From contig NZ_ML974138.1 of assembly GCF_004143485.2 (NCBI RefSeq), positions 1 to 64,000 of the forward strand: a stretch of 64,000 nucleotides of DNA. Direction: 5' to 3'. The translations under genes and the position numbers were made by a program. Below the pieces are notes generated by a model. That model worked only from the letters and a program-made list of their open reading frames with translations. It searched no databases and was not told the origin of the DNA. This stretch comes from Halorussus amylolyticus. Its GTDB lineage: Archaea; Halobacteriota; Halobacteria; Halobacteriales; Haladaptataceae. This document shows positions 1 to 64,000 of this stretch, one piece after another. Position 1 is the stretch's first letter, and each line of letters begins with the position of its first letter.

Positions 1-2
1 GG

Positions 3-608
3 TCGAAAAACACCTTCAACCTCAACACCAAGCGCGCGCTCGTCGAGAAGGGCGGACGCATGGAGTGGGTTTCGGGCAGTATGGGGTCGAAAGCCACCAT
101 GCTCTACCCCTGCTCGATTCTGAAGGGCCCCGGAGCCTCTGCGAACCACATTTCGATTGCGTTCGCGGGCGAAGGCCAAGACATCGACACCGGTGCGAAG
201 GTCTACCACAACGCGCCCCGGACGAAGTCCACCATCGAATCGAAGTCGATTTCGAAGGACGGTGGCCGCACGAACTACCGCGGGCTGGTCCACATCGCTG
301 ACGGCGCGGAACACTCCTCGACCTCCGTCGAGTGTGACGCGCTGATGTTCGACAACGAATCCACGTCCGACACCATGCCGTACATGGAAATCGAGGAATC
401 GAAGGTCGACGTCGCTCACGAGGCGACGGTCGGGAAAATCGGCGACGAGGACGTCTTCTACCTCCAATCGCGTGGACTGGACGACGACGACGCCAAGCAG
501 ATGATCGTCTCCGGCTTCATCGAACCACTGACCGAGGAACTGCCCATCGAGTACGCCGTCGAGATGAACCGCCTCATCGAACTCGAAATGGAAGGCAGTC
601 TCGGATAG
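3..608 (+). CDS. sufB: Fe-S cluster assembly protein SufB, C-terminal part (5' end outside window)
   Basis: This is the C-terminal ~200 residues of the SufB scaffold subunit of the SUF iron-sulfur assembly machine (SufBCD complex, cytoplasm). The frame is open from the first base and begins in the conserved beta-helix segment SKNTFNLNTKRA. It continues through SMGSKATMLYPCSILKG and the DNESTSDTMPYMEI stretch typical of SufB/SufD, and ends with the helical tail EELPIEYAVEMNRLIELEMEGS. The tail and the central beta-helix favour SufB over SufD. sufC and sufD would be expected near by, outside the window. The N-terminal half cannot be assessed. Confidence 0.93.
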   Translation, partial: SKNTFNLNTKRALVEKGGRMEWVSGSMGSKATMLYPCSILKGPGASANHISIAFAGEGQDIDTGAKVYHNAPRTKSTIESKSISKDGGRTNYRGLVHIADGAEHSSTSVECDALMFDNESTSDTMPYMEIEESKVDVAHEATVGKIGDEDVFYLQSRGLDDDDAKQMIVSGFIEPLTEELPIEYAVEMNRLIELEMEGSLG

Positions 609-767
609 TCCGACTCGACCGTTCGACGTCGAGTCGGCGTCTTTCCGACTTTTCGACTACCTGAAGCGGGTCTACAGCGACCCGTACCCTGACCATGCAG
701 GGTATTTTTACGCCCTCGACCGTTCGAATGCGACAACCGTTTAGGGGAGAAAGAAGTGGACTCGAAT

Positions 768-1145
768 ATGTCAGACGATTCCGCCGCCGGCGACGACGGA
801 AATATCGACCGCGGCGGGTCGGCCCTCGAAGTCGGCGAGGTCCTCGAACTCCTCAGCGAACGCTACCGACGACACGCCGTGGCGTGTCTCGACGGACAGC
901 CCTGTCCGGTGCCCATCGAGCGACTCACCGACCAAGTGGCGGGCCGAGAGTTCCAACAGCCGCCGAACAACGTCTCGATGATAAAGCGAACTCAGATAGC
1001 GACCGCGCTCCACCACAGCCACCTGCCGAAGCTCGAGGCCGCCGGAATCGTCGTGTACGACACCGACAACGGGCAGGTCACGTCGGTCACGATAGAGGAG
1101 CCGCTCGAAAGTTTCCTCGACAAGATTCGGCGACACGAGGGCTGA
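768..1145 (+). CDS. Small winged-helix-like haloarchaeal protein (DUF7344-like)
   Basis: A 125-residue acidic protein. An upstream in-frame GTG (756) exists, but the ATG at 768 gives the more usual acidic N-terminus MSDDSAAGDD. The core (EVGEVLELLSERYRRHAVACL, then KRTQIATALHHSHLPKLEAAGIVVYD) has the two-part helix pattern of a small haloarchaeal winged-helix domain in which a chain of helices leads to a short beta-wing (VTSVTIEEP). This resembles proteins annotated DUF7344, which are thought to be DNA-binding regulators. It stands alone between sufB and the oxidase operon. The target is unknown; assignment to the family is by recall, not by search. Confidence 0.75.
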   Translation: MSDDSAAGDDGNIDRGGSALEVGEVLELLSERYRRHAVACLDGQPCPVPIERLTDQVAGREFQQPPNNVSMIKRTQIATALHHSHLPKLEAAGIVVYDTDNGQVTSVTIEEPLESFLDKIRRHEG

Positions 1146-1261
1146 GTCGCGGTATCAAGGCGTCCACAATCGTCGAGACGATTTTTTCGGGTCGCAGTTT
1201 CGAACCCGTTTGCGAAGCGTCACGCTCTCGATTCGTTCCGGAGCCGAGCGGTCCTGCGCAA

Positions 1262-1270
1262 CCGATAAGT
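1262..1270 (+). promoter_or_regulatory. TATA-like element of the coxB operon
   Basis: The AT-rich stretch CGATAAGTAC is centred about 27 nt upstream of the coxB ATG at 1295. That is the archaeal TATA-to-start spacing expected for a leaderless transcript, and it supports the ATG at 1295 over the TTG codons at 1280 and 1283. Confidence 0.5.
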
Positions 1271-1294
1271 ACATGAACGTTGTTGACAATTACC

Positions 1295-2092
1295 ATGAGT
1301 TCGGGTGTCGGAGCGTCCGTCCCCGTGGGGGTACTCGTGGAGTCCGTCGGAATACCCGCACAGTCGGGAGGCGGACTCGTTCCGCGGGGGAGCAGGGTCG
1401 AAGTGTTCCAGCAGATATTCGAGGTGTTTCTGGTACTCGGAACGCTCGTCGGAGTGGTCGTCGTGGGCTACATGACGTACAACGCGTACAAGTACCGCGA
1501 CCGAGACGACAGGGGTGACGCGGACGACGGCATCGACGCGCCGAGAGTCGGCGAACTCCCGACCGGGAGCGGCGGCGGGCGAAAGCTGTTCTACTCGTTC
1601 GGACTGAGCACGATACTCGTGGTGTCGCTCATCCTCTGGACCTACGGCACGCTGCTCTACGTCGAGCAGGACCCGCCCGGCGACGCCGAGGAGGACCTCG
1701 AAGTCGAAGTCGTGGGCTACCGATTCGGCTGGGACTTCGTCTACCCGAACGGCCACACCAGCGAGACCCTTCGAGTTCCGGAGGGTGAGACCGTCCACCT
1801 CGAAGTCACCTCCGACGACGTGTTCCACACGTTCGGAGTGCCGGAGTTGCGGGTGAAGACCGACGCCATTCCCGGCCAGCGCACCAGCACGTGGTTCGTC
1901 GCGAACGAGACGGGAAGCTACGAGGTGCGGTGTTTCGAACTCTGCGGCGCGGGCCACTCCTACATGACCGCCGACGTGGAGGTCGTCGAACCCAGGACGT
2001 TCGAATCGTGGTACGCCGACACCTCGAACGAGTCGGAGACCGCAAACGAGTCGAATAGCTCCGCGCGCCCGCCCGAGGAGGTGGTTGGATGA
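1295..2092 (+). CDS. coxB: Cytochrome c oxidase subunit II
   Basis: Subunit II of a heme-copper terminal oxidase; it carries the CuA electron-entry site on the outside of the membrane. The 265-residue protein has two transmembrane helices (about 42-64 and 97-122) and a C-terminal cupredoxin domain. CuA ligands are visible: H178 in DVFHTFGVPE, and C213, C217, H221 and M224 in CFELCGAGHSYM. The aromatic segment GYRFGWDF typical of subunit II is at 141-148. The Ser/Asn/Glu-rich tail after residue 240 is a halophilic feature. It overlaps the next gene by 4 bp (ATGA), so the two are translationally coupled. The natural electron donor is probably a halocyanin-type copper protein; that part is inference. 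Confidence 0.95.
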   Translation: MSSGVGASVPVGVLVESVGIPAQSGGGLVPRGSRVEVFQQIFEVFLVLGTLVGVVVVGYMTYNAYKYRDRDDRGDADDGIDAPRVGELPTGSGGGRKLFYSFGLSTILVVSLILWTYGTLLYVEQDPPGDAEEDLEVEVVGYRFGWDFVYPNGHTSETLRVPEGETVHLEVTSDDVFHTFGVPELRVKTDAIPGQRTSTWFVANETGSYEVRCFELCGAGHSYMTADVEVVEPRTFESWYADTSNESETANESNSSARPPEEVVG

Positions 2093-4623
2093 GCGCGGAA
2101 GCCGAGCAGTCCACCGACCACGGACACGGCCTTCCCCCGGCCTCCAGCGTGAAGCGGTGGCTGGTCACGACCAATCACAAGGACGTGGGCATCCTCTACA
2201 CCGTGACCGCGCTGTTCTTCCTCGTGTTCGGGGGCGTGCTGGCGCTCCTGATGCGAATTCAGCTCTGGACGCCGGGGGAGGGGTTCCTCGCGGCGGTGTC
2301 GTACAATCAGGCCGTCTCGGCCCACGGTCTCATCATGATTTTCTGGTTCCTCTCGCCGTTCGCGTTCGGGTTCGCCAACTACGTGGTTCCGCTCCAAATC
2401 GGCGCGAGGGACCTCGCGTTCCCGCGACTCAACGCGCTGTCGTACTGGCTCTACCTCTTTTCGGGGATTCTGTTCGGCGTCTCGTTCTTCCAAGGCGGCA
2501 CCTTCGCGGGCGGGTGGACGATGTACGCGCCGCTGAACATCCCGGTGTACACGCCGAACATCGGCGCGAGTACCGCGGTGCTCGCGCTGGTGCTGTTCGT
2601 CGCGTCGGTTACGGTGTCGTCGGTTAATTTCCTGACCTCGATGCACCGGATGCGCGCCGAAGGGATGACGCTCCGGCGGATGCCCTTGTTCTCGTGGACC
2701 ATCCTGCTCACGGTGTGGATGATGCTGTTCGCGTTCGCCGCGCTGCTCGCCGCCCTGCTCATCCTCTCGTCGGACCGCCTGCTCGGGACTCAGTACTTCG
2801 CGGCGACCGACGCCGGCGGGTCGCTGCTCTGGGCGCACCTGTTCTGGTTCTTCGGCCACCCCGAGGTGTACATCGTCTTCTTCCCGGCGCTCGGCGTGAT
2901 GGCCGAGACGTTCCAGACCTTCACCGGACGGCGAATCGTGGGGCGGAAGTGGTTCATCGCGGCGATGGTGCTGGTGGCGCTCCAGAGCTTCGTGGTGTGG
3001 ATGCATCACATGTTCCTGACGAGCATCAATCTCCAGATAAAGACGCTGTTCATGGCGACCACCATCGGCATCTCGCTCCCGTTCGATTTGATGGTGTTCG
3101 CGCTCATCTACACCCTCATCAAGGGGCGAGTCCGGTTCACCACGCCGTTCCTCTTCTCGTTCGGCGCGCTGGTGCTGTTCATCATCGGCGGCATCACGGG
3201 CGTGTTTCTGGGCGCGGTCGTCCTCGACTACGAGTTCCGGGGCACCTACTGGGTGGTCGCGCACTTCCACTACGTGATGGTCGGCGGCGTCACGGCCCTC
3301 TTCGGCGGCCTCTACTACTGGTTCCCGAAGATGACCGGCAAGATGTACGACGAATTTCTGGGGAAGGTCCACTTCGCGCTCTACTTCGTCGGCTTCAATC
3401 TGCTCTACTTCCCGATGTTTCTCGCGTGGGAGACCCCGCGCCGGGACTTCGTCTACCCCGAGGCGTTCGTGTCGCTGCACCAGCTCTCGACGGTCGGCGG
3501 ATTCATTCTCGGCGCGTCGTTTCTCGTGATGTTCTACAATCTGTCGAAGAGCCTCCTCGTGGGCGAGGAGGCGGGAGACAATCCGTGGGCCTACTCGGTC
3601 ACGACCGAGTGGGCGCTCCCGTCGCCGCCACCGCTCGAAAACTTCCCCGGGCGACCCACGTTCGAGACCGGAATGCTGGAGTTCCGTCGCGGGCCGGGTG
3701 GGACCGAGAGATCCGGCGTGGAGGCCGCGGACGGCGGCGAACCCACCGCGGACGGAGGTGAACCGAGCACCGACGGCGGGGCCGCCTACGTCGCCGAAAT
3801 CGAAGCCGAATCGGGCCACGACGAGGACCACGCGAGTCCGTGGCCGTTCGCCATCGGACTCGCGTCGTTCGTCGCGCTCCTCGGCTTCTCCGGGCTTCAG
3901 CAGGGCGGCTTCCCGACAGGTCTCAGCGGCGGCTTCTACGCCGGGCTAACGGGGGGCGGTCTCGTCCTGCTCGGGTGGACGCTCGTGCGACTGGCCCGCG
4001 AGCGATTCAACGGCCCGGTCGGACCGTTCGGCGAGAGTTGGCCGTTCGAGAACGTCGAAAACACCAAACTCGGCGTCTGGCTGTTTTTAGCCTCGGACGT
4101 GGTGCTGTTTGGCGCGTTCATCGGGTCGTACGTGTTCATCCGGGTCGCCCACGGTTGGACCGACTGGCACGACCTCATCCCTGAAGCCCACGTCGTGCTG
4201 CCGGGGCTGATAAACACCTACCTCCTGCTCACGAGCAGTTTCGCGGTCGTCCTCGCGCTGGTCGCCGCCGAGCGCGAGAGTCGGTGGGGACTGGTCGCGA
4301 GCCTCGGACTCACGTTCGCGCTCGGAGTCGCGTTCCTCGTCAACAAGGCCTTGGAGTGGCTCCACCTGTTCGACCTCCACGGCGGAGCGTTCGCGGGCGG
4401 GTGGCTCCCGAGCACGAACGTCGCGTCCTCGACGTTCTATCTCACGACCGGGCTTCACGGTCTGCACGTCATCGCGGGCCTGTTCATCTCGTTGTATCTC
4501 ATCGCCCGCGCGTGGGGCGGCGCGTACCTCGACGACGAGCGCCCGGTCGAGTACTTCGGGCTGTACTGGCACTTCGTGGACATCGTGTGGCTGTTCCTGT
4601 TCCCGCTGTTCTACATCCTGTAA
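2089..4623 (+). CDS. coxAC: Cytochrome c oxidase subunit I-III fusion
   Basis: An 844-residue fusion of the catalytic subunit I and subunit III of an A-type heme-copper oxidase (O2 to water with proton pumping). The subunit I part (about 20-560) has the heme and copper ligands: H79 (heme a), H257 with Y261 in GHPEVY (CuB and the cross-linked Tyr), H306/H307, and H392/H394 in AHFHYVM. A charged linker (about 560-610, Gly/Glu/Asp-rich with repeated ADGGEPT-like units) joins it to a second membrane region. That region carries subunit III signatures (NTKLGVWLFLASDVVLFG, LTTGLHGLHVIAG and the final YFGLYWHFVDIVWLFLFPL). Such I-III fusions are known in archaea and some bacteria. The downstream gene starts 2 nt after the stop. 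Confidence 0.95.
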   Translation: MSAEAEQSTDHGHGLPPASSVKRWLVTTNHKDVGILYTVTALFFLVFGGVLALLMRIQLWTPGEGFLAAVSYNQAVSAHGLIMIFWFLSPFAFGFANYVVPLQIGARDLAFPRLNALSYWLYLFSGILFGVSFFQGGTFAGGWTMYAPLNIPVYTPNIGASTAVLALVLFVASVTVSSVNFLTSMHRMRAEGMTLRRMPLFSWTILLTVWMMLFAFAALLAALLILSSDRLLGTQYFAATDAGGSLLWAHLFWFFGHPEVYIVFFPALGVMAETFQTFTGRRIVGRKWFIAAMVLVALQSFVVWMHHMFLTSINLQIKTLFMATTIGISLPFDLMVFALIYTLIKGRVRFTTPFLFSFGALVLFIIGGITGVFLGAVVLDYEFRGTYWVVAHFHYVMVGGVTALFGGLYYWFPKMTGKMYDEFLGKVHFALYFVGFNLLYFPMFLAWETPRRDFVYPEAFVSLHQLSTVGGFILGASFLVMFYNLSKSLLVGEEAGDNPWAYSVTTEWALPSPPPLENFPGRPTFETGMLEFRRGPGGTERSGVEAADGGEPTADGGEPSTDGGAAYVAEIEAESGHDEDHASPWPFAIGLASFVALLGFSGLQQGGFPTGLSGGFYAGLTGGGLVLLGWTLVRLARERFNGPVGPFGESWPFENVENTKLGVWLFLASDVVLFGAFIGSYVFIRVAHGWTDWHDLIPEAHVVLPGLINTYLLLTSSFAVVLALVAAERESRWGLVASLGLTFALGVAFLVNKALEWLHLFDLHGGAFAGGWLPSTNVASSTFYLTTGLHGLHVIAGLFISLYLIARAWGGAYLDDERPVEYFGLYWHFVDIVWLFLFPLFYIL

Positions 4624-4625
4624 CC

Positions 4626-4886
4626 ATGAGCAAGCTCAAACTCTACACCGCGATTTACGTCGTGCTGTTCGTGCTGGCGACCGGCCAGACCCTCGTGGAG
4701 TTCGCGGGTCTCGACTACTGGGTCGGCCTCTGGGTGATACTCGGCCTGTCGTTCGTCAAGGCGCTGTTCGTGGCGGTGTACTACCAGCATCTCCGGTGGG
4801 AGCCGCGGTCCGTGTCGTTCGTGATGCTCGTGGGACTGCTGGCGGCGCTCGCGCTCACCATCGCGGCGTCGTACTCCATCCTCTAG
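4626..4886 (+). CDS. coxD: Cytochrome c oxidase subunit IV-like small membrane protein
   Basis: An 86-residue protein with three predicted membrane helices (about 5-25, 31-50, 62-85), the middle one ending in the characteristic KALFVAVYYQHLRWE motif of prokaryotic COX4 (caa3-type) subunits. The ATG lies 2 nt after the coxAC stop, so this is the third gene of the operon. It probably stabilises the oxidase complex. Length and position fit the family. Confidence 0.85.
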   Translation: MSKLKLYTAIYVVLFVLATGQTLVEFAGLDYWVGLWVILGLSFVKALFVAVYYQHLRWEPRSVSFVMLVGLLAALALTIAASYSIL

Positions 4887-5091
4887 CAATCGGAGCGACC
4901 TTTTGACCGCTAACTCCCGGCGAAGACCACAGGCGATAGCGATTCCATCGGTGAATCTGACTAGTCACATAATCGCTTGAAAGACGAGTATCAGACCGAC
5001 CAGTACAAATTATCTACTTACCAACCAAGCCATTGTAGGCCTCGGTCTATGCAGTACCTTAGAAAGATTACTACGACACTCTGGGATCAAA

Positions 5092-6258
5092 TTATTTTGG
5101 TGTAATAATAACTTCCGTACCGAGGGTGCCGTTTTTAGAGGATAAGTCATTTTCAAATCCATGTGGATTACTGAGTTCACGATCAGGGTCGTATACAAAA
5201 ACGAATAATTTCTCACAGTCCGGGTGTTGTTTGTAATGCTCCTTGTCTTCTGATATTTCGTTCTTCAATTTCTTTTCTGTATGACCAGCATAAGCAATCT
5301 TCACTTCCAGTCCAATACTTTTCTTTTTGAGTAGGAAATCAATCCGAGAGGCACTACCAGCGTGGCTCGGAGCATTTTCTTCGTCTCGAATATCATCGAA
5401 TTCTAGCCACAGTAATGAATGAAGAAGGTCTTGGACATCATGTTCGTCGTTTATTCTCAGAGTTTCACGGCTATTATGTCGATACTCCAGCTGTTGGGAT
5501 ACTAAGTAAAATCTATTAAATATGTTTTTCAGCTTATCGCCTATGGTAGCATCACCTGTATTTTCAGAATCATTTCTATCTGTGGCTTCGTTTTTTCCTA
5601 ATTTTTCCCGTATATTATCGGGTAGATATGGCCGCGAAACTGAAAGTGACGCTTTAAACCAATCTTCGGGTCGTACAGTTAATTTACCGGGTCTCGGAAG
5701 AAGTATAAGACTGCCATTTCCTGTTCCTTCAATGCCCTCAAGTGCTACGCCACAAACTCTTCCCTGTTCCCCCCGTTGTATTAGCTCAGTGAGGGTGTCA
5801 AAATTGTGAGTATGATACGAAGGATAGCAGCTAGATGTATTTGCAATATTTATGTATTCGTGTAACCGATCTTCGTCAAAGACTGGTGTGCAGTCGTACT
5901 CGCGTAAATTGCCGATTTCAAGACTGACACCCACCTCTTTGAGCACGTCTCTATTATAAATATATGACCCTCCCTCATCTCTATAATTGGTGAAATAAAT
6001 CGGTTCTGAGTTGAACGCAATTACAGCACCGTCTGATCTGAGAAACGGTTCAATGCTTTGTTTCGCATTATTTAATTGATCTGCAATGTCGGCGGCTTTA
6101 TAATGAGAATAAGATGATTTGAATTCAAAGTCCAAGAATAGGAGATCACAATCGAAGGATATTGACGAACTGCTTTGCCATTTGGATAAACTCACGTCCC
6201 GATATGGAAGATTGATGTCACCCGCATACTCGCTAATTACTTTAACATTCATGTTCAT
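5092..6258 (-). CDS. AT-rich stand-alone PD-(D/E)XK nuclease-like protein, possible defence gene
   Basis: A 388-residue protein. The C-terminal ~120 residues look like a DpnII/MboI-type PD-(D/E)XK nuclease domain: a helix (DVQDLLHSLLWLEFDDI), then SRIDFLL with D307, GLEVKI with E318 and K320, then a helix leading to HYKQHPDCEKLFVFVYDP. In other proteins such domains sit at the C-terminus of restriction or conflict-system effectors. I do not recognise the N-terminal ~200 residues. The gene and its flanks are markedly AT-rich, with codon use (ATA, AGA, TTA) unlike the neighbours, so recent transfer is likely. A TATA box (6269-6276) sits just upstream; its spacing would fit either Met1 or Met3 (6252). 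No methylase or partner gene is adjacent, so the role is inferred only. Confidence 0.7.
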   Translation of the reverse strand: MNMNVKVISEYAGDINLPYRDVSLSKWQSSSSISFDCDLLFLDFEFKSSYSHYKAADIADQLNNAKQSIEPFLRSDGAVIAFNSEPIYFTNYRDEGGSYIYNRDVLKEVGVSLEIGNLREYDCTPVFDEDRLHEYINIANTSSCYPSYHTHNFDTLTELIQRGEQGRVCGVALEGIEGTGNGSLILLPRPGKLTVRPEDWFKASLSVSRPYLPDNIREKLGKNEATDRNDSENTGDATIGDKLKNIFNRFYLVSQQLEYRHNSRETLRINDEHDVQDLLHSLLWLEFDDIRDEENAPSHAGSASRIDFLLKKKSIGLEVKIAYAGHTEKKLKNEISEDKEHYKQHPDCEKLFVFVYDPDRELSNPHGFENDLSSKNGTLGTEVIITPK

Positions 6259-6385
6259 TCCTATGCCCTATATATAGTGTTTAGCAGCATTTCAAATATA
6301 GGGTTTTAACTGAGGTAGGTTAGTTTATGCTTTATATTTGCATAACCCACTTACCAATTCGGCCGTGCCAGTTTCTCCCGTCATT

Positions 6386-6448
6386 CCGACTACAGAAACC
6401 GTACTACGGACTACTAAAACCGTATCACCGACTACTGAAGGTCGTTCC
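6386..6448. repeat. Three-unit degenerate tandem repeat of about 21 bp
   Basis: Three consecutive units begin CCGACTACAGAAACCGTA (6386), CGGACTACTAAAACCGTA (6407) and CCGACTACTGAAGG (6428). The third unit diverges after its first half. They lie at the border between the AT-rich island and GC-rich DNA, and overlap the truncated end of the aldo/keto reductase remnant. Confidence 0.6.
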
Positions 6449-6548
6449 ACGGTGCACCCTCGGAGTCAACTTTTTCGCTCCCGGCGCACACCGCCGGGTC
6501 GGTGTTCTCGTACGTGCCGATTCCGATGTCGGGGAGTTGGTCGGCCAT
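6432..6548 (-). pseudogene. N-terminal remnant of an aldo/keto reductase
   Basis: The 38-codon reading frame starts MADQLPDIGIGTYENTD, which matches the beginning of haloarchaeal aldo/keto reductases (the LPxIGxGTY first strand of the barrel). After about 22 codons the similarity stops and the frame ends in unrelated sequence at the tandem repeat. The rest of a ~270-residue enzyme is absent; the DNA beyond it belongs to the AT-rich island. The simplest reading is a gene truncated when the island was acquired. The match is from memory of the family and is short. Confidence 0.45.
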
Positions 6549-6610
6549 CGCTCGACGGTTCGAACGCCCACGTGAAGGATTTTTCCGGCGGTGCGATTTT
6601 GCCGTCGTCG

Positions 6611-6898
6611 TCACCCCGGTGCCTGCATCAGCGACACCGCCATGTACGCGAACACGAAGAAGGCGTACAGTCCCACGAGCGCCGCGACCACCTTGAGGTG
6701 GTAAATGAACAGGTCATCGTCTTCGTCCTCGCGCGCATCGTCGTAGGCCGCGCGCTCGTCGCCGGTGCAGATTTCGGGGTGGGACTCGCCGAGGTGGAGC
6801 GCGCGCAGACGCTCGCTCCGGAACGGTCGCCCGCAGTGGGGACACCGCGCTGGCGTCTCGCCCTCCGGGATTCGTAGTTCGCGGTCGGAAAGCGCCAT
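6611..6898 (-). CDS. Small C2H2-like zinc-finger protein with a C-terminal membrane helix
   Basis: A 95-residue protein. The N-terminal part has a C2H2-type finger (CPHCGRPFRSERLRALHLGESH), followed by an acidic linker (AAYDDAREDEDDD). A single transmembrane helix (about 72-92, VVAALVGLYAFFVFAYMAV) closes the protein, which suggests a membrane-anchored finger with a cytoplasmic head. It resembles haloarchaeal DUF7410-type proteins. It lies 2 nt downstream of the next membrane protein gene and is probably co-transcribed with it. The function is unknown; proteins of this kind are often found near terminal oxidase genes, which is also the wider setting here. Confidence 0.8.
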   Translation of the reverse strand: MALSDRELRIPEGETPARCPHCGRPFRSERLRALHLGESHPEICTGDERAAYDDAREDEDDDLFIYHLKVVAALVGLYAFFVFAYMAVSLMQAPG

Positions 6899-6900
6899 TC

Positions 6901-7359
6901 TCAGCCCCCCAGAACGAGGTTCACCGCGACCACGACGACGAACAGCGTGCCGAACACCCACGCGCTCAGGAGCGCGGCGTACGCGCTGTGAAGGCCCCGG
7001 AACCGAGCCGAGTGGTACGTCCCCCAGAGGAGGTACCCGAGCAGGAGGGCGACGAACACCCCGACCAAAATCGTCGCGTTCCCGGCGATTCCGGCCGCCA
7101 GCGTGCCCGCGAGCGCGCCGTCGCTGACGATTAGGACCGCGCCGCCTCCGGCCACGAACGCCGCGACGAGGAATGCCGCGGTCCACATCGCCGGCGATTG
7201 GGTGAGTCGAACCGTTCGGTCTCGACCGGCGAGGTCGCCGACCTCGCCGGTCGAGGCGTCGTTGTGCCGCCAGTTCGGACCGCGAGCGACGACCGTCCAG
7301 ACCGCGAGCAGGAGGAGTCCGGTGACGAGCGCGCTGGCGAGGTATGCGGATTCGGCCAT
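6901..7359 (-). CDS. Four-helix membrane protein, first gene of a two-gene unit
   Basis: A 152-residue integral membrane protein with about four hydrophobic helices (7-25, 60-80, 90-112, 128-150) and a charged cytoplasmic loop (WRHNDASTGEVGDLAGRD). The ATG at 7359 is preferred over the upstream GTG at 7368 because it gives a clean start right before the first helix. An AT-rich element upstream (around 7400 on this strand) could be its TATA box. The zinc-finger membrane protein gene follows 2 nt after the stop. I do not recognise the family; an accessory role near the respiratory oxidases is only a guess. Confidence 0.75.
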   Translation of the reverse strand: MAESAYLASALVTGLLLLAVWTVVARGPNWRHNDASTGEVGDLAGRDRTVRLTQSPAMWTAAFLVAAFVAGGGAVLIVSDGALAGTLAAGIAGNATILVGVFVALLLGYLLWGTYHSARFRGLHSAYAALLSAWVFGTLFVVVVAVNLVLGG

Positions 7360-7895
7360 GTGAGCCACTCCGTGAAGGTATTGTTAGACAGTAACAATCA
7401 TAAATGTTCGTTTGAGAAACGCGGTCTGGAGCAGTCTACGAGACTCGGTACCATCCTTCAGTCAGTTTTAATACATACCCGGCAGAAGGATGGGATACAT
7501 CAGTCGCCCGGAACGGCCGGGCGCGAGGTGAACCCCATGAAGATGCCACTCGATTGGACCGGCGTTGTCGGCGTTTCTCCCGACACTGCTAGGTCCGGAG
7601 TTTCGGCCAATTGCGCCGAGCGGGTGGACTTCGTGGGGGCGATTTATCGCCTCAATCGGACCGCCCCGACCGCGTAAGGCGTTGACCGAAACGCCGGGTC
7701 GGCTCGCTTCCTCTCGAATCCAACTCGGAAGCGAGTCGCACGCGTCGGTCGGGGAGTCCCCCTTCTCCGGCGCACCGACCCGGTAGCTCGGCCCGTCTCG
7801 CGAGTCGGAATCAAACGACCAGACACATCTGCGCTCCCGACAGCGCCGCGTCTCGCGGCCTCGGGCTCAGACCCGCCGGGAGTACCACACCACCC
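7360..7895. other. 536-bp gap without a confident gene
   Basis: On the plus strand a TATA-like GTTTTAATACA (7464-7474) is followed about 20 nt later by a 13-codon frame (7490-7531) and then by a 46-codon frame starting MKMPLDWTGVVGVS (7537-7677). Both are open, but neither has a recognisable family. The remainder (7680-7895) is GC-rich and contains no feature I can support. Confidence 0.4.
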
Positions 7896-8201
7896 ATGAC
7901 CGAAGCCACAATCGACGCGACCGCCGACCTCGAACTCCAGGTGCCTCGCGGGCGCGACGGCACGCTTCAGGACGGCATCGTCACCGTCCTCGGCAGAGCC
8001 GCCGCGGTTGACCAAACGGAAGTCGTCGCCATCTCGGGCGTCACGCCGACGCTGAACGACCTCCGGGTCGAGGCCTCGGTGCGCCTGCACGTCCACCGCG
8101 ACGAATCGACCGACGACGCCGGAACCGCCGTCCGCGATGCGGTCGCCGACCAGTTCGGCGTCCGCGCCGTCACCCAGGTCGAGACCGACCGCTCGGCGTG
8201 A
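7896..8201 (+). CDS. Conserved-looking hypothetical protein, 101 residues
   Basis: A small acidic soluble protein with alternating beta and helical character (TADLELQVPRGRDG, EASVRLHVHRDES, TAVRDAVADQFGV). No signal peptide, membrane helix or metal-binding motif is visible. Codon use is typical of the genome (strong third-position GC), which supports coding. The ATG at 7896 lacks an obvious TATA box, and it is followed by a small membrane protein gene on the same strand. The overall pattern is of a ferredoxin-like alpha/beta fold, but this is weak inference. Family not recognised. Confidence 0.6.
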   Translation: MTEATIDATADLELQVPRGRDGTLQDGIVTVLGRAAAVDQTEVVAISGVTPTLNDLRVEASVRLHVHRDESTDDAGTAVRDAVADQFGVRAVTQVETDRSA

Positions 8202-8294
8202 CCGACCGCACCGACTCGAACCGACTGCACGCACCGCGCACGACCGACCGCGCTGTTCGGTTGGCTCGCGAACCGTACGCCCGCCCGAACCACG

Positions 8295-8606
8295 ATGCGA
8301 TATACGCTCTCCGCGTCGTCCCCCGAGTGGACGACACCGACCCGCCGAACCGCCTATCGAACCACCCGCCGAGCAGGCCGACGGCTTGCGAGGAGCGCCG
8401 CGCTCGCGAGCGCGGCGCTCCTCGCGGCCACCGCGGGCGCGACTGCGCTCGCGCTCGCGGCGGCCGCCACCGTCGCGTTCCTGCCCGCTCACCCCGCCGT
8501 CCTGCTCGCACTCGCAGCGGTCGGCACCGTCGCGCTCTACACGCTCCCGCTCGTCGCCCTGCGGGGTGTGGCGCGGGCGCTCGAAGCGACGACCGAAACC
8601 GAGTAA
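8295..8606 (+). CDS. Small hydrophobic membrane protein
   Basis: A 103-residue protein with a basic N-terminus (TRRTAYRTTRRAGRRLARS) followed by two Ala/Leu/Val-rich membrane helices (about 34-60 and 64-90). The positive-inside rule places the N-terminus in the cytoplasm. A perfect 38-bp palindrome lies across the start of the first helix. Because low-complexity Ala-rich reading frames arise easily in GC-rich DNA, the gene is plausible rather than certain. No family recognised. Confidence 0.5.
   Translation: MRYTLSASSPEWTTPTRRTAYRTTRRAGRRLARSAALASAALLAATAGATALALAAAATVAFLPAHPAVLLALAAVGTVALYTLPLVALRGVARALEATTETE
8388..8425. repeat. Perfect 38-bp palindrome inside a coding region
   Basis: Two 19-bp arms meet without a spacer; the left arm is GCGAGGAGCGCCGCGCTCG. 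It lies within the small membrane protein gene 8295-8606 and its sequence is unrelated to the other palindromes of the window. Confidence 0.9.
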
Positions 8607-8695
8607 GCGACTCCCTACTGGCGCTCAAGCCCACCGTACACCCGTCTAAGGCTCACCATAACAATGAGAATGGAGTGTAGACGATACGGTGACGC

Positions 8696-8983
8696 ATGGA
8701 TTTACTCAAAGGCATCACCGAGGGACTACAGGGTCGCGGCGACCGCGATTCGGCGGGCGACCGCGATGGGAAACCGTCGAGTCGGGAGTCGAGTTCGAAG
8801 ACCGAATCGGACACGAAATCCAAATCGAGTTCGACAGCCAAATCGACCGCGACCGAGTCGAACCGACGGGAACGAGCGCGCGACGACGAACACGTCTGCG
8901 ATTTCTGTGGCACCGACTTCGACGCGAACCTCGGAGCGTGTCCCGACTGCGGCGCGGAGATAATCGTCCGTGGACGGCGCTGA
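8696..8983 (+). CDS. Small C-terminal zinc-ribbon protein
   Basis: A 95-residue protein. The first two thirds are low-complexity Ser/Thr/Lys/Asp-rich and probably disordered. The C-terminal end is a compact zinc ribbon with two CxxC knuckles (CDFCGTDFD and CPDCGAEI). Such proteins are abundant in haloarchaea and often regulatory or protein-binding. The ATG at 8696 is about 34 nt downstream of an AT-rich CATAACAAT stretch. Function unknown. Confidence 0.75.
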   Translation: MDLLKGITEGLQGRGDRDSAGDRDGKPSSRESSSKTESDTKSKSSSTAKSTATESNRRERARDDEHVCDFCGTDFDANLGACPDCGAEIIVRGRR

Positions 8984-9044
8984 AATCGTCCGCAGACGGC
9001 GCTGAGTCCGAACGCGCGGGTGCACTTCTCGCCGACCGCGACGG

Positions 9045-9536
9045 TTACGAGTGAGCCGCGAGGTAGACCACCGCGAGTTCGTGAAGTGCGGGATGGGGCA
9101 TCGCGTGCGGCCGAGCGTCCTGAACGACCGCGAGCGCGTCGCGGAACGGCGTCTCTTCTTCGGCGGCGATTGCAGTCGCCGCGAGCGTAGTGCTGCGCGA
9201 AATCCCGGCTTTGCAGTGAATCAGCACCGACCCGTCCCGGCGGTACAGACGCCGGGCGGTATCGACCGCCGCCTCGAACGCGGACCACGCGTTCCCGCGG
9301 CCGTCGGTCAGCGGGCGGTGGTGCGTGGTGAGCGGGTGTTCCTGGCTCGTAGCCGACAGGACGTACTCGAAGGAGTAGTCGCCCTCCTCGGGGTGAGCCG
9401 CGAGTTCGTTGCCGAGGAAGAGATTCCGGTCGCCGAGACGGCGAACGATAGGCTCGTCTTCGACGTACCCCTTCGGACGGACGAACAGTTCCGAGTCGGG
9501 GTCTCGGTCCGAGTCGTTCCGGTCGCGCCGACGCAT
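9045..9536 (-). CDS. Dual-specificity protein phosphatase family protein
   Basis: A 163-residue cysteine phosphatase of the dual-specificity/atypical class, which dephosphorylates phospho-Ser/Thr/Tyr proteins. The P-loop HCKAGISRS is complete, with H107, nucleophile C108 and R114. A plausible general acid is D78 in PLTDGRG. The rest (YVLSATSQEH before the acid loop, ALAVVQDARPHAMPHPAL after the P-loop) follows the family's layout. The length equals a minimal catalytic domain without extra modules. It is a single gene between plus-strand neighbours. Confidence 0.9.
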   Translation of the reverse strand: MRRRDRNDSDRDPDSELFVRPKGYVEDEPIVRRLGDRNLFLGNELAAHPEEGDYSFEYVLSATSQEHPLTTHHRPLTDGRGNAWSAFEAAVDTARRLYRRDGSVLIHCKAGISRSTTLAATAIAAEEETPFRDALAVVQDARPHAMPHPALHELAVVYLAAHS

Positions 9537-9682
9537 GTCGAGCGTTCGAGTCTCGAAGCTGATACGTCTTTCCGAATATCGCCGATAGTCCGGCCGAAAT
9601 CGGCCATTACGGGCGGCGACACGGCCGACAAACTGCGAAACGTAAGTACACTTTTAGGGAGCGGTGCGGCGTGGCACGGTCA

Positions 9683-10894
9683 ATGACGCGTCGGTACACG
9701 CGCCGACAGTTTCTGGGAGCCAGTTCGGTGGTCGGACTCGCGGGCGCGAGCGGATGTTCCCTGCTCGACGCCAGTCCGAGTCGGTCCGGCACGGACGGCA
9801 CCCGGAAGCCAACGCGGCGCGAGACGAGCGAGGCGGAGACGACCGCCAGCGAAGAGATACTCCAGTCGAGCGCCGACCCGATAGACGTTCGGGGCGCGCT
9901 GTACGTCCCCTCGCGGGCGTGGAACACCTACCAGATGTGGGCCGACTACGACGAGTCGGTCGTCGAGCGCGATTTGGGCTACGCCGAGCGGGTGAATCTC
10001 AACGCGGTCAGGACGTGGGTGAGCTACGAGCGGTGGGAGGAGGACCCCGACACGCTCGAACGCGACATCGACCACTTTCTGCAGGCCGCCGACGACCGGG
10101 GGATTCGGGCGGTCCTCGGCCTGTTCGAGAGCGTCGGCAAGGAACCGACCGAGGAGAATCTGACGAACACCGACCCCCTGACCGCACCGCCCTGCCAGTC
10201 ACCGTCGAGTACCATCATCAAGAACTCGGAACTCTGGGACGAACCCCGCGAGTACGTCCGGTGGTTCATGGACCGCTGGCGCGACGACGACAGACTGCTC
10301 GCCGTCGAGTCGATGAACGAACCCGGATGGCTCCCCGACACGAAATCGTTCGCGGGAGATATGTTCGAGACGATGGCCGAGGAGCGGGGGTCGGTCCCGC
10401 TGACCGTGGGTTCGACCAGCCTCGCGAACAACGCCGAGTACGTCGATTTGGGCTGTGACATCTTCCAGTTCCACTACAATTTTCCGAACGACACGGACAT
10501 CTACCGCGACCTGTTCGCCGACGCGAAGCAGCTCGGCGACGACCTCGACGTGCCCGTCTGGCTGACCGAGTGGCAGCGCGTGGCGAATTACGGGTGGGGC
10601 GGCTCGGACACCGTCGAGCAGTGGCAACCCGACTACGCCTCGCTCGCGCCGACCATCCACGAACACGGCGTCGGGAACTTCTTCTGGTCGCTGATGGTCA
10701 AGCCCGCGTACGTCCGGTACATGCGCAAGCGCGGCATCATCAACGGCCTGTTCCACGAGGACGGCACGGTGTGGAACGCCGAGGACGCCAAGGCCATCAA
10801 GGCGATGTCCGGCGACCCCGAAATCGCGGTCGAACAGCGCCGCGAGTGGCCCCAGTGGGCCGAACCGGTCAGAGAACACGCCCACGGAAAATGA
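9683..10894 (+). CDS. Tat-exported lipoprotein, GH5-like glycoside hydrolase
   Basis: A 403-residue secreted protein. It begins with a Tat signal (RRYTRRQFLGAS) and a lipobox ending at C25 (GASGC), so it is probably anchored outside the membrane, followed by a Ser/Thr/Glu spacer. The catalytic domain shows the retaining GH5/clan A pattern: acid/base E213 in MNEPGW and nucleophile E296 in WLTEWQ, with barrel-strand motifs NLNAVRTWVSYERW and FQFHYNFPN. The ATG at 9683 follows a TATA-like CTTTTAGGG by about 26 nt; an upstream GTG (9671) is less likely. The substrate (a beta-1,4-linked polysaccharide such as mannan or glucan) cannot be told. Confidence 0.85.
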   Translation: MTRRYTRRQFLGASSVVGLAGASGCSLLDASPSRSGTDGTRKPTRRETSEAETTASEEILQSSADPIDVRGALYVPSRAWNTYQMWADYDESVVERDLGYAERVNLNAVRTWVSYERWEEDPDTLERDIDHFLQAADDRGIRAVLGLFESVGKEPTEENLTNTDPLTAPPCQSPSSTIIKNSELWDEPREYVRWFMDRWRDDDRLLAVESMNEPGWLPDTKSFAGDMFETMAEERGSVPLTVGSTSLANNAEYVDLGCDIFQFHYNFPNDTDIYRDLFADAKQLGDDLDVPVWLTEWQRVANYGWGGSDTVEQWQPDYASLAPTIHEHGVGNFFWSLMVKPAYVRYMRKRGIINGLFHEDGTVWNAEDAKAIKAMSGDPEIAVEQRREWPQWAEPVREHAHGK

Positions 10895-10934
10895 GTCGCA
10901 AGCGCGCGGGAACTCGGTACCGACCGCGCGAAAC

Positions 10935-11258
10935 TCAGTAGAGTTCGCCACCCACCGGGACTTCGTCGTCCGGGCCGACGAGGACGGGATTCCCGTCCTC
11001 GTCGGGAACACCGACCGTCAGCGCCTCGGATTTGAATCCAGCAATCCGAACCGACCCGAGATTCGTCGCGCAGAGGACCTGCCGACCCACGAGGTCGTCG
11101 GGGTCGTAGTTGTAGCCGGTCTGGGCGACCGACTGGACCTCCTCGTCGCCCAAGTCGATACGGAGTTTCGCCATCTCGGGCTTGTTGGTCTCGGGGAACG
11201 ATTCGGCGTCGAGCACCTCGCCGACGCGGAAGGTCGTCTCGAACGGACTCTCGACCAT
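10935..11258 (-). CDS. Stand-alone tRNA-binding OB-fold protein (MetRS C-terminal/CsaA-like)
   Basis: A 107-residue protein consisting of a single EMAP-II/Trbp111-like OB-fold tRNA-binding domain. Signature segments are VGEVLDAESFPETNKPEMAKLRIDLG and QVLCATNLGSVRIAGFKSEALTVGVPDEDG. In other organisms the domain is fused to MetRS or PheRS or acts as CsaA-type chaperone; here it is free. A TATA element (TTTTAAGAC on this strand, near 11285) lies about 26 nt upstream of the ATG, suggesting a leaderless transcript. A 14-bp-arm inverted repeat occurs in the C-terminal codons (10975-11005). Confidence 0.9.
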   Translation of the reverse strand: MVESPFETTFRVGEVLDAESFPETNKPEMAKLRIDLGDEEVQSVAQTGYNYDPDDLVGRQVLCATNLGSVRIAGFKSEALTVGVPDEDGNPVLVGPDDEVPVGGELY

Positions 11259-11347
11259 GACGGCGCTACGAACTCGCGGGTCTTAAAAGTCGAGCGACTC
11301 GGACGCTCCGATTCGAATCAGACAGCGCTCGGCCGACCAAATTGGGT

Positions 11348-11555
11348 GGAATGAAAGGGGCCGCCCGGTCGCGCGTGCCTTGGTCGTCTGACCGGCCCCT
11401 ATCCGCGCCGGTGCGATGCAGTGCGGTAGGCGCGGATATGTCGGTCAGCGACCGTTTCGTGAGTGAAACGAACGAAACCTCGAAAGTCGCAGCCGAGGAG
11501 CGAAGCGACGAGGACCGTCTTTCGGTGGCGACCGGGCGGGGGCTTTCTGGCTGTT
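11348..11555. repeat. Structured dispersed element, copy 1 (about 208 nt)
   Basis: Starts GGAATGAAAGGGGCCGCC and ends GGGGGCTTTCTGGCTGTT, the same ends as the copies at 20587 and 28702. The terminal segments pair (CCGCCCGGTCGC with GCGACCGGGCGG). A central stem pairs CTGACCG (11388) with CGGTCAG (11442), and TATCCGCGCC (11400) with GGCGCGGATA (11429). The 3' part carries further small hairpins that differ from those of copies 2 and 3. Strand is undetermined. It could be a structured RNA or a MITE-like element. Confidence 0.8.
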
Positions 11556-11597
11556 CAAAATTCTCGATTATCTGCTGTTCAGAACCCCCCAAACCAC

Positions 11598-12224
11598 TCA
11601 CACCGACTCGTTCTCGACGCCCCGCACCGAAATCTCGTTGCCCGACAGGTCGTTGTCCGAGACCGAGATGCTCCCCTCGCCCGTGGCTTGGATGCCCACG
11701 AGGTTGTCCTCGACGGTGTTGCCGGAGGCCGACGAGTCGGTCGCGTTCTGGAACCGGATGCCGTACGCGTTGGCCGAACTCGTCACCTCGACGACCGACG
11801 CCGACCCGTTCTCGACGACGACGCCCTCGTGCCAGTCGTGGACGTGGACGTTCCGAACTGTGACGTTCGTCGCGCCGACGACCGAGACCGCGCGAGTGTG
11901 GCTCTCGCCGCGGCCGCCGATTGCGTAGCCGTCGCCGTCGAAGGTCACGTCGTCGGCCCGGATTTCGATGCATGCCTCGGAGATGGCGGTGTTTCCGGCG
12001 TTCTCGATGTCGGCGGTCAGGACGTACGTCCCGGACTCGGTGATGGTTCGACACGAGTCGAGCGCGGTCGCTGACTGCCCAACCTGGACGGAATCGGTCG
12101 AAGTCGGTGCAGTTGCGGACGATGCAGTCGCGACCGCACCGACGGCGGCGACGAGCGCGAGCGTCAGGAGACCGGCGGCGACGGTGCGTCCGCCGTCGCG
12201 CGTGAGCGTGTCGCGAGGAATCAT
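11598..12224 (-). CDS. Secreted NosD-like right-handed beta-helix protein (short)
   Basis: A 208-residue protein with an N-terminal signal or anchor segment (about 15-35, TVAAGLLTLALVAAVGAVATA). The mature part opens with DSCRTITESGTYVLTADIEN, the start of the NosD/periplasmic copper-binding-type beta-helix domain, and continues with rungs such as CIEIRADDVTFDGDGYAI, NVTVRNVHVHDWHEGVVVENGS and GIRFQNATDSSASGNTVEDN. The ATG at 12224 was chosen because it starts right before the signal segment. The length is short for the family (usually above 300), giving only a few helix turns. It shares this architecture with the gene at 14698. Its ligand is unknown. Confidence 0.8.
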   Translation of the reverse strand: MIPRDTLTRDGGRTVAAGLLTLALVAAVGAVATASSATAPTSTDSVQVGQSATALDSCRTITESGTYVLTADIENAGNTAISEACIEIRADDVTFDGDGYAIGGRGESHTRAVSVVGATNVTVRNVHVHDWHEGVVVENGSASVVEVTSSANAYGIRFQNATDSSASGNTVEDNLVGIQATGEGSISVSDNDLSGNEISVRGVENESV

Positions 12225-12334
12225 ACCCCGACCGAACCACCGACAGGTAGTTATAGCCCGGTGGCGGTTCGACCGAGAACGGTCGCGAGCGAAAGGATAG
12301 GCCGGGGCTACCGCCGCGTAAGAAGTCGTAACGG

Positions 12335-12359
12335 CGCGCTCGAACGGCGTTCGAGCGCG
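12335..12359. repeat. Inverted repeat, 11-bp arms
   Basis: Arms CGCGCTCGAAC and GTTCGAGCGCG separated by GGC. It is intergenic, upstream of the beta-helix gene and downstream of the small zinc-finger gene on the minus strand, so it could act as a transcription terminator for the latter. There is no T-tract after it. Confidence 0.6.
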
Positions 12360-12466
12360 GGTCCGACCGGGGTGTCGTCGGCTATCGCCGCACTGTCGGC
12401 GGCCTCCCACGCGCTCGGTGGCATCCGCCCGCATCGCATCGCGCCGTGTCGCTCGGGGGAGACGAC

Positions 12467-12610
12467 TCAGCGACCGTCAGTTCGGCAGTCCTCGCAGACG
12501 GCCACCTCGGCGGCGATAGTCGCGTCACGGGGCGCGACTTCGACGACCGTAATCGGGACCCAGTCCCGACAGTACGCACAGCGTTCGATGGCCGCAATCT
12601 CCGTATCCAT
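12467..12610 (-). CDS. Micro zinc-finger protein, 47 residues
   Basis: The short frame reads MDTEIAAIERCAYCRDWVPI, continues with a beta-rich middle (TVVEVAPRD), and ends AVCEDCRTDGR. Two CxxC knuckles (CAYC and CEDC) about 25 residues apart form a one-domain zinc ribbon of the kind now known to be common in haloarchaea. An AT-rich TGAATAGTA element lies about 30 nt upstream of the ATG (around 12630), consistent with its own promoter. Third-position GC bias supports coding. Function unknown. Confidence 0.7.
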   Translation of the reverse strand: MDTEIAAIERCAYCRDWVPITVVEVAPRDATIAAEVAVCEDCRTDGR

Positions 12611-12755
12611 ACACGCTCCCTCAAACCCATACTATTCAAAGCTTGCCCTGATTGTCAGGTACCGAATAAAAAACCTTGTGGCCGTTTTTCCCGCGGATTC
12701 GAGTCGGCGAATCGGAACGCAAACCGTTTGTCCGTCGCTCTCCTACCGCGATTCA

Positions 12756-14627
12756 GTGACCGACACCGAGAACGACGCTCCCGATTCGGACGCGAACGAC
12801 GGCCCGGACCCGTCCCCGACCGGCGCGGTGGACGTGGAAGCGTTCCACGACGCGGTCGAATCGTTCGGCAGACCCGTCGTGACCGCCGAGGAGGTCGCGC
12901 GGGCGCTCGACCGCTCGCAGGCCGAGACCGCCGAAGCCCTCGACGGACTCGCGGACGGCGAGGGCGTCGAGAAGCTCGACGTGTCGGCCGACCCGGTGGT
13001 GTGGTATCCGACCGACTGGGCCGCGCTGGCCGACCGCGAGCGCGTCGTGGTGTTCCCGAAGCGCCGCGAACTGGTGGTGGACCAGCCGACCCAGTTCACC
13101 CGAGCGCAGCTCTCGCAGTTCGCCCACCTCGTGGACACCACTCGCTCGGGCGGCTACCTGTACGAGATTCGCCAAGAGGACGTGTGGGCCGCGCCTCACG
13201 ACGATTTGGAGGGCCTGCTCGGCACCGTTCGCGACGTGCTTCCCGAGCGGTCGCCCCACCTCGAAGACTGGATAGAGAGCCAGTACAAGCGCGCCCGCCA
13301 GTTCGTCCTGAAGACCCACGACGACGGCTACGTCGTCCTCGAAGCCGCGAGCGAGGATTTGATGGGCAACGTCGCCCGCCAGAAGTTGGACGGCGGACAG
13401 CTTCGCGCCCCGATTTCTGACACCGAAAGCTGGGTGGCCGAGGAGTCAGTCGCCGAAGTCAAGCGCATCCTCTACGAGGCCGGATACCCCGTGCAGGACG
13501 ACCGCGACCTCGAAACCGGCGAGGACCTCGACGTGAGCCTGAATCTCGACCTCCGGCCGTATCAGGCCGACTGGGTCGCGGAGTTCGCCGAGAAGCAGTC
13601 GGGCGTCCTCGTCGGTCCGCCCGGAAGCGGGAAGACGGTCGCCGGGATGGGCGTGCTGGAGGCGGTCGGCGGCGAGACCCTGATTCTGGTGCCGAGTCGC
13701 GAACTCGCGACCCAGTGGCACGAGGAACTGCTCACCCACACCACGCTCACCCCCGAGCAAATCGGCGAGTACCACGGTGGCACGAAGGAAATTCGCCCCG
13801 TCACGATTGCGACGTACCAGACCGCCGGAATGGACCGCCACCGGCAGTTGTTCGACAGTCGCGAATGGGGACTCATCATCTACGACGAGTGCCAACACAT
13901 CCCGTCGAACGTGTTCCGGCGCTCCGCGGACCTCCAGAGCAAGCACCGACTCGGCCTCAGCGCCACGCCCGTCCGCGAAGACGACCGCGAGGAGGACATC
14001 TTCACCCTCATCGGGCCGCCCATCGGCACCGACTGGGACGCGCTGTTCGACGCCGGATACGTCCAAGAGCCAGAGGTCCAAATCCGATACGTCGCGTGGG
14101 ACGACGACACCTACCGAAACGAGTACGGCACCGCCCACGGCCACGAACGCAGGCAGGTCGCCGCGAGCAACCCCGCGAAAATCGACGAGATTCGCCACCT
14201 GCTCGCCGAACACCCCCAGTCGAAGGCCCTGATTTTCGTGGAGTACCTCGACCAGGGCGACCGAATCGCAGCGGAACTCGGCGTGCCGTTCATCTCCGGC
14301 GAGATGCGTCACGTCGAGCGCGAGCGACTGCTCCGAGAGTTCAAGGCGAACGAACGCGACACCCTCGTCGTCTCGCGGGTCGGCGACGAGGGCATCGACT
14401 TGCCCGACGCCGAATTAGCCATCGTGGCGTCGGGTCTCGGCGGGTCCCGACGGCAGGGCGCACAGCGCGCCGGGCGGACGATGCGCCCGACCGGAAACGC
14501 CCGGATGTACGTGCTGGCGACCCGCGGCACGACCGAGGAGGACTTCGCGCGCCAGCGAATGCGCCACCTCTCGGCGAAGGGCGTTCGCGTGACCGAGCGC
14601 GACGCCGAGGCCGTCAAGCAGGAGTAA
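12756..14627 (+). CDS. rad25: XPB/Rad25-type DNA repair helicase
   Basis: A 623-residue superfamily 2 helicase related to archaeal XPB. The N-terminal ~230 residues hold the damage-recognition-like and helicase-spanned region (EAFHDAVESFGRPVVTAEEVARAL to the repeated KHD-like unit FVLKTHDDGYVVLEA). RecA domain 1 has the Q-like LRPYQADW, Walker A GPPGSGKT (about 288), DECQH (about 376) and SATP motifs; domain 2 has FVEYLDQ, SRVGDEGIDLPD and the motif VI region QRAGRTMRP. No ATG is available before the domain, so the GTG at 12756 is taken as start. It probably unwinds DNA in nucleotide excision repair. Confidence 0.92.
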   Translation: MTDTENDAPDSDANDGPDPSPTGAVDVEAFHDAVESFGRPVVTAEEVARALDRSQAETAEALDGLADGEGVEKLDVSADPVVWYPTDWAALADRERVVVFPKRRELVVDQPTQFTRAQLSQFAHLVDTTRSGGYLYEIRQEDVWAAPHDDLEGLLGTVRDVLPERSPHLEDWIESQYKRARQFVLKTHDDGYVVLEAASEDLMGNVARQKLDGGQLRAPISDTESWVAEESVAEVKRILYEAGYPVQDDRDLETGEDLDVSLNLDLRPYQADWVAEFAEKQSGVLVGPPGSGKTVAGMGVLEAVGGETLILVPSRELATQWHEELLTHTTLTPEQIGEYHGGTKEIRPVTIATYQTAGMDRHRQLFDSREWGLIIYDECQHIPSNVFRRSADLQSKHRLGLSATPVREDDREEDIFTLIGPPIGTDWDALFDAGYVQEPEVQIRYVAWDDDTYRNEYGTAHGHERRQVAASNPAKIDEIRHLLAEHPQSKALIFVEYLDQGDRIAAELGVPFISGEMRHVERERLLREFKANERDTLVVSRVGDEGIDLPDAELAIVASGLGGSRRQGAQRAGRTMRPTGNARMYVLATRGTTEEDFARQRMRHLSAKGVRVTERDAEAVKQE

Positions 14628-14697
14628 GCCGGGATTTCGGGCGCACCGAGTTCGCAAATCGCCGAATAACAATTCTACGAGGTGTGGAACGACGGGT

Positions 14698-15912
14698 ATG
14701 CGCCCCGCGATTGGGAAGTCCCGAACGCTCCTCGCGATAGCTCTCACTGTAGTAGTCGTCGCGTCCGCACTCGCAGGTGCGTCTGCGCCCGCGCCAAGCG
14801 CGGGCGCAGACGCGGGCGAGGAGAGCGGGAGGATTGTCACAAACGAGGTGAGCGACGGCGAACACGCCGCCTCGGCGGTCGAGCAGAGCGAACCCACCCG
14901 AATCGACTCCTGTACCGAACTCTCCGAACCCGGCCGATACATCCTCACCGACGATATCGAAGCCGACGACGCGAGCCAGTGTCTCCGTATCCGAGCGAGC
15001 GACGTGGTAATCGACGGCGGCGGCCACACCGTGAACGGGACCGGCGCGTTCGGCACCGCGGGCGTGTCGGTCGGGACGTGGCAGACGGGCGTCTCGAACG
15101 TCACCGTGCGAAATCTGACGGTCTCAGGGTGGGACGACGGCGTTCTGATTCGGAACGCGACCAGAGGAACCGTCGCGAACGTGACCGCGACCGAGAGCCG
15201 AATCGGCGTGCTGGCGATGAACACCTCCCGAACGCGATTCGCCGGCGTTCGGGCGGTCAGCAACGCGGTCCACGGCGTCTCGCTCGCCGACGCCAGCCGC
15301 GGAAATCGGCTCGAAAACGTCACCGCCGCCGGAAACGCGCTGTTCGGCGTCCGTCTCGGGGCCGACGCGTCCGGGAACGGGGTTCGGAACGCGACCGCGC
15401 GCGGAAACGAGTACGGCGTGGTCCTCGCGGGCGCGAGCGGGAACCGACTCGTCGGCGGCGAAGCCACCGAGAATCGAATCGCGGGCGTCTGGCTCTCGCT
15501 CGCCACCGATAACCTCGTCGCCGACCTTCGAGCGTCGAATCGGTTCTACGGCGTCTTTCTGGCGGACGAGTCGGCGAACAACACCGTTCGAAACGTCTCG
15601 GCGGTCGGCAACGCGGTCGGATTTCGACTCCGGTCGGCCCACGAGAATCGCCTGCTCGACGGCGTCGCGACCGACGGCCGGGACGGACTGCTGCTGATTT
15701 CGAGCGACGGGAACCGAGTGGTCGGAAACCGCGTGACCGACAACGGTCGGGGCGTCTCGCTGTTCGACTCGGACGACAACGCGTTTCGCGGCAACGAAAT
15801 CCGGGAGAACCGTCGGGACGTGACTGTGCGACGCGGGAGCGAGAACAACACGATTTCGGGTGCGACGGACCGCGAAAACGTCCCGCGTTCGGGAGACGCG
15901 CTCGAAGAATGA
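14698..15912 (+). CDS. Secreted NosD-like parallel beta-helix protein
   Basis: A 404-residue protein with a Sec-type signal (about 10-30, TLLAIALTVVVVASALAGAS). It is followed by the NosD-type opening DSCTELSEPGRYILTDDIEA and many right-handed beta-helix rungs (GVSVGTWQTGVSNVTVRNLTV, NRLVGGEATENRIAGVWL, NNTVRNVSAVGNAVGFRL and others), each ending in Asn-rich turns. It has no C-terminal anchor, but the next gene, which overlaps by 4 bp, encodes a small membrane protein that could serve as one. A 35-bp inverted repeat lies in the codons just after the signal peptide. It is a paralog in architecture of the gene at 11598. Confidence 0.85.
   Translation: MRPAIGKSRTLLAIALTVVVVASALAGASAPAPSAGADAGEESGRIVTNEVSDGEHAASAVEQSEPTRIDSCTELSEPGRYILTDDIEADDASQCLRIRASDVVIDGGGHTVNGTGAFGTAGVSVGTWQTGVSNVTVRNLTVSGWDDGVLIRNATRGTVANVTATESRIGVLAMNTSRTRFAGVRAVSNAVHGVSLADASRGNRLENVTAAGNALFGVRLGADASGNGVRNATARGNEYGVVLAGASGNRLVGGEATENRIAGVWLSLATDNLVADLRASNRFYGVFLADESANNTVRNVSAVGNAVGFRLRSAHENRLLDGVATDGRDGLLLISSDGNRVVGNRVTDNGRGVSLFDSDDNAFRGNEIRENRRDVTVRRGSENNTISGATDRENVPRSGDALEE
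14779..14813. repeat. Inverted repeat with perfect 16-bp arms inside a coding region
   Basis: Arms GCGTCTGCGCCCGCGC and its complement are separated by CAA. It lies in the codons just after the signal peptide of the 14698 gene, and the reading frame runs through it. Confidence 0.9.
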
Positions 15913-16106
15913 GCGGAGGTGTGACGGCCGAGGAGACCGGCGGCGAATCCCGACCGATTCGGGAACGGATTCGAGAGTCGATACTGCTCGACGGCGACCG
16001 ACTCGCCGTGACCGGCCTCGCGCTGTTGGTCGCGTTCGTTCTCCGAACCGCGACCGTGACCCAGCGCACCGCCGCCACGCTTCCCTTCACGACGCCCGAG
16101 CAGTGA
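15909..16106 (+). CDS. Small single-span membrane protein
   Basis: A 65-residue protein with a charged N-terminal half (ESRPIRERIRESILLDGDR) and one transmembrane helix (about 33-46, LAVTGLALLVAFVL) that is near the C-terminus. Its ATG overlaps the stop of the beta-helix gene (ATGA), so the two are coupled. That arrangement suggests it works with the secreted beta-helix protein, perhaps in anchoring or export, but no family is recognised and the assignment is by context only. Confidence 0.55.
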   Translation: MSGGVTAEETGGESRPIRERIRESILLDGDRLAVTGLALLVAFVLRTATVTQRTAATLPFTTPEQ

Positions 16107-16253
16107 CTCGTCCGAAATCGAGGAGCAGCGCGACGGACCCGCCTTCGAATCCGTCGCACGACCAAATTCCGGAGACAACGCGAAGCGACGGCGCGCGCCG
16201 TCGCTTCGCGGCCATCGCCGCAGCGTTGGCAACCCAAACGGCCGAAATCCGCG

Positions 16254-16278
16254 TCGAATAATAAGAGCTATTATTCGA
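16254..16278. promoter_or_regulatory. Perfect dyad operator in front of nikR
   Basis: A 10-bp inverted repeat TCGAATAATA / TATTATTCGA with a 5-bp spacer ends 18 nt upstream of the nikR ATG. It covers the most AT-rich stretch, where the TATA box must lie, so binding here would block transcription. A dimeric or tetrameric ribbon-helix-helix regulator such as NikR is the natural candidate binder (autoregulation). The half-site differs from the E. coli NikR operator GTATGA. Confidence 0.65.
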
Positions 16279-16296
16279 TGGATGCTTGATTAATAC

Positions 16297-16725
16297 ATGA
16301 CGGTCGTCAGTATCTCGATGCCAGACGAACTACTTGACCGGGTGGACGAGTTCGCCGACGAACACGGCTACACCGGGCGGAGCGAAGTGTTTCGCGAGGC
16401 AGCCCGAAACCTCCTCGGCGAGTTCGAGGACAAGAAACTCGAAGACCGCGACCTGATGGGCGTGGTCACGGTGCTGTTCAGCTACGAGGACACCACCGTT
16501 GAGGAGCGGATGATGCATCTGCGTCACGAGTACGAGGGACTGGTCGCCTCGAACGTCCATAATCACGTCGGCGACCACTACTGCATGGAACTGTTCATCC
16601 TCGAAGGAAGTCTGGCGGACATCTCGACGTTCGTGGGGAAGATTCGGGCCACCCAAGACACCCTCACGGTGGACTACTCGGTGATTCCGGTGGACGGCGC
16701 GGGGCCGTTCGCGCGGGTGGAGTGA
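16297..16725 (+). CDS. nikR: NikR-family nickel-responsive transcription regulator
   Basis: A 142-residue regulator with an N-terminal ribbon-helix-helix DNA-binding domain ([33 protein letters not shown], 4-36) and a C-terminal ACT-like nickel-binding domain. The metal ligands of the family are all present: H77 in LRHEYE, H88 and H90 in VHNHVGDH, and C96 in YCMELF. NikR represses nickel uptake genes when nickel is bound. No nickel transporter is within the window; the only obvious site is the dyad in front of its own gene. It is convergent with the second oxidase subunit I gene. Confidence 0.93.
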
Positions 16726-16757
16726 GACGGGTCGCCGGTCGGTTCGGACCGGCCGAA

Positions 16758-18521
16758 TCAGTCGTCGGTCGCGTCGGATTTTCTGCCGTCCGCATCGGCC
16801 GCCTCGCCCTCGCCGCCGTCGGTAATCGCGGTCTCGCGCTTGCGCTCGAACCACGCCCACTCCTTCGAGAGCAGGCCGTCGTCTTCGAGGTCCCACGGGT
16901 CGCCGGACCCGACTTCGGGACCTTCGAGCCACGAGACCACGATGTTCCAGACGAAGATGAGTTGGCCGACGCCCATGAGTAACGCGCCGAGCGTAGCTAC
17001 CTGGTGCATATCGGTGAACTGCGGGAGATAGGTCGCGTAGCGTCGGGGCATGCCGCCGTAGCCCAGAAACAGCAGGGCGAAGAAGGTCACGTTCGACCCG
17101 ACCATCGTGAGCCAGAAGTGGATCTTGCCGAGGGTGCGCTGGTACATTCGGCCGGTGTAGAGCGGGAACCAGTAGTAGATGCCCGCGAACCCGGCGACCG
17201 CAATCGCGCCCATCACGATGAAGTGGAAGTGCCCGACCACGTAGTACGTGTCGTGGACGACCAGATTCACGGGGACTGACGCGAGGAAGACGCCGGTGAC
17301 GCCGCCGATGATGAAGTTCTGGACGAATCCAATGCAGAACAGCATCGGCGTCGTGAGTCTGATGTGCCCGTTCCACATGGTGGTAATCCAGTTGAACGTC
17401 TTGACCGCGCTCGGCACCGCGATAGCGAGCGAGACGGCCATGAACGACGCTCGAATCCGCGGGTCCATTCCGACCGCGAACATGTGGTGTGCCCACACGC
17501 CGAAACTCAGGATGCCAATTGCCAGCGTAGAATAGACGACGAACTTGAACCCGAACAGCTTCCGGCCAGCGAATCTCGGGAGGATGAGACTCACCAGTCC
17601 CATCGGCGGCAGAACGAGGATGTAGACCTCCGGGTGGCCGAAGAACCAGAACAGGTGCTGCCACAGCAGGGGACTGCCGCCCTCGACCGCGAAGAACGCG
17701 GTGCCGAAGTTGCGGTCGAGCAGGAGCATCACGAGCGCACTCCCGAGCAGGGGAAACGCGAACAGAATCAGCCCCGACTGGGTTATCATCGTCCACGAGA
17801 AGATGTCGAGTTCCTCCCACCCAACGTCCTCGCCGCGCTCGGTGAACACGGTCGCGATGAAGTTTATCGCCCCCATCGTCGCCGAGACGCCGGTCAGGTG
17901 GAGTCCGAGGAGCATCAGGTCCACGCCGGGGTTCACCTGCTCGGCCGACAGCGGCGTGTACATCGTCCAGCTCGTCTGCGAGGGTTCGATGCCCACGCCG
18001 AGCGGCGCGAAGAAGAAGCCCGCCCAGATGAGAAGCGCTCCGGGCGGCAACAGCCAGAACGCGATGGCGTTGATGCGCGGGAACGCCATGTCGTTCGCGC
18101 CGATGAGCAATGGGATGAAGTAGTTCCCGAACGCCGCGATGATGGGCGTCCCGAACAGGAACAGCATCGTGATTCCGTGGGTCGTCAACAGCGAATTGTA
18201 GAAGTTCGCGCCGATGAGCGTGGATTCGGGCGTGGCGAGTTCGACCCGCATCAGGAGGACCGCGATGCCACCGAACGCGAAGGCGATGAGTCCGTAGAGA
18301 CCGTACAGCATCCCGATGTCCTTGTGGTCCACCGTGGTGAGCCACCGAGCGAGACCGCCGGGTTTCTCCTCGTGGACGACATCCTCGGTCTCCCCGAATC
18401 CGCCCCCGCCCGCGGTAGACGTGTACGACCGCCAGTTCTCGGCGCGCGCGAGGAACGCCGCGACGCCGAGTAGGAGCACTCCCATGACGACCGTCAGCGC
18501 GAGCAGTTCGGCTTCGACCAT
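16758..18521 (-). CDS. coxA: Second heme-copper oxidase subunit I
   Basis: A 587-residue catalytic subunit of a terminal oxidase, separate from the coxAC fusion. Ligands: H115 (heme a, TTHGIT), H296 and Y300 in GHPEVY, H345/H346, and H431/H433 in GHFHFIVM. The K-channel lysine is K374 in VKTFNW. An extra N-terminal helix (about 5-25) precedes the usual LTTVDHKDIG start, and the C-terminal tail (after about 530) is hydrophilic and acidic. No subunit II or III is adjacent, so partner subunits must be elsewhere. It is transcribed divergently from an HTH_10 regulator, with hairpins in the shared 5' region. Confidence 0.93.
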   Translation of the reverse strand: MVEAELLALTVVMGVLLLGVAAFLARAENWRSYTSTAGGGGFGETEDVVHEEKPGGLARWLTTVDHKDIGMLYGLYGLIAFAFGGIAVLLMRVELATPESTLIGANFYNSLLTTHGITMLFLFGTPIIAAFGNYFIPLLIGANDMAFPRINAIAFWLLPPGALLIWAGFFFAPLGVGIEPSQTSWTMYTPLSAEQVNPGVDLMLLGLHLTGVSATMGAINFIATVFTERGEDVGWEELDIFSWTMITQSGLILFAFPLLGSALVMLLLDRNFGTAFFAVEGGSPLLWQHLFWFFGHPEVYILVLPPMGLVSLILPRFAGRKLFGFKFVVYSTLAIGILSFGVWAHHMFAVGMDPRIRASFMAVSLAIAVPSAVKTFNWITTMWNGHIRLTTPMLFCIGFVQNFIIGGVTGVFLASVPVNLVVHDTYYVVGHFHFIVMGAIAVAGFAGIYYWFPLYTGRMYQRTLGKIHFWLTMVGSNVTFFALLFLGYGGMPRRYATYLPQFTDMHQVATLGALLMGVGQLIFVWNIVVSWLEGPEVGSGDPWDLEDDGLLSKEWAWFERKRETAITDGGEGEAADADGRKSDATDD

Positions 18522-18596
18522 GTGGGGACGAACGGCCGAGAGCTACGTGGGTTCTCGGTTGGCGTGCGCCGAAATCCGTCGCGCGACGGTCAACTT

Positions 18597-18654
18597 CGAA
18601 ATCGCCCCGACGCCGTCGGGGCGATTTCGAGAGAGACCGCGCGACAGGTCTCTC
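18597..18654. promoter_or_regulatory. Two consecutive inverted repeats between divergent coxA and HTH_10 genes
   Basis: The first has perfect 15-bp arms (CGAAATCGCCCCGAC, 3-nt spacer, 18597-18629). The second has 8-bp arms GAGAGACC / GGTCTCTC (18631-18654). They lie between the 5' ends of two divergent genes, so they are not terminators for either; they may be regulator binding sites or part of a 5' leader. A third weaker repeat (CTTCGACGC) follows. Confidence 0.55.
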
Positions 18655-18723
18655 CTTCGACGCGTCTGAGGTCGAAGCGTCGTCAGCCACCGGACATAAC
18701 TCGGCGTGCGCCGAACGAGCGGT

Positions 18724-19443
18724 ATGCGAGTCCTGTCGTTCGCCCTCGACTACGATTCGGGGGCCGACCCGGTGGCCGACGCGTTCGGAGCGAATCCGAA
18801 CGCGTCGGCGCGCTCGCTGGCGTGCGCGGTCACGCCCGACCACTGCTGGCGCGTGGACCGAATCGTCGGCCCGGATGGGAGTCTCGACCGGGTGCAGGCC
18901 GCGGTCGAAGACCACGGCCACGCCGCCGACTGCCTCGGGGCAAGCGACTGCGAGACGGACCACCGGACCGCGGTCCTCCACCGCGACCCGACCAGCCGAA
19001 TCCTGTTCACGTCGTGGGCGAAGACCGACCGATGCAGTTCGGTGCCGCACCTCGCGCTTTCGCACCTCGGGCCGGGCGTTCTGTTCGCGACCGAACGCCG
19101 CGGGCGTCGGTACGAGTGGCGCGTCCTGATGCCGAGCGGCGCGAACCTCGGGCCGCTGTACGACGCGCTCCGGGACGCCTGCGGCGAAGGCGTCGGTCTC
19201 GACCTCCGGCAGGTCACCGACGAATCGGCGTGGCTGTCGGCGTACACCGGTCGGCCCGCGCTTCCTTACGCCCACTACGAGACGCTCCGCGAAGCCGTCG
19301 AGCGCGGCTATTACGAGACCCCGCGCGAGATTACGGTCGAGGAACTGGCCGACGAACTCGACGTTCCGCGCTCGACGCTCTCGTACCGACTCCGACGCGC
19401 GGAGGCCGAACTGGCGACCGAGTTCGTCCGGCGCGAACGGTAG
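18724..19443 (+). CDS. HTH_10 (Bat-type) transcription regulator
   Basis: A 239-residue haloarchaeal regulator. The C-terminal ~55 residues are the bacterio-opsin-activator HTH domain (YETLREAVERGYYETPREITVEELADELDVPRSTLSYRLRRAE). The N-terminal ~170 residues form the variable sensor-like half; it contains several cysteines and histidines (C27-range CAVTPDHCW, HAADCLGASDCETDH, DRCSS), which could respond to a metal or redox signal. The ATG at 18724 gives the standard N-terminus for the family (MRVLSFALDY). It is divergent from the oxidase subunit I gene 202 bp away and is a candidate controller of it. Confidence 0.88.
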   Translation: MRVLSFALDYDSGADPVADAFGANPNASARSLACAVTPDHCWRVDRIVGPDGSLDRVQAAVEDHGHAADCLGASDCETDHRTAVLHRDPTSRILFTSWAKTDRCSSVPHLALSHLGPGVLFATERRGRRYEWRVLMPSGANLGPLYDALRDACGEGVGLDLRQVTDESAWLSAYTGRPALPYAHYETLREAVERGYYETPREITVEELADELDVPRSTLSYRLRRAEAELATEFVRRER

Positions 19444-19538
19444 GAGAGTCTGGGAGAGTCGAGAAAACGACGTGCGATTCAGAGGCCCCGAGTGCCGCGA
19501 GCAGTGCGCCTTTAGGCGCGCACATCCAATTCGCGGGT

Positions 19539-20540
19539 ATGAACATGCTCGTAAACGGAGAGTGGCGGGTCGGCGCGTACGAGAGCACGAACGACGAGGG
19601 GGAGTTCGACAGGCAGGAGACCACCTTCCGGAATCGAATCGAGGACGACCCGGACGCCGAGTTCCCGGCCGAGTCGGGTCGCTACCACCTCTACGTCTCG
19701 TACGCCTGCCCGTGGGCGCACCGGACCCTGCTCGTCCGGAGTCTCAAGGGACTCGAAGACGCGATTTCCGTCTCAGTCGTGGACCCGTTTCGCGAGGACG
19801 ACGGCTGGGAGTTCAGCCCCGAGAAGGAGGGGTGTACCGAGGGCCACCTCCACGGCTACGAGTACCTCCGGGACGTGTACACCGAGGCCGATTCGGAGTT
19901 CACCGGGCGCGTGACGGTGCCCGTGCTGTGGGACAAAGAGCGCGAGACCATCGTGAACAACGAGTCGCGCGAAATCATGCGGATGTTGGATACGGAGTTT
20001 GACTCCGTGGCGAACTCCGATGTTACCCTCTATCCCGAGGGCGACCGCGACGAGGTAGACGAACTCATCGACAACATCTACGACCCCATCAACAACGGGG
20101 TCTACCGGGCGGGGTTCGCTGGCGGACAGGAGGCGTATGAGCGAGCTATCGACGACCTGTTCTCCGCGCTCGACCGCTACGACGACCTGCTCGAAGACCG
20201 GCGGTACCTCGCCGGGCCGGTCCTCACGGAGGCCGATGTGGCGATGTTCACGACGCTCGTGCGATTCGACGCGGTCTACTACACCCACTTCAAGTGCAAC
20301 GTCCGCCGGATTTCGGACTACGAGAACCTCGGGCCGTACCTTCGCGACCTCTATCAGACGCCGAAGGTGGCGGAAACTGTGAACATGAGCCACATCAAGG
20401 AACACTACTACCGGAGCCACGCTGACCTGAATCCCAAGCGCATCGTCCCGGTCGGCCCCGAACTCGACTTCGAGGCGAGTCACGACCGGGACGAACTGCC
20501 GGGCGGCCCGCCCGAGGACGTGGAAGCCCCGGCGCGCTGA
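19539..20540 (+). CDS. Glutathionyl-hydroquinone reductase-like (YqjG/ECM4-type GST)
   Basis: A 333-residue member of the Xi-class GST family. The thioredoxin-fold half carries the catalytic motif SYACPWAHR (C62-region), with the expected VDPF and GRVTVPVLWDKE segments, and the helical half includes NGVYRAGFAGGQEAYERA and the family-typical LTEADVAMFTTLVRFDAVY. The C-terminus extends with SHIKEHYYRSHADLNPKRIVPVGP as in YqjG. The ATG at 19539 lies 26 nt from a TTTAG stretch inside a GC-rich palindrome. Haloarchaea usually lack glutathione and use gamma-glutamylcysteine, so the physiological thiol may differ; that is inference. Confidence 0.9.
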   Translation: MNMLVNGEWRVGAYESTNDEGEFDRQETTFRNRIEDDPDAEFPAESGRYHLYVSYACPWAHRTLLVRSLKGLEDAISVSVVDPFREDDGWEFSPEKEGCTEGHLHGYEYLRDVYTEADSEFTGRVTVPVLWDKERETIVNNESREIMRMLDTEFDSVANSDVTLYPEGDRDEVDELIDNIYDPINNGVYRAGFAGGQEAYERAIDDLFSALDRYDDLLEDRRYLAGPVLTEADVAMFTTLVRFDAVYYTHFKCNVRRISDYENLGPYLRDLYQTPKVAETVNMSHIKEHYYRSHADLNPKRIVPVGPELDFEASHDRDELPGGPPEDVEAPAR

Positions 20541-20586
20541 TTCGCGAGTGTTTCGTAGCGAACGGCGACACAGGCCACCGACGGCG

Positions 20587-20772
20587 GGAATGAAAGGGGC
20601 CGTCCGGTCGCGGCCGAAGGCCGTGGTCGCTTGCGCAGGCAACTATTCGCGCCGCGCGGTGTGGAAGGCGCGAATATCCTGCGCAACGACCGCGACCACC
20701 GGAAGACAAACCGCGTCTTCCGAGGTCACGCTCGCTCCGCTTGCGTGACCGGGCGGGGGCTTTCTGGCTGTT
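20587..20772. repeat. Structured dispersed element, copy 2 (about 186 nt)
   Basis: Same conserved ends as copies 1 and 3. The terminal stem pairs CCGTCCGGTC with GACCGGGCGG, where one C-to-T change keeps pairing as a G-U wobble. The central stem uses different bases from copies 1 and 3 yet still pairs (GCGCAGG at 20633 with CCTGCGC at 20678; TATTCGCGCC with GGCGCGAATA). A 52-bp two-hairpin module (20699-20750) follows the central stem; the same module is inverted in copy 3. It lies between the GST-like gene and the thioredoxin-like gene. Confidence 0.8.
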
Positions 20773-20901
20773 AATAGCCCGTCGTGTTCTGCGGTTCGTT
20801 CCACTTCCACGGTCGCGTCGCCTGTTCGATTGCAATCCAGATTACCTGACGCCACCTCCACCACCCGAATCTATTTTTCCGACGCCGAACAACTCCCAGT
20901 C

Positions 20902-21459
20902 ATGGTAATGAAAGAGTCCGAGGCCGAACTGGAGCGCGGCGACCCGGTGCCGAACTTCGAACTGCGGGGCACCGACGGCGAGACTCACACCCTCGCGGAC
21001 TTCGCCGACTACGACGCCCTCTTGCTCGTGTTTACGTGCAATCACTGCCCGTACGCGCAGGCGAAGTTCGACCTGCTGAACGACATCGCCGCGGAGTACG
21101 ACGACGCCTCAGTCGTCGGCATCAACCCCAACGACGCCGAGGAGTACCCCGACGACTCCTTCGAGAAGATGGTCGAGTACGTCGAGGACGGGACGATTCG
21201 GTACGACGCCTACCTCCGCGACGAGACCCAAGAGGCCGCCGAGGCCTACGGCGCGGTCTGTACGCCTGACCCGTTCCTGCTTCGCAACGAGGGCGACACC
21301 TTCACGCTGGCGTACCACGGCCGCCTCGACGACGCGATGAACCCCGACGACGAGGCGACCGAGTTCTACATCCGCGAGGCCATCGACTCGGTGCTGGCGG
21401 GCGAGGACGTGGACTTGGAGTTCATGCCCTCGCGCGGGTGTTCCATCAAGTGGAAGTGA
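20902..21459 (+). CDS. Thioredoxin-fold (AhpC/TSA-related) redox protein
   Basis: A 185-residue thioredoxin-superfamily protein. The pattern NFELRGTDGETHTLADF, then LLVFTCNHCPYAQAKFDLLNDIAAEY, is that of the peroxiredoxin-like 'thioredoxin family protein' group in which the active motif is TCNHCPYA with two cysteines spaced CxxC. A conserved second region GAVCTPDPFLL contains the cis-Pro-like loop. The TATA box TCTATTTTT (20869-20877) is about 27 nt ahead of the ATG, so the message is probably leaderless. The likely role is a thiol oxidoreductase or peroxidase in the cytoplasm; it sits next to another thiol enzyme. Confidence 0.85.
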   Translation: MVMKESEAELERGDPVPNFELRGTDGETHTLADFADYDALLLVFTCNHCPYAQAKFDLLNDIAAEYDDASVVGINPNDAEEYPDDSFEKMVEYVEDGTIRYDAYLRDETQEAAEAYGAVCTPDPFLLRNEGDTFTLAYHGRLDDAMNPDDEATEFYIREAIDSVLAGEDVDLEFMPSRGCSIKWK

Positions 21460-21556
21460 TCGAGGTGGAAGCGAGCGCGGCCGCCTTCATCGAAGCGTTC
21501 GGACACGACCCCGGATGAACAGAAGACTTTTTTCGGAACGGGACACACCGACACCT

Positions 21557-22159
21557 ATGGCAGAGCCCTCCCCGTTCGACCCGGAGTCGAGCAAGTACAA
21601 CATCTCCACGGTCGAACTCGACGACGACAGCTACGAGGTCAAACAGTCGGCGATTCGGAACAAGTACGCCGTCCGCGACAGCAACGGCGACGTGGTCCTG
21701 CGCGGGAAACAGAAGCTCTTCAAGATGAAAGAGGAGTTCCCGTTCGTCACCGGCGACGACCGAGAGGCGTTCACGGTGAAAGCTGGCGGTATCTTGGACG
21801 TGGCGGGGAACTACACCATCACGGACGCGGGCACCGGCGAGGAAATCGTCGTCCTCGACGAGGACTTCTCGCTGTTCGTCGAGAACTGGACGATTCGAGA
21901 CCCCGACACGGGAGACGCCCTGGCGACTATTCACTCGAAGGGCAAAGTCCTCTCTGCGCTCCGACATCTCGTGAGTATCGCGAACATCTTCCCGAACAAG
22001 TACGAGATACTCGACGCGGACGGCAACCACGTCGGCGACATCGACGGACAGTTCTCGCTTCGAGACACCTACACCGTCAGCATCGACGACGCGAGCAACG
22101 TCCCGAAGGAAGCGGTGGTCGCCGCCGCGTGCATCCTCGACGCCCTCGAAAATCAGTAA
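21557..22159 (+). CDS. LURP-one-related (LOR/scramblase-like) family protein
   Basis: A 200-residue protein with the twelve-strand tubby-like beta-barrel pattern of the LOR family (YEVKQSAIRNKYAVRDSNGDVVLRGKQKLFKMKEEFPFV, later NIFPNKYEILDADGNHVGDIDGQFSLRDTYTVSID) and a final hydrophobic helix (EAVVAAACILDAL). The second ATG (21557) was chosen because the TTTTTT element at 21528-21533 is about 26 nt upstream of it. The biochemical role of archaeal LOR proteins is unknown. Haloarchaea commonly carry several. Confidence 0.85.
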   Translation: MAEPSPFDPESSKYNISTVELDDDSYEVKQSAIRNKYAVRDSNGDVVLRGKQKLFKMKEEFPFVTGDDREAFTVKAGGILDVAGNYTITDAGTGEEIVVLDEDFSLFVENWTIRDPDTGDALATIHSKGKVLSALRHLVSIANIFPNKYEILDADGNHVGDIDGQFSLRDTYTVSIDDASNVPKEAVVAAACILDALENQ

Positions 22160-22228
22160 GCCGAAGGCCGCTCCCGGAGATCGGTCATTCGGTCGCCGTT
22201 TACGCCTTCGTTTTCGATATCGTAAACG

Positions 22229-23434
22229 CTAGCTCGACCCGGAAAGTGAAACCTCCCCGGAATAGGCGGTCAGCGAGTCGGCGTACCCCATCAGCGTGGT
22301 TCCGAGGATGCTCATCAGCAGGACGTAGCCCACCGCGAACGCCGGAATCGTCGTTCCCAAGGCTCCCGTGCCGACGCTGGTGGCGAGCGCCGCGATGACC
22401 AGCGAGAACTCCCCGCGCGGGACGAGACCCACGCCGACCCGGAGCGAGCGCCGACGATTCAGACCGTAGAGAAATCCCCCGGCGGTCCCGCTGGCGAGTT
22501 TGGTCAGCGTGGTCGCCACGACTGCGACCGCGAGCAGGGCCGCGACCCCTGCGATGACCGTCACGTCGGTCGTGAGACCGATGGAGAAGAAGAAGACGGC
22601 GGCGAACAGGTCCCGCGCGGGAGCGACCACGGTCTCGATGCGGTGGGTGTGGCCGGTCGTACTGAATGCGGTGCCGACGAAGAACGCCGCGACCGCCTCG
22701 CTCACGCCGAGCGCGAGCGCCCCGCCCGCGACCAGCGTCGTGACGCCGAGGACCCGGAGCAAGAACAGTTCGTCCGAATCGACCGTGAAGGCGCGCTCGA
22801 CGTACTCGGTGCCGTACCACGCGAGCAGGGTGAGACCGCCGAGGAACGCGAACGCGATGCCGACCGAGATTGCGGCCTCGTCGAGTCCGCCGCCGCCGAG
22901 CGCGACGGCCGAGAGGACCGCGAGATACACCGCGATGAGGATGTCTTCGAAAACGAGCGTGCCGAGAATCGCCTCGCTCTCGGGGTTGGCAATCCACCCG
23001 CGGTCGATGAGCGACTTGGTGATGACCGCGCTGGAGGAGATGTAGACGATGCCCGCGACGAACAGCGTCTCGATGAGCGTGAACCCGAACGCGAACCCGA
23101 TTGCGATGCCGACGCCGAAGTTCAGCACGAAGTCCACGGTGCCGATGCCGACGAGCTTGTTCCAGCCCTCCACGAGGCGCTCGATGTTGAACTCCAGTCC
23201 GAGGAAGAACAGGAGGAAGACGACGCCGAGTTCCGCCAGCACGTCGATGAACTCGTGGTTCTCGACCAGCGTGAGCGGAATCGGCCCGAGCGCGGTAGGG
23301 ACGTTCGGTCCGACGAGGATGCCCGCGACGATGTACATCGGGATGACCGACTGATTCACGCGGACCGCGAGCGCACCGCCGATTGCGAGCGCTGTGAGCG
23401 CGATGCCGACTTCGATGAGGATTTCTCCGGCCAT
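22229..23434 (-). CDS. CPA2-type K+/H+ (Na+/H+) antiporter membrane subunit
   Basis: A 401-residue cation:proton antiporter of the CPA2/KefB group with about 12 membrane helices. Recognisable segments are YIVAGILVGPNVPTALGPI, ELGVVFLLFFLGLEFN, TLVFEDILIAVYLA (a conserved acidic FED in the transport helix), and the gene's later half GLVPRGEFSLVIA. It lacks the C-terminal TrkA-N domain of KefB/C; instead its regulator is encoded by the gene directly upstream with no gap between them. The pair resembles bacterial KhtU/KhtT, which export K+ in exchange for H+. This fits ion control in a salt-in halophile. Confidence 0.9.
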   Translation of the reverse strand: MAGEILIEVGIALTALAIGGALAVRVNQSVIPMYIVAGILVGPNVPTALGPIPLTLVENHEFIDVLAELGVVFLLFFLGLEFNIERLVEGWNKLVGIGTVDFVLNFGVGIAIGFAFGFTLIETLFVAGIVYISSSAVITKSLIDRGWIANPESEAILGTLVFEDILIAVYLAVLSAVALGGGGLDEAAISVGIAFAFLGGLTLLAWYGTEYVERAFTVDSDELFLLRVLGVTTLVAGGALALGVSEAVAAFFVGTAFSTTGHTHRIETVVAPARDLFAAVFFFSIGLTTDVTVIAGVAALLAVAVVATTLTKLASGTAGGFLYGLNRRRSLRVGVGLVPRGEFSLVIAALATSVGTGALGTTIPAFAVGYVLLMSILGTTLMGYADSLTAYSGEVSLSGSS

Positions 23435-23914
23435 CTACGCGGCGAGTAGGTCGTCCAGGGCCTGTTGTTCGTCGCGGGTCCCGAGGGTGACGAGGATGTC
23501 GCCCGCCCGGAGTTCGAACTCCGAGCCGGGATTGGCGACCGTCTCGTCGTCGCGCTGAACCGCGATGACAGAGGTACCCGTCCGCTGGCGGATTTCGGCG
23601 TCCCGGAGGCTCTCGCCTTCGAGCGACGAGCCAGCGGGAAGGTCGGTCCACTCGATGATGGACTCGCCGAGCGGCACGTCCACGCTGTCCAAATCGACTG
23701 GCTGGAAGTACGCGCCCTCCAGAATCGTGCCGAACTCGCGGGCCTGCTTGTCGTTGAGTTCGAACAGTTTCGTGCCGTCGGCGTCCTCGGAGGGTCGCCG
23801 GAACACCTCGCGCTTGCCGTCGTGGTGGATGAGCACGACGAGGCGGTCCTCGCCGTCGAGTTCGTACTCGAACTTCCGGCCGACGCCCGGCACGTCGGTT
23901 TCGTAGACTGTCAT
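23435..23914 (-). CDS. KhtT-like TrkA-C (RCK-C) regulatory subunit of the antiporter
   Basis: A 159-residue cytoplasmic protein. The N-terminal ~75 residues form the KhtT/AmhM N-domain (YETDVPGVGRKFEYELDGEDRLVVLIHHDGKREVF). The C-terminal ~80 residues are an RCK_C domain (LRDAEIRQRTGTSVIAVQRDDETVANPGSEFELRAGDILVTLGT), which binds a ligand such as cyclic di-AMP, a nucleotide or NAD to gate the transporter. The stop abuts the antiporter start without spacing. The co-transcribed pair is an established arrangement for the family. Confidence 0.9.
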   Translation of the reverse strand: MTVYETDVPGVGRKFEYELDGEDRLVVLIHHDGKREVFRRPSEDADGTKLFELNDKQAREFGTILEGAYFQPVDLDSVDVPLGESIIEWTDLPAGSSLEGESLRDAEIRQRTGTSVIAVQRDDETVANPGSEFELRAGDILVTLGTRDEQQALDDLLAA

Positions 23915-24028
23915 GGATGTGAAGAGGGCGAATAGGGTCTTAAACGTGGGGTGAGGCGAATCGGGGGCTGGAAGAATGAGGCTGCGATTGGTATCTCCGG
24001 TTCGCAGCAGCGAGAAACCACACCGGGG

Positions 24029-24502
24029 TTACTCTCCACGGTCGCCGTACGTTCCCTCACCCCAATCATACTCGGACGGTTCGTCGTTCCGTTCGAGGTA
24101 GTCTTCCAGCACCTCCTGCACCGTCCGGCCGAGGTCGTCTAACGAACCGTCAATCATCGAAACCGTGCTCGAATCGAGCGATTCGGTCGAATCTCGCTCC
24201 CGCCAGTCGTCCGGAATCGTCGGGGCGTCGAAGCGAAGCCTATCTTCGGTCGGGTCCCAGTAGAAGTCGAACGCCTGGAACAGGCCGAGGTCGCTGACGA
24301 TTCGGACCTGCTCTTCGTCGAGATTCGTGTACTCGGCCCACTCGTTGAACCCCTCTTTCCACGCACCCTCCTCTAGCAGGTCTTCGATATCCTCGCGGTA
24401 GAAATCCTCCGACCCGAGCGTCTCTTCTTGCCACTCGAACTCGCGCGGCATCCCTCGGTTCGAGAGGTCTGGTGATTCCGGTACCGCTACATCGAGCGTC
24501 AT
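24029..24502 (-). CDS. Acidic hypothetical protein, 157 residues
   Basis: A soluble, very acidic protein with many Trp, Tyr and Phe residues (EFEWQEETL, FNEWAEYTNL, AFDFYWDPTEDRLRF, SEYDWGEGTYGDRGE). No catalytic or metal motif and no signal is visible. The codon use is typical of the genome but the flanks become AT-rich on both sides. The ATG at 24502 precedes a well-placed start and there is a TATA-like TTTATTGTG about 25 nt upstream on this strand. The family is not recognised. Confidence 0.65.
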   Translation of the reverse strand: MTLDVAVPESPDLSNRGMPREFEWQEETLGSEDFYREDIEDLLEEGAWKEGFNEWAEYTNLDEEQVRIVSDLGLFQAFDFYWDPTEDRLRFDAPTIPDDWRERDSTESLDSSTVSMIDGSLDDLGRTVQEVLEDYLERNDEPSEYDWGEGTYGDRGE

Positions 24503-24621
24503 ACCAATAGTGCCACTGGGAACACAATAAAGCCTCAGACCAGTCCTCGACGAGGGAGATACTCTCTCAAAAGAACATCCCGTTTCTGAATAACGAATCT
24601 GTATTGCTGACTCCTGATAAT

Positions 24622-24693
24622 GAGAAGCGAAAGCGGACGCAGAACGAGAATAGAAAGCAGACGCAAAACGAGAAACAAAAGCAGACGCAAAAC
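24622..24693. repeat. Three 24-bp tandem repeats
   Basis: Three abutting units of exactly 24 bp start with GAGAA and end GACGCAGAAC or GACGCAAAAC (24622-24645, 24646-24669, 24670-24693). The last two differ at few positions. They are purine-rich (G/A) on the plus strand and lie in an AT-rich gap without a gene. Confidence 0.9.
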
Positions 24694-24721
24694 TGTGGAG
24701 CCAGCTAGCTACTCCCGGTAC

Positions 24722-24973
24722 CTATGAGGACCGCACCGCAACCGCGACGGCCACACACCTCCCCAACCGACTGCGGTCCTCGGTTAGTCGCTCCCTTCGG
24801 TCGCTCCTTCCTGCGGTCCTCATCCCTCGCGCGACTTGGGCGCGGCATAAAGCCGCGCCAGCACGCGCCGGGTGGACTGATTCGCCGTAGCTTTCCCCGA
24901 AAGTCCAGCCGAGACGTGGCTCTTGGATTTCGGGACAACGCTTTCCCCGAGGGCCGCCGAAGCCGAATCCGAC
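24722..24973. other. Non-coding stretch with haloarchaeal repeated sequence
   Basis: The DNA holds direct and inverted copies of a GCGGTCCTC word (24723, 24774, 24813) and a hairpin around GCGCGGCATAAAGCCGCGCC (24840-24860). From memory, very similar stretches recur in haloarchaeal genomes and are often mistranslated as small proteins. I see no gene here. The gap as a whole (24503-24973) also contains the AT-rich tandem repeat. Confidence 0.5.
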
Positions 24974-26266
24974 GTGCCAGCACTCGAAGACTCGCTCGAA
25001 ATCGGCGGTCTGATGGTTCCGAACCGGCTCTACCGCGCGCCGCTCCTCGAATGCGCGGGCAACGGCCCGGACGCGGTCGAAACCCTGATTCGGGAACTCG
25101 AACCCGCCGCGGCGGCCGGGGCCGGACTCGTCTGTCAGGGCGCGACCATCGTTCGCGAGGAGGGCGGATGCGCCGCGCCGGGGATGACGAGCGTGGCCGA
25201 CCCCGAGTTCGTCGCCCGACTGTCTCGACTCACCGACGCGATTCACGACCACGGCGCGAAAATTTTCGTCCAACTCGAACACGGCGGTCTCCGGAGCATG
25301 GAGACGTGGCACGCCGAGTACCGCGAGGAGCATCCCGATTTGGGCCAGCTCGCGGTGTCCCGACCGCCGGGACTCCTGCGCGCGCTCGACCGACTCGGAT
25401 TCCTGAGCTACGACGCCTGCGTCCTCTCGACCGACGAGGTGTACGACCTCGCCGCCGACTTCGGCCGCTCGGCGAAGTACGCCGCCGACGCGGGCTACGA
25501 CGGCGTCCACATCGCCGGAGCGAACATGGGCATCGTCCAGCAGTTCCTCTCGCCGTTCTACAACCGCCGGGACGACGAGTTCGGCGACGGGGTGCGATTT
25601 CTCGAACTCGTCCACGACGAGATTCGAGCGCGAGCGGGCGACGTGCCCCTAATGGCGAAGGTGCCCGCCGAGACCGAAGCGCCGCCGTTCGTTCGGCAGA
25701 GACTCGGGACCGAGGACGCCGTGGAAATCTGCGCTCGCCTCGACGAAATCGGGTACGACGCAGTTGTGCCCGTGACGGCGTCGGTCTTCTGGGACATGAG
25801 CATCGTCCGCGGGGAGTTTCCGGAGGCCGCGTGGCGCGACGACCGCTTTCGCGCGGGCTACGCCGCGGCGTTCGGAAGCAGGTGGCGGGCCGGACTCGTC
25901 GCAGCGCTCAATCGACTCGAGGCGTTCGAGTACGGCTTCGAACCGGCGTGGAACCGCGACCTCGCGCGTCGAGTCCGCGAGCGCGTGTCGATTCCGGTGC
26001 TGCTCGAAGGCGGGGTTCGGACCCGCGAGCAAATCGACGGACTGCTCGGAAGCGATTGCGACGCGGTCGGCATGGGGCGGCCGTTCTACGCCGAACCTCG
26101 GCTTCCGGCCCGGATTCTCGGCGCGGACGACGCCGAAGTTGTTTGCGAGAACTGCAACAACTGCACCGTACCGCAGGTCACGGGCGCGCGCGGCGTCTGC
26201 CGGACGCCCGAAGTGCTGGCCGAGAAGGGCGAACTGGAGCGCGAGGGAGCGTACGAACGGGAGTAG
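24974..26266 (+). CDS. Old-yellow-enzyme-type NAD(P)H:flavin oxidoreductase
   Basis: A ~430-residue FMN-dependent TIM barrel of the OYE family. Visible segments: GLMVPNRLYRAPLLEC (start of the barrel), KIFVQLEHGGL, YDGVHIAGANMGIVQQFLSPFYNRRDDEFG, PLMAKVP and IPVLLEGGVRTREQIDGLLGSDCDAVGMGRPF (phosphate-binding site). After the barrel it ends with CENCNNCTVPQVTGARGVC, a cysteine cluster similar to the 4Fe-4S site of 2,4-dienoyl-CoA reductase-type members, but the second reductase domain is absent. There is no ATG before the domain; the GTG at 24974 is the best start, a TTG at 24923 is possible. The substrate is an unknown activated alkene or ketone. Confidence 0.85.
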   Translation: MPALEDSLEIGGLMVPNRLYRAPLLECAGNGPDAVETLIRELEPAAAAGAGLVCQGATIVREEGGCAAPGMTSVADPEFVARLSRLTDAIHDHGAKIFVQLEHGGLRSMETWHAEYREEHPDLGQLAVSRPPGLLRALDRLGFLSYDACVLSTDEVYDLAADFGRSAKYAADAGYDGVHIAGANMGIVQQFLSPFYNRRDDEFGDGVRFLELVHDEIRARAGDVPLMAKVPAETEAPPFVRQRLGTEDAVEICARLDEIGYDAVVPVTASVFWDMSIVRGEFPEAAWRDDRFRAGYAAAFGSRWRAGLVAALNRLEAFEYGFEPAWNRDLARRVRERVSIPVLLEGGVRTREQIDGLLGSDCDAVGMGRPFYAEPRLPARILGADDAEVVCENCNNCTVPQVTGARGVCRTPEVLAEKGELEREGAYERE

Positions 26267-26300
26267 CCAGCGTTACGTGCCGACCGGCCCAATCGCCGAC

Positions 26301-26540
26301 ATGGCCCGCGAAGTCACGCACGAAGCGACTGGCCCGGTGCGACTGGACGAGGACGACTTGGACGAGGAGTACGGCGACATCGCGGTCTGTCTGTGCGGCC
26401 TCTCCGAGGAGTACCCGTTCTGCGACGGCTCGCACCGAGCAACAGAGGACGAGGACGACGGGGCGGTCTACAAGTACGAGGACGACGATGCAAGCCGCGA
26501 ACGCCGCGAAATCGAGGACATCGTCTTCGCCGACGAGTAG
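26301..26540 (+). CDS. CDGSH-type iron-sulfur protein
   Basis: A 79-residue protein whose core CLCGLSEEYPFCDGSHRAT provides the three Cys and one His of a 2Fe-2S CDGSH (mitoNEET-type) cluster. The N-terminal part MAREVTHEATGPVRLDEDDL resembles the usual 'divergent CDGSH with iron-sulfur carrier' proteins of haloarchaea. The ATG at 26301 gives a start with normal acidic composition. It lies 34 nt after the OYE-type gene, which also seems to carry an FeS cluster, so the two may be co-transcribed and act in electron or cluster transfer; the link is by proximity only. Confidence 0.9.
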   Translation: MAREVTHEATGPVRLDEDDLDEEYGDIAVCLCGLSEEYPFCDGSHRATEDEDDGAVYKYEDDDASRERREIEDIVFADE

Positions 26541-26557
26541 AATTTACGACGGCCAGG

Positions 26558-27796
26558 CTACTCCGTGAGCGCCCGGAGTCGCTCGGGAAGGTCGTCCAAA
26601 TCGACCGTCTCCGGGTCGGTCCCTGCATCGCCGAGTTCGCGGAATCCGGTCCCGGTCAGGACCGCGACCGCCTCGTCGTCCGCCGCGAGGTCGCCCGATT
26701 CGGTGAGTTTGCGGATTCCGGCCAGCGAGGTCGCCGACGCGGGTTCGACGCAGAAGCCAGCGCCCTCGGCCAGTCGGGCCTTCGCGTCCAGAATCTCGTC
26801 GTCCGTCACCGAGAGAACCGCGCCGCCGGTCTCACGGGCCGCCGCGAGCGCGCGCGTGCCGCTCGGCGGGTCCGAGTTTGCGATGGAGTAGGCGACCGTT
26901 TCGTCCGCAGTGGTCGCAGTTACTTCGTCGGCCCCTTCGCGGTAGGCCTGCGCGATGGGGTCGCAGGCCGCGGCCTGTACGAAGTAGAGTCGCGGGAGCG
27001 AATCGGCGCCGAGCAGGCCCGCGGCTTCGAGTTCGCGAAGCGCCTTCCACGACGCGCTGGCGTGGCCGCCGCTACTGGTCGGGACGACGATGGCATCGGG
27101 CGCGGCGCGGTCGGCGACCGCGCCGCGCCGGGCGAACGCCTCGCAGATTTCGAGCGCGGTGGTCTTCTGGCCCGCGACTCGAAGCGGCGTGTCGGAGTTG
27201 ACGAACTCGACGGGCGAGTCCGTTTCGAGCGTGTCGTAGTAGAGTCGGCCGTAGTCGCCCGCGATTCGAAGGACCTCGGGACCGTACTGCGCGATGGCAG
27301 TGAGTCGCTCGGTCGAGATGTCGTCGGGCACGAGGACGACGCACTCGGCGTCGGTTCCGGCGGCGTGGGCCGACACGCTGATTGCCATGTTACCGTGCGA
27401 GACGGTGCCGACCCACTCTCGGCCCGCCGCAGCGGCCCACGCTACGCCCACCGCGCTCCCCCTATCCTTGAAGCTCCCAGTGGGGTTCTCGCTCTCGTCT
27501 TTGAGCCAGAGGCGACACCCGGCGTAGTCGTCGAGTCCGTTCGCTCGGACGAGCGGGGTGTCGCCCGCGGCAGACCCGACGCCCTCGCGATGTTCGACCG
27601 GCAGGAGGTCGGCGTAGCGCCACGGGCCGGAGGTGCGGCCCGGCCCGTCGCCTTCCCGACCGACACTTTCGGGCCACCCGAAGTCTTCAGATTCGGTGTC
27701 GAACCAGAGCGGTTCGCCGCAGTCGCATCGCTTGCTGTCAGGGAATGTGGCGGTCGCGCCGCACCGATAGCAGGTCAGACCGAGAGTGTCAGTCAT
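26558..27796 (-). CDS. Threonine synthase-like PLP enzyme
   Basis: A 412-residue fold-type II PLP enzyme. It begins with a zinc-ribbon-like part CYRCGATATFPDSKRCDCG typical of archaeal threonine synthase, then GDTPLVRANGL, KDESENPTGSFKDRG with the Schiff-base lysine, TVSHGNMAISVSAHA and PTSSGGHASASWKALRELE. Threonine synthase converts O-phosphohomoserine to threonine, but paralogs with other dehydratase roles are common, so the substrate is open. Its ATG overlaps the stop of the upstream aldolase gene by 4 bp; the two form one unit. A 31-bp inverted repeat (27099-27129) lies inside the coding region. Confidence 0.85.
   Translation of the reverse strand: MTDTLGLTCYRCGATATFPDSKRCDCGEPLWFDTESEDFGWPESVGREGDGPGRTSGPWRYADLLPVEHREGVGSAAGDTPLVRANGLDDYAGCRLWLKDESENPTGSFKDRGSAVGVAWAAAAGREWVGTVSHGNMAISVSAHAAGTDAECVVLVPDDISTERLTAIAQYGPEVLRIAGDYGRLYYDTLETDSPVEFVNSDTPLRVAGQKTTALEICEAFARRGAVADRAAPDAIVVPTSSGGHASASWKALRELEAAGLLGADSLPRLYFVQAAACDPIAQAYREGADEVTATTADETVAYSIANSDPPSGTRALAAARETGGAVLSVTDDEILDAKARLAEGAGFCVEPASATSLAGIRKLTESGDLAADDEAVAVLTGTGFRELGDAGTDPETVDLDDLPERLRALTE
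27099..27129. repeat. Inverted repeat with 14-bp arms inside the PLP enzyme gene
   Basis: Arms GGCGCGGCGCGGTC and GACCGCGCCGCGCC with a GGC spacer. The frame of the threonine synthase-like gene runs through it. Confidence 0.85.
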
Positions 27797-28554
27797 CGCA
27801 TCGCGTCCTCGTACGTGGTGTGGGCGCGCTCGGCCCCTTCGGCGAGGTAGCCAGCGTCCACGCCGACGACCTGATAGTCGTAGCCGTAGTCGGCCCAGAG
27901 CCGAATCTCGTCGGTGTTGGTCGCCAGCGTGCCGACCGGCGTGTCGCTCGCGTGGGCCGCGTCGATAACGTCGGCCACCGCGTCGGCGAACGTCTCGGAC
28001 TCGTACTCGCCGAAGGCGTCGAGCGACCCCGAGAGGTCGGCCGGGCCGACGAGCAGGGCGTCGATACCCTCGACAGCGGCGATATCGGCGGCGTTCCCGA
28101 CCGCGCGCTCGGTCTCGATTTGGACGATGGTCGCGAGGTCGTCGCCCGCGGATTCGACGGCCGAGTCGAGTTCTCGGCCGTAGTCGTTCGCGCGCGACCC
28201 GGCGATGCCCCGGATTCCCTCCGGCGGGTAGCGGACGGCCTCGACCGCCTCGCGCGCCTCGTCGGCCGTCTGGACCATCGGGACGAGGACACCGGAAACG
28301 CCGGTGTCGAGCACGCGCTTGATTCGGACCGGGTCGTTCCACGCCACGCGGGCGATTGGCTCGGCGTCCCCGGCGGATTCGACGGCGCGCGCCGCGTTCG
28401 CGACCGATTCGGTGTCGGTCGTCGCGTGCTCGGTGTCCACGACGACGAAGTCGGCGTCCCGGCCGCAGAGTTCCGCCACGGTCGGGTCACCGATGGAGAG
28501 CCACTGGCCGACGACCGGTTCGCCGCTTCGGAGTTCGCGCTTGAAGTCCGTCAT
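27793..28554 (-). CDS. HpcH/HpaI-family aldolase
   Basis: A 253-residue class II aldolase of the 2-keto-3-deoxy-sugar-acid type. Motifs match the family: FVVVDTEHATTD (Asp/Glu/His metal site), NDPVRIKRVLDTGVSGVLVPMVQTADEAREAVEAVRYPPEGIRG, IVQIETERAVGNAADIAAVEGIDALLVGPADLSGSL. It catalyses reversible cleavage of 2-oxo-3-deoxy acids to pyruvate and an aldehyde. The ATG at 28554 is preferred; the longer frame upstream is Arg/Ala-rich and unlike the family. It is translationally coupled to the PLP enzyme, so the pair may serve one pathway, which I cannot name. Confidence 0.9.
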   Translation of the reverse strand: MTDFKRELRSGEPVVGQWLSIGDPTVAELCGRDADFVVVDTEHATTDTESVANAARAVESAGDAEPIARVAWNDPVRIKRVLDTGVSGVLVPMVQTADEAREAVEAVRYPPEGIRGIAGSRANDYGRELDSAVESAGDDLATIVQIETERAVGNAADIAAVEGIDALLVGPADLSGSLDAFGEYESETFADAVADVIDAAHASDTPVGTLATNTDEIRLWADYGYDYQVVGVDAGYLAEGAERAHTTYEDAMR

Positions 28555-28600
28555 GGCAGAACCCTCGGGCGCACCCGGCAAGTAGGTTTCCGACGCGGCA

Positions 28601-28631
28601 GGCGAGCGCGGCGCGGTGCGCCGCGCTCGCC
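28601..28631. repeat. Intergenic inverted repeat with perfect 14-bp arms
   Basis: Arms GGCGAGCGCGGCGC and GCGCCGCGCTCGCC with a GGT spacer, 47 nt upstream of the aldolase start. Not shared in sequence with the other palindromes. Confidence 0.85.
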
Positions 28632-28701
28632 GCAACGGGGCGCTGGAATCGACTGGTGAGACAGTCCACCGGGAATCGGCCGGTGAATCGACCGAAGGGA
28701 G

Positions 28702-28882
28702 GGAATGAAAGGGGCCGCCCGGTCGCGTTTACTGTAGTCGTCTCACCGACCCCTATTCGGCGCGGGCGGTGGTCACGCGAGCGGAGCGAGGGTGACCTCG
28801 GAAGACGCGGTTTGTCTTCCGGCGCGGAGAGCGCCGAATATGTCGGTGAGCGACCGCGACCGGGCGGGGGCTTTCTGGCTGT
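28702..28882. repeat. Structured dispersed element, copy 3 (about 181 nt)
   Basis: Ends as in copies 1 and 2 (GGAATGAAAGGGGCCGCC and GGGGGCTTTCTGGCTGTC). The terminal stem is CCGCCCGGTCGCG with CGCGACCGGGCGG; the central stem CTCACCGA with TCGGTGAG and TATTCGGCGC with GCGCCGAATA. The apical loop holds the 52-bp module (28771-28822) that in copy 2 lies 3' of the central stem, here in reverse orientation (50 of 52 bases identical). A partial extra copy of the tail (TTTTCTGGCTGTCGG) occurs at 28925-28939. The stretch 28883-29035 holds nothing else I can name. Confidence 0.8.
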
Positions 28883-29035
28883 CGTTGGTTCTATAATTTC
28901 CGCGATTCAGAGAGCACACCGGAGTTTTCTGGCTGTCGGGATGCTACAAGTCGTTGTCCGGGCCCGAGTGAGCAGACGAACGGTTCCGAATCGAGGTCAA
29001 CGCACGTACGGGGAAAACGATTCCAAAAACGACCC

Positions 29036-29314
29036 CTAGTTCGCACGAACGCTGAAGACGATGAACAGATACCCCACAGTCGTCACGGCGTAGTTCACCG
29101 TCAACAGCGTGCGACTCTGCGAAAAATCGGTCATGAACGCGCTGAACGTAGTGGCGACCGCGGCGGCGACCACGAGCGAGAACCCGACCGCGAGCAGGAG
29201 CATCGACTTGCGCTCGGTCTCGACGTACGCGCGCGTCGCCATCGCCACCAGCGTCAAACCGACGATTACGAGGGCGGCGCTGAGGACGACGTAGACCGCT
29301 TCCATCGGTTGCAT
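29036..29314 (-). CDS. Small three-helix membrane protein (DUF7521-like)
   Basis: A 92-residue membrane protein with three helices (about 5-25, 40-60, 70-90) and charges concentrated in one loop (YVETERKS). It resembles the small haloarchaeal DUF7521 proteins that often sit beside ArsR-type regulators, but no such regulator is adjacent here. A TATA-like TTTAAATTG around 29347 lies about 26-33 nt upstream of the ATG. Function unknown. Confidence 0.7.
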   Translation of the reverse strand: MQPMEAVYVVLSAALVIVGLTLVAMATRAYVETERKSMLLLAVGFSLVVAAAVATTFSAFMTDFSQSRTLLTVNYAVTTVGYLFIVFSVRAN

Positions 29315-29379
29315 TCGATTCCCGGAACGCTACTCATTCCAGCAATTTAAAGATAGGTAGTTGTTATCAACAGGGATAA

Positions 29380-32355
29380 TCAGCGGGCGAGCGCGGCCGC
29401 CAACCGTTCGACGGGATGGGCCGGTCGCTCGTCGTGGAGTTGCGACCGGCAGGATGCACCCGGCGCGACCACGGCCTCGGCGTCCGCGTCGCCGAATTGG
29501 TCGCGGAGAATCGAGCCGATAGCCTGCGAGAGGTCGTAGTGTTCGGCGTGGTAGCCGAAGCTTCCGGCCATGCCACAGCATCCCGAATCGAGCGCCTCGA
29601 CCTCGTAGCCCGCGCGCCGAAGGACCGCGGCGGCGTGGGCGTCGGTGCCGACCGCCTTCTGATTGCAGTGGCCGTGGTACGCGAGTCGGTCGCCGGGCGC
29701 GTCGAAGTCGAGGCGGTCGTCGAGTCGCTCTCGGTCGATGTACTCGCAGACGCCGTAGGCGTTCTCGGCGACCGTCTCCACGTCGGGACCGTCCAACAAG
29801 TCGCGGTACTCGTCCTGCACCATCACGGCGTCGGAGGGTTCGACGTACACCACCGACCAGCCCTCGCGGACTCGGGGCGCGAACTGTTCGACGTTCGACG
29901 CGGCGCGTGAGCGCGCCGCGTCGAGCAGGCCCTCGGAGTAGGCAGGCCGCCCGCTCGATTCGGCGTCGGGCACCTCGACCCGGACGCCCGCGGCTTCGAG
30001 GACCTGCACCGCGGCCCGGCCCGCCGCCGGGTAGACGTAGTTGGTGTAGGTGTCGGGGACGAGCAGGACGCGGTCCGTCGCGTTCCCGACGGGAACGCGC
30101 GGACCGCCGCGCGCGTCGAACCACGATTCGAACGACTGGTCGGCGAACTCCGGCGGGTCGCGCTCGCGGGCGACCCCGACCACTTTTTCCGCGACGAGGC
30201 CGCTTCCGGGGAGGTCGGCCAGCCAGTTCGAGACGGGCGCGAGCGCGCTCCCAACCCGTGCGAGGCGGTCCACATCGGCGAACAGGCGCTCACGGAGACC
30301 GACGCCCTCGCGTTCGTGGTAGCGGTGTTTGACCTCGGCTTTGAGTTTGGCCAAATCGACGCCCGTCGGGCAGTCGCTCTGACAGCCCTTACATCCAAGA
30401 CAGAGGTCGAGGACCTCCTGCTGGAATCGCTCGGAGTACATCTCGTCTTCCGAGAGTTCGCCGGAGATGGCGGCCCGGAGCATGTTCGCCCGGCCGCGTG
30501 TGGTCGCCATCTCCTCGTTCATCCCGCGATAGGAGGGGCACATCACGTCCGAGTCGGTCTGTCGGCAGGTGCCACACCCGTTGCAGAGTTCCACGAGATG
30601 CGAGAAGCCGCCCTCTTCCGAGAAGTCCTGCTCGGTGGTCGGTTCGAGCGACGAGTACGCTGGGCCGTACCGGAGATTTTCGCGCATGTCGGTGGGGGAA
30701 TCGTCCCGAAACACCACCTTGCCGGGGTTCATCCGCCAGTCGGGGTCGAACACGGTCTTGAGTTCCCTGAACGCCGACCAGAGTTCGGGACCGTACATCT
30801 TGGGGTTGAACTGCGTCCGGGCGAGACCGTCGCCGTGTTCGCCCGAGAACGACCCCCGGTGGTCCAGCACGAGCGAGGTCACGTCCTCGGCGATGGACTG
30901 CATCTTCTCGATGCCCTCGCCGTCCTTTAGATTCAGTACCGGCCGGATGTGAAGCGTGCCGCTCCCGGCGTGGGCGAAGTAGGCCGCCGAGGTGTCGTGG
31001 GCTTTCAGCACGCCCATGAACCCCTGGACGTACTCGGCGAGTTCGTCCGGCGGGACCGACGCGTCCTCGATAAACGGGTAGGGCTTCGGGTCGCCCTCCA
31101 TGCTCATCAGGAGCGGAATCGCGGCCTTTCGGAGCTTCCAGAGCTTCGCCTGTTCGTCGGGAGCGTAGGCTTCCAGCACGTCGAAGGCCGCGCCCGCGTG
31201 GACGAAGTGAGCCGAGGTTTCCGCGATGGCTCCTTCCAAGTCGTCGGTGCCTTCCGAGTCGAACTCCAGCATGAGCGCCGCGGCGGCACCCTCGGGAATA
31301 GGGTCGGCGTACTCGGCGTACTCCGACGACTCGCGGGCGAGTCGGAACACCTCCTCGTCCATGAGTTCGACCGCGCTCGGGTCGAATTCGAGCGCTTCGG
31401 GCACCGCCTCCATCGCGGTCACGAGGTCGTCGAAGCAGTAGAGCGCGAGCGCGGTCTCCTCGGGTCGCGAAACGAGCGAGAGGGTCGCCTCGGTCACGAC
31501 GCCGAGCGTCCCCTCCGCGCCCACGAACAGCTTGGAGAGATTCACACATACGTTTCCGTTTGCGTTTTGGTAAACGACTTCGTGGAGGTTGTACCCCGAC
31601 ACCGACCGCTTGAGGTCCGGATAGCGAGACTCGATTTCGTCGGCGTTGGCCTCGACCAACTCCCGGACCGTCCGATACAGGTCGGCCTCGCGGTCGTCAC
31701 CGGACACGATTTCGTCCCATTCGGGACTGTCGAGAACGATTTCGCGGGCGTGGACGGGCGTGCCGTCCGCCAGAACCGCCCGGACCTCCTCGACGTAGGC
31801 GTCCGTGATTCCGTACCGGACCGAGTGCGCTCCGGTGGAGTTGTTCCCGATGCCGCCGCCGATGGTCGCGCGATTCGAGGAGGCGGGGTCGGGCGCGAAC
31901 TTCAGACCCCACTCCGCGAGGTGGGCGTCTAGATCGTCCTGCACGACTCCGGGTTGGACCGTCGCGCGCTCGGCGTCGGGGTCCACGTCCAGAATCGCGT
32001 CCATGTGCCGCGAGAAGTCGAGGACGACACAGCCCGGCCCCACCGTCTGGCCCGCGAGCGACGAGCCAGCGCCTCGGGGCAGGACCGGCGCGTCGTGGTC
32101 GGCCGCGACTTCCATCGCGGTTCGAACGTCGGCCGAATCGGTCGGGAACACGACGCCCGCCGGGCGGGCCTGATAGATGCTCCCGTCGGTCGCGTAGAGG
32201 ATTTGGGTGTACTCGTCGAACCGAACCGCACCGTCGCAGGCGCTCCGGAGGTCGGCCGCGAGTTCGGCGTGGGCGGGGTCGTCGGGCGCGTCGATGTCGA
32301 GCGACTCTCGGAACGCCTCGAAATCCGGGGCGTCGGACCGGGAGGGAGAAGACAT
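29380..32355 (-). CDS. D-lactate dehydrogenase-type FAD/FeS oxidoreductase (GlcD-GlpC fusion)
   Basis: A 991-residue flavoprotein. Order: FAD_binding_4 domain (ARPAGVVFPTDSADVRTAMEVA, PRGAGSSLAGQ, NRATIGGGIGNNSTGAHSVRYG; about 60-250), FAD-oxidase C domain (to about 560), two 4Fe-4S motifs (CNGCGTCRQTDSDVMCPSYRG and CLGCKGCQSDCPTGVDL), and a C-terminal CCG domain (GHCNQKAVG, DSGCCGMAGSFGYH). It should oxidise D-lactate or another 2-hydroxy acid and pass electrons to the respiratory chain. The ATG at 32355 is about 25 nt from a TATA box (ATTTAAGCC near 32379), which argues against the longer frame. Its C-terminal half is related to that of the LutB-LutA fusion at 49185. Confidence 0.92.
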   Translation of the reverse strand: MSSPSRSDAPDFEAFRESLDIDAPDDPAHAELAADLRSACDGAVRFDEYTQILYATDGSIYQARPAGVVFPTDSADVRTAMEVAADHDAPVLPRGAGSSLAGQTVGPGCVVLDFSRHMDAILDVDPDAERATVQPGVVQDDLDAHLAEWGLKFAPDPASSNRATIGGGIGNNSTGAHSVRYGITDAYVEEVRAVLADGTPVHAREIVLDSPEWDEIVSGDDREADLYRTVRELVEANADEIESRYPDLKRSVSGYNLHEVVYQNANGNVCVNLSKLFVGAEGTLGVVTEATLSLVSRPEETALALYCFDDLVTAMEAVPEALEFDPSAVELMDEEVFRLARESSEYAEYADPIPEGAAAALMLEFDSEGTDDLEGAIAETSAHFVHAGAAFDVLEAYAPDEQAKLWKLRKAAIPLLMSMEGDPKPYPFIEDASVPPDELAEYVQGFMGVLKAHDTSAAYFAHAGSGTLHIRPVLNLKDGEGIEKMQSIAEDVTSLVLDHRGSFSGEHGDGLARTQFNPKMYGPELWSAFRELKTVFDPDWRMNPGKVVFRDDSPTDMRENLRYGPAYSSLEPTTEQDFSEEGGFSHLVELCNGCGTCRQTDSDVMCPSYRGMNEEMATTRGRANMLRAAISGELSEDEMYSERFQQEVLDLCLGCKGCQSDCPTGVDLAKLKAEVKHRYHEREGVGLRERLFADVDRLARVGSALAPVSNWLADLPGSGLVAEKVVGVARERDPPEFADQSFESWFDARGGPRVPVGNATDRVLLVPDTYTNYVYPAAGRAAVQVLEAAGVRVEVPDAESSGRPAYSEGLLDAARSRAASNVEQFAPRVREGWSVVYVEPSDAVMVQDEYRDLLDGPDVETVAENAYGVCEYIDRERLDDRLDFDAPGDRLAYHGHCNQKAVGTDAHAAAVLRRAGYEVEALDSGCCGMAGSFGYHAEHYDLSQAIGSILRDQFGDADAEAVVAPGASCRSQLHDERPAHPVERLAAALAR

Positions 32356-32682
32356 GGTACATTGTGGCACGCGAGAGGGCTTAAATCCGAGGTGCGAACC
32401 GAGAAACTGTGACCCGACTCGCGAGCGAACGACCGACTCGGCCACACGACGAAGCCAACGCGGCGGCTCTGTCGAAGTCCTCTTGTTCAAGAATAAAATC
32501 GGGTGAAACACCCGATTGATGGAGACTGCGAATTGACCGCGGAGAGTCCTATCAGTTACAGATGATGTTCGGACCGTGCACTATAGTTCCCCATCTCATT
32601 TATTGTCGGAAATTAATGCCGGTCAAGTGAACTCAGTGGTTATGAAATGAAATAAATGGCTACCGAGCAAATGTGTAGGTAG
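32356..32682. other. 327-bp gap between divergent genes, AT-rich right half
   Basis: The left part holds the promoter of the D-lactate dehydrogenase-type gene (minus strand). A small hairpin AATCGGGTG-AAA-CACCCGATT lies at 32497-32517. From about 32550 the base composition drops towards AT, marking the start of the AT-richer segment that includes the next gene; a GAAATAAATGG element (32645-32656) fits as its TATA box. No gene seen. Confidence 0.5.
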
Positions 32683-33411
32683 ATGGGAAAGAGCAGTCTG
32701 GCGGGAGTTGTTAAAACGGCTCCCAGAGTGCTCAGAGAGTCCCGTGATTTCGTTTCTGGGTGCGTTCTGAACCTTGCGCTTATCCTTGGAGTGGTTGTAT
32801 TCGAGTGGAGTCTTGTTGAAATCGCGTTCATATATATCATCGAGATAGCGATTATCAATGTCCTGTTCCTCTCTGTCGCGTTATTCACATCACAGTCGGT
32901 GGATGCTCTTGATGGGGACGCTTGGGATAACGACCCCACTCCACTCCAGCCGATTGCTCTAATACCGCCTATATACTGGCGGAATATCAAATTCGTTCTG
33001 AGAAGAGCGATTATCGCAGCTTTCCTTATTGGATTAATCATGAGACCTATCGTTTCCAGTTATGATTTGGATTCGGGACTTCCCCTCTCAGTTGGGCTCG
33101 CAATTGCCGGCACTGTTTTCTTTCAGCTGACGCGCGTCTGGCGCTACTTCATCGCCAACCGGTCATATCGAGACAAGTCACCGGCGGACGCGCTTGAATT
33201 TGCGTTTGTTCCAGTTGTTGAATTGTATCTGATGTTGGTCTATGTGGCCCCTCCAATCACCATCGTGCTTGCGGGTATCGTATTCGGCACAGATACCAAT
33301 CTGACTTCACGGGCCTGGTTGTTACTCTATTTAGTTCCAATGGGGGCGATTAGGGCGTGGATGGGGAGTTTAGACCCCCGGACAGACGATTTTGAGATCA
33401 ATGTCAACTGA
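32683..33411 (+). CDS. Multi-pass membrane protein, DUF6498-like, in AT-richer DNA
   Basis: A 242-residue integral membrane protein with about six helices. The first two (LALILGVVVFEWSLVEIAFIYIIEIAIINVLFL) show the W-x-x-x-E ... Y-x-x-E pattern I associate with haloarchaeal DUF6498 proteins. Codon use (ATA, AGA, TTA) and base composition differ from the neighbours, like the island at 5 kb, so it may be an acquired gene. The ATG at 32683 follows an AT-rich TATA candidate by about 30 nt. Function unknown; the family assignment is tentative. Confidence 0.65.
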   Translation: MGKSSLAGVVKTAPRVLRESRDFVSGCVLNLALILGVVVFEWSLVEIAFIYIIEIAIINVLFLSVALFTSQSVDALDGDAWDNDPTPLQPIALIPPIYWRNIKFVLRRAIIAAFLIGLIMRPIVSSYDLDSGLPLSVGLAIAGTVFFQLTRVWRYFIANRSYRDKSPADALEFAFVPVVELYLMLVYVAPPITIVLAGIVFGTDTNLTSRAWLLLYLVPMGAIRAWMGSLDPRTDDFEINVN

Positions 33412-33531
33412 GACAGGCGTAATTGCGTTTCTACTTTTCAACTCAGAAACTCAGCGACGGACCGAGCATATCAACGGATACACCGCTATCGAGATGACCA
33501 ACGCGGCGTTTCTATCCAGACAGGCACACAG

Positions 33532-33580
33532 ATACGTTTTCGTTTTCGGAAACGATTACGTAAACGAATTCGAAAACGAA
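33532..33580. repeat. Cluster of CGTTTNCG palindromic words
   Basis: The stretch contains CGTTTTCG twice, GGAAACG, TTACGTAAACG, GAATTC and CGAAAACG in about 50 bp, the same words as in the palindromes near parA. It lies inside a weak 83-codon frame (33401-33652) that has no recognisable domain and that I therefore do not call as a gene. Confidence 0.6.
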
Positions 33581-33681
33581 CTCGGCCGCGAGACGAAACC
33601 GGGCGCACAGGTCCGCGCTAAACGACTTACCCGCCGAACAGGAGGCGCGTAACAAAGGCCGTTCGCCGAGTTTGAACAGGC

Positions 33682-34443
33682 ATGTCAGTCCGTAGCGCCG
33701 ACCTGACCGAAAAGTGGTACGAGTACGTGTACCGCGATAGGGCCGAGTCGGTGCGTCAGTTCGTGGACGCGTACCCCGACCGGCGCGCGCTCTCGGTGAG
33801 TTGCAGTCGGTTCGGTCACGACTACCGGTTCGTCCGACCGCTGCTCGCCGACCCCGACGAGGTCCTTCGCGCGGGAAAGGCCGCACTCGGGCGGTTTCTC
33901 GGCGAAGCAGACGGCCGAGACTTCGAGGACGCCTACCTCCGCGTCACCGACTTGCCCGCGAAAAGCGACATCTCGCTGTCGGAGATTCGCGCGCGACACC
34001 TCAACGAACTCTACACGACCCACGGGATAGTCGCCGAAACGGGTCCCATCCGCCCGAAAGTCGTCCGAGCGGCGTTCCGGTGCGGGAAGTGCGAGGCGGT
34101 CACTCGCCACGTAGCCCAACCGGGGCGCGAACTTCGAACGCACGAGAAGTGCCCGCGGTGTAACTCCGTGGGCTACCTCTCGTTCGCACCCGAGGACAGC
34201 GAGTACGTCGATTCCCAGGAAATCGCGCTACGGGACCCCGACGCCAACGCAAACGGGGAGGGCGGGCCGACCCCGAAAGCGATGACAGTGCTGCTCGAAC
34301 ACGACCTCGCCGGGTCGGTGTCGAGCGGCGAGCGCGTCCAGGTGGTCGGCATCCCGCGGGCCGACAGGTCGGGAGATTCGACAGTCAGCGAGACGTGGGT
34401 CGAATCGGTGAGTATGGAACGCTTAACCGAGTCGAACGCGTAG
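33682..34443 (+). CDS. Stand-alone MCM N-terminal-domain (OB-fold/zinc) protein without the AAA+ helicase
   Basis: A 253-residue protein that matches the N-terminal DNA-binding half of the replicative helicase MCM. Helical subdomain A (1-95) is followed by an OB-fold interrupted by a zinc finger with C134, C137, C157 and C160 (FRCGKCEAV, EKCPRCNSV). It then has the MCM-like SEYVDSQEIALRDPD, TPKAMTVLLEHDLAGSVSSGERVQVVGIPR. The AAA+ motor is entirely absent; the frame ends normally with TESNA. It may bind single-stranded DNA or modulate the true MCM. Its setting next to parA and many palindromes hints at a replication or partition role (inference). Confidence 0.85.
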   Translation: MSVRSADLTEKWYEYVYRDRAESVRQFVDAYPDRRALSVSCSRFGHDYRFVRPLLADPDEVLRAGKAALGRFLGEADGRDFEDAYLRVTDLPAKSDISLSEIRARHLNELYTTHGIVAETGPIRPKVVRAAFRCGKCEAVTRHVAQPGRELRTHEKCPRCNSVGYLSFAPEDSEYVDSQEIALRDPDANANGEGGPTPKAMTVLLEHDLAGSVSSGERVQVVGIPRADRSGDSTVSETWVESVSMERLTESNA

Positions 34444-34547
34444 CCTCCCGCGATTTTCGCGTTGTTCGGACGTGACACGTCCACCGAGGCCTGAAACGGC
34501 CACCACTCTTTTGTCGGTTCGATGACTTCCTTGTAACAGGGGAAACG

Positions 34548-34850
34548 ATGTACGACTTGACGGGGTTCCAGCGCGACCTGCTGTACGTCATCGCGGGATT
34601 AGACGAACCGCACGGTCTCGCCATCAAAGCGGAACTCGAAAATTACTACGAGAAGGAGATTCACCACGGGCGACTGTACCCGAACCTCGACACCCTCGTC
34701 GATAAGGGGTTCGTCGAGAAGGGCCAGCGCGACCGCCGGACGAACTACTACACGCTGACCCGACGGGGGACCCGCGAACTCGAAGCCCGCAGGGAGTGGG
34801 AAGCCCAGTACGTCGATTCGGAGTCGCTACAGCCGACCGCGGAACCGTAG
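34548..34850 (+). CDS. PadR-family transcription regulator
   Basis: A 100-residue winged-helix protein of the PadR family: FQRDLLYVIAGLDEPHGLAIKAELENYYEKEIHHGRLYPNLDTLVDKGFVEKGQRDRRTNYYTLTRRGTRELEARREWE. It is a minimal one-domain regulator; a short acidic tail follows. It lies 104 bp after the MCM-like gene on the same strand, preceded by a TATA-like element near 34515. Haloarchaeal PadR-like proteins of this type are related to viral and proviral repressors and cell-status regulators; the target is unknown. Confidence 0.9.
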   Translation: MYDLTGFQRDLLYVIAGLDEPHGLAIKAELENYYEKEIHHGRLYPNLDTLVDKGFVEKGQRDRRTNYYTLTRRGTRELEARREWEAQYVDSESLQPTAEP

Positions 34851-34868
34851 GACCGCGAGACCGCAGAA

Positions 34869-35540
34869 CTACGGGTGGGACGCGGCGAGCGCCGCGCCGA
34901 CGACCGCGGCGTCGGCCGACTGCACCCATCGCAACACGGGACTGTCCTGCACGAGAAGATACTCGTCGCCCGATTCTTCGAGCACCGAGAGCTCCACGAG
35001 CTGTTCGACGTGAATCCACACCGCCTTTCGAGAGACGCCGGTCAGCCGGTGGACGTCCTCCTGCGTGAGCGACCGGTCGGGGTCGGCCGAGACGAGCGCG
35101 TCCACCATCACGCGCACCGAGTCGAGTCGCGAGAGGTGACGGAATCCGGACTTGTCGTCGGGTGCGCCCGTGGCTTCGACCGCCGCCGAGAGCTTTCGAA
35201 CCGCGTGGAGCACGACGCTGTGTTCGTTCACGCGATACGTCCCCTCGTCTGCGAACAGCACGCCGAGCGAGATGAGCGAATCGACGACCGAATCGACGGC
35301 CTCGGGGGTCCTGTCGGCCATCTCCGCGAGGTCGTCGGTGCCGTACCGGGCGTCGGTGTCGGCGTCGCGGAGCGCGTCCACGAGCGCGCGAATCGACTCG
35401 TCGCCGGTCAGCCAGAGCCAGCCGCTCGGGTAGGCCCGTCTGGCCTCCGAAACGTCGCTCTCGTCGGCTAGCTCCCACATCTCCGCCTCGGTGTCGGTCG
35501 TGCGCAACTGGCGGTCGTCGTCGGTCGTGGGGAGGCTCAT
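34869..35540 (-). CDS. Winged-helix regulator with duplicated HTH
   Basis: A 223-residue protein with two winged-helix units: residues about 35-105 (SIRALVDALRDADTDARYGTDDLAEMADRTPEAVDSVVDSLISLGVLF) and about 145-205 (SVRVMVDALVSADPDRSLTQEDVHRLTGVSRKAVWIHVEQLVELSVLEE). The internal similarity suggests duplication. A TTTTTATCG TATA box centred near 35564 is 26 nt from the ATG, pointing to a leaderless message. It is convergent with padR and follows a small gene on the same strand. No ligand domain is seen. Confidence 0.8.
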   Translation of the reverse strand: MSLPTTDDDRQLRTTDTEAEMWELADESDVSEARRAYPSGWLWLTGDESIRALVDALRDADTDARYGTDDLAEMADRTPEAVDSVVDSLISLGVLFADEGTYRVNEHSVVLHAVRKLSAAVEATGAPDDKSGFRHLSRLDSVRVMVDALVSADPDRSLTQEDVHRLTGVSRKAVWIHVEQLVELSVLEESGDEYLLVQDSPVLRWVQSADAAVVGAALAASHP

Positions 35541-35583
35541 TAGGTTTGGGGTATCGCGGAGGCGATAAAAAGCTAGCGGGCGA

Positions 35584-35970
35584 TTAGTCGTCGGACGTTT
35601 CGCACTCGACGCGCCACGACCACTCGCTCTCCGCGCGAATCCGGTCGTACAGGGATTCAAGCGCCGCCGACGCGGTTTCGGGCAGGACGTGAAATTCGAC
35701 CGTGCCGTACCGCACGACCACCCGGAACGCGGTGGCGTGGCGTTGGTCGTGAACGAGATACACCGGCTTCGGGAGTTCGAACCAATCACCGTAGGTGTAC
35801 CGCTCGGCGGAAAGTACGCCTTCAACGAGCGCCGCGAGTTCGGAGTCCGGCGTCTCGACGTCGGGCGAGAGGTGGAAGACGGTTCCTCCCTCGTGCTCGA
35901 CGCCGCCCTCGCGCGGATAGCTCCGCGTCGGGCGGCGCGGAATGTCGAACGTCGGCGCGTCGTCGGTCAT
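35584..35970 (-). CDS. Hypothetical protein, 128 residues
   Basis: A soluble alpha/beta protein (HEGGTVFHLSPDVETPDSELAALVEGVL, ELPKPVYLVHDQRHATAFRVVVRYGTVEFHVLPE). The alternating strands and helices are compatible with a small ferredoxin-like domain. A TATA-like TTGATAAGTG near 35998 lies 26 nt upstream, so it has its own promoter. It ends 43 bp before the winged-helix gene on the same strand, with which it could be co-expressed. The family is not recognised. Confidence 0.65.
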   Translation of the reverse strand: MTDDAPTFDIPRRPTRSYPREGGVEHEGGTVFHLSPDVETPDSELAALVEGVLSAERYTYGDWFELPKPVYLVHDQRHATAFRVVVRYGTVEFHVLPETASAALESLYDRIRAESEWSWRVECETSDD

Positions 35971-36122
35971 CTGAACCGGATTACGTCGGCATCACTTATC
36001 AATGTCCGCGCCGCCCGAGCAACGGCCGCATTCGATTTCGACATCGTTTGCGTTTTCGTTTACGCAGACGTTTCCGGGGAACGGTGGCGAGTTTCCCCGG
36101 AAGGCGATGGCGTACCGGCGAG

Positions 36123-36154
36123 CGACTGCGAGTTCGCAAGCGAACTCGCAGTCG
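36123..36154. repeat. Inverted repeat, 15-bp perfect arms
   Basis: Arms CGACTGCGAGTTCGC and GCGAACTCGCAGTCG with an AA spacer, in the gene-free gap 35971-36345. Confidence 0.9.
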
Positions 36155-36191
36155 TGGTTGCGAACAGCGTACTCGAAAACGTATACGCAAA

Positions 36192-36235
36192 CGTATCCGA
36201 AAACGCGTTCGTGTTCGAACGCGTTTTCGGATACG
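36192..36235. repeat. Inverted repeat with perfect 20-bp arms built of CGTTTTCG-type words
   Basis: The left arm CGTATCCGAAAACGCGTTCG and its complement are separated by TGTT. It is preceded by CGAAAACG, TACGCAAACG words (36172-36191) and lies in the same gap as the repeats at 36123 and 36315. The gap 35971-36345 has no gene I can support. Confidence 0.95.
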
Positions 36236-36314
36236 ATTAGAATCGGGGGAACGAGATAATAGAGGACAGAATCGAGTCGAACGAAAACACTCGACGAGAG
36301 ACCGGCGAGATAGC

Positions 36315-36334
36315 CGTTTACGAAAACGTAAACG
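36315..36334. repeat. Palindrome of CGTTTACG words upstream of the parA partner's 3' end
   Basis: CGTTTACG and CGTAAACG flank AAAA. It lies 12 nt beyond the stop of the small gene at 36346 (minus strand), so it could also serve as its terminator region. Confidence 0.8.
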
Positions 36335-36345
36335 CTAACGATAGC

Positions 36346-36735
36346 TCAAACGTTTCTGCGAGCGTGCTCGGCCGACGCGTCGGCGAGGAGGTCGAGATAC
36401 GAAGGAGCCGCCTCTCGGAGGCCGAGTCGGACCGCGAGGCGCACGATTTCGCTTCGGTCGAGCGACGACGAGTCGATGTCGCGGCCGAGCGCCTGCTGGA
36501 GCGACGTGCCGACCTCCGCGAGTTCGTCGTCGTGGTTCGCGAGAACCGCCAGGAGTGCGGTCACCGATTCGTCGCGGGCGGCGAACGTCTTCGCCTGTTC
36601 GCCCGACTCGATTGCTTCGAACGCTTCGACCAGTTCCTCCACGAGGTCGTCGCCGTCGTCCTCGACGCGAGACTGGTCGAGGCGGTCGGTGCGCTGGGTC
36701 TGCTGGCGGAGTTCTTCGAGGTCGGGGTCGCTCAC
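36346..36735 (-). CDS. Small acidic helical protein coupled to ParA
   Basis: A 129-residue all-helical acidic protein (LEELRQQTQRTDRLDQSR, DDLVEELVEAFEAIESGEQAKTFAARDESVTALLAVL, SSLDRSEIVRLAVRLGLREAAPSYLDLLADASAEHARRNV). The C-terminal part SLDRSEIVRLAVRLGL resembles a ribbon-helix-helix or similar helical dimer element. Its start overlaps the parA stop by 4 bp (36732-36735), so it is translated with parA. By analogy to partition operons it may be the DNA-binding or adaptor partner, although no ParB domain is visible. This role is inferred from position alone. Confidence 0.75.
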   Translation of the reverse strand: MSDPDLEELRQQTQRTDRLDQSRVEDDGDDLVEELVEAFEAIESGEQAKTFAARDESVTALLAVLANHDDELAEVGTSLQQALGRDIDSSSLDRSEIVRLAVRLGLREAAPSYLDLLADASAEHARRNV

Positions 36736-37640
36736 GCCGACTCACCCCGGTCGGTCGAGTCGCCGCCGTCGGGTCTGACCGCCCTCGCGTCGGCGAGTCG
36801 CTCGGCCAGCACCTCGGCGTTTTCTAGGAATGCTTCGCGTGCGCGCGCGGCGGTCGTGGACGGCTCTTCGAGCGCGAACGCGGTCCGGCCCTGCTCGGCC
36901 GCGTTTCGGATGTCCTGACTCACGGGGACGTGAGCGGGCGCGACGGCGTCGGGGTAGGCCTCCCGAAACGCTTCGAGGTACTCCTCGGCGAGCGTCGTCC
37001 GGGTGTCGACCTTGTTGGGGAGCACCATCGCGAGGTTCACGTCCACGTCGAAGTTGGCCGCGATTTTGTCGAGGTCCGCGCGGAGCGCCTCGGCCTGCTC
37101 GGACTCGAACGGTCCCATCTCGACCGGCGCGATGACGTTCCGAACCGCCCACAGACCGTTGTAGCTCACGTTGTTCGTCAGCCCCGGAAGGTCGATGAGA
37201 ATCGCGTCGTAGCCCAGCGGTTCGATGTACTCGTCTAAGAACGAGTCGAGTCGCGAGTAACGGTCGTGGGCGTCGTCGATGTTCCCGAGTTCGGCGTCGA
37301 GGCTGTCGAGACCGGGATGGGCGGGGATGAGGTCCACGCCCTCGTCGGTCTGGAGGACGAGGTCCTCAACCGCGGCGTCGCCGAGCTTTTCGGCGATGGC
37401 GGCCCACTGGTCCTGAAACACGGTCGAGATGTTGGGCCAGTCGTTGTCGTCGGCTATCTGGCGTTCGACCGTCTCCCAGCACCCGAAGTGCTTGACGAGG
37501 TCGCCCTGCTTGCCCGCGAGGTCGATGAGCAACACGTCCTTGCCCTGCTCGGCGAGCGCCACGCCGAGGTGGGCCGCAGTCGTCGTCTTGCCCGTGCCGC
37601 CCTTATCGAGGAACGTACAGGCGCGGATGGACCGAGGCAT
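36732..37640 (-). CDS. parA: ParA/Soj-family partition ATPase
   Basis: A 302-residue ATPase of the ParA/MinD superfamily. It has the deviant Walker A KGGTGKTTTAAHLG (about 12-25), the A' motif DVLLIDLAGKQGDL, and the Walker B-like YDAILIDLPGLTNN. The C-terminal part FDVDVNLAMVLPNKVDTRTTLAEEYLEAFREAYPD follows the ParA fold. It should bind DNA nonspecifically in the ATP state and position a chromosome, plasmid or other cargo. The ATG at 37640 follows a TATA box near 37675 and a perfect 22-bp palindrome that covers the probable transcription start, so autoregulation is likely. Confidence 0.92.
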   Translation of the reverse strand: MPRSIRACTFLDKGGTGKTTTAAHLGVALAEQGKDVLLIDLAGKQGDLVKHFGCWETVERQIADDNDWPNISTVFQDQWAAIAEKLGDAAVEDLVLQTDEGVDLIPAHPGLDSLDAELGNIDDAHDRYSRLDSFLDEYIEPLGYDAILIDLPGLTNNVSYNGLWAVRNVIAPVEMGPFESEQAEALRADLDKIAANFDVDVNLAMVLPNKVDTRTTLAEEYLEAFREAYPDAVAPAHVPVSQDIRNAAEQGRTAFALEEPSTTAARAREAFLENAEVLAERLADARAVRPDGGDSTDRGESA

Positions 37641-37642
37641 GA

Positions 37643-37664
37643 TTTGCGTTTGCGCAAACGCAAA
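37643..37664. promoter_or_regulatory. Perfect 22-bp palindrome between the TATA box and start codon of parA
   Basis: The half-site TTTGCGTTTGC meets its complement without a spacer. A TATA-like ATTAAGT element lies at 37671-37678 on the parA (minus) strand, and the palindrome ends 2 nt before the ATG. It therefore overlaps the predicted transcription start, the position of a repressor site. Confidence 0.75.
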
Positions 37665-37707
37665 CGGGCTACTTAATCCTTCGTCAGACGCTCGCGCGAG
37701 AAATATA

Positions 37708-37747
37708 TTTGCGTTTTCGTTTTCGAATTCGTAAACGGAAACGCAAA
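37708..37747. repeat. Imperfect 40-bp palindrome centred on GAATTC
   Basis: TTTGCGTTTTCGTTTTCGAA pairs with the right half with 2 mismatched positions; the centre GAATTC is at 37725-37730. It sits between parA and the divergent DUF192 gene and uses the same words as the parA operator. Confidence 0.9.
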
Positions 37748-37840
37748 TAGACTGGCGGAGAAGCCGCGATTTCGCGGGTCGCGGGACGCCTACTGGCCTG
37801 ACGGGCAGCTTTTTGACCATCGGCGGAGTAGCAGACATCC

Positions 37841-38422
37841 ATGAGACCGCACGCCGCGCTCCTGCTCGGGGCGCTGGTACTGCTCGGCGGCTGTCTCGGG
37901 GGCGCGGGAGTCATCGACGACGGCGTGGGCGACGAATCCGTGACCGATTCGGAGAGCACCTCGACGACCGAAGAGACGACGCTCCCGGCGACGACTGACG
38001 TGGAGGAGAACGTCACCGCCACGTTCGTCGTCGAGGGGAGCGAAAACCCCACCGTCTCGCTCGAAGTCGCCGACGAACCCGAGGAGCGCGAGAGGGGGTT
38101 GATGCACCGGCCGTCGCTTCCCGAGAACCACGGCATGGTGTTCGTTTACGACGACGCCGGTCCCCGGAGTTTCTGGATGAAGAACACCCTCGTCGCGCTC
38201 GACATCATCTTCGTCGCGCCGAACGGGACGGTCCTGAACGTCGAACACGCCAGGACTCAGCCCGACGCCTCCGACTCGGAGCTCGACAGCTACGCGAGCG
38301 AGGGCGACGCGAAGTACGTGGTCGAACTCGAACGCGGCTTCGCCAATCAAACGGGCGTGGGAGCCGGGACCGAACTGAAGTTCAACGGCTCCGCTCCGGA
38401 AGCCGAAAGCAGTGCGTCGTGA
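37841..38422 (+). CDS. DUF192-family lipoprotein
   Basis: A 193-residue secreted protein. A Sec lipoprotein signal (LLLGALVLLGGC, cysteine at 18) is followed by a Thr/Glu/Asp-rich spacer (about 20-60). The DUF192 domain then shows its hallmarks: SLEVADEPEERERGLMHRPSLPENHGMVFVYDD, SFWMKNTLVALDIIFVAPNGTVLNVEHA and the closing YVVELERGFANQTGVGAGTELKF. The domain is widespread in bacteria and archaea; its role is not established. It is divergent from parA and shares the palindrome-rich upstream region with it, probably by coincidence. Confidence 0.92.
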   Translation: MRPHAALLLGALVLLGGCLGGAGVIDDGVGDESVTDSESTSTTEETTLPATTDVEENVTATFVVEGSENPTVSLEVADEPEERERGLMHRPSLPENHGMVFVYDDAGPRSFWMKNTLVALDIIFVAPNGTVLNVEHARTQPDASDSELDSYASEGDAKYVVELERGFANQTGVGAGTELKFNGSAPEAESSAS

Positions 38423-38652
38423 GCCGGTACGGATGGACGGCTAGAGACACCGCGCGTCCGGAGTTCCATCGGTGTTTGCTACCTTTTGGCAGTGAACTGT
38501 CGGCAAAATCCGGTTAGTAAGCACAAAGCATTTATGGAGTGGGTGAGACCGCAAAAATACCTCGGGTAGGGGTACGCGAGGTACATTCTTTCGAAGCCAA
38601 TCGAGAGCCGTGGCTCTCTCGGGAAAAGAGTCGGGCGGGGGAAATCACAGCC

Positions 38653-38688
38653 TCCGTTTCCGGATTCGATATCGAATCCGGAAACGGA
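38653..38688. repeat. Perfect 36-bp palindrome in the gap before the pcp gene
   Basis: Half TCCGTTTCCGGATTCGAT meets its complement at a central GATATC. GCGTAAACGCAAACG words follow directly (38690-38705). The gap 38423-38768 otherwise holds only AT-rich promoter-like patches (TATTT near 38534, GAAATATG before the pcp ATG) and no supported gene. Confidence 0.95.
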
Positions 38689-38768
38689 AGCGTAAACGCA
38701 AACGTAAATGCAATCTCGCAGTTCGTCCGACGGCAAAGCCCAAGACCACCGGGTTCCCAAACCGAAAT

Positions 38769-39410
38769 ATGACGCTTCTGCTCACCGGCTACGAACCGTT
38801 CGGCGACCACACCCGGAATCCGAGCGCGACTGTCGCCCGCGAACTCGACGGCAAGGAAATCGCGGGCCGCGAGGTCGTCGGGCGCGTCCTCCCGGTGGAG
38901 TTCGACCGGACGGGCAACGAAATGGAGGAGCTGATTGCGAAGTTCGAACCGGAGGCCGTCGTCGCCACGGGCCTCGCGGCGGGTCGGTCGGCAATCAGCG
39001 TCGAGCGCGTCGGAATCAACGTCGCTGACTGTGGGGGAACTCCGGACAACGCCGACGCTGAGCCGCGAGACGAACGGATTTGCGCCGGGGGTGACGACGC
39101 TCTCTTCGCGACGATTCCCGTGGTGGAAACCGTCTCGACGCTCCTCGATTCCGGGATTCCCGCACGCGTGTCGAACACCGCTGGGACCCACCTCTGCAAC
39201 AACGTCCTGTACCGGACGCGGGCGCATCTGGAGCGCGAGGAGATGGACGTGCCGATGGGGTTCGTCCACCTCCCGCTGACGCCAGCGGGAGCCGCGGAGA
39301 AAGCCCAAGATGGGGAGGCGACGAGCGGCGGGAGCGTACAGCCGAGTCTCCCGCTTGCGATGCAGAAAGAAGCCGTGACGCGAGCGTTCGAGACGACGGT
39401 TGGGAACTGA
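38769..39410 (+). CDS. pcp: Pyroglutamyl-peptidase I (pyrrolidone-carboxylate peptidase)
   Basis: A 213-residue cysteine peptidase of family C15 that removes N-terminal pyroglutamate from peptides. The catalytic triad is visible: E79 in SVERVGINVADCG, C143 in SNTAGTHLCNNVLYRT and H167 in GFVHLP. The start MTLLLTGYEPFGDHTRNPS is the standard first strand and substrate loop of the family. Full length. The insertion EKAQDGEATSGGSVQPS near the C-terminus is typical. It lies 67 bp upstream of, and converges with, a dipeptide-type ABC transporter operon, which could provide peptides, but they are not co-transcribed. Confidence 0.95.
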   Translation: MTLLLTGYEPFGDHTRNPSATVARELDGKEIAGREVVGRVLPVEFDRTGNEMEELIAKFEPEAVVATGLAAGRSAISVERVGINVADCGGTPDNADAEPRDERICAGGDDALFATIPVVETVSTLLDSGIPARVSNTAGTHLCNNVLYRTRAHLEREEMDVPMGFVHLPLTPAGAAEKAQDGEATSGGSVQPSLPLAMQKEAVTRAFETTVGN

Positions 39411-39476
39411 ACCGCGGGCGTCGAAGTGGGTTCGATTTCGAGACGGCGCGGTCAGTCCGACTCCGGACCGACGCAG

Positions 39477-41576
39477 TCAGTCCGACTCCTGCGGAGTCGA
39501 GCCGGTTCCGGCGTCGTCGGTGGCGGGACCGTCGTCCGCGACCGGGTCTTCGCCGACCGGGAAGTAGCACGCCGCCGACTGATTGGGACCGCCCGCCGCG
39601 TCGAGACCGGGTTCTTCTCTGTAGCACTCGTCTTGGGCCTTCGGACACCGCGGGGCGAACGCACATCCCGATGGGAGGTCCACCGGATTCGGAGGTTCGC
39701 CTTCGAGCAGTACCCGGTCGCGCGATACCGAGGGGTCCTTCTCGGGCGCGGCCCGGAGGAGCGACTCGGTGTAGGGGTGTTTCGGCGACTCCACGATTGC
39801 CTCGGTGTCGCCCTGCTCGATGATACGACCCAGATACATGATAGCGAGGCGGTCGGACACCTGCGTCAGACTCGCGAGGTCGTGAGAAATGTAGATGATG
39901 CCGATGTCCTCCTCGTCGGCGAGTCGCCGGAGGAGGTTCAGCAGATTCACCTTGAGCGACACGTCGAGCATCGACGCAGGTTCGTCGCAGACGAGGAAGT
40001 CGGGTTCGAGCACGAGCGCCCGCGCGATGGCGACCCGCTGGCGCTGGCCGCCCGACAGTTCGTGGGGATACTGGTCGAGGAACTTCTCGGCGGGCGTCAG
40101 CCCCACGCGTTCGAGCGTCTCGCGCACGCGCCGGGCGCGCGTGTCGCGGTCGCGGTCGTGGATTGCGAGCGGTTCGCCCACGAGTCGCCTGACCGTCTGG
40201 CGCGGATTCAGCGAATCGAACGGGTCCTGGAAGATAATCTGGGCCTTCTCGCGGAACGCCTTCATATTCCCGTCCTGATACTCCTCGATGTCGGTGTCGT
40301 CGAAGGTAATCGACCCGCCGGTCGGTTCTTCGAGGAGCGCGACGGTCTCGCCGAGCGTGGACTTGCCACACCCCGACTCGCCCGCGATGCCGAGGACCTC
40401 GGACTTCCGGACCGAGAGCGAGACCCCATCGACCGCCCGAACGTGGTTCGGTTCGTCGCCCCGGATTCGGTCGAGGAGCGACTGACTCTGGGTGTACCAC
40501 TTTTCGAGGCCGTCGGTTTCGAGGATGACCTCGCCGCGCTCGTGGTCGCCGTCGGAGGCGGTGTCGGTTTCGATGCCCCACGTCCGGGGGTCGCCCGCGT
40601 CCCGGCGCATCTGGGCGGCGTTGTCCACGTAGTGACACGCCGACCGGTGATTGCGGTTCGGAAGGTCCACGAGGTCGGGATGGGATTCGTAACATTCCTC
40701 GTCTGCGAACGGACACCGGTCGCGGAACGCACACCCGGTCGGCGGTTCGCTCAGGTCGGGCGGCGACCCCGGAATCGAGACGGGGTCCTCGTCCACGTTG
40801 TCGATTTCGGGGAAGGAGTTCTTCAGCCCCATCGTGTAGGGGTTCGTGGGGTTGACGAGGACGTTGTCCACGCTCCCCTGCTCCATCACCTTCCCGCCGT
40901 AGAGGATGGAGAGTTCGTCGCACGTCTCGGCGATGACGCCGACCTCGTGGGTGATGAGCAACAGCGAACTGTCGATGCGGTCCTGAATCTCGATTATCTT
41001 GTCGATAATCTTGTCCTGAACGATAACGTCCAGTCCGGTGGTCGGTTCGTCGGCGATGATGAGGTCGGGGTCGAGCGCGAGCGCCATCGCGATAGTGACG
41101 CGCTGGCGCATCCCGCCCGAGAACTCGTGTGGGTAGTCGTCGATTCGGTCGGGGTCGAGTCCCACCATGTCGAACAGTTCCTGGACCCGGTCGCGGGCCT
41201 TCGACTTGGTGACGTTCCGGTGGGTCTGGATGGCTTGGCGAATCTGCGCGCCGGTCGTCATCACGGGGTCGAGCGCGTCCATCGCGCTCTGGGGGATGTA
41301 CGCGATGTCCTCCCAGAGCACGTCCCTGCGCTCGCGTTCCGACAGCGCGAGCAGGTCTTGACCCTTGAACGTGACCGACCCGCTCTCGACCGTGCCGTTC
41401 TCGGGGAGCAGGCCGAGGACCGCCTCCGCGGCGGTCGATTTTCCGGACCCGCTCTCCCCGGCGAGACCGTAGTTGACGCCCTCGTCGATGTCGAACGAGA
41501 CGCCGTTGATGGCGTGGACGGACCCGTCTCCGGTACTGTACGTGACGTGTAGGTCGTCGATTTCGAGCAGGCTCAT
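39477..41576 (-). CDS. Dipeptide/oligopeptide-type ABC transporter, fused DppD-DppF ATPase
   Basis: A 699-residue protein containing two ABC ATPase domains in tandem. Domain 1: Walker [10 protein letters not shown] (about 38-46), signature SGGMRQRV, Walker [10 protein letters not shown], ending with the oligopeptide-type extension [16 protein letters not shown]. Domain 2: [36 protein letters not shown], extension [18 protein letters not shown]. The paired Cys-rich extensions are specific to the peptide/nickel family. It energises import by the two permeases encoded directly upstream (4-bp overlap with the first). The fusion of the two ATPases is common in archaea. It is the last gene of the operon. 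Confidence 0.95.
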
Positions 41577-42484
41577 TGTTCGGTCTGGATTTCGGGGTTG
41601 ATGATTTCTTCGTAGGCTCTACCGATGAGGAACACCGAGGTAGTGACCGCCGCGATGCCGATTGCGGGCGGGAACACCCACCACCACGCCACCCGGATGT
41701 TGCCCGAGTCGAACACCATCCGGAGCATCCGGCCCCAGCTAGTGGTCGTCGGGTCGCCGAAGCCGAGGAACGCGAGGCTCGCGGCGGCCGCGATGGCCCA
41801 CGCGACTCCGTACGCGGTGTAAAGGAAGCCGATTGGTAGGACGTTCGGCGCGACGTGGAAGAACATCGTCCGGAGGTGGCCCGCGCCGCTCGCCCGCGCG
41901 GATTTCACGAACGTCCGCTCGCGGAGGGTCAACACCTCCGCCCGGACGACCCGCGCGGGCATCTTCCAGAGGAAGCCCGCGATGATGACCGTGATGAGCC
42001 AGATGCTCGGCGTGACGAACGTCAGTAACAGCAGTGCCATCGGCATGAACGGCAGCGAGAACGTGAGGTCGGTCAGCCGCATCAGCACCTCGTCGACCCA
42101 CCCGCCGTAGTAGCCGGAGACGAGACCGACCAAGAATCCGAGCACCCCGGTTCCCAAACCGCCGAACAGGCCGACGATGAGCGTCGGGCGAGCGCCCGCG
42201 AGGAACTGGCTCAGGATATCCTTGCCGTAGACTGTCGTCCCGAGCGGCGCGACCGAACTCGGCCCTTCGAGTCGGAGCAGGTCACCCTCGTCGTCGCGGA
42301 TGTCGTCCTCGATGGGGTCGTGGGGCGCGAGCATCGGCCCGAAGACGCCGAGGAACACGAACGAGACCATGACGAGGACGCCGACGAGCGCCATCCGGTC
42401 GCTCAGCACGAACGCGAGTTGATTCTGTACCTTCTCGCCGACGGTCGCGGCGCGGTCGCGCCACGTAATCGTCTCGGTACTCAT
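41573..42484 (-). CDS. ABC transporter permease, DppC type
   Basis: A 303-residue inner permease with six helices and the family's cytoplasmic coupling motif: EVLTLRERTFVKSARASGAGHLRTMFFHVAPNVLP. It has the N-terminal DppC signature (MSTETITWRDRAATVGEKVQNQLAFVLSDRMALVGVLVM with the following LAPHDPIEDD). Its start overlaps the stop of the preceding permease gene. The partner is the DppB-type permease; together they form the translocation path. Confidence 0.93.
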   Translation of the reverse strand: MSTETITWRDRAATVGEKVQNQLAFVLSDRMALVGVLVMVSFVFLGVFGPMLAPHDPIEDDIRDDEGDLLRLEGPSSVAPLGTTVYGKDILSQFLAGARPTLIVGLFGGLGTGVLGFLVGLVSGYYGGWVDEVLMRLTDLTFSLPFMPMALLLLTFVTPSIWLITVIIAGFLWKMPARVVRAEVLTLRERTFVKSARASGAGHLRTMFFHVAPNVLPIGFLYTAYGVAWAIAAAASLAFLGFGDPTTTSWGRMLRMVFDSGNIRVAWWWVFPPAIGIAAVTTSVFLIGRAYEEIINPEIQTEQ

Positions 42485-43476
42485 CACGCACCACCCCCGC
42501 TGACGCTGACCGTCGGGTCGAAGTAGGCGTACAGCACGTCGGCGACGAGGTTCATGATGATGACCGCGAGCGCCATGATGAACACCGACGCCTGCACAAG
42601 CGGGTAGTCCTGCTGTTGAATCGCCAGCACGAGCGCCCGGCCGATACCGGGCCACGCGAACACCACTTCGAGCAGGATGAGACCCTGGAATATCATCCCG
42701 AGTCTGAGCGCGAAGTACGTGATGACCGGGAGCATCGAGTTCCGGCCCGCTCGCATGAGCTGTTCGTTCTCGGACAGCCCCTTCGCGCGATGGAGTTTGA
42801 GGAACTCAGACCCCTTCTTCTCGACCACGCCGTTGCGCGCGAGCAGCAGGAAATCGCCGCTGTAGAACAGCACCGTCACGGTGAACGGCAGGATGTAGTG
42901 GTGCAGGAAGTCCATCGACATGTAGGTGTCGAGCAGGCCGTCAGGCGTGGCGGTTATCGACCGCATCCCGAACGCCGGGACGAGGTCGAGCGTGTACGAG
43001 AAGATGATGACGAAGAAGATGGCCGTGATGAACACGGGCGTCGAGCGCAAGAACGTCGTCCCGATGATGCTCGCGGTCTCGGCTTTCGAGCCGCGGTTCC
43101 AGCCGACGTACATCCCGAGCAGGGTGCTCACCACCGCGGTCGTCACGAGCGCCGGGACGAGCAGGATGAGCGTGTTCGCCAACTTCGGCGCGAGGATGTC
43201 CCAGACGGGCTGACTCTGGAGAATCGAGTAACCGAACTGGAACGTCAGGATGTTCCGGAGGTAGATGAGATACTGCTGCCAGATGGGCTTGTCCAGCCCG
43301 TAGAGCGCCATAATCTCGTCCACTTGGCCCTGCGTGAGATTCCCGGCCGTGATGAGCGACTCGAACGGGCTTCCGGGGAGCATCCGGAGCACGACGAAGA
43401 TGATAGTCACCGCGATGAGAGTGAGTCCGATGGCGATGCCGATTCGCTTGGCGAGGAACCGCTGGAAGTCGCTCAC
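42484..43476 (-). CDS. ABC transporter permease, DppB type
   Basis: A 330-residue permease with six helices. The start MSDFQRFLAKRIGIAIGLTLIAVTIIFVVLRMLPGSPFE and the coupling loop GSEFLKLHRAKGLSENEQLMRAGRNSMLPV are those of DppB-type subunits. A GTG at 43476 is chosen as start; it overlaps the stop of the upstream lyase gene by 4 bp (GTGA). The long frame upstream is a shadow of the lyase gene. It belongs to the peptide/nickel (PepT) transporter family, but the substrate cannot be read from it. Confidence 0.93.
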   Translation of the reverse strand: MSDFQRFLAKRIGIAIGLTLIAVTIIFVVLRMLPGSPFESLITAGNLTQGQVDEIMALYGLDKPIWQQYLIYLRNILTFQFGYSILQSQPVWDILAPKLANTLILLVPALVTTAVVSTLLGMYVGWNRGSKAETASIIGTTFLRSTPVFITAIFFVIIFSYTLDLVPAFGMRSITATPDGLLDTYMSMDFLHHYILPFTVTVLFYSGDFLLLARNGVVEKKGSEFLKLHRAKGLSENEQLMRAGRNSMLPVITYFALRLGMIFQGLILLEVVFAWPGIGRALVLAIQQQDYPLVQASVFIMALAVIIMNLVADVLYAYFDPTVSVSGGGA

Positions 43477-44336
43477 GAACTCACCCCCGTAATCTCCTCG
43501 TGGCGAGCGAGAACGGTCTCGTACTGCTCCACGATGGCGGTGTCGAGAAACACCCCATCGACCACGATAGAGTCCTTCGGCGATTCGGCGAACGTCTCCA
43601 CGAATCGTCTGGCCTGTTCGACTTCTTCGTCGGTAGGTGTGTACACGTCGTTTAGCACCTCGATTTGTGCGGGATGGATGGCCTTCTGGCCGACGTAGCC
43701 GATTTCGCGGGCGCGCTCGGCGGCCTCGCGAAGGCCCTCGGTGTCGCGGAAGTCCTGATAGACGGTCGCGAGCGGCGCGAGTCCCGCGCTCGCGGCCGCA
43801 CCCACGACCTGCAGATTCGCGTGTTCTCGGACCCGGGCGGGGCGTCCCGTCGCGCCGATGGCGTTGGTGTAGTCGCCGAATCCGAACGAGAGCGCGGTGA
43901 CTTCCGAGAACGCCGCGCCGCGGTCGGCGATGTCCTCGATTGCCGACAGCCCTCTCGGCGTCTCGACCGTGGCGACGAACTCGGGCGTCGTCCCGTCGGC
44001 CTGCCGGGCGACCGATACGAACGTTTCGAGTTCGCTCGGCGTCTCCAGCATCGGCAGAATGACGGTGTCGATTCCGGCTTCGACCGAACCCAGCAGGTCG
44101 TCGAGCCACATGTCGGTTCGGTAGCCGTTGATTCTGACGCACGTCTCCGTCCCCCCGAAGGAAGCGTCCGCGAGAACGTCGCCGACGTTCTCGCGGGCCC
44201 CGGGCACCGCGTCGTCGGGCACCGCGTCTTCGAGGTCGAAGATGACCGCGTCGGCGTCGGTGTCGGCGGCCTTCGCCATCATCTCGGGGTCGTCGGCGGG
44301 CGTGTAGAGGAACGACCGCCGGAGGCGGTCAGTCAT
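43473..44336 (-). CDS. CitE-like CoA-ester lyase (HpcH/HpaI superfamily)
   Basis: A 287-residue enzyme of the citrate-lyase-beta/malyl-CoA lyase group. Motifs: SFLYTPADDPEMMAKA, VIFDLEDAVPDDA (Mg-binding), VRINGYRTDMW, ILPMLETPSELE, ATVETPRGLSAIEDIA, LSFGFGDYTNAIGA and GQKAIHPAQIEVLNDVYTPTDEEVEQA (CoA-binding end). Such enzymes cleave (3S)-citramalyl-CoA, malyl-CoA or a related ester to acetyl-CoA and an oxo acid. It follows a class III CoA-transferase gene and precedes ABC permease genes in one operon, so it probably degrades the CoA ester of the imported compound. A 29-bp inverted repeat (44168-44196) lies within it. Confidence 0.9.
   Translation of the reverse strand: MTDRLRRSFLYTPADDPEMMAKAADTDADAVIFDLEDAVPDDAVPGARENVGDVLADASFGGTETCVRINGYRTDMWLDDLLGSVEAGIDTVILPMLETPSELETFVSVARQADGTTPEFVATVETPRGLSAIEDIADRGAAFSEVTALSFGFGDYTNAIGATGRPARVREHANLQVVGAAASAGLAPLATVYQDFRDTEGLREAAERAREIGYVGQKAIHPAQIEVLNDVYTPTDEEVEQARRFVETFAESPKDSIVVDGVFLDTAIVEQYETVLARHEEITGVSS
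44168..44196. repeat. Inverted repeat with 13-bp arms inside the CoA lyase gene
   Basis: Arms CCGCGAGAACGTC and GACGTTCTCGCGG with a GCC spacer; the reading frame runs through. Confidence 0.85.
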
Positions 44337-45588
44337 CGGTCTCGCCTCCCTCGGCGGACGCCACCCCTTCGGGGTCGGCGTCCGCCGTGACGGCGGTGAC
44401 GCCCTCCTCGGCCAGTCGCCGAATCTCGTCGGGCGAGCAGTCGGCGAGGTCGGTCAGAATCTCTATCGCGTGGTCGCCGAGGTCCGGGCCGGGGTGGTCG
44501 ATTTTCCCGGGCGTCTCGGAGAACTTGGGGAAGACGCCGCGCATCGCCACCTCGTCGCCGTCGTCGTCCTCGACGTTCACGATGGCGTCCCGGGACTCGA
44601 AGTGGGGGTCCTCGAAGATGTCGGCCATGTTGTTGACCGGGCCGATGGCGGCCTCGTTCTCCTCGAAAGCGTCCACGATTTCGTCGCGTTCGTGGTCGGC
44701 CATCCAGTCGGCGATGATTTCGTCGAGTTCGTCGGCGTGTTCCAAGCGGTCGTCCATCGTCTCGAATCGGGGGTCCTCGGCGAGGTCGTCGCCGCCCACG
44801 ATTCGGAGGATTCGGTCGGCGATGCTCGGGGCGCTTCCCGAGATGGCGACCCATCGGTCGTCTTTCGTCCGGTAGGCGTTCCGGGGCGAAGTCCGGCGGC
44901 TTCGGTTGCCCGACCGGTGGTGGTCGGTCCCCTTCTCGGCGTGTTCGATGACGTGGTCGCCGAGCAGGCCGAACATGTTTTCGAGGATGGCCGAGTCGAT
45001 GTACTGGCCCGTGCCGTCGTTCACGTCGCGCCAGTAGAGCGCCATCATCGCGGCGTACACCGAGTGGAGCGCACACACCGAGTCGGCCATCGCCACCGGC
45101 GGAAGCGTCGGCGGGCCGTCGGGTTGGCCGGTCGAGTACGCGAATCCGCTCATCGCCTCGACCAGCGTGCCGAATCCGGGGCGGTCGCTGTACGGGCCGG
45201 TCTGACCGAACCCGGTGGTCCGGACCATGACGAGGCCCGGATTCACGTCCGAGAGCGTCTCCCAGCCCACGTTCCACTTTTCGAGCGTACCGGGCCGAAA
45301 GTTCTCGACCAGCACGTCGGCGTCGGCCGCGAGTTCGCGAAAGAGTCGCTGGCCCTCGTCGGTGTGGAGGTCGAGCGGGACGCTCTTCTTGTTGCGGTTG
45401 ACCCACTTGTACGACAGCGATTCGTCGCCGTCGCCGAAGTCCCGGAGCGCGTCGCCCATCTGGGGGTGTTCTACCTTGATAACGTCAGCGCCGAAGTCGC
45501 CGAGCATCATCGCCGACAGCGGCCCCGCGTACAGCGAGGCGGCGTCGATGACGGTGATTCCGTCGAGCGGTTGGTCCTGTTTCGACAT
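44329..45588 (-). CDS. Class III CoA-transferase (CaiB/BaiF family)
   Basis: A 419-residue CoA-transferase that moves CoA between an acyl-CoA and a carboxylic acid through an aspartyl intermediate. Family segments: LDGITVIDAASLYAGPLSAMMLGDFGADVIKVEHPQMGD, NRNKKSVPLDLHTDEGQRLFRELAADADVLVENFRPGTLEKW, YIDSAILENMFGLLGD (catalytic Asp) and the C-terminal RGVFPKFSETPGKIDHPGPDLGDH. It overlaps the CoA-lyase gene (8 bp), and the gene upstream encodes the ABC substrate-binding protein. Transferase plus lyase forms a short degradative pathway, as in the itaconate, citramalate or malate routes; the precise substrate is unknown. A nearly perfect inverted repeat (44352-44387) lies in its last codons. Confidence 0.92.
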   Translation of the reverse strand: MSKQDQPLDGITVIDAASLYAGPLSAMMLGDFGADVIKVEHPQMGDALRDFGDGDESLSYKWVNRNKKSVPLDLHTDEGQRLFRELAADADVLVENFRPGTLEKWNVGWETLSDVNPGLVMVRTTGFGQTGPYSDRPGFGTLVEAMSGFAYSTGQPDGPPTLPPVAMADSVCALHSVYAAMMALYWRDVNDGTGQYIDSAILENMFGLLGDHVIEHAEKGTDHHRSGNRSRRTSPRNAYRTKDDRWVAISGSAPSIADRILRIVGGDDLAEDPRFETMDDRLEHADELDEIIADWMADHERDEIVDAFEENEAAIGPVNNMADIFEDPHFESRDAIVNVEDDDGDEVAMRGVFPKFSETPGKIDHPGPDLGDHAIEILTDLADCSPDEIRRLAEEGVTAVTADADPEGVASAEGGETDD

Positions 45589-45622
45589 TCGTATGTAAAT
45601 TGAAACGGTTAATCGGGAGTCG

Positions 45623-47620
45623 TTACGAGAAGTCGGGCTGGTCGAGCTCCTCGCGGCGGCTGTGAGTGTTCTCGGGCTGGATGCGCTCGACGAACGCGCC
45701 CCACGCCTCGCCGTTCGGGAACCGGAGGTTTCCGTCGTCGTCCCACGTGTATCCGGCGCGTTCGAGGATGGCGCGCGCCTCGTCCACGTCGTACTCGTAG
45801 GACTGGGTGTCCTCGTGATACCACTGGGTGAGTTCGGAGATGTAGTTCTCGGACGGCGAGACGGTCGCCCGGTCCTGCAGCACGTCCGAGACGAAGCCCT
45901 CCTTGTCGGTCGCTTTCGCCAGCGCGACCCGGAACTCCTTGTCCCGAATCAGCGGACACGAGTGCATGAGTTTGACCGCGACCGGCGAGAAGTTCTCCGC
46001 GACCCGCTTTTCGATGCCGCTGGTCGCGGCCGCGCGCTCGGCCTGCTCGTTCGAGAGCGTCGGGGTCGCGTCGATTTCGTCGTTCTGGAGCGCGCCGATG
46101 AGCGCGTCCACGTTGCCGACGTTGACCCAGACCACGTTCTCGATGCCGTCGCCCGACGTGGCCTGGTCGCCGAGCACGTCGGCGCGCCAGTCGTCGTCGA
46201 ACATCCAGTGGTCGTCGTTCCGGGACGCCTCGAACCGCGAGCCCTGGTCCCAGTCCTCGAACTGGAACGGGCCGGTCCCGACGGGTTCGTCGGGGTTGTG
46301 TTGGGAGGGGTTGTCCACGTCCTCCCACTTGTGCTTGGGAATGATTGCGCTCCGCACGACCCGCTGAGTCATGAACGAAGCGTCGGGGTCCGAGAGATTG
46401 AACTGGACCTCGTGGTCGCCGAGTACCTCTGCGCTCTCGATGGGTTCGTAGAAGGTCGCCTGCGAGGTGGCGGAGTACTCGTTGTAGAGGTCCACCGTGA
46501 ACTTCACGTCCTCGGCGGTGAAGTCCTCGCCGTCGTGCCACTGGACGCCTTCGCGGAGTTGGAACACGACCGTCGTGTCGTCGGTGAACTCCGCCTCGGT
46601 GGCGAGCGCGGGCACGACTTCGAGGTCGGGCGTCGCGTCGAACAGGCCGTCGTAGATGAAGGTGAGGCGCTTCTCCTCGATACCGCCCGCGGCCCACGGG
46701 AGATTGAGGGAGTTCATCGACGAGGTCGCACCCTTGACGTAGGTGGTCTCGCCGGATTTGGGCTGGAGGTTCACCTCGGTCCACGGGAAGGCGTCGCCCG
46801 TCGGGCCGTTGCCCGGCGTCATCACGTAGCCCTCGAACTTGTTGGTGTTGAGCGCGGTAATCACGTCGGGGAACAGCGTGATGAGGTCGCCCACGTCCTC
46901 GGCGTAAATCTCTTGGGCCTCGTTCACCAGTTCCTGTCGCGCCTCCTGGTCGCCGGTGAGTTGGGCCTGCTCCTGGAGAACCTCGCTCATCTCGGGGTTC
47001 CAGTAGTTGTTGTAGTTCGAGAGGTTCTCCTCCTGAAGCCGCATCAGGAACGGGTTCGGGTCGAGACCCCGCTGAGGGTCGGGACCGTGGGAACTCATCG
47101 ACATCATGCGTTCGAGACCCTGCGTCGTCCAGCTCTCGGCGTAGAGCTGATTCAGCGGGCGGTCGGTGAGGTCCACCGACGCGCCGAGGTCCTGAACCGC
47201 GGTCTGAACCATGAGCGCGTGTTCGCGCATCCACGGTTCTGCCTCGCTGGAGAACTCCATCGTGATGGTGTCGAGCGCCGCGCCCGCACTCGCGGTGTAG
47301 TCCATCGGGGGTTCCTCCTCGTCGATGGTCGGCCAGTCGTTCCAGTACTGGGTCTCGACCTCCTCGGGGACGCCCTCCGGAACGTCTGCCTCGGCGTCCT
47401 CGGCGTCGTCCGCACTCGAATCGTTGGAGCTGTCCCCGACGTCCTCTGCATCGTCCGACGTCCCGCTCGACGAGTCGTCGCTGTCACCGCTACACCCAGC
47501 GAGCGCGGTCAGGCCGCCCGTACCCGCGAGCGCGGACGCCTGTAGATACCGACGCCGCGAGAGCGGCGAGTCGTTGGTTTGCCGGTCGTTCGTGTCGTCC
47601 GTCTTCCTGTTTTTCGCCAT
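45623..47620 (-). CDS. ABC transporter substrate-binding protein, SBP family 5 (Tat lipoprotein)
   Basis: A 665-residue extracellular solute-binding protein of the peptide/nickel family, longer than the usual ~550. It starts with a Tat motif (SRRRYLQASALAGTGGLTALAGC), giving a lipid-anchored protein, then an acidic Ser/Asp/Glu spacer. An inserted segment precedes the SBP_bac_5 core, which has LTFIYDGLFDATPDLEVVPALA, REGVQWHDGEDFTAEDVKFTVDLY and the C-terminal LAKATDKEGFVSDVLQ. The first gene of the operon with CoA-transferase, CoA lyase, two permeases and fused ATPases; its ligand is therefore probably an organic acid or peptide-like acid catabolised by the two enzymes. Confidence 0.92.
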   Translation of the reverse strand: MAKNRKTDDTNDRQTNDSPLSRRRYLQASALAGTGGLTALAGCSGDSDDSSSGTSDDAEDVGDSSNDSSADDAEDAEADVPEGVPEEVETQYWNDWPTIDEEEPPMDYTASAGAALDTITMEFSSEAEPWMREHALMVQTAVQDLGASVDLTDRPLNQLYAESWTTQGLERMMSMSSHGPDPQRGLDPNPFLMRLQEENLSNYNNYWNPEMSEVLQEQAQLTGDQEARQELVNEAQEIYAEDVGDLITLFPDVITALNTNKFEGYVMTPGNGPTGDAFPWTEVNLQPKSGETTYVKGATSSMNSLNLPWAAGGIEEKRLTFIYDGLFDATPDLEVVPALATEAEFTDDTTVVFQLREGVQWHDGEDFTAEDVKFTVDLYNEYSATSQATFYEPIESAEVLGDHEVQFNLSDPDASFMTQRVVRSAIIPKHKWEDVDNPSQHNPDEPVGTGPFQFEDWDQGSRFEASRNDDHWMFDDDWRADVLGDQATSGDGIENVVWVNVGNVDALIGALQNDEIDATPTLSNEQAERAAATSGIEKRVAENFSPVAVKLMHSCPLIRDKEFRVALAKATDKEGFVSDVLQDRATVSPSENYISELTQWYHEDTQSYEYDVDEARAILERAGYTWDDDGNLRFPNGEAWGAFVERIQPENTHSRREELDQPDFS

Positions 47621-47797
47621 GAGCCATGTGGCCCAATAGCAAGTGATACAAAAGATATACTCCCGATGCCGGACGATACATATCGCGCTTTATAAGGACC
47701 CGAAGAGAGTCGTTCAGGAATCGGGGCGAGATACCGAGGCATCCACAAAATATAGAGATTTATTCGAGGATGAGTCAACGAAGCCGGTCTGAGGCCG

Positions 47798-48343
47798 TCA
47801 CGGCGAAATCGTGGCGTCGCTCGACCCGTAAATCAAATCGAACAGTCGATGTTGGGCGGTTCGCAGGCGCTCGCTGAACGTCGATTGGCTCACCCCGAGG
47901 ACGTCCGCGACTTCGGTCGCGGACGCCCGCCGCGGCACCTCGAAGTAGCCCATGTCGTACGCCGTCTCGATGGTCTCGATTTGGGTGGTGGTGAGCTTGG
48001 TGATGAGAATCTCGGAGAGCCGACCGCTGTCGAGGGGTTCGCCGGGACGGTCGATGTTGGTGACCTTTTCGAGGTCGAACTGGCCGAGCTTGTCCTGCAC
48101 TTGGTCGGCGAGGCCCCGGAACTGGTCCCAGTCGCCGACGGTCGCGACGACCGAGAATCGGTCGTCGCGGAGGACGATGCGGTTCGGAATCGCCTCGTGA
48201 CGAAGCACGATGCCGAGGATGAAGGGGTACGACTCGTTCGCCAACAGCGTGACTCTGCGAATCGCGGTCTCGGTCGGCCCGGTCGGGATTTCGTGCGTGT
48301 GAAACAGCGACGCGCCCGAAACCGACTCGACCGCCTCGGCCAC
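47798..48343 (-). CDS. HTH_10 (Bat-type) regulator, 5' end disrupted or unusual start
   Basis: From the first available start (GTG 48343) the protein has 181 residues and ends with the HTH_10 domain (LTTTQIETIETAYDMGYFEVPRRASATEVADVLGVSQSTFSERLRTAQHRL). The frame stays open upstream to 48508 and encodes a family-like N-terminus (DILRIAFQTQPTGVLERLERQLG, then EDGTWIESLTISSD). No ATG, GTG or TTG starts it, though. An ATG at 48509-48507, about 30 nt after a TATA-like element, runs straight into TGA; deleting one T would join it to the long frame. Probably a frameshifted or newly broken regulator of the adjacent ABC operon, or a sequencing error. Confidence 0.75.
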   Translation of the reverse strand: MAEAVESVSGASLFHTHEIPTGPTETAIRRVTLLANESYPFILGIVLRHEAIPNRIVLRDDRFSVVATVGDWDQFRGLADQVQDKLGQFDLEKVTNIDRPGEPLDSGRLSEILITKLTTTQIETIETAYDMGYFEVPRRASATEVADVLGVSQSTFSERLRTAQHRLFDLIYGSSDATISP

Positions 48344-48593
48344 GTCGAACGCGGCGTCCGAGGAGATTGTGAGCGATTCTATCCACGTCCCGTCTTCGAC
48401 GTAGAAGGCGTTGTCGAGTTCGATGCTCCGAACGCTCCCGAGTTGGCGTTCGAGGCGTTCGAGAACCCCTGTCGGCTGCGTTTGGAACGCTATCCGAAGG
48501 ATATCACATCACCAGACGTGACACAGTGGCAAAAGCATGCATAAGGAACTACCGCATTTCCGCGGCAGAACTCCGCGTTACTTCAGCGGGCCG

Positions 48594-48609
48594 CTTCCGG
48601 TACCGGAAG
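48594..48609. promoter_or_regulatory. 16-bp palindrome upstream of lutC
   Basis: CTTCCGGTACCGGAAG is a perfect dyad 79 nt upstream of the lutC ATG. It may be an operator for the lactate-oxidation genes, though no TATA box is evident close to it. Confidence 0.4.
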
Positions 48610-48687
48610 TGTCCGCGATTCGAAAGTTCGCCGAGACGCTCGTCCGCGACCCACACCATTACGTCGGTCGCCTCCCACTGATACGCC

Positions 48688-49188
48688 ATGACAAGCCTCG
48701 TTGGACGATTCGAGTGCGAGGCGGCCGACGCGGGGTGCGAGGTCCGCCGGACGCTCGCCGCCGACTTCGCCGACGCGCTCGCAGAAAGTGTCGAGCGTCC
48801 CGCGGTTGGCGCGCCGCTCCCCTTTACGAGCGTTTCGCTTCCCGAGTACGTTACCACCGACCCGACGCCCTCGGACCTCGACGCCGCCGCGACCGGAATC
48901 ACGCCCGCGCAGTTCGCGGTGGCGGAGTACGGGTCGGTCGCGATTCGGTCCACGGGCGGAAGCGACGAAGCCGCGAGCCTCTACCCCGAGCGTCACGTCG
49001 CGGTCCTCGCCGAGAGCGACGTGGTGGGCGACATGACCGCCGGAATCGAGCGAATGGGAAAAATCGTCCGAGCGGGCGGTGACGCGGTGTTCGCCACCGG
49101 GGCGAGCGCGACCGCCGACATGGGCGAACTCGTGGTAGGCGCACACGGCCCCCGCGAGGTCACAGTCGTGGTGGTGGAGGACCGATGA
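48688..49188 (+). CDS. lutC: LUD-domain protein LutC
   Basis: A 166-residue LUD-domain protein, the LutC subunit of the LutABC lactate utilisation system (oxidation of L-lactate to pyruvate). The domain shows PAVGAPLPFTSVSLPEYV at the front, and GITPAQFAVAEYGSVAIRSTGGSDEAASLYPERHVAVLAESDVVGDM in the core, then DAVFATGASATADMGELVVGAHGP. The C-terminus overlaps the next gene by 4 bp (ATGA), so it is co-translated with the LutB-LutA fusion. The start ATG at 48688 gives a length typical of LutC. Confidence 0.92.
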   Translation: MTSLVGRFECEAADAGCEVRRTLAADFADALAESVERPAVGAPLPFTSVSLPEYVTTDPTPSDLDAAATGITPAQFAVAEYGSVAIRSTGGSDEAASLYPERHVAVLAESDVVGDMTAGIERMGKIVRAGGDAVFATGASATADMGELVVGAHGPREVTVVVVEDR

Positions 49189-51428
49189 GCCGAGCGACCC
49201 GCGAGGGAAAAGAGACCCGCGAGGAGAAGGCGGCCCGGATTCGCCACCTCCTCGCGACCGAAGGCGAGAGCGTCGAGCGAAACACGAAGGGGTTCAACGC
49301 CGGGCGATACGACGCGGTCCGCGAACTGTCCGACTACGAGGAATTGAAAGACGAAGCGCGGGCCATCAAGGAGGACGCCATCTCACGCCTCCCGGAGCTA
49401 ATCGAGCAGGTCCGCGAGACGGTCGAGGAGAACGGCGGGACCGTCTACCTCGCGGACGACGCCGCCGACGCAAATCGCTACATCCGGGAGGTCTGCGACG
49501 ACGCCGACGCTGAAACCGTGGTCAAGAGCAAGTCGATGACCACCGAGGAAATCGACGTGAACGACGCGCTCGAAGCCGATGGCACCGAGGTCTGGGAGAC
49601 CGACCTCGGGGAATTCGTCGTCCAAGTCGCCGACGAAGCCCCGAGTCACATCGTCGCGCCCGCCGTGCACAAATCCCGCGAGACCATCGCGGAGCTGTTC
49701 GAAGCCCGGTTCGACCCCGACCGACCGCTCGAAACCGCCGACGACCTGACCGCGTTCGCTCGGGAGTTTCTCGCCGAGAAAATCGCGGACGCCGACGTGG
49801 GGATGACCGGCGCGAACTTCGTCGCGGCCGACACCGGCACGCTCGCGCTGGTCACGAGCGAGGGCAACGCCCGGAAATCGGTGGCCGCGACCGACACCCA
49901 CGTCGCGGTCGCAGGCGTCGAGAAACTTCTGCCCCGATTCGAGGACCTCTCGCCGTTCGTGGAACTCATCGCCCGGTCGGGGACGGGCCAGTCCATCACC
50001 TCCTACGTGACCTTCCTCACGCCGCCGGGTGACGCGCCGACCCTCGATTGGGACGCTGACACCGCGGGCGAGGGCGACCGAGACTTCCACCTCGTCCTGC
50101 TCGACAACGGCCGGACCGACCTGCGCGGGGACGACCAACTTCGGGAGACGCTCTACTGCATCAGGTGCTCGGCGTGTCTGAACTCGTGTGCGAACTTCCA
50201 GCACGTCGGAGGCCACGCCTTCGGCGGCGAGACGTACTCGGGCGGCATCGCCACCGGGTGGGAGGCGGGCGTCCACGGGATGGACTCGGCCGCGGAGTTC
50301 AACGACTTCTGCACGGGCTGCACGCGATGCGTGAATCAGTGCCCGGTCGGAATCGACATCCCGTGGATAAACACCGTGGTCCGGGACCGCCTGAACCGCG
50401 AGGGTGACGACCGAAACTTCGATTTCCTCGTCGAGGGGCTGACGCCCGACGAGGAATCGGGGCGTCTCGACCTCCAGAAGCGCTTCTTCGGCAACTTCTC
50501 GACCGTCGCGAAGTGGGGGAGTGCGACCGCGCCCGTCTCGAACTGGCTCGCGCGCACACCGGGTGTGCGCGCGCTGGCCGAGCGCGCGCTGGGGGTCGAT
50601 TCGCGGCGCGACCTCCCCGAATTCAAGCGCGAAACGCTCCGAAAGTGGTTCGAATCGCGGGGCGGCACGCGCGTCGAGGGCGCGAACTCCGGCGGCACCG
50701 CCGCCGGAGTTCGCGAAGCCGTCCTCTACCCCGACACCTACACGAATCACGTCGCGGTCGAGCGCGGGAAGGCCGCAGTTCGGACGCTGGAGGCGCTCGG
50801 GGTCGCCGTCAGAATCCCCGACGTTCCCGATTCGGGACGCGCGGCGCTCTCGCAGGGGATGGTTTCGAGCGCGGAGGCGCAGGCGCGCGCCTGCGCCTCC
50901 GCGCTCGCGCCCCACCTCGACGCGGACCGAGACGTGGTGGTCGTCGAACCGAGCGACCTCGCGATGTTCCGCGCGGACTACCGAAAGCTTCTGCCCGAAA
51001 CCGAGGCCGAGCGAATCGCAGACAACAGCTACGAACTGTTCGAATACGTCTACGGCCTGCTGGAGAACGGGGGCGACGCCGACGCGCTCCGAGGCGCGGA
51101 GAGGGAAACCGAACGAGGCGAGCAAATCGGCTACCATTCCCACTGCCAACAGCGCACGCTCGGACTGGAACGGTACACGACCGCGGTCCTCGAAGAACTG
51201 GGCTACGACGTGTCCACCTCCGACGCGGAGTGCTGTGGAATGGCGGGGAGTTTCGGCTACAAGCGCGAGTACTACGAACTCAGCATGGAAGTGGGCGAAT
51301 CGCTCCGCGAGGAGTTCGCCGGCGACGCGCAGGTGGTGGCGAGCGGCACGTCGTGCTGTGAGCAACTGACCGCGCTCCGTGACGACGACGTTCCCCATCC
51401 AATCGAGCGAATCGCTCCTCGAAACTGA
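49185..51428 (+). CDS. LutB-LutA fusion: LUD domain, 4Fe-4S ferredoxin pair and CCG domain
   Basis: A 747-residue protein joining the LutB and LutA parts of the L-lactate dehydrogenase complex. LutB-like part: LUD domain (about 60-310; TVVKSKSMTTEEIDVNDALEADG, VGMTGANFVAADTGTLALVTSEGN), then 4Fe-4S motifs CIRCSACLNSCANF and CTGCTRCVNQCPVGIDI. LutA-like part: CCG domain (YHSHCQQRTLG, ECCGMAGSFGYKREYYELS). Together with LutC it should form a complete enzyme in two genes. The C-terminal half resembles that of the D-lactate dehydrogenase-type protein at 29380. Three perfect inverted repeats, up to 42 bp, lie within the coding region. Confidence 0.92.
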   Translation: MSRATREGKETREEKAARIRHLLATEGESVERNTKGFNAGRYDAVRELSDYEELKDEARAIKEDAISRLPELIEQVRETVEENGGTVYLADDAADANRYIREVCDDADAETVVKSKSMTTEEIDVNDALEADGTEVWETDLGEFVVQVADEAPSHIVAPAVHKSRETIAELFEARFDPDRPLETADDLTAFAREFLAEKIADADVGMTGANFVAADTGTLALVTSEGNARKSVAATDTHVAVAGVEKLLPRFEDLSPFVELIARSGTGQSITSYVTFLTPPGDAPTLDWDADTAGEGDRDFHLVLLDNGRTDLRGDDQLRETLYCIRCSACLNSCANFQHVGGHAFGGETYSGGIATGWEAGVHGMDSAAEFNDFCTGCTRCVNQCPVGIDIPWINTVVRDRLNREGDDRNFDFLVEGLTPDEESGRLDLQKRFFGNFSTVAKWGSATAPVSNWLARTPGVRALAERALGVDSRRDLPEFKRETLRKWFESRGGTRVEGANSGGTAAGVREAVLYPDTYTNHVAVERGKAAVRTLEALGVAVRIPDVPDSGRAALSQGMVSSAEAQARACASALAPHLDADRDVVVVEPSDLAMFRADYRKLLPETEAERIADNSYELFEYVYGLLENGGDADALRGAERETERGEQIGYHSHCQQRTLGLERYTTAVLEELGYDVSTSDAECCGMAGSFGYKREYYELSMEVGESLREEFAGDAQVVASGTSCCEQLTALRDDDVPHPIERIAPRN
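50681..50715. repeat. Inverted repeat with 16-bp arms inside the LutB-LutA gene
   Basis: Left arm CGCGAACTCCGGCGGC, spacer ACC, then its complement. A shorter one with 11-bp arms (GCGCGCACACC, one-base spacer) lies upstream at 50550-50572. Confidence 0.9.
50866..50907. repeat. Perfect 42-bp palindrome inside the LutB-LutA gene
   Basis: Both halves of 21 bp match without a spacer; the left half starts CGAGCGCGGAGGCGCAGGC. It encodes the Ala/Glu/Arg-rich stretch SSAEAQARACASALAPH in the linker before the CCG domain. Confidence 0.95.
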
Positions 51429-51551
51429 GTTCTCGAAAAGACTGTAAATAGAGTCTTATCCCGGATTACCCGTTAAATACACTTAGGTCTGTCGGTAACT
51501 CTAAACGCTACCCTGAGCCATTTTACCCCCGGAATTCAACGGAATATCGCA

Positions 51552-52520
51552 ATGAGCCGAACAGTCCAAGACGTGCTTGCATCGCAGACGGACGACTTCG
51601 AAGTTCACCACAAACTCCACGACGTAGACCCTCACGCCGTGTACGAAGTCACGTTCGAAGGTCGGAAGGCAGTCTGTAAGGTCTCTCGCGGCCCCAGAGG
51701 GGCCGCGACAATCGAAGGGCGCGTACTTCGGTACGTCGGCCGGGAGACGACGATTCCGGTGCCGGAGATACTCACGGTCGGAGCCGAGGGATTCGTCGCA
51801 GCGTACTGCGACGATGCGCCCGAGGAACCCGACCCCGAGGAGCGACGTCTCGACTCGGAGTGGCTTCGCGTCGCCGGGCGCGCCCTCGCGCGACTCCACG
51901 ACGAAGCGACCTTCGACCGCCCGGGACTGTTGACCGTAGACGGTGACTCGGCGGATACGAACACCGGAATCCGTGTCGATGCGGACGCGCGAGCGACGTG
52001 GAGCGATGCGTTAGACGACCTCCTCGCGGTGTACCACGGTGCCTTACGAGGGACCGAATACGCGACGACCGTCGCGGACGCACGCGAATTTCTCTCGAAC
52101 CACGCCGACCGATTCGACGTATTTCAGTCCCAAGAGCCGAGTCTGTTACACGGGTGGTTCAGCCCGGACCACGTCGCAGTGTCCGACGGAGCAGTCAACC
52201 GCGTCATCGACTTCGAGCATGCGCTAGTCGGCAGCAGCGAGTGGGACTACTGGCGAACCGCGATGCCGTTGTTCGAGGGAGGCGGCTGGGAACAGCCTAC
52301 AGACGCCCGAGAGGTGTTCCGGAGCGGCTACGAGTCCGTGCGTCCGCTCCCGGATGGATTCGAGGACCGAGCCGATGCGTACCGAGCGTTCGTGGCGGTT
52401 TCCCACCTCGACTCGTTACACACGCAACGAGGAATCGACGACGGCACGCGGGAGATTGCCGAATTCCTTCGGAGCTACGTCTCCGATGCGCTCGGCGAAC
52501 TTCGAACCGAGTGGGATTGA
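51552..52520 (+). CDS. Aminoglycoside phosphotransferase-like (APH/choline kinase) protein with altered catalytic loop
   Basis: A 322-residue protein of the APH superfamily. The N-lobe has YEVTFEGRKAVCKVS (lysine K44-region) and IEGRVLRYVGRETTIPVPEI; the C-lobe has RLHDEATF, LLHGWFSPDHV (about 197-207) and VIDFEHALVGSSEWDYWR. In canonical members the catalytic loop is HGDxxxxN; here the Asp is Trp and the Asn is His, while the metal-binding Asp of DFE is kept. The protein may therefore be inactive as a kinase or use another base. The promoter is AT-rich (GTTAAATAC at 51470-51478 and others). The substrate is unknown. Confidence 0.8.
   Translation: MSRTVQDVLASQTDDFEVHHKLHDVDPHAVYEVTFEGRKAVCKVSRGPRGAATIEGRVLRYVGRETTIPVPEILTVGAEGFVAAYCDDAPEEPDPEERRLDSEWLRVAGRALARLHDEATFDRPGLLTVDGDSADTNTGIRVDADARATWSDALDDLLAVYHGALRGTEYATTVADAREFLSNHADRFDVFQSQEPSLLHGWFSPDHVAVSDGAVNRVIDFEHALVGSSEWDYWRTAMPLFEGGGWEQPTDAREVFRSGYESVRPLPDGFEDRADAYRAFVAVSHLDSLHTQRGIDDGTREIAEFLRSYVSDALGELRTEWD
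51686..51708. repeat. Inverted repeat with 10-bp arms inside the APH-like gene
   Basis: TCGCGGCCCC and GGGGCCGCGA with an AGA spacer. Confidence 0.7.
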
Positions 52521-52601
52521 GGTGTCTCACGACGGCGACAGAAAGCGGCTGAACACCACTACCTGACGAGAGCGAAGAAATCCCAACCGCGAATCACAGA
52601 A

Positions 52602-53165
52602 TCAGAGGTCCTGGAACGCGCCCACGAAGTCTTCGTGGTCCGAAAGCTCGCTCCGGGTGGAATCGACTTCCGACCGGAGCGCCTCGATTTCGTCGGTGAG
52701 TTCGGCGTACTCCTCGCTCGCTTCGAGGGTTTGGGCGTCCTTCTCGGCTTCGAGGACCGCGCGCTTCGAGACGAGCGAGTAGAACTGTTGGAGCTTCGTG
52801 TCGTAATCGACGCGGGTGAGCATCCGGGAGACGATTTCGTGAAGGTCGTCTTTCGACACCGGCTTCACGATGTAGTCGTCGAACCCCATTTCGAGGATGT
52901 CGAAGTCGGGCTTGACCGCGGTGACCATCACGACGCGGCAGTCGAGGTCCTGTTCGCGGATTCGGGAGAGGACCTCGTCGCCCGACTGGCCCGGCATCCG
53001 GCGGTCGAGGAGGACCACATCGACGGACTCGTCGAGAACGTCGAGCGCCGTCTCACCCTCGTAGACGCTCTGGACTCGGTAGTCATCCTGCAGCCACATT
53101 GTGTACAGGTCAGCAACGTCTTGCTCGTCGTCCACGACGAGAACTGTCGATTGGGTGGGGGACAT
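52602..53165 (-). CDS. Response regulator with HalX domain
   Basis: A 187-residue regulator. The receiver domain (1-115) has acidic residues D12/D13/E14 (VVDDEQD), phosphoacceptor D54 (LLDRRMPG), T82 and K101 (VKPVSK). The C-terminal ~70 residues form the haloarchaeal HalX domain, a helical coiled region (TRVDYDTKLQQFYSLVSKRAVLEAEKDAQTL, ELTDEIEALRSEVDSTRSELSDHEDF). Output of HalX is thought to be protein-protein interaction, since no DNA-binding domain is present. The kinase is not adjacent; a hybrid-free kinase gene lies at 60.5 kb. Confidence 0.95.
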   Translation of the reverse strand: MSPTQSTVLVVDDEQDVADLYTMWLQDDYRVQSVYEGETALDVLDESVDVVLLDRRMPGQSGDEVLSRIREQDLDCRVVMVTAVKPDFDILEMGFDDYIVKPVSKDDLHEIVSRMLTRVDYDTKLQQFYSLVSKRAVLEAEKDAQTLEASEEYAELTDEIEALRSEVDSTRSELSDHEDFVGAFQDL

Positions 53166-53465
53166 AATCGGGAGTCGGGCGCGGTTCTTGTAGCCTCTCA
53201 GTTAGTGAATGAATCATTCGACAAGATGACCTTATATCTTGTGATTATGGCAGGGAAAACAGGGTACTCGGAGAAAGCGCGTGTCACCGTACCAATCGGC
53301 GTCGTCGGGCGAATTCTCGGGATTTCGTGACGCCTCGTGTGAAATCTCACCGGAGGAATCGAGCGCCGGGCTGTGTGGTTCCCACATCTATATTTCATAT
53401 CTCTCGCCTATCGAAACAATTAATTACGGGTGACGCATAGCCGCAGGTGGCTATGTCGAAGACCA

Positions 53466-53765
53466 GTGATCGCTTTTGTCACGGGCAGTGAGGCGGAAAC
53501 GACTCCCGAGCAGCGATTCGAGCGACTTCTGAACCTGCCGCCGAGTTCGAAACTCGTCTACAGGGTGCTGGAGGAAGACGCACCGTTGACCCAACACCAG
53601 ATACGGACGCGGGCGCTCCTCCCCGCGAGAACGACCCGGGACGCGCTGACGAAACTCAAAGACGAGGACATCGTCGAAGAGCGGATGTACGTCCCCGACG
53701 CGCGAAAGCGACTGTACGCCGCGCGGTCGGTCGCCGAACCCGACGACCGGGATTTCACCGCGTGA
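53466..53765 (+). CDS. Small winged-helix regulator (MarR-like)
   Basis: A 99-residue protein with a winged-helix core: TPEQRFERLLNLPPSSKLVYRVLEEDAPLTQHQIRTRALLPARTTRDALTKLKDEDIVEERMYVPDARKRLYAARS. This is the common haloarchaeal 'helix-turn-helix' type (PPSSKLVYxVLE opening). The GTG at 53466 is a provisional start; a TATA-like AATTAATTACG (53416-53427) is about 30 nt before an out-of-frame ATG (53453), so the true start is unclear. The upstream region is AT-rich and promoter-like. Target unknown. Confidence 0.8.
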   Translation: MIAFVTGSEAETTPEQRFERLLNLPPSSKLVYRVLEEDAPLTQHQIRTRALLPARTTRDALTKLKDEDIVEERMYVPDARKRLYAARSVAEPDDRDFTA

Positions 53766-53806
53766 AGCGCCGCAGTGGCTTTTAAAGAGGTAGCTATGCC
53801 ATGCAG

Positions 53807-53990
53807 TAAACCTATCCGGATATCGGACACATCTGCAACTGCCTGTAGGGAGCAGACAACCCGATACGCAGGCGAGGGAGTCGGAAATTCTGTGCCTCTG
53901 ACAGCAGGGGCGGTGCGAACCTTGCCGCCCTGATTTCCGTCCGAACCGTTGCGGAGCCTCGCCGCTCCCGATACTTCCTCGCGGGAGACA
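53807..53990 (+). ncRNA. Candidate structured RNA with its own promoter-like TATA box
   Basis: A TATA box TTTTAAAG (53780-53787) predicts a start near 53808. The following ~180 nt can fold extensively. TATCGG (53821) pairs with CCGATA (53861) and encloses TCTGC/GCAGA. GGCGAGG (53871) pairs with CCTCGCC (53957) and encloses CGGAAAT/ATTTCCG (53882/53933), CTGT/ACAG and CAGGG-CGG/CCGCCCTG. Finally CTCCCG/CGGGAG (53965/53982) forms a terminal hairpin. No coding frame here has a recognisable domain (a 45-codon frame from 53796 exists). It matches no RNA family I know. It could be an independent RNA or a leader of the gene at 54033. GC-rich DNA produces stems by chance, so this stays a candidate. 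Confidence 0.45.
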
Positions 53991-54032
53991 CGTAGCGATA
54001 CACTTGCGACACGGTACCACGTAGAGGGTACC

Positions 54033-54344
54033 ATGCCGACGAACACGCGCGAACGGCGACCCGACTCCGAGACCGAACGACTCGCCGAGCAGGTGGCGAC
54101 CGTGAAATCGCGGCTTCAGTCGGTTCCCGACGAGCGGGAGTTGCAGGCCGAGTTGGCGGCGCTCCACCGACGACTCGACGAGGTGGAGAGCGCAATCGAA
54201 TCGCTCCAGCGGCGGGTGCGGACGAGCGCCCGACGGTCGTCGCTCCGGGCGTGCGACCTCTGCGGGACGGTCTGTGTCAGGTACGACACGGGGAACGTCG
54301 CGAGATGTCCCGCCTGCGGAAACAACGGACTCCAAGTGCTGTAG
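54033..54344 (+). CDS. Coiled-coil plus zinc-ribbon protein, 103 residues
   Basis: The protein has a long heptad-like helix (ETERLAEQVATVKSRLQSVPDERELQAELAALHRRLDEVESAIESLQRRV, about 12-63) followed by a C-terminal zinc ribbon with two CxxC knuckles (CDLCGTVCVRYDTGNVARCPACGN). The helix suggests dimerisation. The ATG at 54033 begins just after a long structured leader. It ends 16 bp before the homopolymer block. Haloarchaeal proteins with this layout are common; the function is unknown. Confidence 0.8.
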   Translation: MPTNTRERRPDSETERLAEQVATVKSRLQSVPDERELQAELAALHRRLDEVESAIESLQRRVRTSARRSSLRACDLCGTVCVRYDTGNVARCPACGNNGLQVL

Positions 54345-54360
54345 TTCGATTTCGGCGGTC

Positions 54361-54439
54361 GGGGGGGGGGGGGGGGCGGCCAGCGGGGGGGGGGGGGGGC
54401 GCCGCCCCCCCCCCCCCGGGGGCCCCCCCCCCCCCCCCG
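54361..54439. other. G/C homopolymer block, probable sequencing or assembly artefact
   Basis: Runs of G (about 16 and 15) and C (about 13 and 18), with only a few other bases, make up almost the whole stretch. The block is roughly self-complementary. Just after it come short degenerate repeats of CTACGACGCCGACAG (around 54445-54500). Runs like this are not seen elsewhere in the window and no biological feature explains them. Confidence 0.7.
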
Positions 54440-54482
54440 CCGACAGAGCTACGACGCCAACAGAGTCACGATGCCGACCAAG

Positions 54483-55223
54483 CTACGACGCCGACAGTCC
54501 CACGACGTTCTGCTGGAGTCGAATCGTCGCAGTGATGAGGAACCCCGCCACCAGCACGACGAAAACGCTTCGAACCGCGTCCACGACGACCGGTGACGCG
54601 CCCACAAACGTCCCGAGGTCCACCACGCCGACCGCGCCGAGACAGACCAGCACCGGCACGAGATGTCGCCGGAGGGTGTCGAGCGAGGTCCCGCGAGCCA
54701 CGGCTTCGAGTTTCTCGGCGAACACTACGCCGTACGCCGCGAACGCGAGGCTCCCCCCGGCCTTGACGAACTGCGCGACGACCAGTTGCTCGATGAGCAG
54801 GACGCCGAGCCACTCCACCGCGATGACGACGACGAAGGCGGTTTCGACCCGTCTGAGCGTATCGAGCGAGAACCGGCGTTCGTCCGGAGGAGGCGCGAGC
54901 GCCGAGTTGTAGTACACCTCCCGCATCGAGAAGGCGAGGAAGACGATGCACAGCAGGAGCGCGCCGTGACCGAACGCGGTCAGGAGTCGCGACTCGACGG
55001 CGATTTCGGCGACGCCGAGCAGGCCGTACATCGCGGCAGTCGCCCCGACGAGCGCGAGGTACCGCCAGAACGGTCCCTGCGATTCGAGCCGATTCAGTCG
55101 GAGGTTCGCGACCGCGTAGAAGCCGAAGACGAGCGCCGCCACCGCAATCAGAACCGACCCCAGAAACGCGACGACCGCGGCGCTAGGGTCGGAGGCGGGC
55201 GCGGCGAGCGGTGTCACGGCCAT
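54483..55223 (-). CDS. Seven-helix membrane protein
   Basis: A 246-residue membrane protein with about seven helices and few charges in the loops, arranged like many haloarchaeal sensor-type 7TM proteins (VVAFLGSVLIAVAALVFGFYAVANL, YLALVGATAAMYGLLGVAEIAV, ALLLCIVFLAFSMREVYY, VVIAVEWLGVLLIEQLVVAQFVKAGG and others). The C-terminal helix ends in LQQNVVGLSAS. It has no kinase or HAMP domain attached. The reading frame starts with MAVTPLAAPASD and its 3' end lies within 45 bp of the homopolymer block, so the last codons should be treated with some caution. Confidence 0.75.
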   Translation of the reverse strand: MAVTPLAAPASDPSAAVVAFLGSVLIAVAALVFGFYAVANLRLNRLESQGPFWRYLALVGATAAMYGLLGVAEIAVESRLLTAFGHGALLLCIVFLAFSMREVYYNSALAPPPDERRFSLDTLRRVETAFVVVIAVEWLGVLLIEQLVVAQFVKAGGSLAFAAYGVVFAEKLEAVARGTSLDTLRRHLVPVLVCLGAVGVVDLGTFVGASPVVVDAVRSVFVVLVAGFLITATIRLQQNVVGLSAS

Positions 55224-55360
55224 CCTCTTTTCTGACCGCAGGAATCGGAACTATATAAAACGCGTGCTACTCGGTCACGTCGTTCGGGACGGCCACTCGG
55301 TGCAGCGTCGAGACGATTCGCCACGGCATTGATACGGTTCGCACCCGAAGTAACGAACGA

Positions 55361-55603
55361 ATGCACTCTCACGACCCGGACGAAGTCGCGTGTCCGGTCT
55401 GCGGACAGCCCTACGACGAGCGAATCGTGGTGGAGCGCGGCGACCGGTGGGCCGACGCGTTCGGCGGCCAACCGCTGTCGTTCCTCAAGCGATACCGGCG
55501 TCGGTGCGCGAGCAGGCAGGACGCCGAGCGCGAAACCACGCTCGGAGAGGGCGCACGCGTCGTCTACTTTCACGACGACGGCGGGGTCGCCGGGCGACAG
55601 TAG
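55361..55603 (+). CDS. Small zinc-knuckle protein, 80 residues
   Basis: One CxxC knuckle near the start (ACPVCGQPYDERIVVERGDRWADAFGGQPLSFLKRYRRRCASRQ) and a third cysteine in the basic helix (RRRCASR). The C-terminal part ends in a short strand (GARVVYFHDDGG). A compact domain is likely; it resembles small haloarchaeal zinc proteins but only one full knuckle is seen. It abuts the convergent kinase-like gene with no space (55603/55604). Confidence 0.65.
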   Translation: MHSHDPDEVACPVCGQPYDERIVVERGDRWADAFGGQPLSFLKRYRRRCASRQDAERETTLGEGARVVYFHDDGGVAGRQ

Positions 55604-57172
55604 TCACCAATCGTCACGACCGTACTCGGCCACGAGGACCTCCAATTCGCGCTGGAAGTCCTCTGCGGTTTCGAACCGAGCGGGCTTGGACTTCGTGAGC
55701 GCCCGGTCGAGCAGGTCGGCGACAGCGTCGGGGACCGACGCGAACGCGGTGACGGGCGCGGGGTCGTCGTCGCGCACGCTTCGCGCGACCTCGCGGGAAT
55801 CGCCGACGAACGGCGGTCGCCCGGCGAACACGGCGTAGGAGAGCGCGCCGAGTTGGTACACGTCGGTCGCGTGGTCGGGCGGGCCGAATCGCTCGGGGGC
55901 GACGTGCTCGGGCGCGGCGAATCCGGGCGGCGTCGGGAGCGACGCCGCCTCGGCCAGCACGTCGCTGAACCCCCAGTCGCGGACCTTGGGAACCGCCCAC
56001 CCGTCGAGCGTCTGGGAGAGACCGACGACGCCGGGCCGGAGCGCGCCGTGAACCACGCCGCGACTGTGCGCGTGACACACCGCCTTGGTGACGCAGTGGA
56101 GACACCAGAGTGCGCGTTCGAACTCGAAGCCACCCGCCGACGCGAGCGTGCCGCCGTCCATGAACTCCGTAGCGAGCCACGGCCGAGGAACGTTCCCGCG
56201 GGCGAGGACGGGCGCGACGTGGTCGTGGTCAGACACCCCCGCCCACGCGCGGAGCGCGGTCTCGACCGTCTCCGGAGCCACGTTCGCCTCGGGTCGGAGC
56301 GTCCGGAGCGCGACGACGACGTGGTCGCCGCGAGCGGTCGGAGCGCGCACTTTCTCGGCGGTCGTCACCGGGTCCGAACCGAGTTCGGCGAGGCGGTCGA
56401 ACTCCCGAAAGCTCGCGCGGACGTCCGGCGGTGACGGAATCCGGGCGGGCGGGGCGTCCCCGCCCTCGATTTCGAGGGGTCTGGCGGTCGAGAGTCCGCC
56501 GTCGGTCTCGTCGGCGTCGTCCGACTCGCTCGAGTCGTCGCCCACTCGGACCGCGGGCGCGTCCTCGTCGTCGGTCACCGTGACGACACCGGCGTCACCG
56601 GGAAGGAGGTCGGCGACGTCGGACGTCGTCTCGACGGTCTCGGGAAAGCCGCTCTCGTCGAGCGCGACCACGAGACTCCGGAGGGTCTCGGCGGCGTAGC
56701 GCTGGACGAGACCGTCACCGTCGCGGGCGAGGTCGGCGAGTCGGGACAGCGCGGGTTCGGCCGCGTGAGGGTATTCGGACGCCACCGACGCGAGCGCGAT
56801 GACGTTGTTCTCGCGCACGAGCGGGTCGTCGTCGGTGAGTCCCGCGGTGACGTTCCCGACGGCGCTCCGGCCGCGTTGCGGGCGGTCCTCGGCGACGGTG
56901 GCGAGCGCCCACGACGCCCCGCGTCGGACCCATCGGTCGTCGTCTTCGAGCAGCGACGCGAGCTTCGTCTCGACCGGAAGCCGCCACGACCGGTCGGCGT
57001 CGCTCGCGCGCTCGGCGAGCGCCCACGACGCCTCGGCGCGCTCGTCGGCGTCCGGGCTGTCGAGCATCGCGACGAGTTCGTCTACGTCGGCGGTATCGTC
57101 GTCGCCCCACCGCTCGCGCGCCATCTCTCGAAGTCGTCGAAGTCGCTCCTCGTCGGCACCCGATTCGGCCAT
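55604..57172 (-). CDS. HEAT-repeat plus protein-kinase-like protein (probable pseudokinase)
   Basis: A 522-residue protein. The N-terminal ~180 residues are HEAT-like repeats (LVAMLDSPDADERAEASWALAERASDA, KLASLLEDDDRWVRRGASWALATVAE and so on). An acidic linker (about 195-250) leads to a protein-kinase-like domain (about 265-515). Catalytic positions are altered: the VAIK lysine is replaced (VVVALRTL), the HRDxxxxN loop reads HGALRPGVV without Asp and Asn, and DFG reads DWG. ATP phosphotransfer seems unlikely. A TTTTTATCG TATA box near 57204 lies 26 nt before the ATG at 57172. The role may be scaffolding or sensing. Confidence 0.85.
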   Translation of the reverse strand: MAESGADEERLRRLREMARERWGDDDTADVDELVAMLDSPDADERAEASWALAERASDADRSWRLPVETKLASLLEDDDRWVRRGASWALATVAEDRPQRGRSAVGNVTAGLTDDDPLVRENNVIALASVASEYPHAAEPALSRLADLARDGDGLVQRYAAETLRSLVVALDESGFPETVETTSDVADLLPGDAGVVTVTDDEDAPAVRVGDDSSESDDADETDGGLSTARPLEIEGGDAPPARIPSPPDVRASFREFDRLAELGSDPVTTAEKVRAPTARGDHVVVALRTLRPEANVAPETVETALRAWAGVSDHDHVAPVLARGNVPRPWLATEFMDGGTLASAGGFEFERALWCLHCVTKAVCHAHSRGVVHGALRPGVVGLSQTLDGWAVPKVRDWGFSDVLAEAASLPTPPGFAAPEHVAPERFGPPDHATDVYQLGALSYAVFAGRPPFVGDSREVARSVRDDDPAPVTAFASVPDAVADLLDRALTKSKPARFETAEDFQRELEVLVAEYGRDDW

Positions 57173-57411
57173 CGTACGACGAACTGATGTCGCGCGTTCG
57201 ATAAAAATGTTCAGTTTGCAGGTCCGCACCGGGCGGAGACGTGACCGCTGGCGACGGACAACTGACGACGATTGGGGACCGCTAGCAACGGAACGCCCGA
57301 ACAGTCAATCGGTTGTCCGACTACTCTCCGAGAGTTTATCTTAAATTGCCTAAATCATATTGAACTAAAATCGGAACGTTATTAGAGGGGTAGTGAGCGC
57401 CTTCCAACTGC

Positions 57412-58410
57412 ATGGCACGCGACGAAGCGGCACGCGAGCAGAGAGTAGACCGCAGAACGTATCTCAAATTAGCTGGCGCCGGTGTCGTCTCGGCGGCGGC
57501 GGGCGGTGCGGCGACCCAGACCGTGGCCGCGGCACCCACCGCGGGGTACGGTGCGGGCGGATTCGGCGTCGGTGGCTACGGCGTGGCGGAGTCCACGCCC
57601 CCGAGTGTGACCGCGCTGAGCGCGTCGAGCGTCGAGCAGACCGAAGCGACCCTCGGCGGGTCGCTCGTTGACCTCGGCGGCGCGGACTCGGCGACGGTGT
57701 ACTTCGAGTACCGGGCCACGGGCGCGAGCGGGTGGACCGAGACCGACGGCCAGACCCGGACCTCGACCAGAACGTTCTACCGGACGGTGGACGGACTGAA
57801 CGCCGACACCGACTACGAGTTCCGCGCCGTCGCGGAAGCCAGCGACGGCGACATCGACACCAGCGAGTCCGAGACGTTCGCGACCGACTGGAACACGCTG
57901 GTCATCGACGGGAGCGACGCCCCCCAGTCCACGTCCTCGTACTCGTTCGCGGTTGACGGCGAGGTCGAAAAGAGCGGTTCGCTCGGGTCGATACAGAGCA
58001 ACGACGTGATTTCGGACGGTAACGTCTCGGGCGAAGTTGGGGAAGGAACCGACGCCTACCGCTTCACCGGCGACATCGAGTGGTTCCACGTCTTCGGGTC
58101 GCCGAGCGTCTCGCTCAACGACGAGTCGGTGGACCTCGGCGACCTCGGTGACGAGCCGCCCCTGCCGAACAGCGTCGTCATCGACGGGAGCAACCGCCCG
58201 AACGCCAAGAGTTCCTACACGCTCGAATTCTCGGGCGCGGTCGCGAAGGCGGGCGAACTCGGCTCGATTCAGTCGGACGACGTCATCGACGGGAGCACCG
58301 TCACCGGCACCGTCGTCGGTGGGAAGGACGCCTACCGCTACTCGGGCGACATCACGCGAGTCGAAATCTCGGGTCCTGCGGTCTTCGAAATCGAGGACAA
58401 CGACGGATAG
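57412..58410 (+). CDS. Tat-exported protein with a fibronectin III-like domain and two repeated C-terminal units
   Basis: A 332-residue secreted protein. A Tat signal (DRRTYLKLAGAGVVSAAAGG, about 14-33) is followed by a Gly/Ala-rich part, then an FnIII-like domain (about 60-160; PSVTALSASSVEQTEATLGGSLVDL to YRTVDGLNADTDYEFRAVAE). Two similar ~80-residue units follow: NTLVIDGSDAPQSTSSYSFAVDGEVEKSGSLGSIQSNDVI and NSVVIDGSNRPNAKSSYTLEFSGAVAKAGELGSIQSDDVI. The second kind looks like a beta-domain shared with other haloarchaeal secreted proteins. A leaderless start is supported by GTTATTAG near 57385. The binding partner is unknown. Confidence 0.85.
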   Translation: MARDEAAREQRVDRRTYLKLAGAGVVSAAAGGAATQTVAAAPTAGYGAGGFGVGGYGVAESTPPSVTALSASSVEQTEATLGGSLVDLGGADSATVYFEYRATGASGWTETDGQTRTSTRTFYRTVDGLNADTDYEFRAVAEASDGDIDTSESETFATDWNTLVIDGSDAPQSTSSYSFAVDGEVEKSGSLGSIQSNDVISDGNVSGEVGEGTDAYRFTGDIEWFHVFGSPSVSLNDESVDLGDLGDEPPLPNSVVIDGSNRPNAKSSYTLEFSGAVAKAGELGSIQSDDVIDGSTVTGTVVGGKDAYRYSGDITRVEISGPAVFEIEDNDG

Positions 58411-58428
58411 CCGTTCCGCGGGTCTTTG

Positions 58429-58560
58429 TCATCGACGCAGGACATCTTTTTGCGTGAACTCCGCGCCGCAGTTCGAGCAGCGGTACCGCCCGATTCCGGC
58501 CTTTCGGACCGGGCGCTTTCGGCCGCAGTTCGGACAGCCGATGTCCACGACGAGCGTCAT
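58429..58560 (-). CDS. Micro zinc-ribbon protein, 43 residues
   Basis: Reads MTLVVDIGCPNCGRKRPVRK, then AGIGRYRCSNCGAEFTQKDV and LRR. The two CxxC knuckles (CPNC and CSNC) sit 18 residues apart, a standard rubredoxin/ribbon-like knuckle pair. The size and the layout match the conserved small zinc-finger proteins of haloarchaea; it is convergent with the FnIII protein gene. Codon use is typical of the genome. Its function is unknown. Confidence 0.75.
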   Translation of the reverse strand: MTLVVDIGCPNCGRKRPVRKAGIGRYRCSNCGAEFTQKDVLRR

Positions 58561-58719
58561 TACCGGACGTTCGGGAGTGGTCGTCTTGAACGTCGCGCCG
58601 GGGCGGGTGGCGCGCGAGGAGCGCGGGTTCGAACTGCGAGACGCCCAAGTAGAATCAGTCGTCGAATGGTCACAGAAAAGTTACGCCGCTTTTATGAAGT
58701 CCGGTCGGAGTTCCCACCT

Positions 58720-59424
58720 ATGGGTCGATGGGGCGAACTCGCGACGCGATTCCGCGGGACCGACGCCAAGGCGGGACCGCCCTCGCTGGAGGAGTTCATC
58801 GAGTCGAACCACCAGCTTTTCACCATCATCGGGATGTTCGGCGCGCTCTCGGTGTATCTCATCGAGTTCCAGCAGTCGGCGGGCGTCTCGCGGGGGTCGG
58901 TCGGCGCGGTGCTGGTCCTGTTCCTGCTCACGTCGGCGCTCGCTGTCCGAAACTCGTATCTGTGTACCGAGCGCGCCCGCGACCACGGCGAGTACCTGCT
59001 CGTGTTCGGGTTCGCCGTCTTCATGTACGCGTTCGTGACGCTCGCGGTGTCGGTCACCCTCGTCATCGCGAGCAGGTACGCCGAGGGCGCGGAGAACGTC
59101 ATCGGGTCGAGCCTCATCTACGCGCTGGTGTTCATCTACATTCCGTTCGTGTTCCGGGCCGACATCTTCACCGAGTTCGACGGGTCGGCACACGCGGCGG
59201 CCGCGATTCGATACGCGCCCCACCTCGGTGCGGGGGTGTTGTCGTCGTGGTACGCGGTGAAGTGGCGACTCGGCGCGCTCCCGGACGTGGAGTTCGGGAG
59301 CGCGGCGTACGGAATCGGCTTCGTGCTGAGTCTGCTCGGGAACCATCTGGCCGTCACGGGCGTCGTGTTCGGAGCGGTCTGGACGGCGGACAGGGTCGCG
59401 CGAGTCGTTCGTCGGATGCGGTAA
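58720..59424 (+). CDS. Multi-pass membrane protein, 234 residues
   Basis: A protein with about five or six hydrophobic helices (FTIIGMFGALSVYLIEF, GAVLVLFLLTSALAV, YLLVFGFAVFMYAFVTLAVSVTLVIAS, SLIYALVFIYIPFVF, GVLSSWYAVKWRL, GIGFVLSLLGNHLAVTGVVFGAVW). The upstream ATG at 58666 is in frame, but a TATA-like CTTTTATGAAG centred near 58694 is 26 nt from the ATG at 58720, which is therefore preferred. Family not recognised. Confidence 0.75.
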   Translation: MGRWGELATRFRGTDAKAGPPSLEEFIESNHQLFTIIGMFGALSVYLIEFQQSAGVSRGSVGAVLVLFLLTSALAVRNSYLCTERARDHGEYLLVFGFAVFMYAFVTLAVSVTLVIASRYAEGAENVIGSSLIYALVFIYIPFVFRADIFTEFDGSAHAAAAIRYAPHLGAGVLSSWYAVKWRLGALPDVEFGSAAYGIGFVLSLLGNHLAVTGVVFGAVWTADRVARVVRRMR

Positions 59425-59520
59425 TCGCGGCCTGAAACGCTTCAGGACGCGCATAACAATACTCGTGGCGAGTCTACGACGAGATGCACCCGGCGGCCGG
59501 GTGCGAGCGACTCTCACCGC

Positions 59521-59592
59521 GCGCTGGTAGTGTAGCGGTATCACGCGAGCGTCCCACGTTCGCGACAGGTGGTTCGAATCCCCTCCAGCGCA
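59521..59592 (+). tRNA. tRNA-Gly (anticodon CCC)
   Basis: The 72-nt sequence folds as a cloverleaf. Acceptor GCGCTGG pairs with CCAGCGC (discriminator A at 59592). The D arm begins GTGT, the anticodon stem CGAGC pairs with GTTCG around the loop GTCCCAC with anticodon CCC, and the T loop is TTCGAAT. One mismatch and one wobble in the T stem. The 3' CCA is not encoded. The overall sequence resembles haloarchaeal tRNA-Gly. No intron. Confidence 0.92.
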
Positions 59593-59641
59593 TTCCCGTC
59601 GCCGACAGCCATTTGTCAGCCGACGTTGGGACTACGGACGA

Positions 59642-59812
59642 ATGTTCAGAGCACAGCTTTCGGACGGCGAACAGATAGACTGCACCGACTACGAATTCGG
59701 CGAGCGCGGCGTGACCCTCTCCGACGCCGACGACGACTTCCTCGCGTTCGTGCCGTACAATCACCTGTTGTGGCTCGGGATGGTGGACGACGACGGCCGG
59801 ACGAAGTGGTGA
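59642..59812 (+). CDS. Small hypothetical protein, 56 residues
   Basis: Reads MFRAQLSDGEQIDCTDYEFG, then ERGVTLSDADDDFLAFVPYN and HLLWLGMVDDDGRTKW. The alternating strands (RAQL, TDYEF, GVTL, FLAFVPY, LWLGMV) look like a small beta-barrel, similar to haloarchaeal short proteins often found alone. Third-position GC bias and a stop 7 bp before the macrodomain gene support coding. Both genes may form one unit. Confidence 0.65.
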   Translation: MFRAQLSDGEQIDCTDYEFGERGVTLSDADDDFLAFVPYNHLLWLGMVDDDGRTKW

Positions 59813-59818
59813 GCGCGC

Positions 59819-60319
59819 ATGGACTTCAGCGTCGTTCAGGGAGACATCGCCGAACAGCGCGCGGACGTGCTCGTGAACGCCGCGGGAACGAGTCTCCGAA
59901 TGGGGAGCGGAGTCGCCGGGGCGCTCCGCCGAAGGGCGGGCGAGGCGATAAACGAGGCGGCGATAGAGCAGGGGCCGGTCGAACTCGGCGACGTCGCGGT
60001 CACGGACGCCTACGACCTCGACGCCGAGTACGTCGTCCACGCCGCCGCGATGCCCCACTACGGCGACGGCCGGGCCACCGCCGAGAGCATCCGGTCGGCG
60101 ACCCGAAACGCGCTCGAAGCCGCCGCCGACCTCGACGCCGAATCGGTCGTGATTCCGGCGCTCGGATGCGGAGTCGCGGGGTTCGACCTGCGTGACGGTG
60201 CCGAGGTCATCTGCGAGGAGATACGCGCGTTCGACTCCGAGACGGTGACCGACGCTCGATTTATCACCTACACCGACGACGAGTACGAGGTGGTTCGTCG
60301 CGTCACGGAGCGAGCGTAG
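59819..60319 (+). CDS. Macrodomain protein (ADP-ribose-binding)
   Basis: A 166-residue single macrodomain. The ligand-binding loops are visible: VVQGDIAEQRADVLVNAAGTSLRMGSGVAGALRRRAG (loop 1) and VVIPALGCGVAGFDLRDGAEVICEEIRAF (loop 2). Macrodomains remove or bind ADP-ribose from proteins, nucleic acids or O-acetyl-ADP-ribose. The ATG at 59819 matches the domain start (MDFSVVQGDI). Located just after the tRNA-Gly and a small hypothetical gene. The substrate is not clear. Confidence 0.92.
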   Translation: MDFSVVQGDIAEQRADVLVNAAGTSLRMGSGVAGALRRRAGEAINEAAIEQGPVELGDVAVTDAYDLDAEYVVHAAAMPHYGDGRATAESIRSATRNALEAAADLDAESVVIPALGCGVAGFDLRDGAEVICEEIRAFDSETVTDARFITYTDDEYEVVRRVTERA

Positions 60320-60556
60320 GTTTTGTGAGCAAATACCACTATTTTTAAGGACGCGGCGAGATACTCTCGACCGAGCCGTTATTTATGACGAATCGTGGGA
60401 GGAGAGTCGGTTCGAGACGCACGACACGCGAGTCGAGCCTCCCGCCAACGAATCTACCGCGACGATGGAGAAACATATTTTTAGGGTACACAGCGATTAA
60501 TCACAACAGAGAGTGGCGGCGGGCGACGTCGTCGGGAACGAAACGAACACGAGGCC

Positions 60557-62026
60557 ATGAACGACCAGCTACGTGAAGAAAAGCGAAAGATAGAGGAGCT
60601 ACACGGAGTCGCGTCCGAGATGGAAGCGTGTCACTCCAGAGACGAGGTGTACCGCCTCGGTGTGGACGCCGCAGAGGGTATCCTGGAGTTCGACATCTGC
60701 GGTATCGACATCGCGGAGGGCGGCTATCTCGTCCCGAAGGCGACTTCGACCGAGATGCCGAACGACGGGTACGACGCGCTCGAAGTGGACGAGGGCCTCG
60801 CCGGTCGCACGTTTCAGAACGGCGAGTCGTTCGTCATCGCGGACGTGCGGACGATGGACGAGGCCGAACCCGTCCAGGAGCAGTATCGCTCGATTCTCAG
60901 CGTCCCGCTCGCGGATTACGGCGTGTTTCAGGCCGGGTCGCGCGAGGCCCACGCGTTCGACGAGGAGGACCTCGAACTCGCCGAACTCCTGATGTCCCAC
61001 GTCACCGAAGTCATCTCGCGCATCGACTCCCAATCGGCGCTCCGAGAGAGCGAGGAGAAGTACCGGACGCTCGTCGAAGGGAGCCACGACGCGATTTTCA
61101 TTCACGGCGGCGACCGCTTCCAGTTCGTCAACGACCGGACCGCCGACCTCACCGGCTACAGCCGCGAGGAACTCGTCGGGATGCCGGTGTGGGACGTGGT
61201 CCACGAGGACGACCGCGACCGGGCCCGGAACCTCATCGAGCGGAGAGAAGCCCAGGGCAAGACCCCCCACTACGAACTCCGCATCCGGACGAAGGAGGGC
61301 AACGTCCGGTACGTGGAGATGAGCGTGCAGGTCATCTCGTACGACGGCGAGGTCGCGCATCTCGGCTCCGCGCGGGACGTGACGAAGCGCCGCAAGCGCA
61401 AGCGAAAGGTCGAACGCCAGAACGAGCGACTGAAAGAGTTCGCCAGCGTGGTGTCCCACGACCTCCGAAACCCCCTCAACGTCGCACAGGGCCACCTCGA
61501 ACTCGCACACGAAACGGGCGAGGACCGCCACTTCGAGAAGACCGACGCCGCGCTCGACCGGATGGAGTCGCTCATCGGAGACCTGCTGACGCTGGCCCGA
61601 CAGGGCCAAGACGTGAGCGACACCGAGCCGACGGACCTCGAATCGGTCGTCCGACGGTCGTGGGCGACGGTCTCGACCGGTGGGTCGGCGCTACGCGTGG
61701 ACGGCGACCTCGGGAGCATCGAGGCCGACGACGGCCGCCTTCAGGAGCTGTTCGAAAATCTGTTCCGAAACTCGGTCGAGCACAGCGACGGCGACGTGAC
61801 CGTCTCGGTCGGCAGGTCCGGCGACGGTTTCTACATCGCCGACGACGGCCCCGGAATCCCCGAAGCCGAGCGCGAGAAGGTGTTCGAACACGGTCACACC
61901 ACCGCCGAGAACGGGTCGGGTCTCGGTCTCTCCATCGTCAAGGGCATCGTCGAGGCCCACGACTGGGAAGTATCGGTCGGCGAGAACGAGGCGGGCGGCG
62001 CGCGCTTCGACATCACGGTCGCGTAA
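60557..62026 (+). CDS. Sensor histidine kinase with GAF and PAS domains
   Basis: A 489-residue cytoplasmic histidine kinase. Order: GAF-like domain (about 15-160; DEVYRLGVDAAEGILEFDICGIDI, EGLAGRTFQNGESFVIADVRTMDEAE), PAS domain (about 165-285; ALRESEEKYRTLVEGSHDAIFIHGG), HisKA with the phosphoacceptor in VVSHDLRNPLNVAQGHLELA (His about 301), and HATPase_c with N-box ELFENLFRNSVEHS, G1 DDGPGIPEAE and G2 ENGSGLGLSIVKGI. No membrane segments, so it senses a cytoplasmic signal. The ATG follows a TATTTTTAGG element by about 70 nt; the 5' region 60320-60556 holds only AT-rich patches. The cognate response regulator is not adjacent. Confidence 0.93.
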   Translation: MNDQLREEKRKIEELHGVASEMEACHSRDEVYRLGVDAAEGILEFDICGIDIAEGGYLVPKATSTEMPNDGYDALEVDEGLAGRTFQNGESFVIADVRTMDEAEPVQEQYRSILSVPLADYGVFQAGSREAHAFDEEDLELAELLMSHVTEVISRIDSQSALRESEEKYRTLVEGSHDAIFIHGGDRFQFVNDRTADLTGYSREELVGMPVWDVVHEDDRDRARNLIERREAQGKTPHYELRIRTKEGNVRYVEMSVQVISYDGEVAHLGSARDVTKRRKRKRKVERQNERLKEFASVVSHDLRNPLNVAQGHLELAHETGEDRHFEKTDAALDRMESLIGDLLTLARQGQDVSDTEPTDLESVVRRSWATVSTGGSALRVDGDLGSIEADDGRLQELFENLFRNSVEHSDGDVTVSVGRSGDGFYIADDGPGIPEAEREKVFEHGHTTAENGSGLGLSIVKGIVEAHDWEVSVGENEAGGARFDITVA

Positions 62027-62053
62027 CGGGGTGCTCGCGGGCCGGTCGAGTCG

Positions 62054-63079
62054 CTATCTGAAACCGCGCACGTCGGAGATAGCCAACGGACTCGCCGGGA
62101 GGTCGTCGGCCGGGTCGGGGTCGTTGTAGCCCGAGGGGGCAACGTCGTTCGGTGAGTCCGGGTAGAACAGCGACGCGAACAACTGAATCTGTCTGCGGCC
62201 CACGTCGAGTTCGAACTGCCCGCCGCCATACATCCGGATGTCGCGGGCCTCGCAGTGTTCGACGACTTCGAGCAGCGACGCGACCGACCCGAACCGCGAC
62301 GGCTTGACGTTGAGCCACAGGGGTTCGAACGGGAGGTCGAGGACGCTTTCGAGGTCGGTGATGGGGTAGTCCCACGAGACGCGGTCGTGGACGGTCCGGA
62401 GTCGGGCGCTCGTTTCGTCAGTCCACGCGGGGTCTTCGAGAATCGCGTCGGGGAGTCCCTCGGCGACCCGGCGGTAGAGGTCGGCGTCGTCGCTCCCCGC
62501 CACGTCGCTGTCCTCGTAGTGAGCTTTGAAATCGACCACGCGCACGCCCCTCCCCGCGAGGTCGGCGACGAAGTCCGCCGACCACGCCTCGTCGGCGTCG
62601 AGTTTGAATTCGAGGTCCGGGGTTCGCTCCCGGAAGCGGTCGAGCGCCTCGACGCTCGGCGGGTCGCCGAGCGGCGGACTTACGACGAACTCGACCGGGT
62701 CGTACCTGCGGTCGAGTGCCGCGCCGAGATGGGTGTCGGCCTGCCGGAGCGCGAGGTCGAGCGCGGCGCTCTCGAATCCCCATCGCCGATAGTGGCGGAA
62801 CGCCTCTCGTTCGGGGTCGGCGTCGGGAAACAGGTCGCGGTCGCCGACCGCGCTCGAAAATTCGTCGAGCGTGTACTCGCCCGCGAGGTCGAAGCTGTCG
62901 GGAATCGGGTGGAGGTCGGCGTCGTAGGTCACGTCCTCGCCCCGGCCGGTCTCGCCGTCGCCCGAGAGCGAAACCACGGTGGTCGCGCGGGTGAACTTCG
63001 AGGTCTCGCGCTCGCGGCGCTCGAACGTCACCGAGTCGATGGAAACTGAGAGGTCGGCGAGTCGGTCGTAGAGACTCAT
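62054..63079 (-). CDS. Enolase-superfamily-like protein
   Basis: A 341-residue protein with the two-part layout of the muconate-lactonizing/mandelate racemase group: N-terminal capping domain and a C-terminal barrel. Segments such as GFESAALDLALRQADTHLGAALDR, LEFKLDADEAWSADFVADLAGRGVRVVDFKAHYED, DAILEDPAW, VSWDYPITDLESV, LWLNVKPSRFGSVASLLEVVEHCEARDIRMYGGGQFELDVGR match metal-binding and barrel strands of this superfamily. The exact reaction (racemase, dehydratase, or o-succinylbenzoate synthase-like) is not clear and some catalytic lysines are atypical. The ATG at 63079 is preferred over 63100 because MSLYDRLADL begins the capping domain. Confidence 0.8.
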   Translation of the reverse strand: MSLYDRLADLSVSIDSVTFERRERETSKFTRATTVVSLSGDGETGRGEDVTYDADLHPIPDSFDLAGEYTLDEFSSAVGDRDLFPDADPEREAFRHYRRWGFESAALDLALRQADTHLGAALDRRYDPVEFVVSPPLGDPPSVEALDRFRERTPDLEFKLDADEAWSADFVADLAGRGVRVVDFKAHYEDSDVAGSDDADLYRRVAEGLPDAILEDPAWTDETSARLRTVHDRVSWDYPITDLESVLDLPFEPLWLNVKPSRFGSVASLLEVVEHCEARDIRMYGGGQFELDVGRRQIQLFASLFYPDSPNDVAPSGYNDPDPADDLPASPLAISDVRGFR

Positions 63080-63185
63080 AGAATGTATGTGGAGCGCCAC
63101 CGAGAAAGTCGTTGGCGTGTCGTGTCTGCGAAGCGAGAGCTATCGGCTTTCGAGCGGCGAAAAATCGAAGCGACGTGTCGAACCG

Positions 63186-63632
63186 CTACTCGGTGACGAC
63201 CGTCACCGGCCCGTCGAAGTTGAGGATGATAGATTGGGTGAGGTCGCCGAACAGCGCCTTTCCGGTAGGCGAGCGCTTCTCACCGGCGATGAACAGGTGG
63301 TCGCAGTCGTGGTTCTCTGCGGTTTCGAGGATTTTGTTCTGCTCGTCGCCGACCGCGCCGACCGACTCGTAATCGACGTCGATGCCGTCGAGGACTTCGC
63401 GGCCGATGTCCTCGGCGAACTGCTTCGCGCCGTCGACCGCTTGGCTCGCGGAGTAGCGGACGCGGTCGTCGGGAATCTCCGCCATCATCTGACGCTTGTC
63501 CTCGTACTCCTTGTTGGTGGTGACGTGGAGCAAGACGAGTTCGGCGTCGACCGCCCCGGCGAGTTCGCCCGCCTCTCGGACGAGGGCTTTCGTTGATTCT
63601 TCGGCATCGACGACTGCAAGTGCTCTGTCCAT
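63186..63632 (-). CDS. Universal stress protein (UspA family)
   Basis: A 148-residue single-domain USP. It starts MDRALAVVDAEESTKALVREAGELAGAVDAELVLLHV, and the ATP-binding C-terminal region is AGEKRSPTGKALFGDLTQSIILNFDGPVTVV (G-x2-G-x9-G(S/T)-like). The ATG at 63632 lies about 26 nt downstream of a TTTATCTGG TATA box (near 63658), fitting a leaderless message. Haloarchaea encode many USPs of unknown, often stress-related, function. Confidence 0.93.
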   Translation of the reverse strand: MDRALAVVDAEESTKALVREAGELAGAVDAELVLLHVTTNKEYEDKRQMMAEIPDDRVRYSASQAVDGAKQFAEDIGREVLDGIDVDYESVGAVGDEQNKILETAENHDCDHLFIAGEKRSPTGKALFGDLTQSIILNFDGPVTVVTE

Positions 63633-63702
63633 ACCCTGCCATGACACGAGAGCCAGATAAAGAATCCGGTTAGACGACTGAAAAGGCGTCTCGCGAGCAG
63701 GC

Positions 63703-64000
63703 TCACGAATCGCGGCAAAGCGGCGTGGCCCCGGCCGAAATCCGTTCGAACGTGTCGTCGGCCCACGCGAGCGCAGCGTGCGAGTCGTTACTGACGAACC
63801 CGAGGAGCGTGCCGTCGTCGTAGAGCATGACGCCAACCCGGCGGGACTCCTCGCGGCCGGTCACGACGAGACCGAACGGTCGTTCGCTGGCAGTTCGAGA
63901 CGCCGAGACCGACTCGCACTCGACGAGCGCGGACAGGTCGGACTTCCGGTGGGTGAGAAGCCACTCGACCACCGCCTCCGAGAGCACGAGGTCGGCGGTC
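63703..64000 (-). CDS. C-terminal part of a regulator with FilR1-like middle domain (5' end outside window)
   Basis: The frame runs to the window edge. The visible ~99 residues (ESRRVGVMLYDDGTLLGFVSNDSHAALAWADDTFERISAGATPLC and the segment before it) resemble the sensor half of haloarchaeal winged-helix regulators of the FilR1/TrmB-like type, with the final helix AWADDTFERI. The N-terminal DNA-binding part would lie upstream, outside this window. Tentative. Confidence 0.55.
   Translation of the reverse strand, partial: TADLVLSEAVVEWLLTHRKSDLSALVECESVSASRTASERPFGLVVTGREESRRVGVMLYDDGTLLGFVSNDSHAALAWADDTFERISAGATPLCRDS

Follow-up and report, generated by a model that had tools for sequence, protein, structure and literature searches.

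Several small mobile repeats have been described that do not encode a transposase of their own. In Haloquadratum walsbyi, Dyall-Smith and colleagues found many copies of transposase-free short mobile repeats (SMR-A and SMR-B), which cause no target duplication, are inserted within palindromes of other mobile repeats, and move in a manner that was called enigmatic (PMC3119063). SMRs measure 80 or about 110 bp, bear terminal inverted repeats at their ends, and are commonly >95 % alike (PMC3119063). Among fungi, the double-hairpin elements of Allomyces mitochondria form a dispersed unit of two adjacent short hairpins without flanking duplications that also occurs in genes (Paquin et al. 2000, as quoted in PMC2800124). 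Rickettsia palindromic elements of about 150 bp lie in-frame within protein-coding genes and are frequent there (PMC10969869), and REPINs are small hairpin repeats that insert within each other or side by side and are accompanied by a resident Y1-type RAYT gene (PMC3116915; the small dispersed repeats, SDR, of cyanobacteria are named there as well).

The window analysed here, that is, the whole stretch of 64,000 nucleotides from Halorussus amylolyticus, contains three copies of a hairpin-forming scaffold. Two of them carry a 53-bp double-hairpin module, and the features are as follows (coordinates in the window):

11344..11547, + strand: scaffold copy 1 (R1 match 11344-11479, E 1.4e-10; 3' motif at 11538)
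11453..11526, - strand: diverged, longer two-hairpin relative of the module, near the 3' end of copy 1 (module model E 1.6e-6)
20583..20764, + strand: scaffold copy 2, an imperfect-hairpin repeat (GGCGGGAATGAAAGGGGC ... GGGGGCTTTC) with the module near its 3' end (R1 match 20583-20713, E 4e-14)
20698..20750, + strand: 53-bp double-hairpin module of copy 2, hairpin 1 followed by hairpin 2, 3' of the central stem between GCGACC and GGGCGG (R2 E 9e-17)
20700..20722, + strand: hairpin 1 of the copy 2 module, with an 8-bp stem of CGGAAGAC and GTCTTCCG and the loop AAACCGC
20724..20750, + strand: hairpin 2 of the copy 2 module, with a stem of the GGTCACGC and GCGTGACC class and an 11-nt loop
28698..28875, + strand: scaffold copy 3, its apical loop holding the module (R1 match 28698-28881, E 1e-23)
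28771..28823, - strand: 53-bp double-hairpin module of copy 3, between CGGGCGGT and GCGGAGAG (R2 E 2.5e-16)

The scaffold is itself an abundant repeat. With at most one mismatch, 90 matches to its 5' motif GAATGAAAGGGGC are present in the 3.78-Mb genome and 0 to a reversed control pattern; its 3' motif (at most two mismatches) has 52. An alignment of 57 copies folds into a single long imperfect hairpin of 39 pairs, 21 of which show changes on both sides, with a covariation score of 0.308 as compared to 0.101 in shuffled and at most 0.057 in slid alignments; most of these scaffolds carry no module. By alignment, a GGG/GGG mismatch (GGGxGGG) near both ends is kept in nearly all copies. Matches to the scaffold model were found in at least 88 of 145 sampled haloarchaeal genomes (40 of 58 genera), the named records including Halorussus, Haladaptatus, Haloarcula, Halobacterium, and Halobacteriales MAGs. 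No scaffold was found in phage records. On 145 kb of an annotated H. salilacus plasmid, all five strong matches (5/5) are intergenic. The scaffold 5' pattern is also matched by JAKONI010000318.1, labelled as a Beijerinckiaceae MAG, which is likely a misbinned contig.

The original prediction described a 52-bp module lying in opposite orientations and positions in two scaffold copies. The positions and the match are as described (50 of 52 positions identical between 20699-20750 on the + strand and 28771-28822 on the - strand), but comparison of the junctions with empty scaffolds sets the unit at 53 bp, one base longer, over which 50/53 positions agree. In a whole-genome BLAST search this match has an E value of about 1e-17, and the module model recovers both copies at E below 1e-15 (299 kb searched); as a control, the same model gave zero matches at E<=1 in 90 kb from two G+C-rich, non-haloarchaeal phage genomes. 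Copy 1, which had been thought to lack the module, in fact contains the diverged relative at 11453-11526. Nineteen module copies align without gaps over all 53 positions and reveal 8-bp stems in both hairpins, closed by a loop of 7 nt in hairpin 1 and of 11 nt in hairpin 2; the loops are fixed, the stems covary, and the length is usually exactly 53 bp. The stems are 94 % paired, and the covariation score amounts to 0.424, as compared to 0.147 for shuffled and no more than 0.087 for slid alignments; since hairpin 1 pairing was a criterion for part of this 19-copy set, the pairing of hairpin 1 is biased, and that of hairpin 2, which shows both-sided changes in 6/8 pairs, is free of this bias. 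As a whole, the module lacks a terminal inverted repeat, its ends being the outer arms of two different hairpins, whereas the scaffold does have one. At 53 bp it is too short to encode a transposase.

That the hairpins move apart from the scaffold had been proposed, along with a search for the module with and without the scaffold in the genome and its relatives and a comparison of junctions; this search found the module at varied sites with clean borders, which supports the proposal. In this genome's scaffolds (a slash marks the border), the module occupies an apical junction (CGGGCGGT/GCGGAGAG), three places in the 5' arm (CGGTCGC/GCTCGTC, CCGGAC/GCTCGCGG, and CGCTCGC/GGGCCGC), and one in the 3' flank (GCGACC/GGGCGG), and every border fits an empty scaffold. 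Other genomes of the genus add GCGACC/GCGAGCGGG and, at the outer scaffold edge, GGGT/GGACTGAAAG, and across several scaffold sites the module is found in both orientations. It furthermore lies within at least two other repeat families (junctions CTCATCC/CTCGCGCG and GCGCGC/GCCGGGG, plus a third family), and every 53-bp module checked in this genome (29/29) sits within another repeat. Neither a consistent target duplication (at scaffold, other-repeat, and gene junctions read) nor a shared 4-5 nt target was seen at module junctions. The repeats at loci C7:40917, C6:210965, C4:129662, and C3:360830 of this genome belong to a second dispersed family (GCTAGCTACTCCCGGTACC..CCTCCCCAACCGACTGCG..GCGCGC), in which the module occupies at least two sites. 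At C6:228623, 228742, and 228861, hairpin 1 lies inside a 119-bp unit that forms three tandem repeats.

Two insertions lie within protein genes. In another genome (G015), a methyltransferase gene, whose product shows Pfam methyltransferase domains, contains a 54-bp module insert that adds 18 amino acids in frame and is missing in 5/5 orthologues compared; a short duplication at this site is indistinguishable from chance. Likewise, an S9 peptidase gene of H. salilacus carries a 48-bp insert (16 amino acids, in frame) that is missing in 5/5 homologues compared; for these insertions, polarity is based on insert-free orthologues from different species. Such in-frame gene insertions resemble the Rickettsia palindromic elements in these two cases, but the module's inserts measure only 48-54 bp, are haloarchaeal, and most module copies are intergenic and within other repeats.

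The original prediction also held that a mobile hairpin nested in a structured element would be unusual. However, Haloquadratum is already known to harbor small repeats that lack a transposase, insert into the palindromes of other repeats, and leave no target duplication (PMC3119063). The module resembles the SMRs in being haloarchaeal, too short for a transposase, free of target duplication, and nested in other mobile repeats, but differs in its length of 53 bp, its tandem hairpin pair without terminal inverted repeats, its lower identity (a median of 40/53), its covarying stems, and its occurrence in genes. Because the terminal inverted repeats and the high identity are lacking, it is not filed as an SMR, yet it works like one, SMRs being compared here by description alone. 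At the module itself, neither the transposon-like terminal inverted repeats nor the target duplication of a MITE are seen. Cyanobacterial SDRs are very small structured repeats that were reported nested in other sequences, in another phylum than the module. Searches of the literature on haloarchaeal REP repeats and small dispersed repeats returned no direct description, and among the papers listed by a sequence-string search none was relevant.

The module is numerous and widespread. Its model has at least 85 matches in this genome, at least 20-152 per genome across 18 same-genus genomes, and matches in at least 125 of 145 sampled haloarchaeal genomes, that is, class-wide, although the weaker ones may be chance look-alikes; since scoring covered a part of the candidates, these counts are minimum values. 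The median pairwise identity is 40/53. As for the close match of copies 2 and 3, which had been taken as a sign of recent exchange, the module of copy 3 is identical to one at C2:614875 on another contig, that of copy 2 has its best matches in three copies at 50/53, and 20 of 406 pairs agree at 50/53 or better. Given the identical copy and these equally or better matching pairs, the 50/52 match provides no evidence for direct exchange between copies 2 and 3.

The scaffold sites themselves differ between species. At the site of copy 3, only the closest same-genus genome among those compared (G012) has a scaffold, with different stems and no module, and the other same-genus genomes compared have a short spacer or another repeat. 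In G012, this intergenic site looks as if one repeat had replaced another. At the site of copy 2, no scaffold was seen in eight aligned genomes (in two of which the mid-part of the long spacer is incompletely covered). Given this presence and absence at both sites, the scaffold turns over between species. On a scaffold-core tree, the five apical copies that hold a module require 4 changes, of which supported branches force at least 3, and the scaffolds nearest to copy 2 (C7:31647 and an identical C16 copy) are empty; with few columns, many open forks, and shuffled labels requiring about as many changes, the tree shows scatter of the filled copies but no direction, and it fits precise losses as well as gains. 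The neighbouring genes, which encode a glutathione S-transferase domain and an AhpC/TSA-family protein for copy 2 and an HpcH/HpaI aldolase-family protein and DUF7521 for copy 3, contain nothing pointing to a mover.

A discrete unit of near-fixed length with covarying stems and clean borders at many sites, in unrelated repeats and in protein genes, is thus what was observed. It is probably a non-autonomous mobile repeat, a hairpin pair that enters new sites in one piece and in either direction, mostly within other palindromic repeats, with scaffold copies 2 and 3 having been filled separately at different positions. Separate insertions are favored because filled scaffolds are scattered and the sites differ, neither of which is explained by inversion. 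Since there is no target duplication, and given the hairpins and their low share of G-U pairs, we infer that the module may be copied through a folded single-stranded DNA form; a trans-acting enzyme would then join it into new sites without target duplication. Scaffold loops might gather modules because a small palindrome is nearly harmless there or because such DNA extrudes hairpins. Because all 29 modules checked lie in other repeats, recombination among the repeats and a bias toward nesting may also contribute to the spread. More tentatively, these copies could belong to a class-wide haloarchaeal family of 53-bp double hairpins that inserts via DNA hairpins with no need for Y1 and no target duplication, nests in palindromes, and adds peptides in frame.

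A resident Y1 (HUH) transposase that moves the hairpins via single-stranded DNA, as in REPINs or IS200/IS605-like elements, is a rather unlikely alternative. Hairpins, nesting, and the missing target duplication would fit single-strand transposition, and Y1 genes are present in 10 of 18 same-genus genomes. However, no match to the Y1 family (PF01797; IS200/RAYT) was found in this 99.88 % complete genome, so that the likeness to REPINs and their RAYTs ends with the hairpins and nesting, and none in seven other genomes with 20-119 module matches; furthermore, the junctions lack a common 4-5 nt target, while a past or distant HUH enzyme would still be compatible. Ectopic gene conversion or recombination between repeats could instead shuffle the module and would make an insertion process of its own unnecessary. 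Host repeats are indeed numerous, copy 3 and C2:614983 have the same module at the same site in similar scaffolds, and same-site copies may have spread by this route, but gene conversion requires two-sided homology, and flanking sequence is not shared between the various scaffold sites, the other families, and both genes, which makes conversion an unlikely source of the insertions at large.

An RNA intermediate, a hairpin RNA that is reverse-transcribed as has been suggested for the double-hairpin elements of fungi, draws on the lack of target duplication, the same argument as that made for Allomyces in the text quoted in PMC2800124. By description, those elements and the module both consist of two adjacent, dispersed hairpins without flanking duplication, but theirs are fungal and mitochondrial, and the module's hosts are mostly other palindromic repeats. 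G-U makes up 0.3 % of the pairs in the module and 1.5 % in the scaffold versus 7.6 % in 11 tRNA genes (studied loci; a small yardstick, and a G+C-rich genome by itself depresses G-U), which speaks against RNA constraint and leaves this route with little likelihood. The nearly pure Watson-Crick pairing rather suggests selection or arm-against-arm copying acting on DNA. It is quite improbable, too, that scaffold and module together form a selected functional RNA or regulatory element: strong covariation, class-wide presence, and the invariant GGGxGGG mismatch near the scaffold ends are in its favor, but the G-U share is low, the copy number high, presence varies between species at the same intergenic site, and Rfam holds no family for either (no match at the gathering score; at a permissive E value, sub-threshold matches only, outside the element). 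An invariant module within the scaffold, simply inverted to give copy 3, is the counter-reading that the original prediction itself had named, and it can practically be dismissed: both copies lie within the scaffold and apical copies share site and orientation, but most scaffolds lack the module, it also occurs at several scaffold sites, in other repeats, and in genes, an in-place inversion would leave it in the 3' flank and not bring it into the apical loop, and the clean insertions into protein genes rule simple inversion out.

For the smallest mobile repeats the moving machinery is often obscure, as the authors of the Haloquadratum study said of theirs. The mobile module family offers clean and comparable junctions, a covariance model, host genomes free of Y1, and two in-frame gene insertions, whereby the movement of a 53-bp hairpin pair becomes testable in culturable archaea. 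It also supplies archaeal proteins with new peptide segments and accounts for part of the unannotated intergenic repeats in haloarchaeal genomes.

Three further observations concern the scaffold. Identical scaffold pairs across contigs (C7/C16 and C5:259211/C10:8920) point to duplicated segments or a redundant assembly. At C1:376360, C1:516260, C2:439638, and C10:19927, the scaffold ends enclose a different core, and these copies form a separate, well-supported tree branch. The scaffold 3' end (GGGGGCTTTC plus about 11-14 nt) recurs downstream 1-3 times at a spacing of about 54-57 bp, sometimes as an exact tandem, for example, at 28871-28940 in the window and at C1:685661, C2:472733, and C2:362892 elsewhere in this genome.

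Follow-up and report, generated by a model that had tools for sequence, protein, structure and literature searches.

The window, by which we mean the whole stretch of 64,000 nucleotides of Halorussus amylolyticus DNA that was analysed, contains on its reverse strand a ParA/Soj-type ATPase gene, parA, followed by a small gene whose product we refer to as the partner. The solved chains nearest to the ParA product were those of Thermus Soj/ParA, and its match to the NCBIfam family ParA_partition (2e-17) lay below the family cut-off. Around these two genes the DNA carries arrays of a short repeated word. A deviant Walker A ATPase and centromere-like repeated sites adjoining the operon, two of the features expected of a type I (ParA) partition locus, are found here. 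The coordinates are collected in Table 1.

Table 1. Genes, promoter and word arrays in the window (F and R, words in forward and reverse orientation)
Feature	Position	Strand	Remarks
Outlying three-word array	22197..22228	.	weaker
Tandem word	31551..31564	.	inside FAD-binding-protein gene; translation Asn-Ala-Asn-Gly-Asn
Array FFRRR	33535..33580	.	upstream of MCM-OB-like gene
Array of four direct words	36045..36076	.	downstream of partner gene; same place in relatives
Array RRRF	36174..36238	.	forms 23-bp-arm inverted repeat
Array FRR	36315..36334	.	3' end of partner gene
Partner gene	36346..36735	-	129 aa, proposed centromere-binding protein; 4-bp overlap with parA
parA	36732..37640	-	302 aa, deviant Walker A (KGGTGKTT) ParA/Soj-type ATPase; Pfam AAA_31 1.4e-18, CbiA 3e-16
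Candidate operator array TTTGCGTTTGCGCAAACGCAAACG	37643..37666	.	between TATA-like box and parA start codon
parA promoter	37673..37689	-	GTCTGACG element and TATA-like TTAA
Second upstream array, FFRR	37706..37749	.	6-bp phase
Array FRRR	38653..38704	.	upstream of pcp; includes perfect 36-bp palindrome

The initial annotation had described a cluster of palindromes built of common words at 33.5-38.7 kb, and all of its listed features were recovered. The palindromes at 37643-37664 (22 bp) and 38653-38688 (36 bp) are perfect, those at 36189-36238 (96%), 37706-37749 (91%) and 33539-33580 (81%) imperfect, and a weaker outlier noted at 22196-22235 corresponds to the three-word array of Table 1. The palindromes are therefore real, but the palindrome is not the unit of repetition, as had been assumed. 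The repeat unit is the six-base word CGTTTN/CGNAAA, which occurs in either orientation in a 6-bp register. Of 283 distances between neighbouring words in the Halorussus arrays, 278 were multiples of 6 bp, and words of both orientations kept to a common register, so that the unit must be a hexamer readable both ways. Purely direct arrays (FFFF, RRRR) were frequent and had the same phase as the palindromic ones, which led us to reject the palindrome as repeat unit; a palindrome results only from words that adjoin in head-to-head fashion. These direct arrays also bear on the idea that the palindromes form RNA hairpins or terminators. Perfect palindromy in some arrays would suit this idea, whereas the many purely direct arrays in identical phase and the position of the candidate operator array, upstream of a start codon, do not, and we regard it as extremely improbable.

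The words are strongly concentrated. Tandem CGTTTNCGTTTNCG occurred nine times in the window and not once in 100 dinucleotide shuffles, and the single word CGTTTNCG was found 46 times against 22.6 +/- 4.3 in the shuffles, none of which reached 46. Word density amounted to 56 per 10 kb at 33.5-38.7 kb, compared with 2.9 per 10 kb elsewhere in the window. The former segment contains 29 words, of which 27 are intergenic and lie within about 1.2 kb of gap DNA. The tandem word in the FAD-binding-protein gene is, judging from its translation, probably made by codons and at best a doubtful member of the set.

The distribution outside the window was assessed from pattern counts and sequence samples, the organism's own genome being a 3.78-Mb draft. 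The tandem pattern had 11 matches in 3.78 Mb, nine of them in the window (the reversed control pattern had none), so that the equal density across the genome that would mark a general repeat was not seen. All eight matches of the 12-bp-spaced direct pattern fell in the window (seven in the 33.5-38.7 kb segment, the eighth at 22197), as did three of the five sites of the inverted-adjacent (head-to-head) form. One of the two tandem matches outside the window, in C6, again reads as Asn-Ala-Asn-Gly-Asn codons, and the other, in C7, is an array. A general intergenic repeat, or sites for a chromosome-organising protein, had been considered in the initial annotation as well, and the single word CGTTTNCG, with 966 occurrences genome-wide against 149 for the reversed control, might seem to favour such a reading. 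The tandem and phased forms, however, are nearly confined to the replicon that carries parA, and four 20-kb chromosome samples contained single words but no word clusters. The general repeat was rejected on the whole-genome pattern counts, and the probability that we leave to this explanation as a whole is minute.

Not the chromosome but a Halorussus megaplasmid is the replicon of this locus. Thirteen other Halorussus genomes encode a ParA with 85-90% identity to this one, and six of their parA contigs agree in length with complete plasmids of 303-557 kb (H. salilacus, H. vallis, H. aquaticus, H. pelagicus, H. limi and H. caseinilyticus). In the H. amylolyticus genome, the orc1 that belongs to the same class as those on the megaplasmids of the relatives lies on C7, and C7 and C11 may therefore be pieces of one megaplasmid. 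The arrays were retained in all 13 relatives that possess this parA. In the ten relatives with complete listings, 109 of 120 tandem sites lay on the parA replicon; Halorussus genomes without this parA had 2, 2 and 0 tandem sites, and one that is 62% complete had 5. Array positions relative to parA recur across relatives, in part because they follow conserved gene order. The TTTGCGTTTGCGCAAACGCAAACG array ahead of the parA start is nearly unchanged in 13 of 13, and most relatives have an array near the equivalent of 33535-33580, about -4.1 kb from parA. Between species the letters of an array vary while word and register stay.

The whole 303-kb plasmid of H. pelagicus contains 11 word clusters, all of them phased, and eight lie at 21.6-34.2 kb, within 13 kb around parA at 23.07 kb; it was with this plasmid that the four cluster-free 20-kb chromosome samples were compared. 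This plasmid also informs the possibility that the arrays are iterons of a megaplasmid origin or Orc1 boxes. Iterons, too, consist of short repeats in phase, and the locus has an MCM-OB-like gene in its vicinity. Yet the megaplasmid orc1 lies some 60-110 kb from parA (about 60 kb in H. pelagicus, about 100 kb in others), no array cluster adjoins orc1 in H. pelagicus, and the words track a strand of the partner, as described below. Orc1/Cdc6 origin repeats were rejected on these orc1 positions, and an origin function in general appears very unlikely.

Of the 71 homologues, 52 have the motif GTCTGAC ahead of parA, in most cases at a distance of 41-59 bp from the start. We considered it as a second, parA-specific operator and rejected this, since the motif has four further sites in the genome and also precedes unrelated genes; we regard it as part of the promoter. 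A search for the motif in CdrS papers gave no match.

Counterparts of the partner gene adjoin parA in 65 of the 71 ParA homologues examined, and public plasmid records annotate it only as a hypothetical protein. In alignment A1 a conserved N-terminal tail (ELRxQTxxxDR, with Arg18 invariant) is followed by a strand and then by helices. In the strand, KTFAARD in H. amylolyticus, core positions (F/V/L/I/M and A/V/L/M/F) take turns with outward positions, here T-A-R. RHH strands alternate core and outward residues in this manner, and we attribute the partner, from this pattern, probably to the RHH dimers. In the AlphaFold model (pLDDT 86.9) residues 45-55 are extended, and helices are present. Database comparisons gave little. 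The partner had no significant Pfam match (RHH_1 appeared in only 2 of 43 members, with E about 0.016) and none in NCBIfam, and two AlphaFold models yielded no significant Foldseek match. In the fold list of the first model the SegB-DNA complex had the highest TM-scores (TMt 0.54, E 9.1, not significant), and it was absent among the matches listed for the second. A PDB sequence search with profile A1 found no significant match; SegB chains were absent at all E-values up to 10, the SegB-DNA entry 7dv2 being among the solved structures, and no solved RHH protein was detected as similar in sequence. No ParB family match was found in the 129 residues, and a canonical HTH ParB (CTPase) was ruled out by the absence of a ParB/Spo0J domain from the partner.

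Haloarchaea of other genera have this gene pair too, but with CTATAG or CGTATN as the word at the corresponding places. Lag autocorrelation was too weak to reveal these words, which came to light from a reading of the promoters. CTATAG words are mostly 12 bp apart, with 35 of 37 gaps being multiples of 6, and CGTATN words have 6-bp spacing (48 of 50 gaps); the NTR clade departs from the 6n rule with spacings of 6, 7 and 13 bp. These words, too, stay with parA: of the 41 CTATAGN6CTATAG sites in ten genomes from other genera, 40 lie on the parA contig, as do 16 of the 20 CGTATNCGTATNCG sites in seven genomes. Clear words are missing, and the partners are longer or different, in the homologues L030-L032, L035, L037 and L080-L082, which are a minority.

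The word changes together with the outward residues of the partner strand. T-A-R strands go with CGTTTN, T/S-S-R and N-T-R strands with GTAT words (CGTAT), and T-S-W, T-S-Y and T-T-Y strands with CTATA words (CTATAG). Strand class predicted word class in 48 of 54 systems, and in 34 of 40 after thinning of Halorussus. In a permutation test, which ignores phylogeny, none of 100,000 permutations equalled this agreement. Some of the word labels, which are coarse, are imperfect, L099 and L102 being labelled GTAT while they seem to carry ACATAG/CTATGT. In the ParA tree the W/CTATA type emerges in several places, so that residue and word have switched jointly more than once; L104 stands next to L089 (R/GTAT) with support 100/95, and the group L086-L095 is nested in an R/GTAT clade. 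It is this covariation from which we infer that the partner binds DNA, and it makes it very likely that the partner reads the arrays. Together with the concentration of arrays at parA, it also lends support to the suggestion of the initial annotation that they could be partition sites for a partner protein of ParA.

We therefore propose that the locus is a megaplasmid partition system of ParA with an RHH-like (SegB/Omega-like) partner, the arrays serving both as centromere and as autoregulatory operator, and consider this assignment probable. By analogy with RHH ParB systems (PMC9499535) and SegAB (PMC12284271), dimers of the partner would bind to the hexamers, stack on them, activate ParA through their tails and repress their own synthesis. 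A dimer would read CGTTTN in either orientation through the beta-strand with its outward Thr-Ala-Arg. Adjacent dimers would dock every 6 or 12 bp, so that runs of three to five phased words could assemble a cooperative partition complex. The centromere would then consist of several arrays around parAB and a few elsewhere on the replicon. The N-terminal tail with its invariant Arg would stimulate the ATPase of ParA on the nucleoid, and plasmid copies would thereby be moved apart. Bound to the array that separates the parA start from the TATA-like box, the partition complex could repress its own operon.

Alternatively, the arrays could be operators of a small regulon under the partner, or under ParA with the partner, which tune parA and its neighbours without any centromere. 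In most members of the family the interval from the TATA-like box to the parA start contains one array, and further arrays precede MCM-OB-like, pcp and DUF192-side genes, as this alternative would predict. Arrays are found far from parA on the same replicon as well, however, and 27 of 29 words packed into the gaps are more sites than an operator requires. Moreover, known RHH ParB proteins use the same sites for partition and regulation (PMC9499535). We consider regulation without partition unlikely, and an action of the arrays in partition is the reading that we would expect to hold.

By its plan, a ParA with a small DNA-binding partner and an iteron centromere, the system is of a kind already known. 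ParA-Omega (delta-omega) of pSM19035 (PMC9499535) also pairs a ParA with a small partner, for which an RHH fold is proposed here, and has arrays of short orientation-free repeats at several sites per plasmid that overlap the promoter of the ParA gene. In that system the RHH ParB reads a 7-bp heptad parS, whereas the unit here is 6 bp (or 12), the host is archaeal and the word changes with the clade. In SegAB of Sulfolobales (PMC12284271, PMC5120986), the gene of an archaeal ParA homologue likewise overlaps with a following one that encodes a small partner (proposed here to be RHH), and sites cluster near the operon with others scattered on the same replicon. The SegB site, however, is a chromosomal 13-bp TCTAGASTCTAGA palindrome, while the system described here is mostly plasmid-borne and uses phased hexamer arrays. 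Identity with SegB was rejected on sequence (no SegB match with the partner profile) and on the sites, which are CGTTTN, CTATAG or CGTATN arrays and not of the TCTAGASTCTAGA type. ParF-ParG of TP228, generally known as a ParA with a small RHH centromere-binding protein that has a flexible N-terminal tail (cf. PMC7308502), differs in host, sequence and repeat, and no sequence match to it was found here. AspA-ParB-ParA of pNOB8 (PMC5120986) is an archaeal plasmid partition cassette as well, but its AspA is a winged-HTH protein with a 23-bp palindrome and it has a separate ParB adaptor, where only two genes are present here. A description of this ParA-partner family was not found in the open literature searched. 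What is new is the register of the hexamers, the change of word from clade to clade and the code that links the word to the partner strand.

We lean towards the view that these systems form one ParA and small-RHH partition family on haloarchaeal plasmids, with a phased-hexamer centromere whose specificity would reside in about three strand residues (T-A-R, T-S-R, T-S-W, N-T-R, T-T-Y) and would have passed through repeated joint switches. How archaeal centromeres look, and whether they are concentrated or spread out, counts among the open questions named in PMC5120986. For a whole haloarchaeal plasmid family the present data give the DNA words with their exact coordinates and identify the partner by name, a putative function thereby being assigned to a gene annotated only as hypothetical. 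If true, megaplasmids would possess a distributed centromere, and a natural recognition code would stop co-resident plasmids from sharing one. The correlation between residue and word is testable through single-residue swaps, and the system would supply parts of stable vectors for haloarchaeal genetics. It would also help to explain how cells with several large plasmids separate their partition systems. Finally, genome G135 contains two systems with two words, and each word lies next to its own parA.

The promoter of parA carries a GTCTGACG element, which was found in 52 of the 71 parA promoters examined in the family, across several genera, and which is retained even where the operator word differs. 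At four additional sites in the genome the same element precedes other genes, and it possibly represents an unrecognised haloarchaeal promoter element.

Coordinates of features discussed here (window positions)
Feature	Position	Strand	Remark
GTCTGACG element	37673-37689	-	~10 bp upstream of TATA-like box
253-aa gene	33682-34443	+	MCM OB domain only
Word array	31551-31564		within FAD-binding-protein gene

In the clade whose partner protein has an N-T-R strand (loci L112, L115 and L116), GTATC/GATAT/TGTAT words lie upstream of parA with a spacing of 6/7/13 bp, which resembles the 7-bp step of the TCTAGASTCTAGA site of SegB. Other ParA homologues (L030, L031, L032, L035, L037 and L080-L082) have longer, different partners and are without clear words; they possibly represent another centromere type.

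The array inside the FAD-binding-protein gene is kept by several relatives, where it reads as N-A-N-G-N codons, and the constraint may act at either the protein or the DNA level. The Halorussus genome G074, which lacks this parA, nevertheless has two tandem words, both on contig C2, possibly relics. Finally, the 253-aa product lacks the helicase part; its gene is conserved near parA in Halorussus megaplasmids, and the H. pelagicus counterpart is annotated as MCM.
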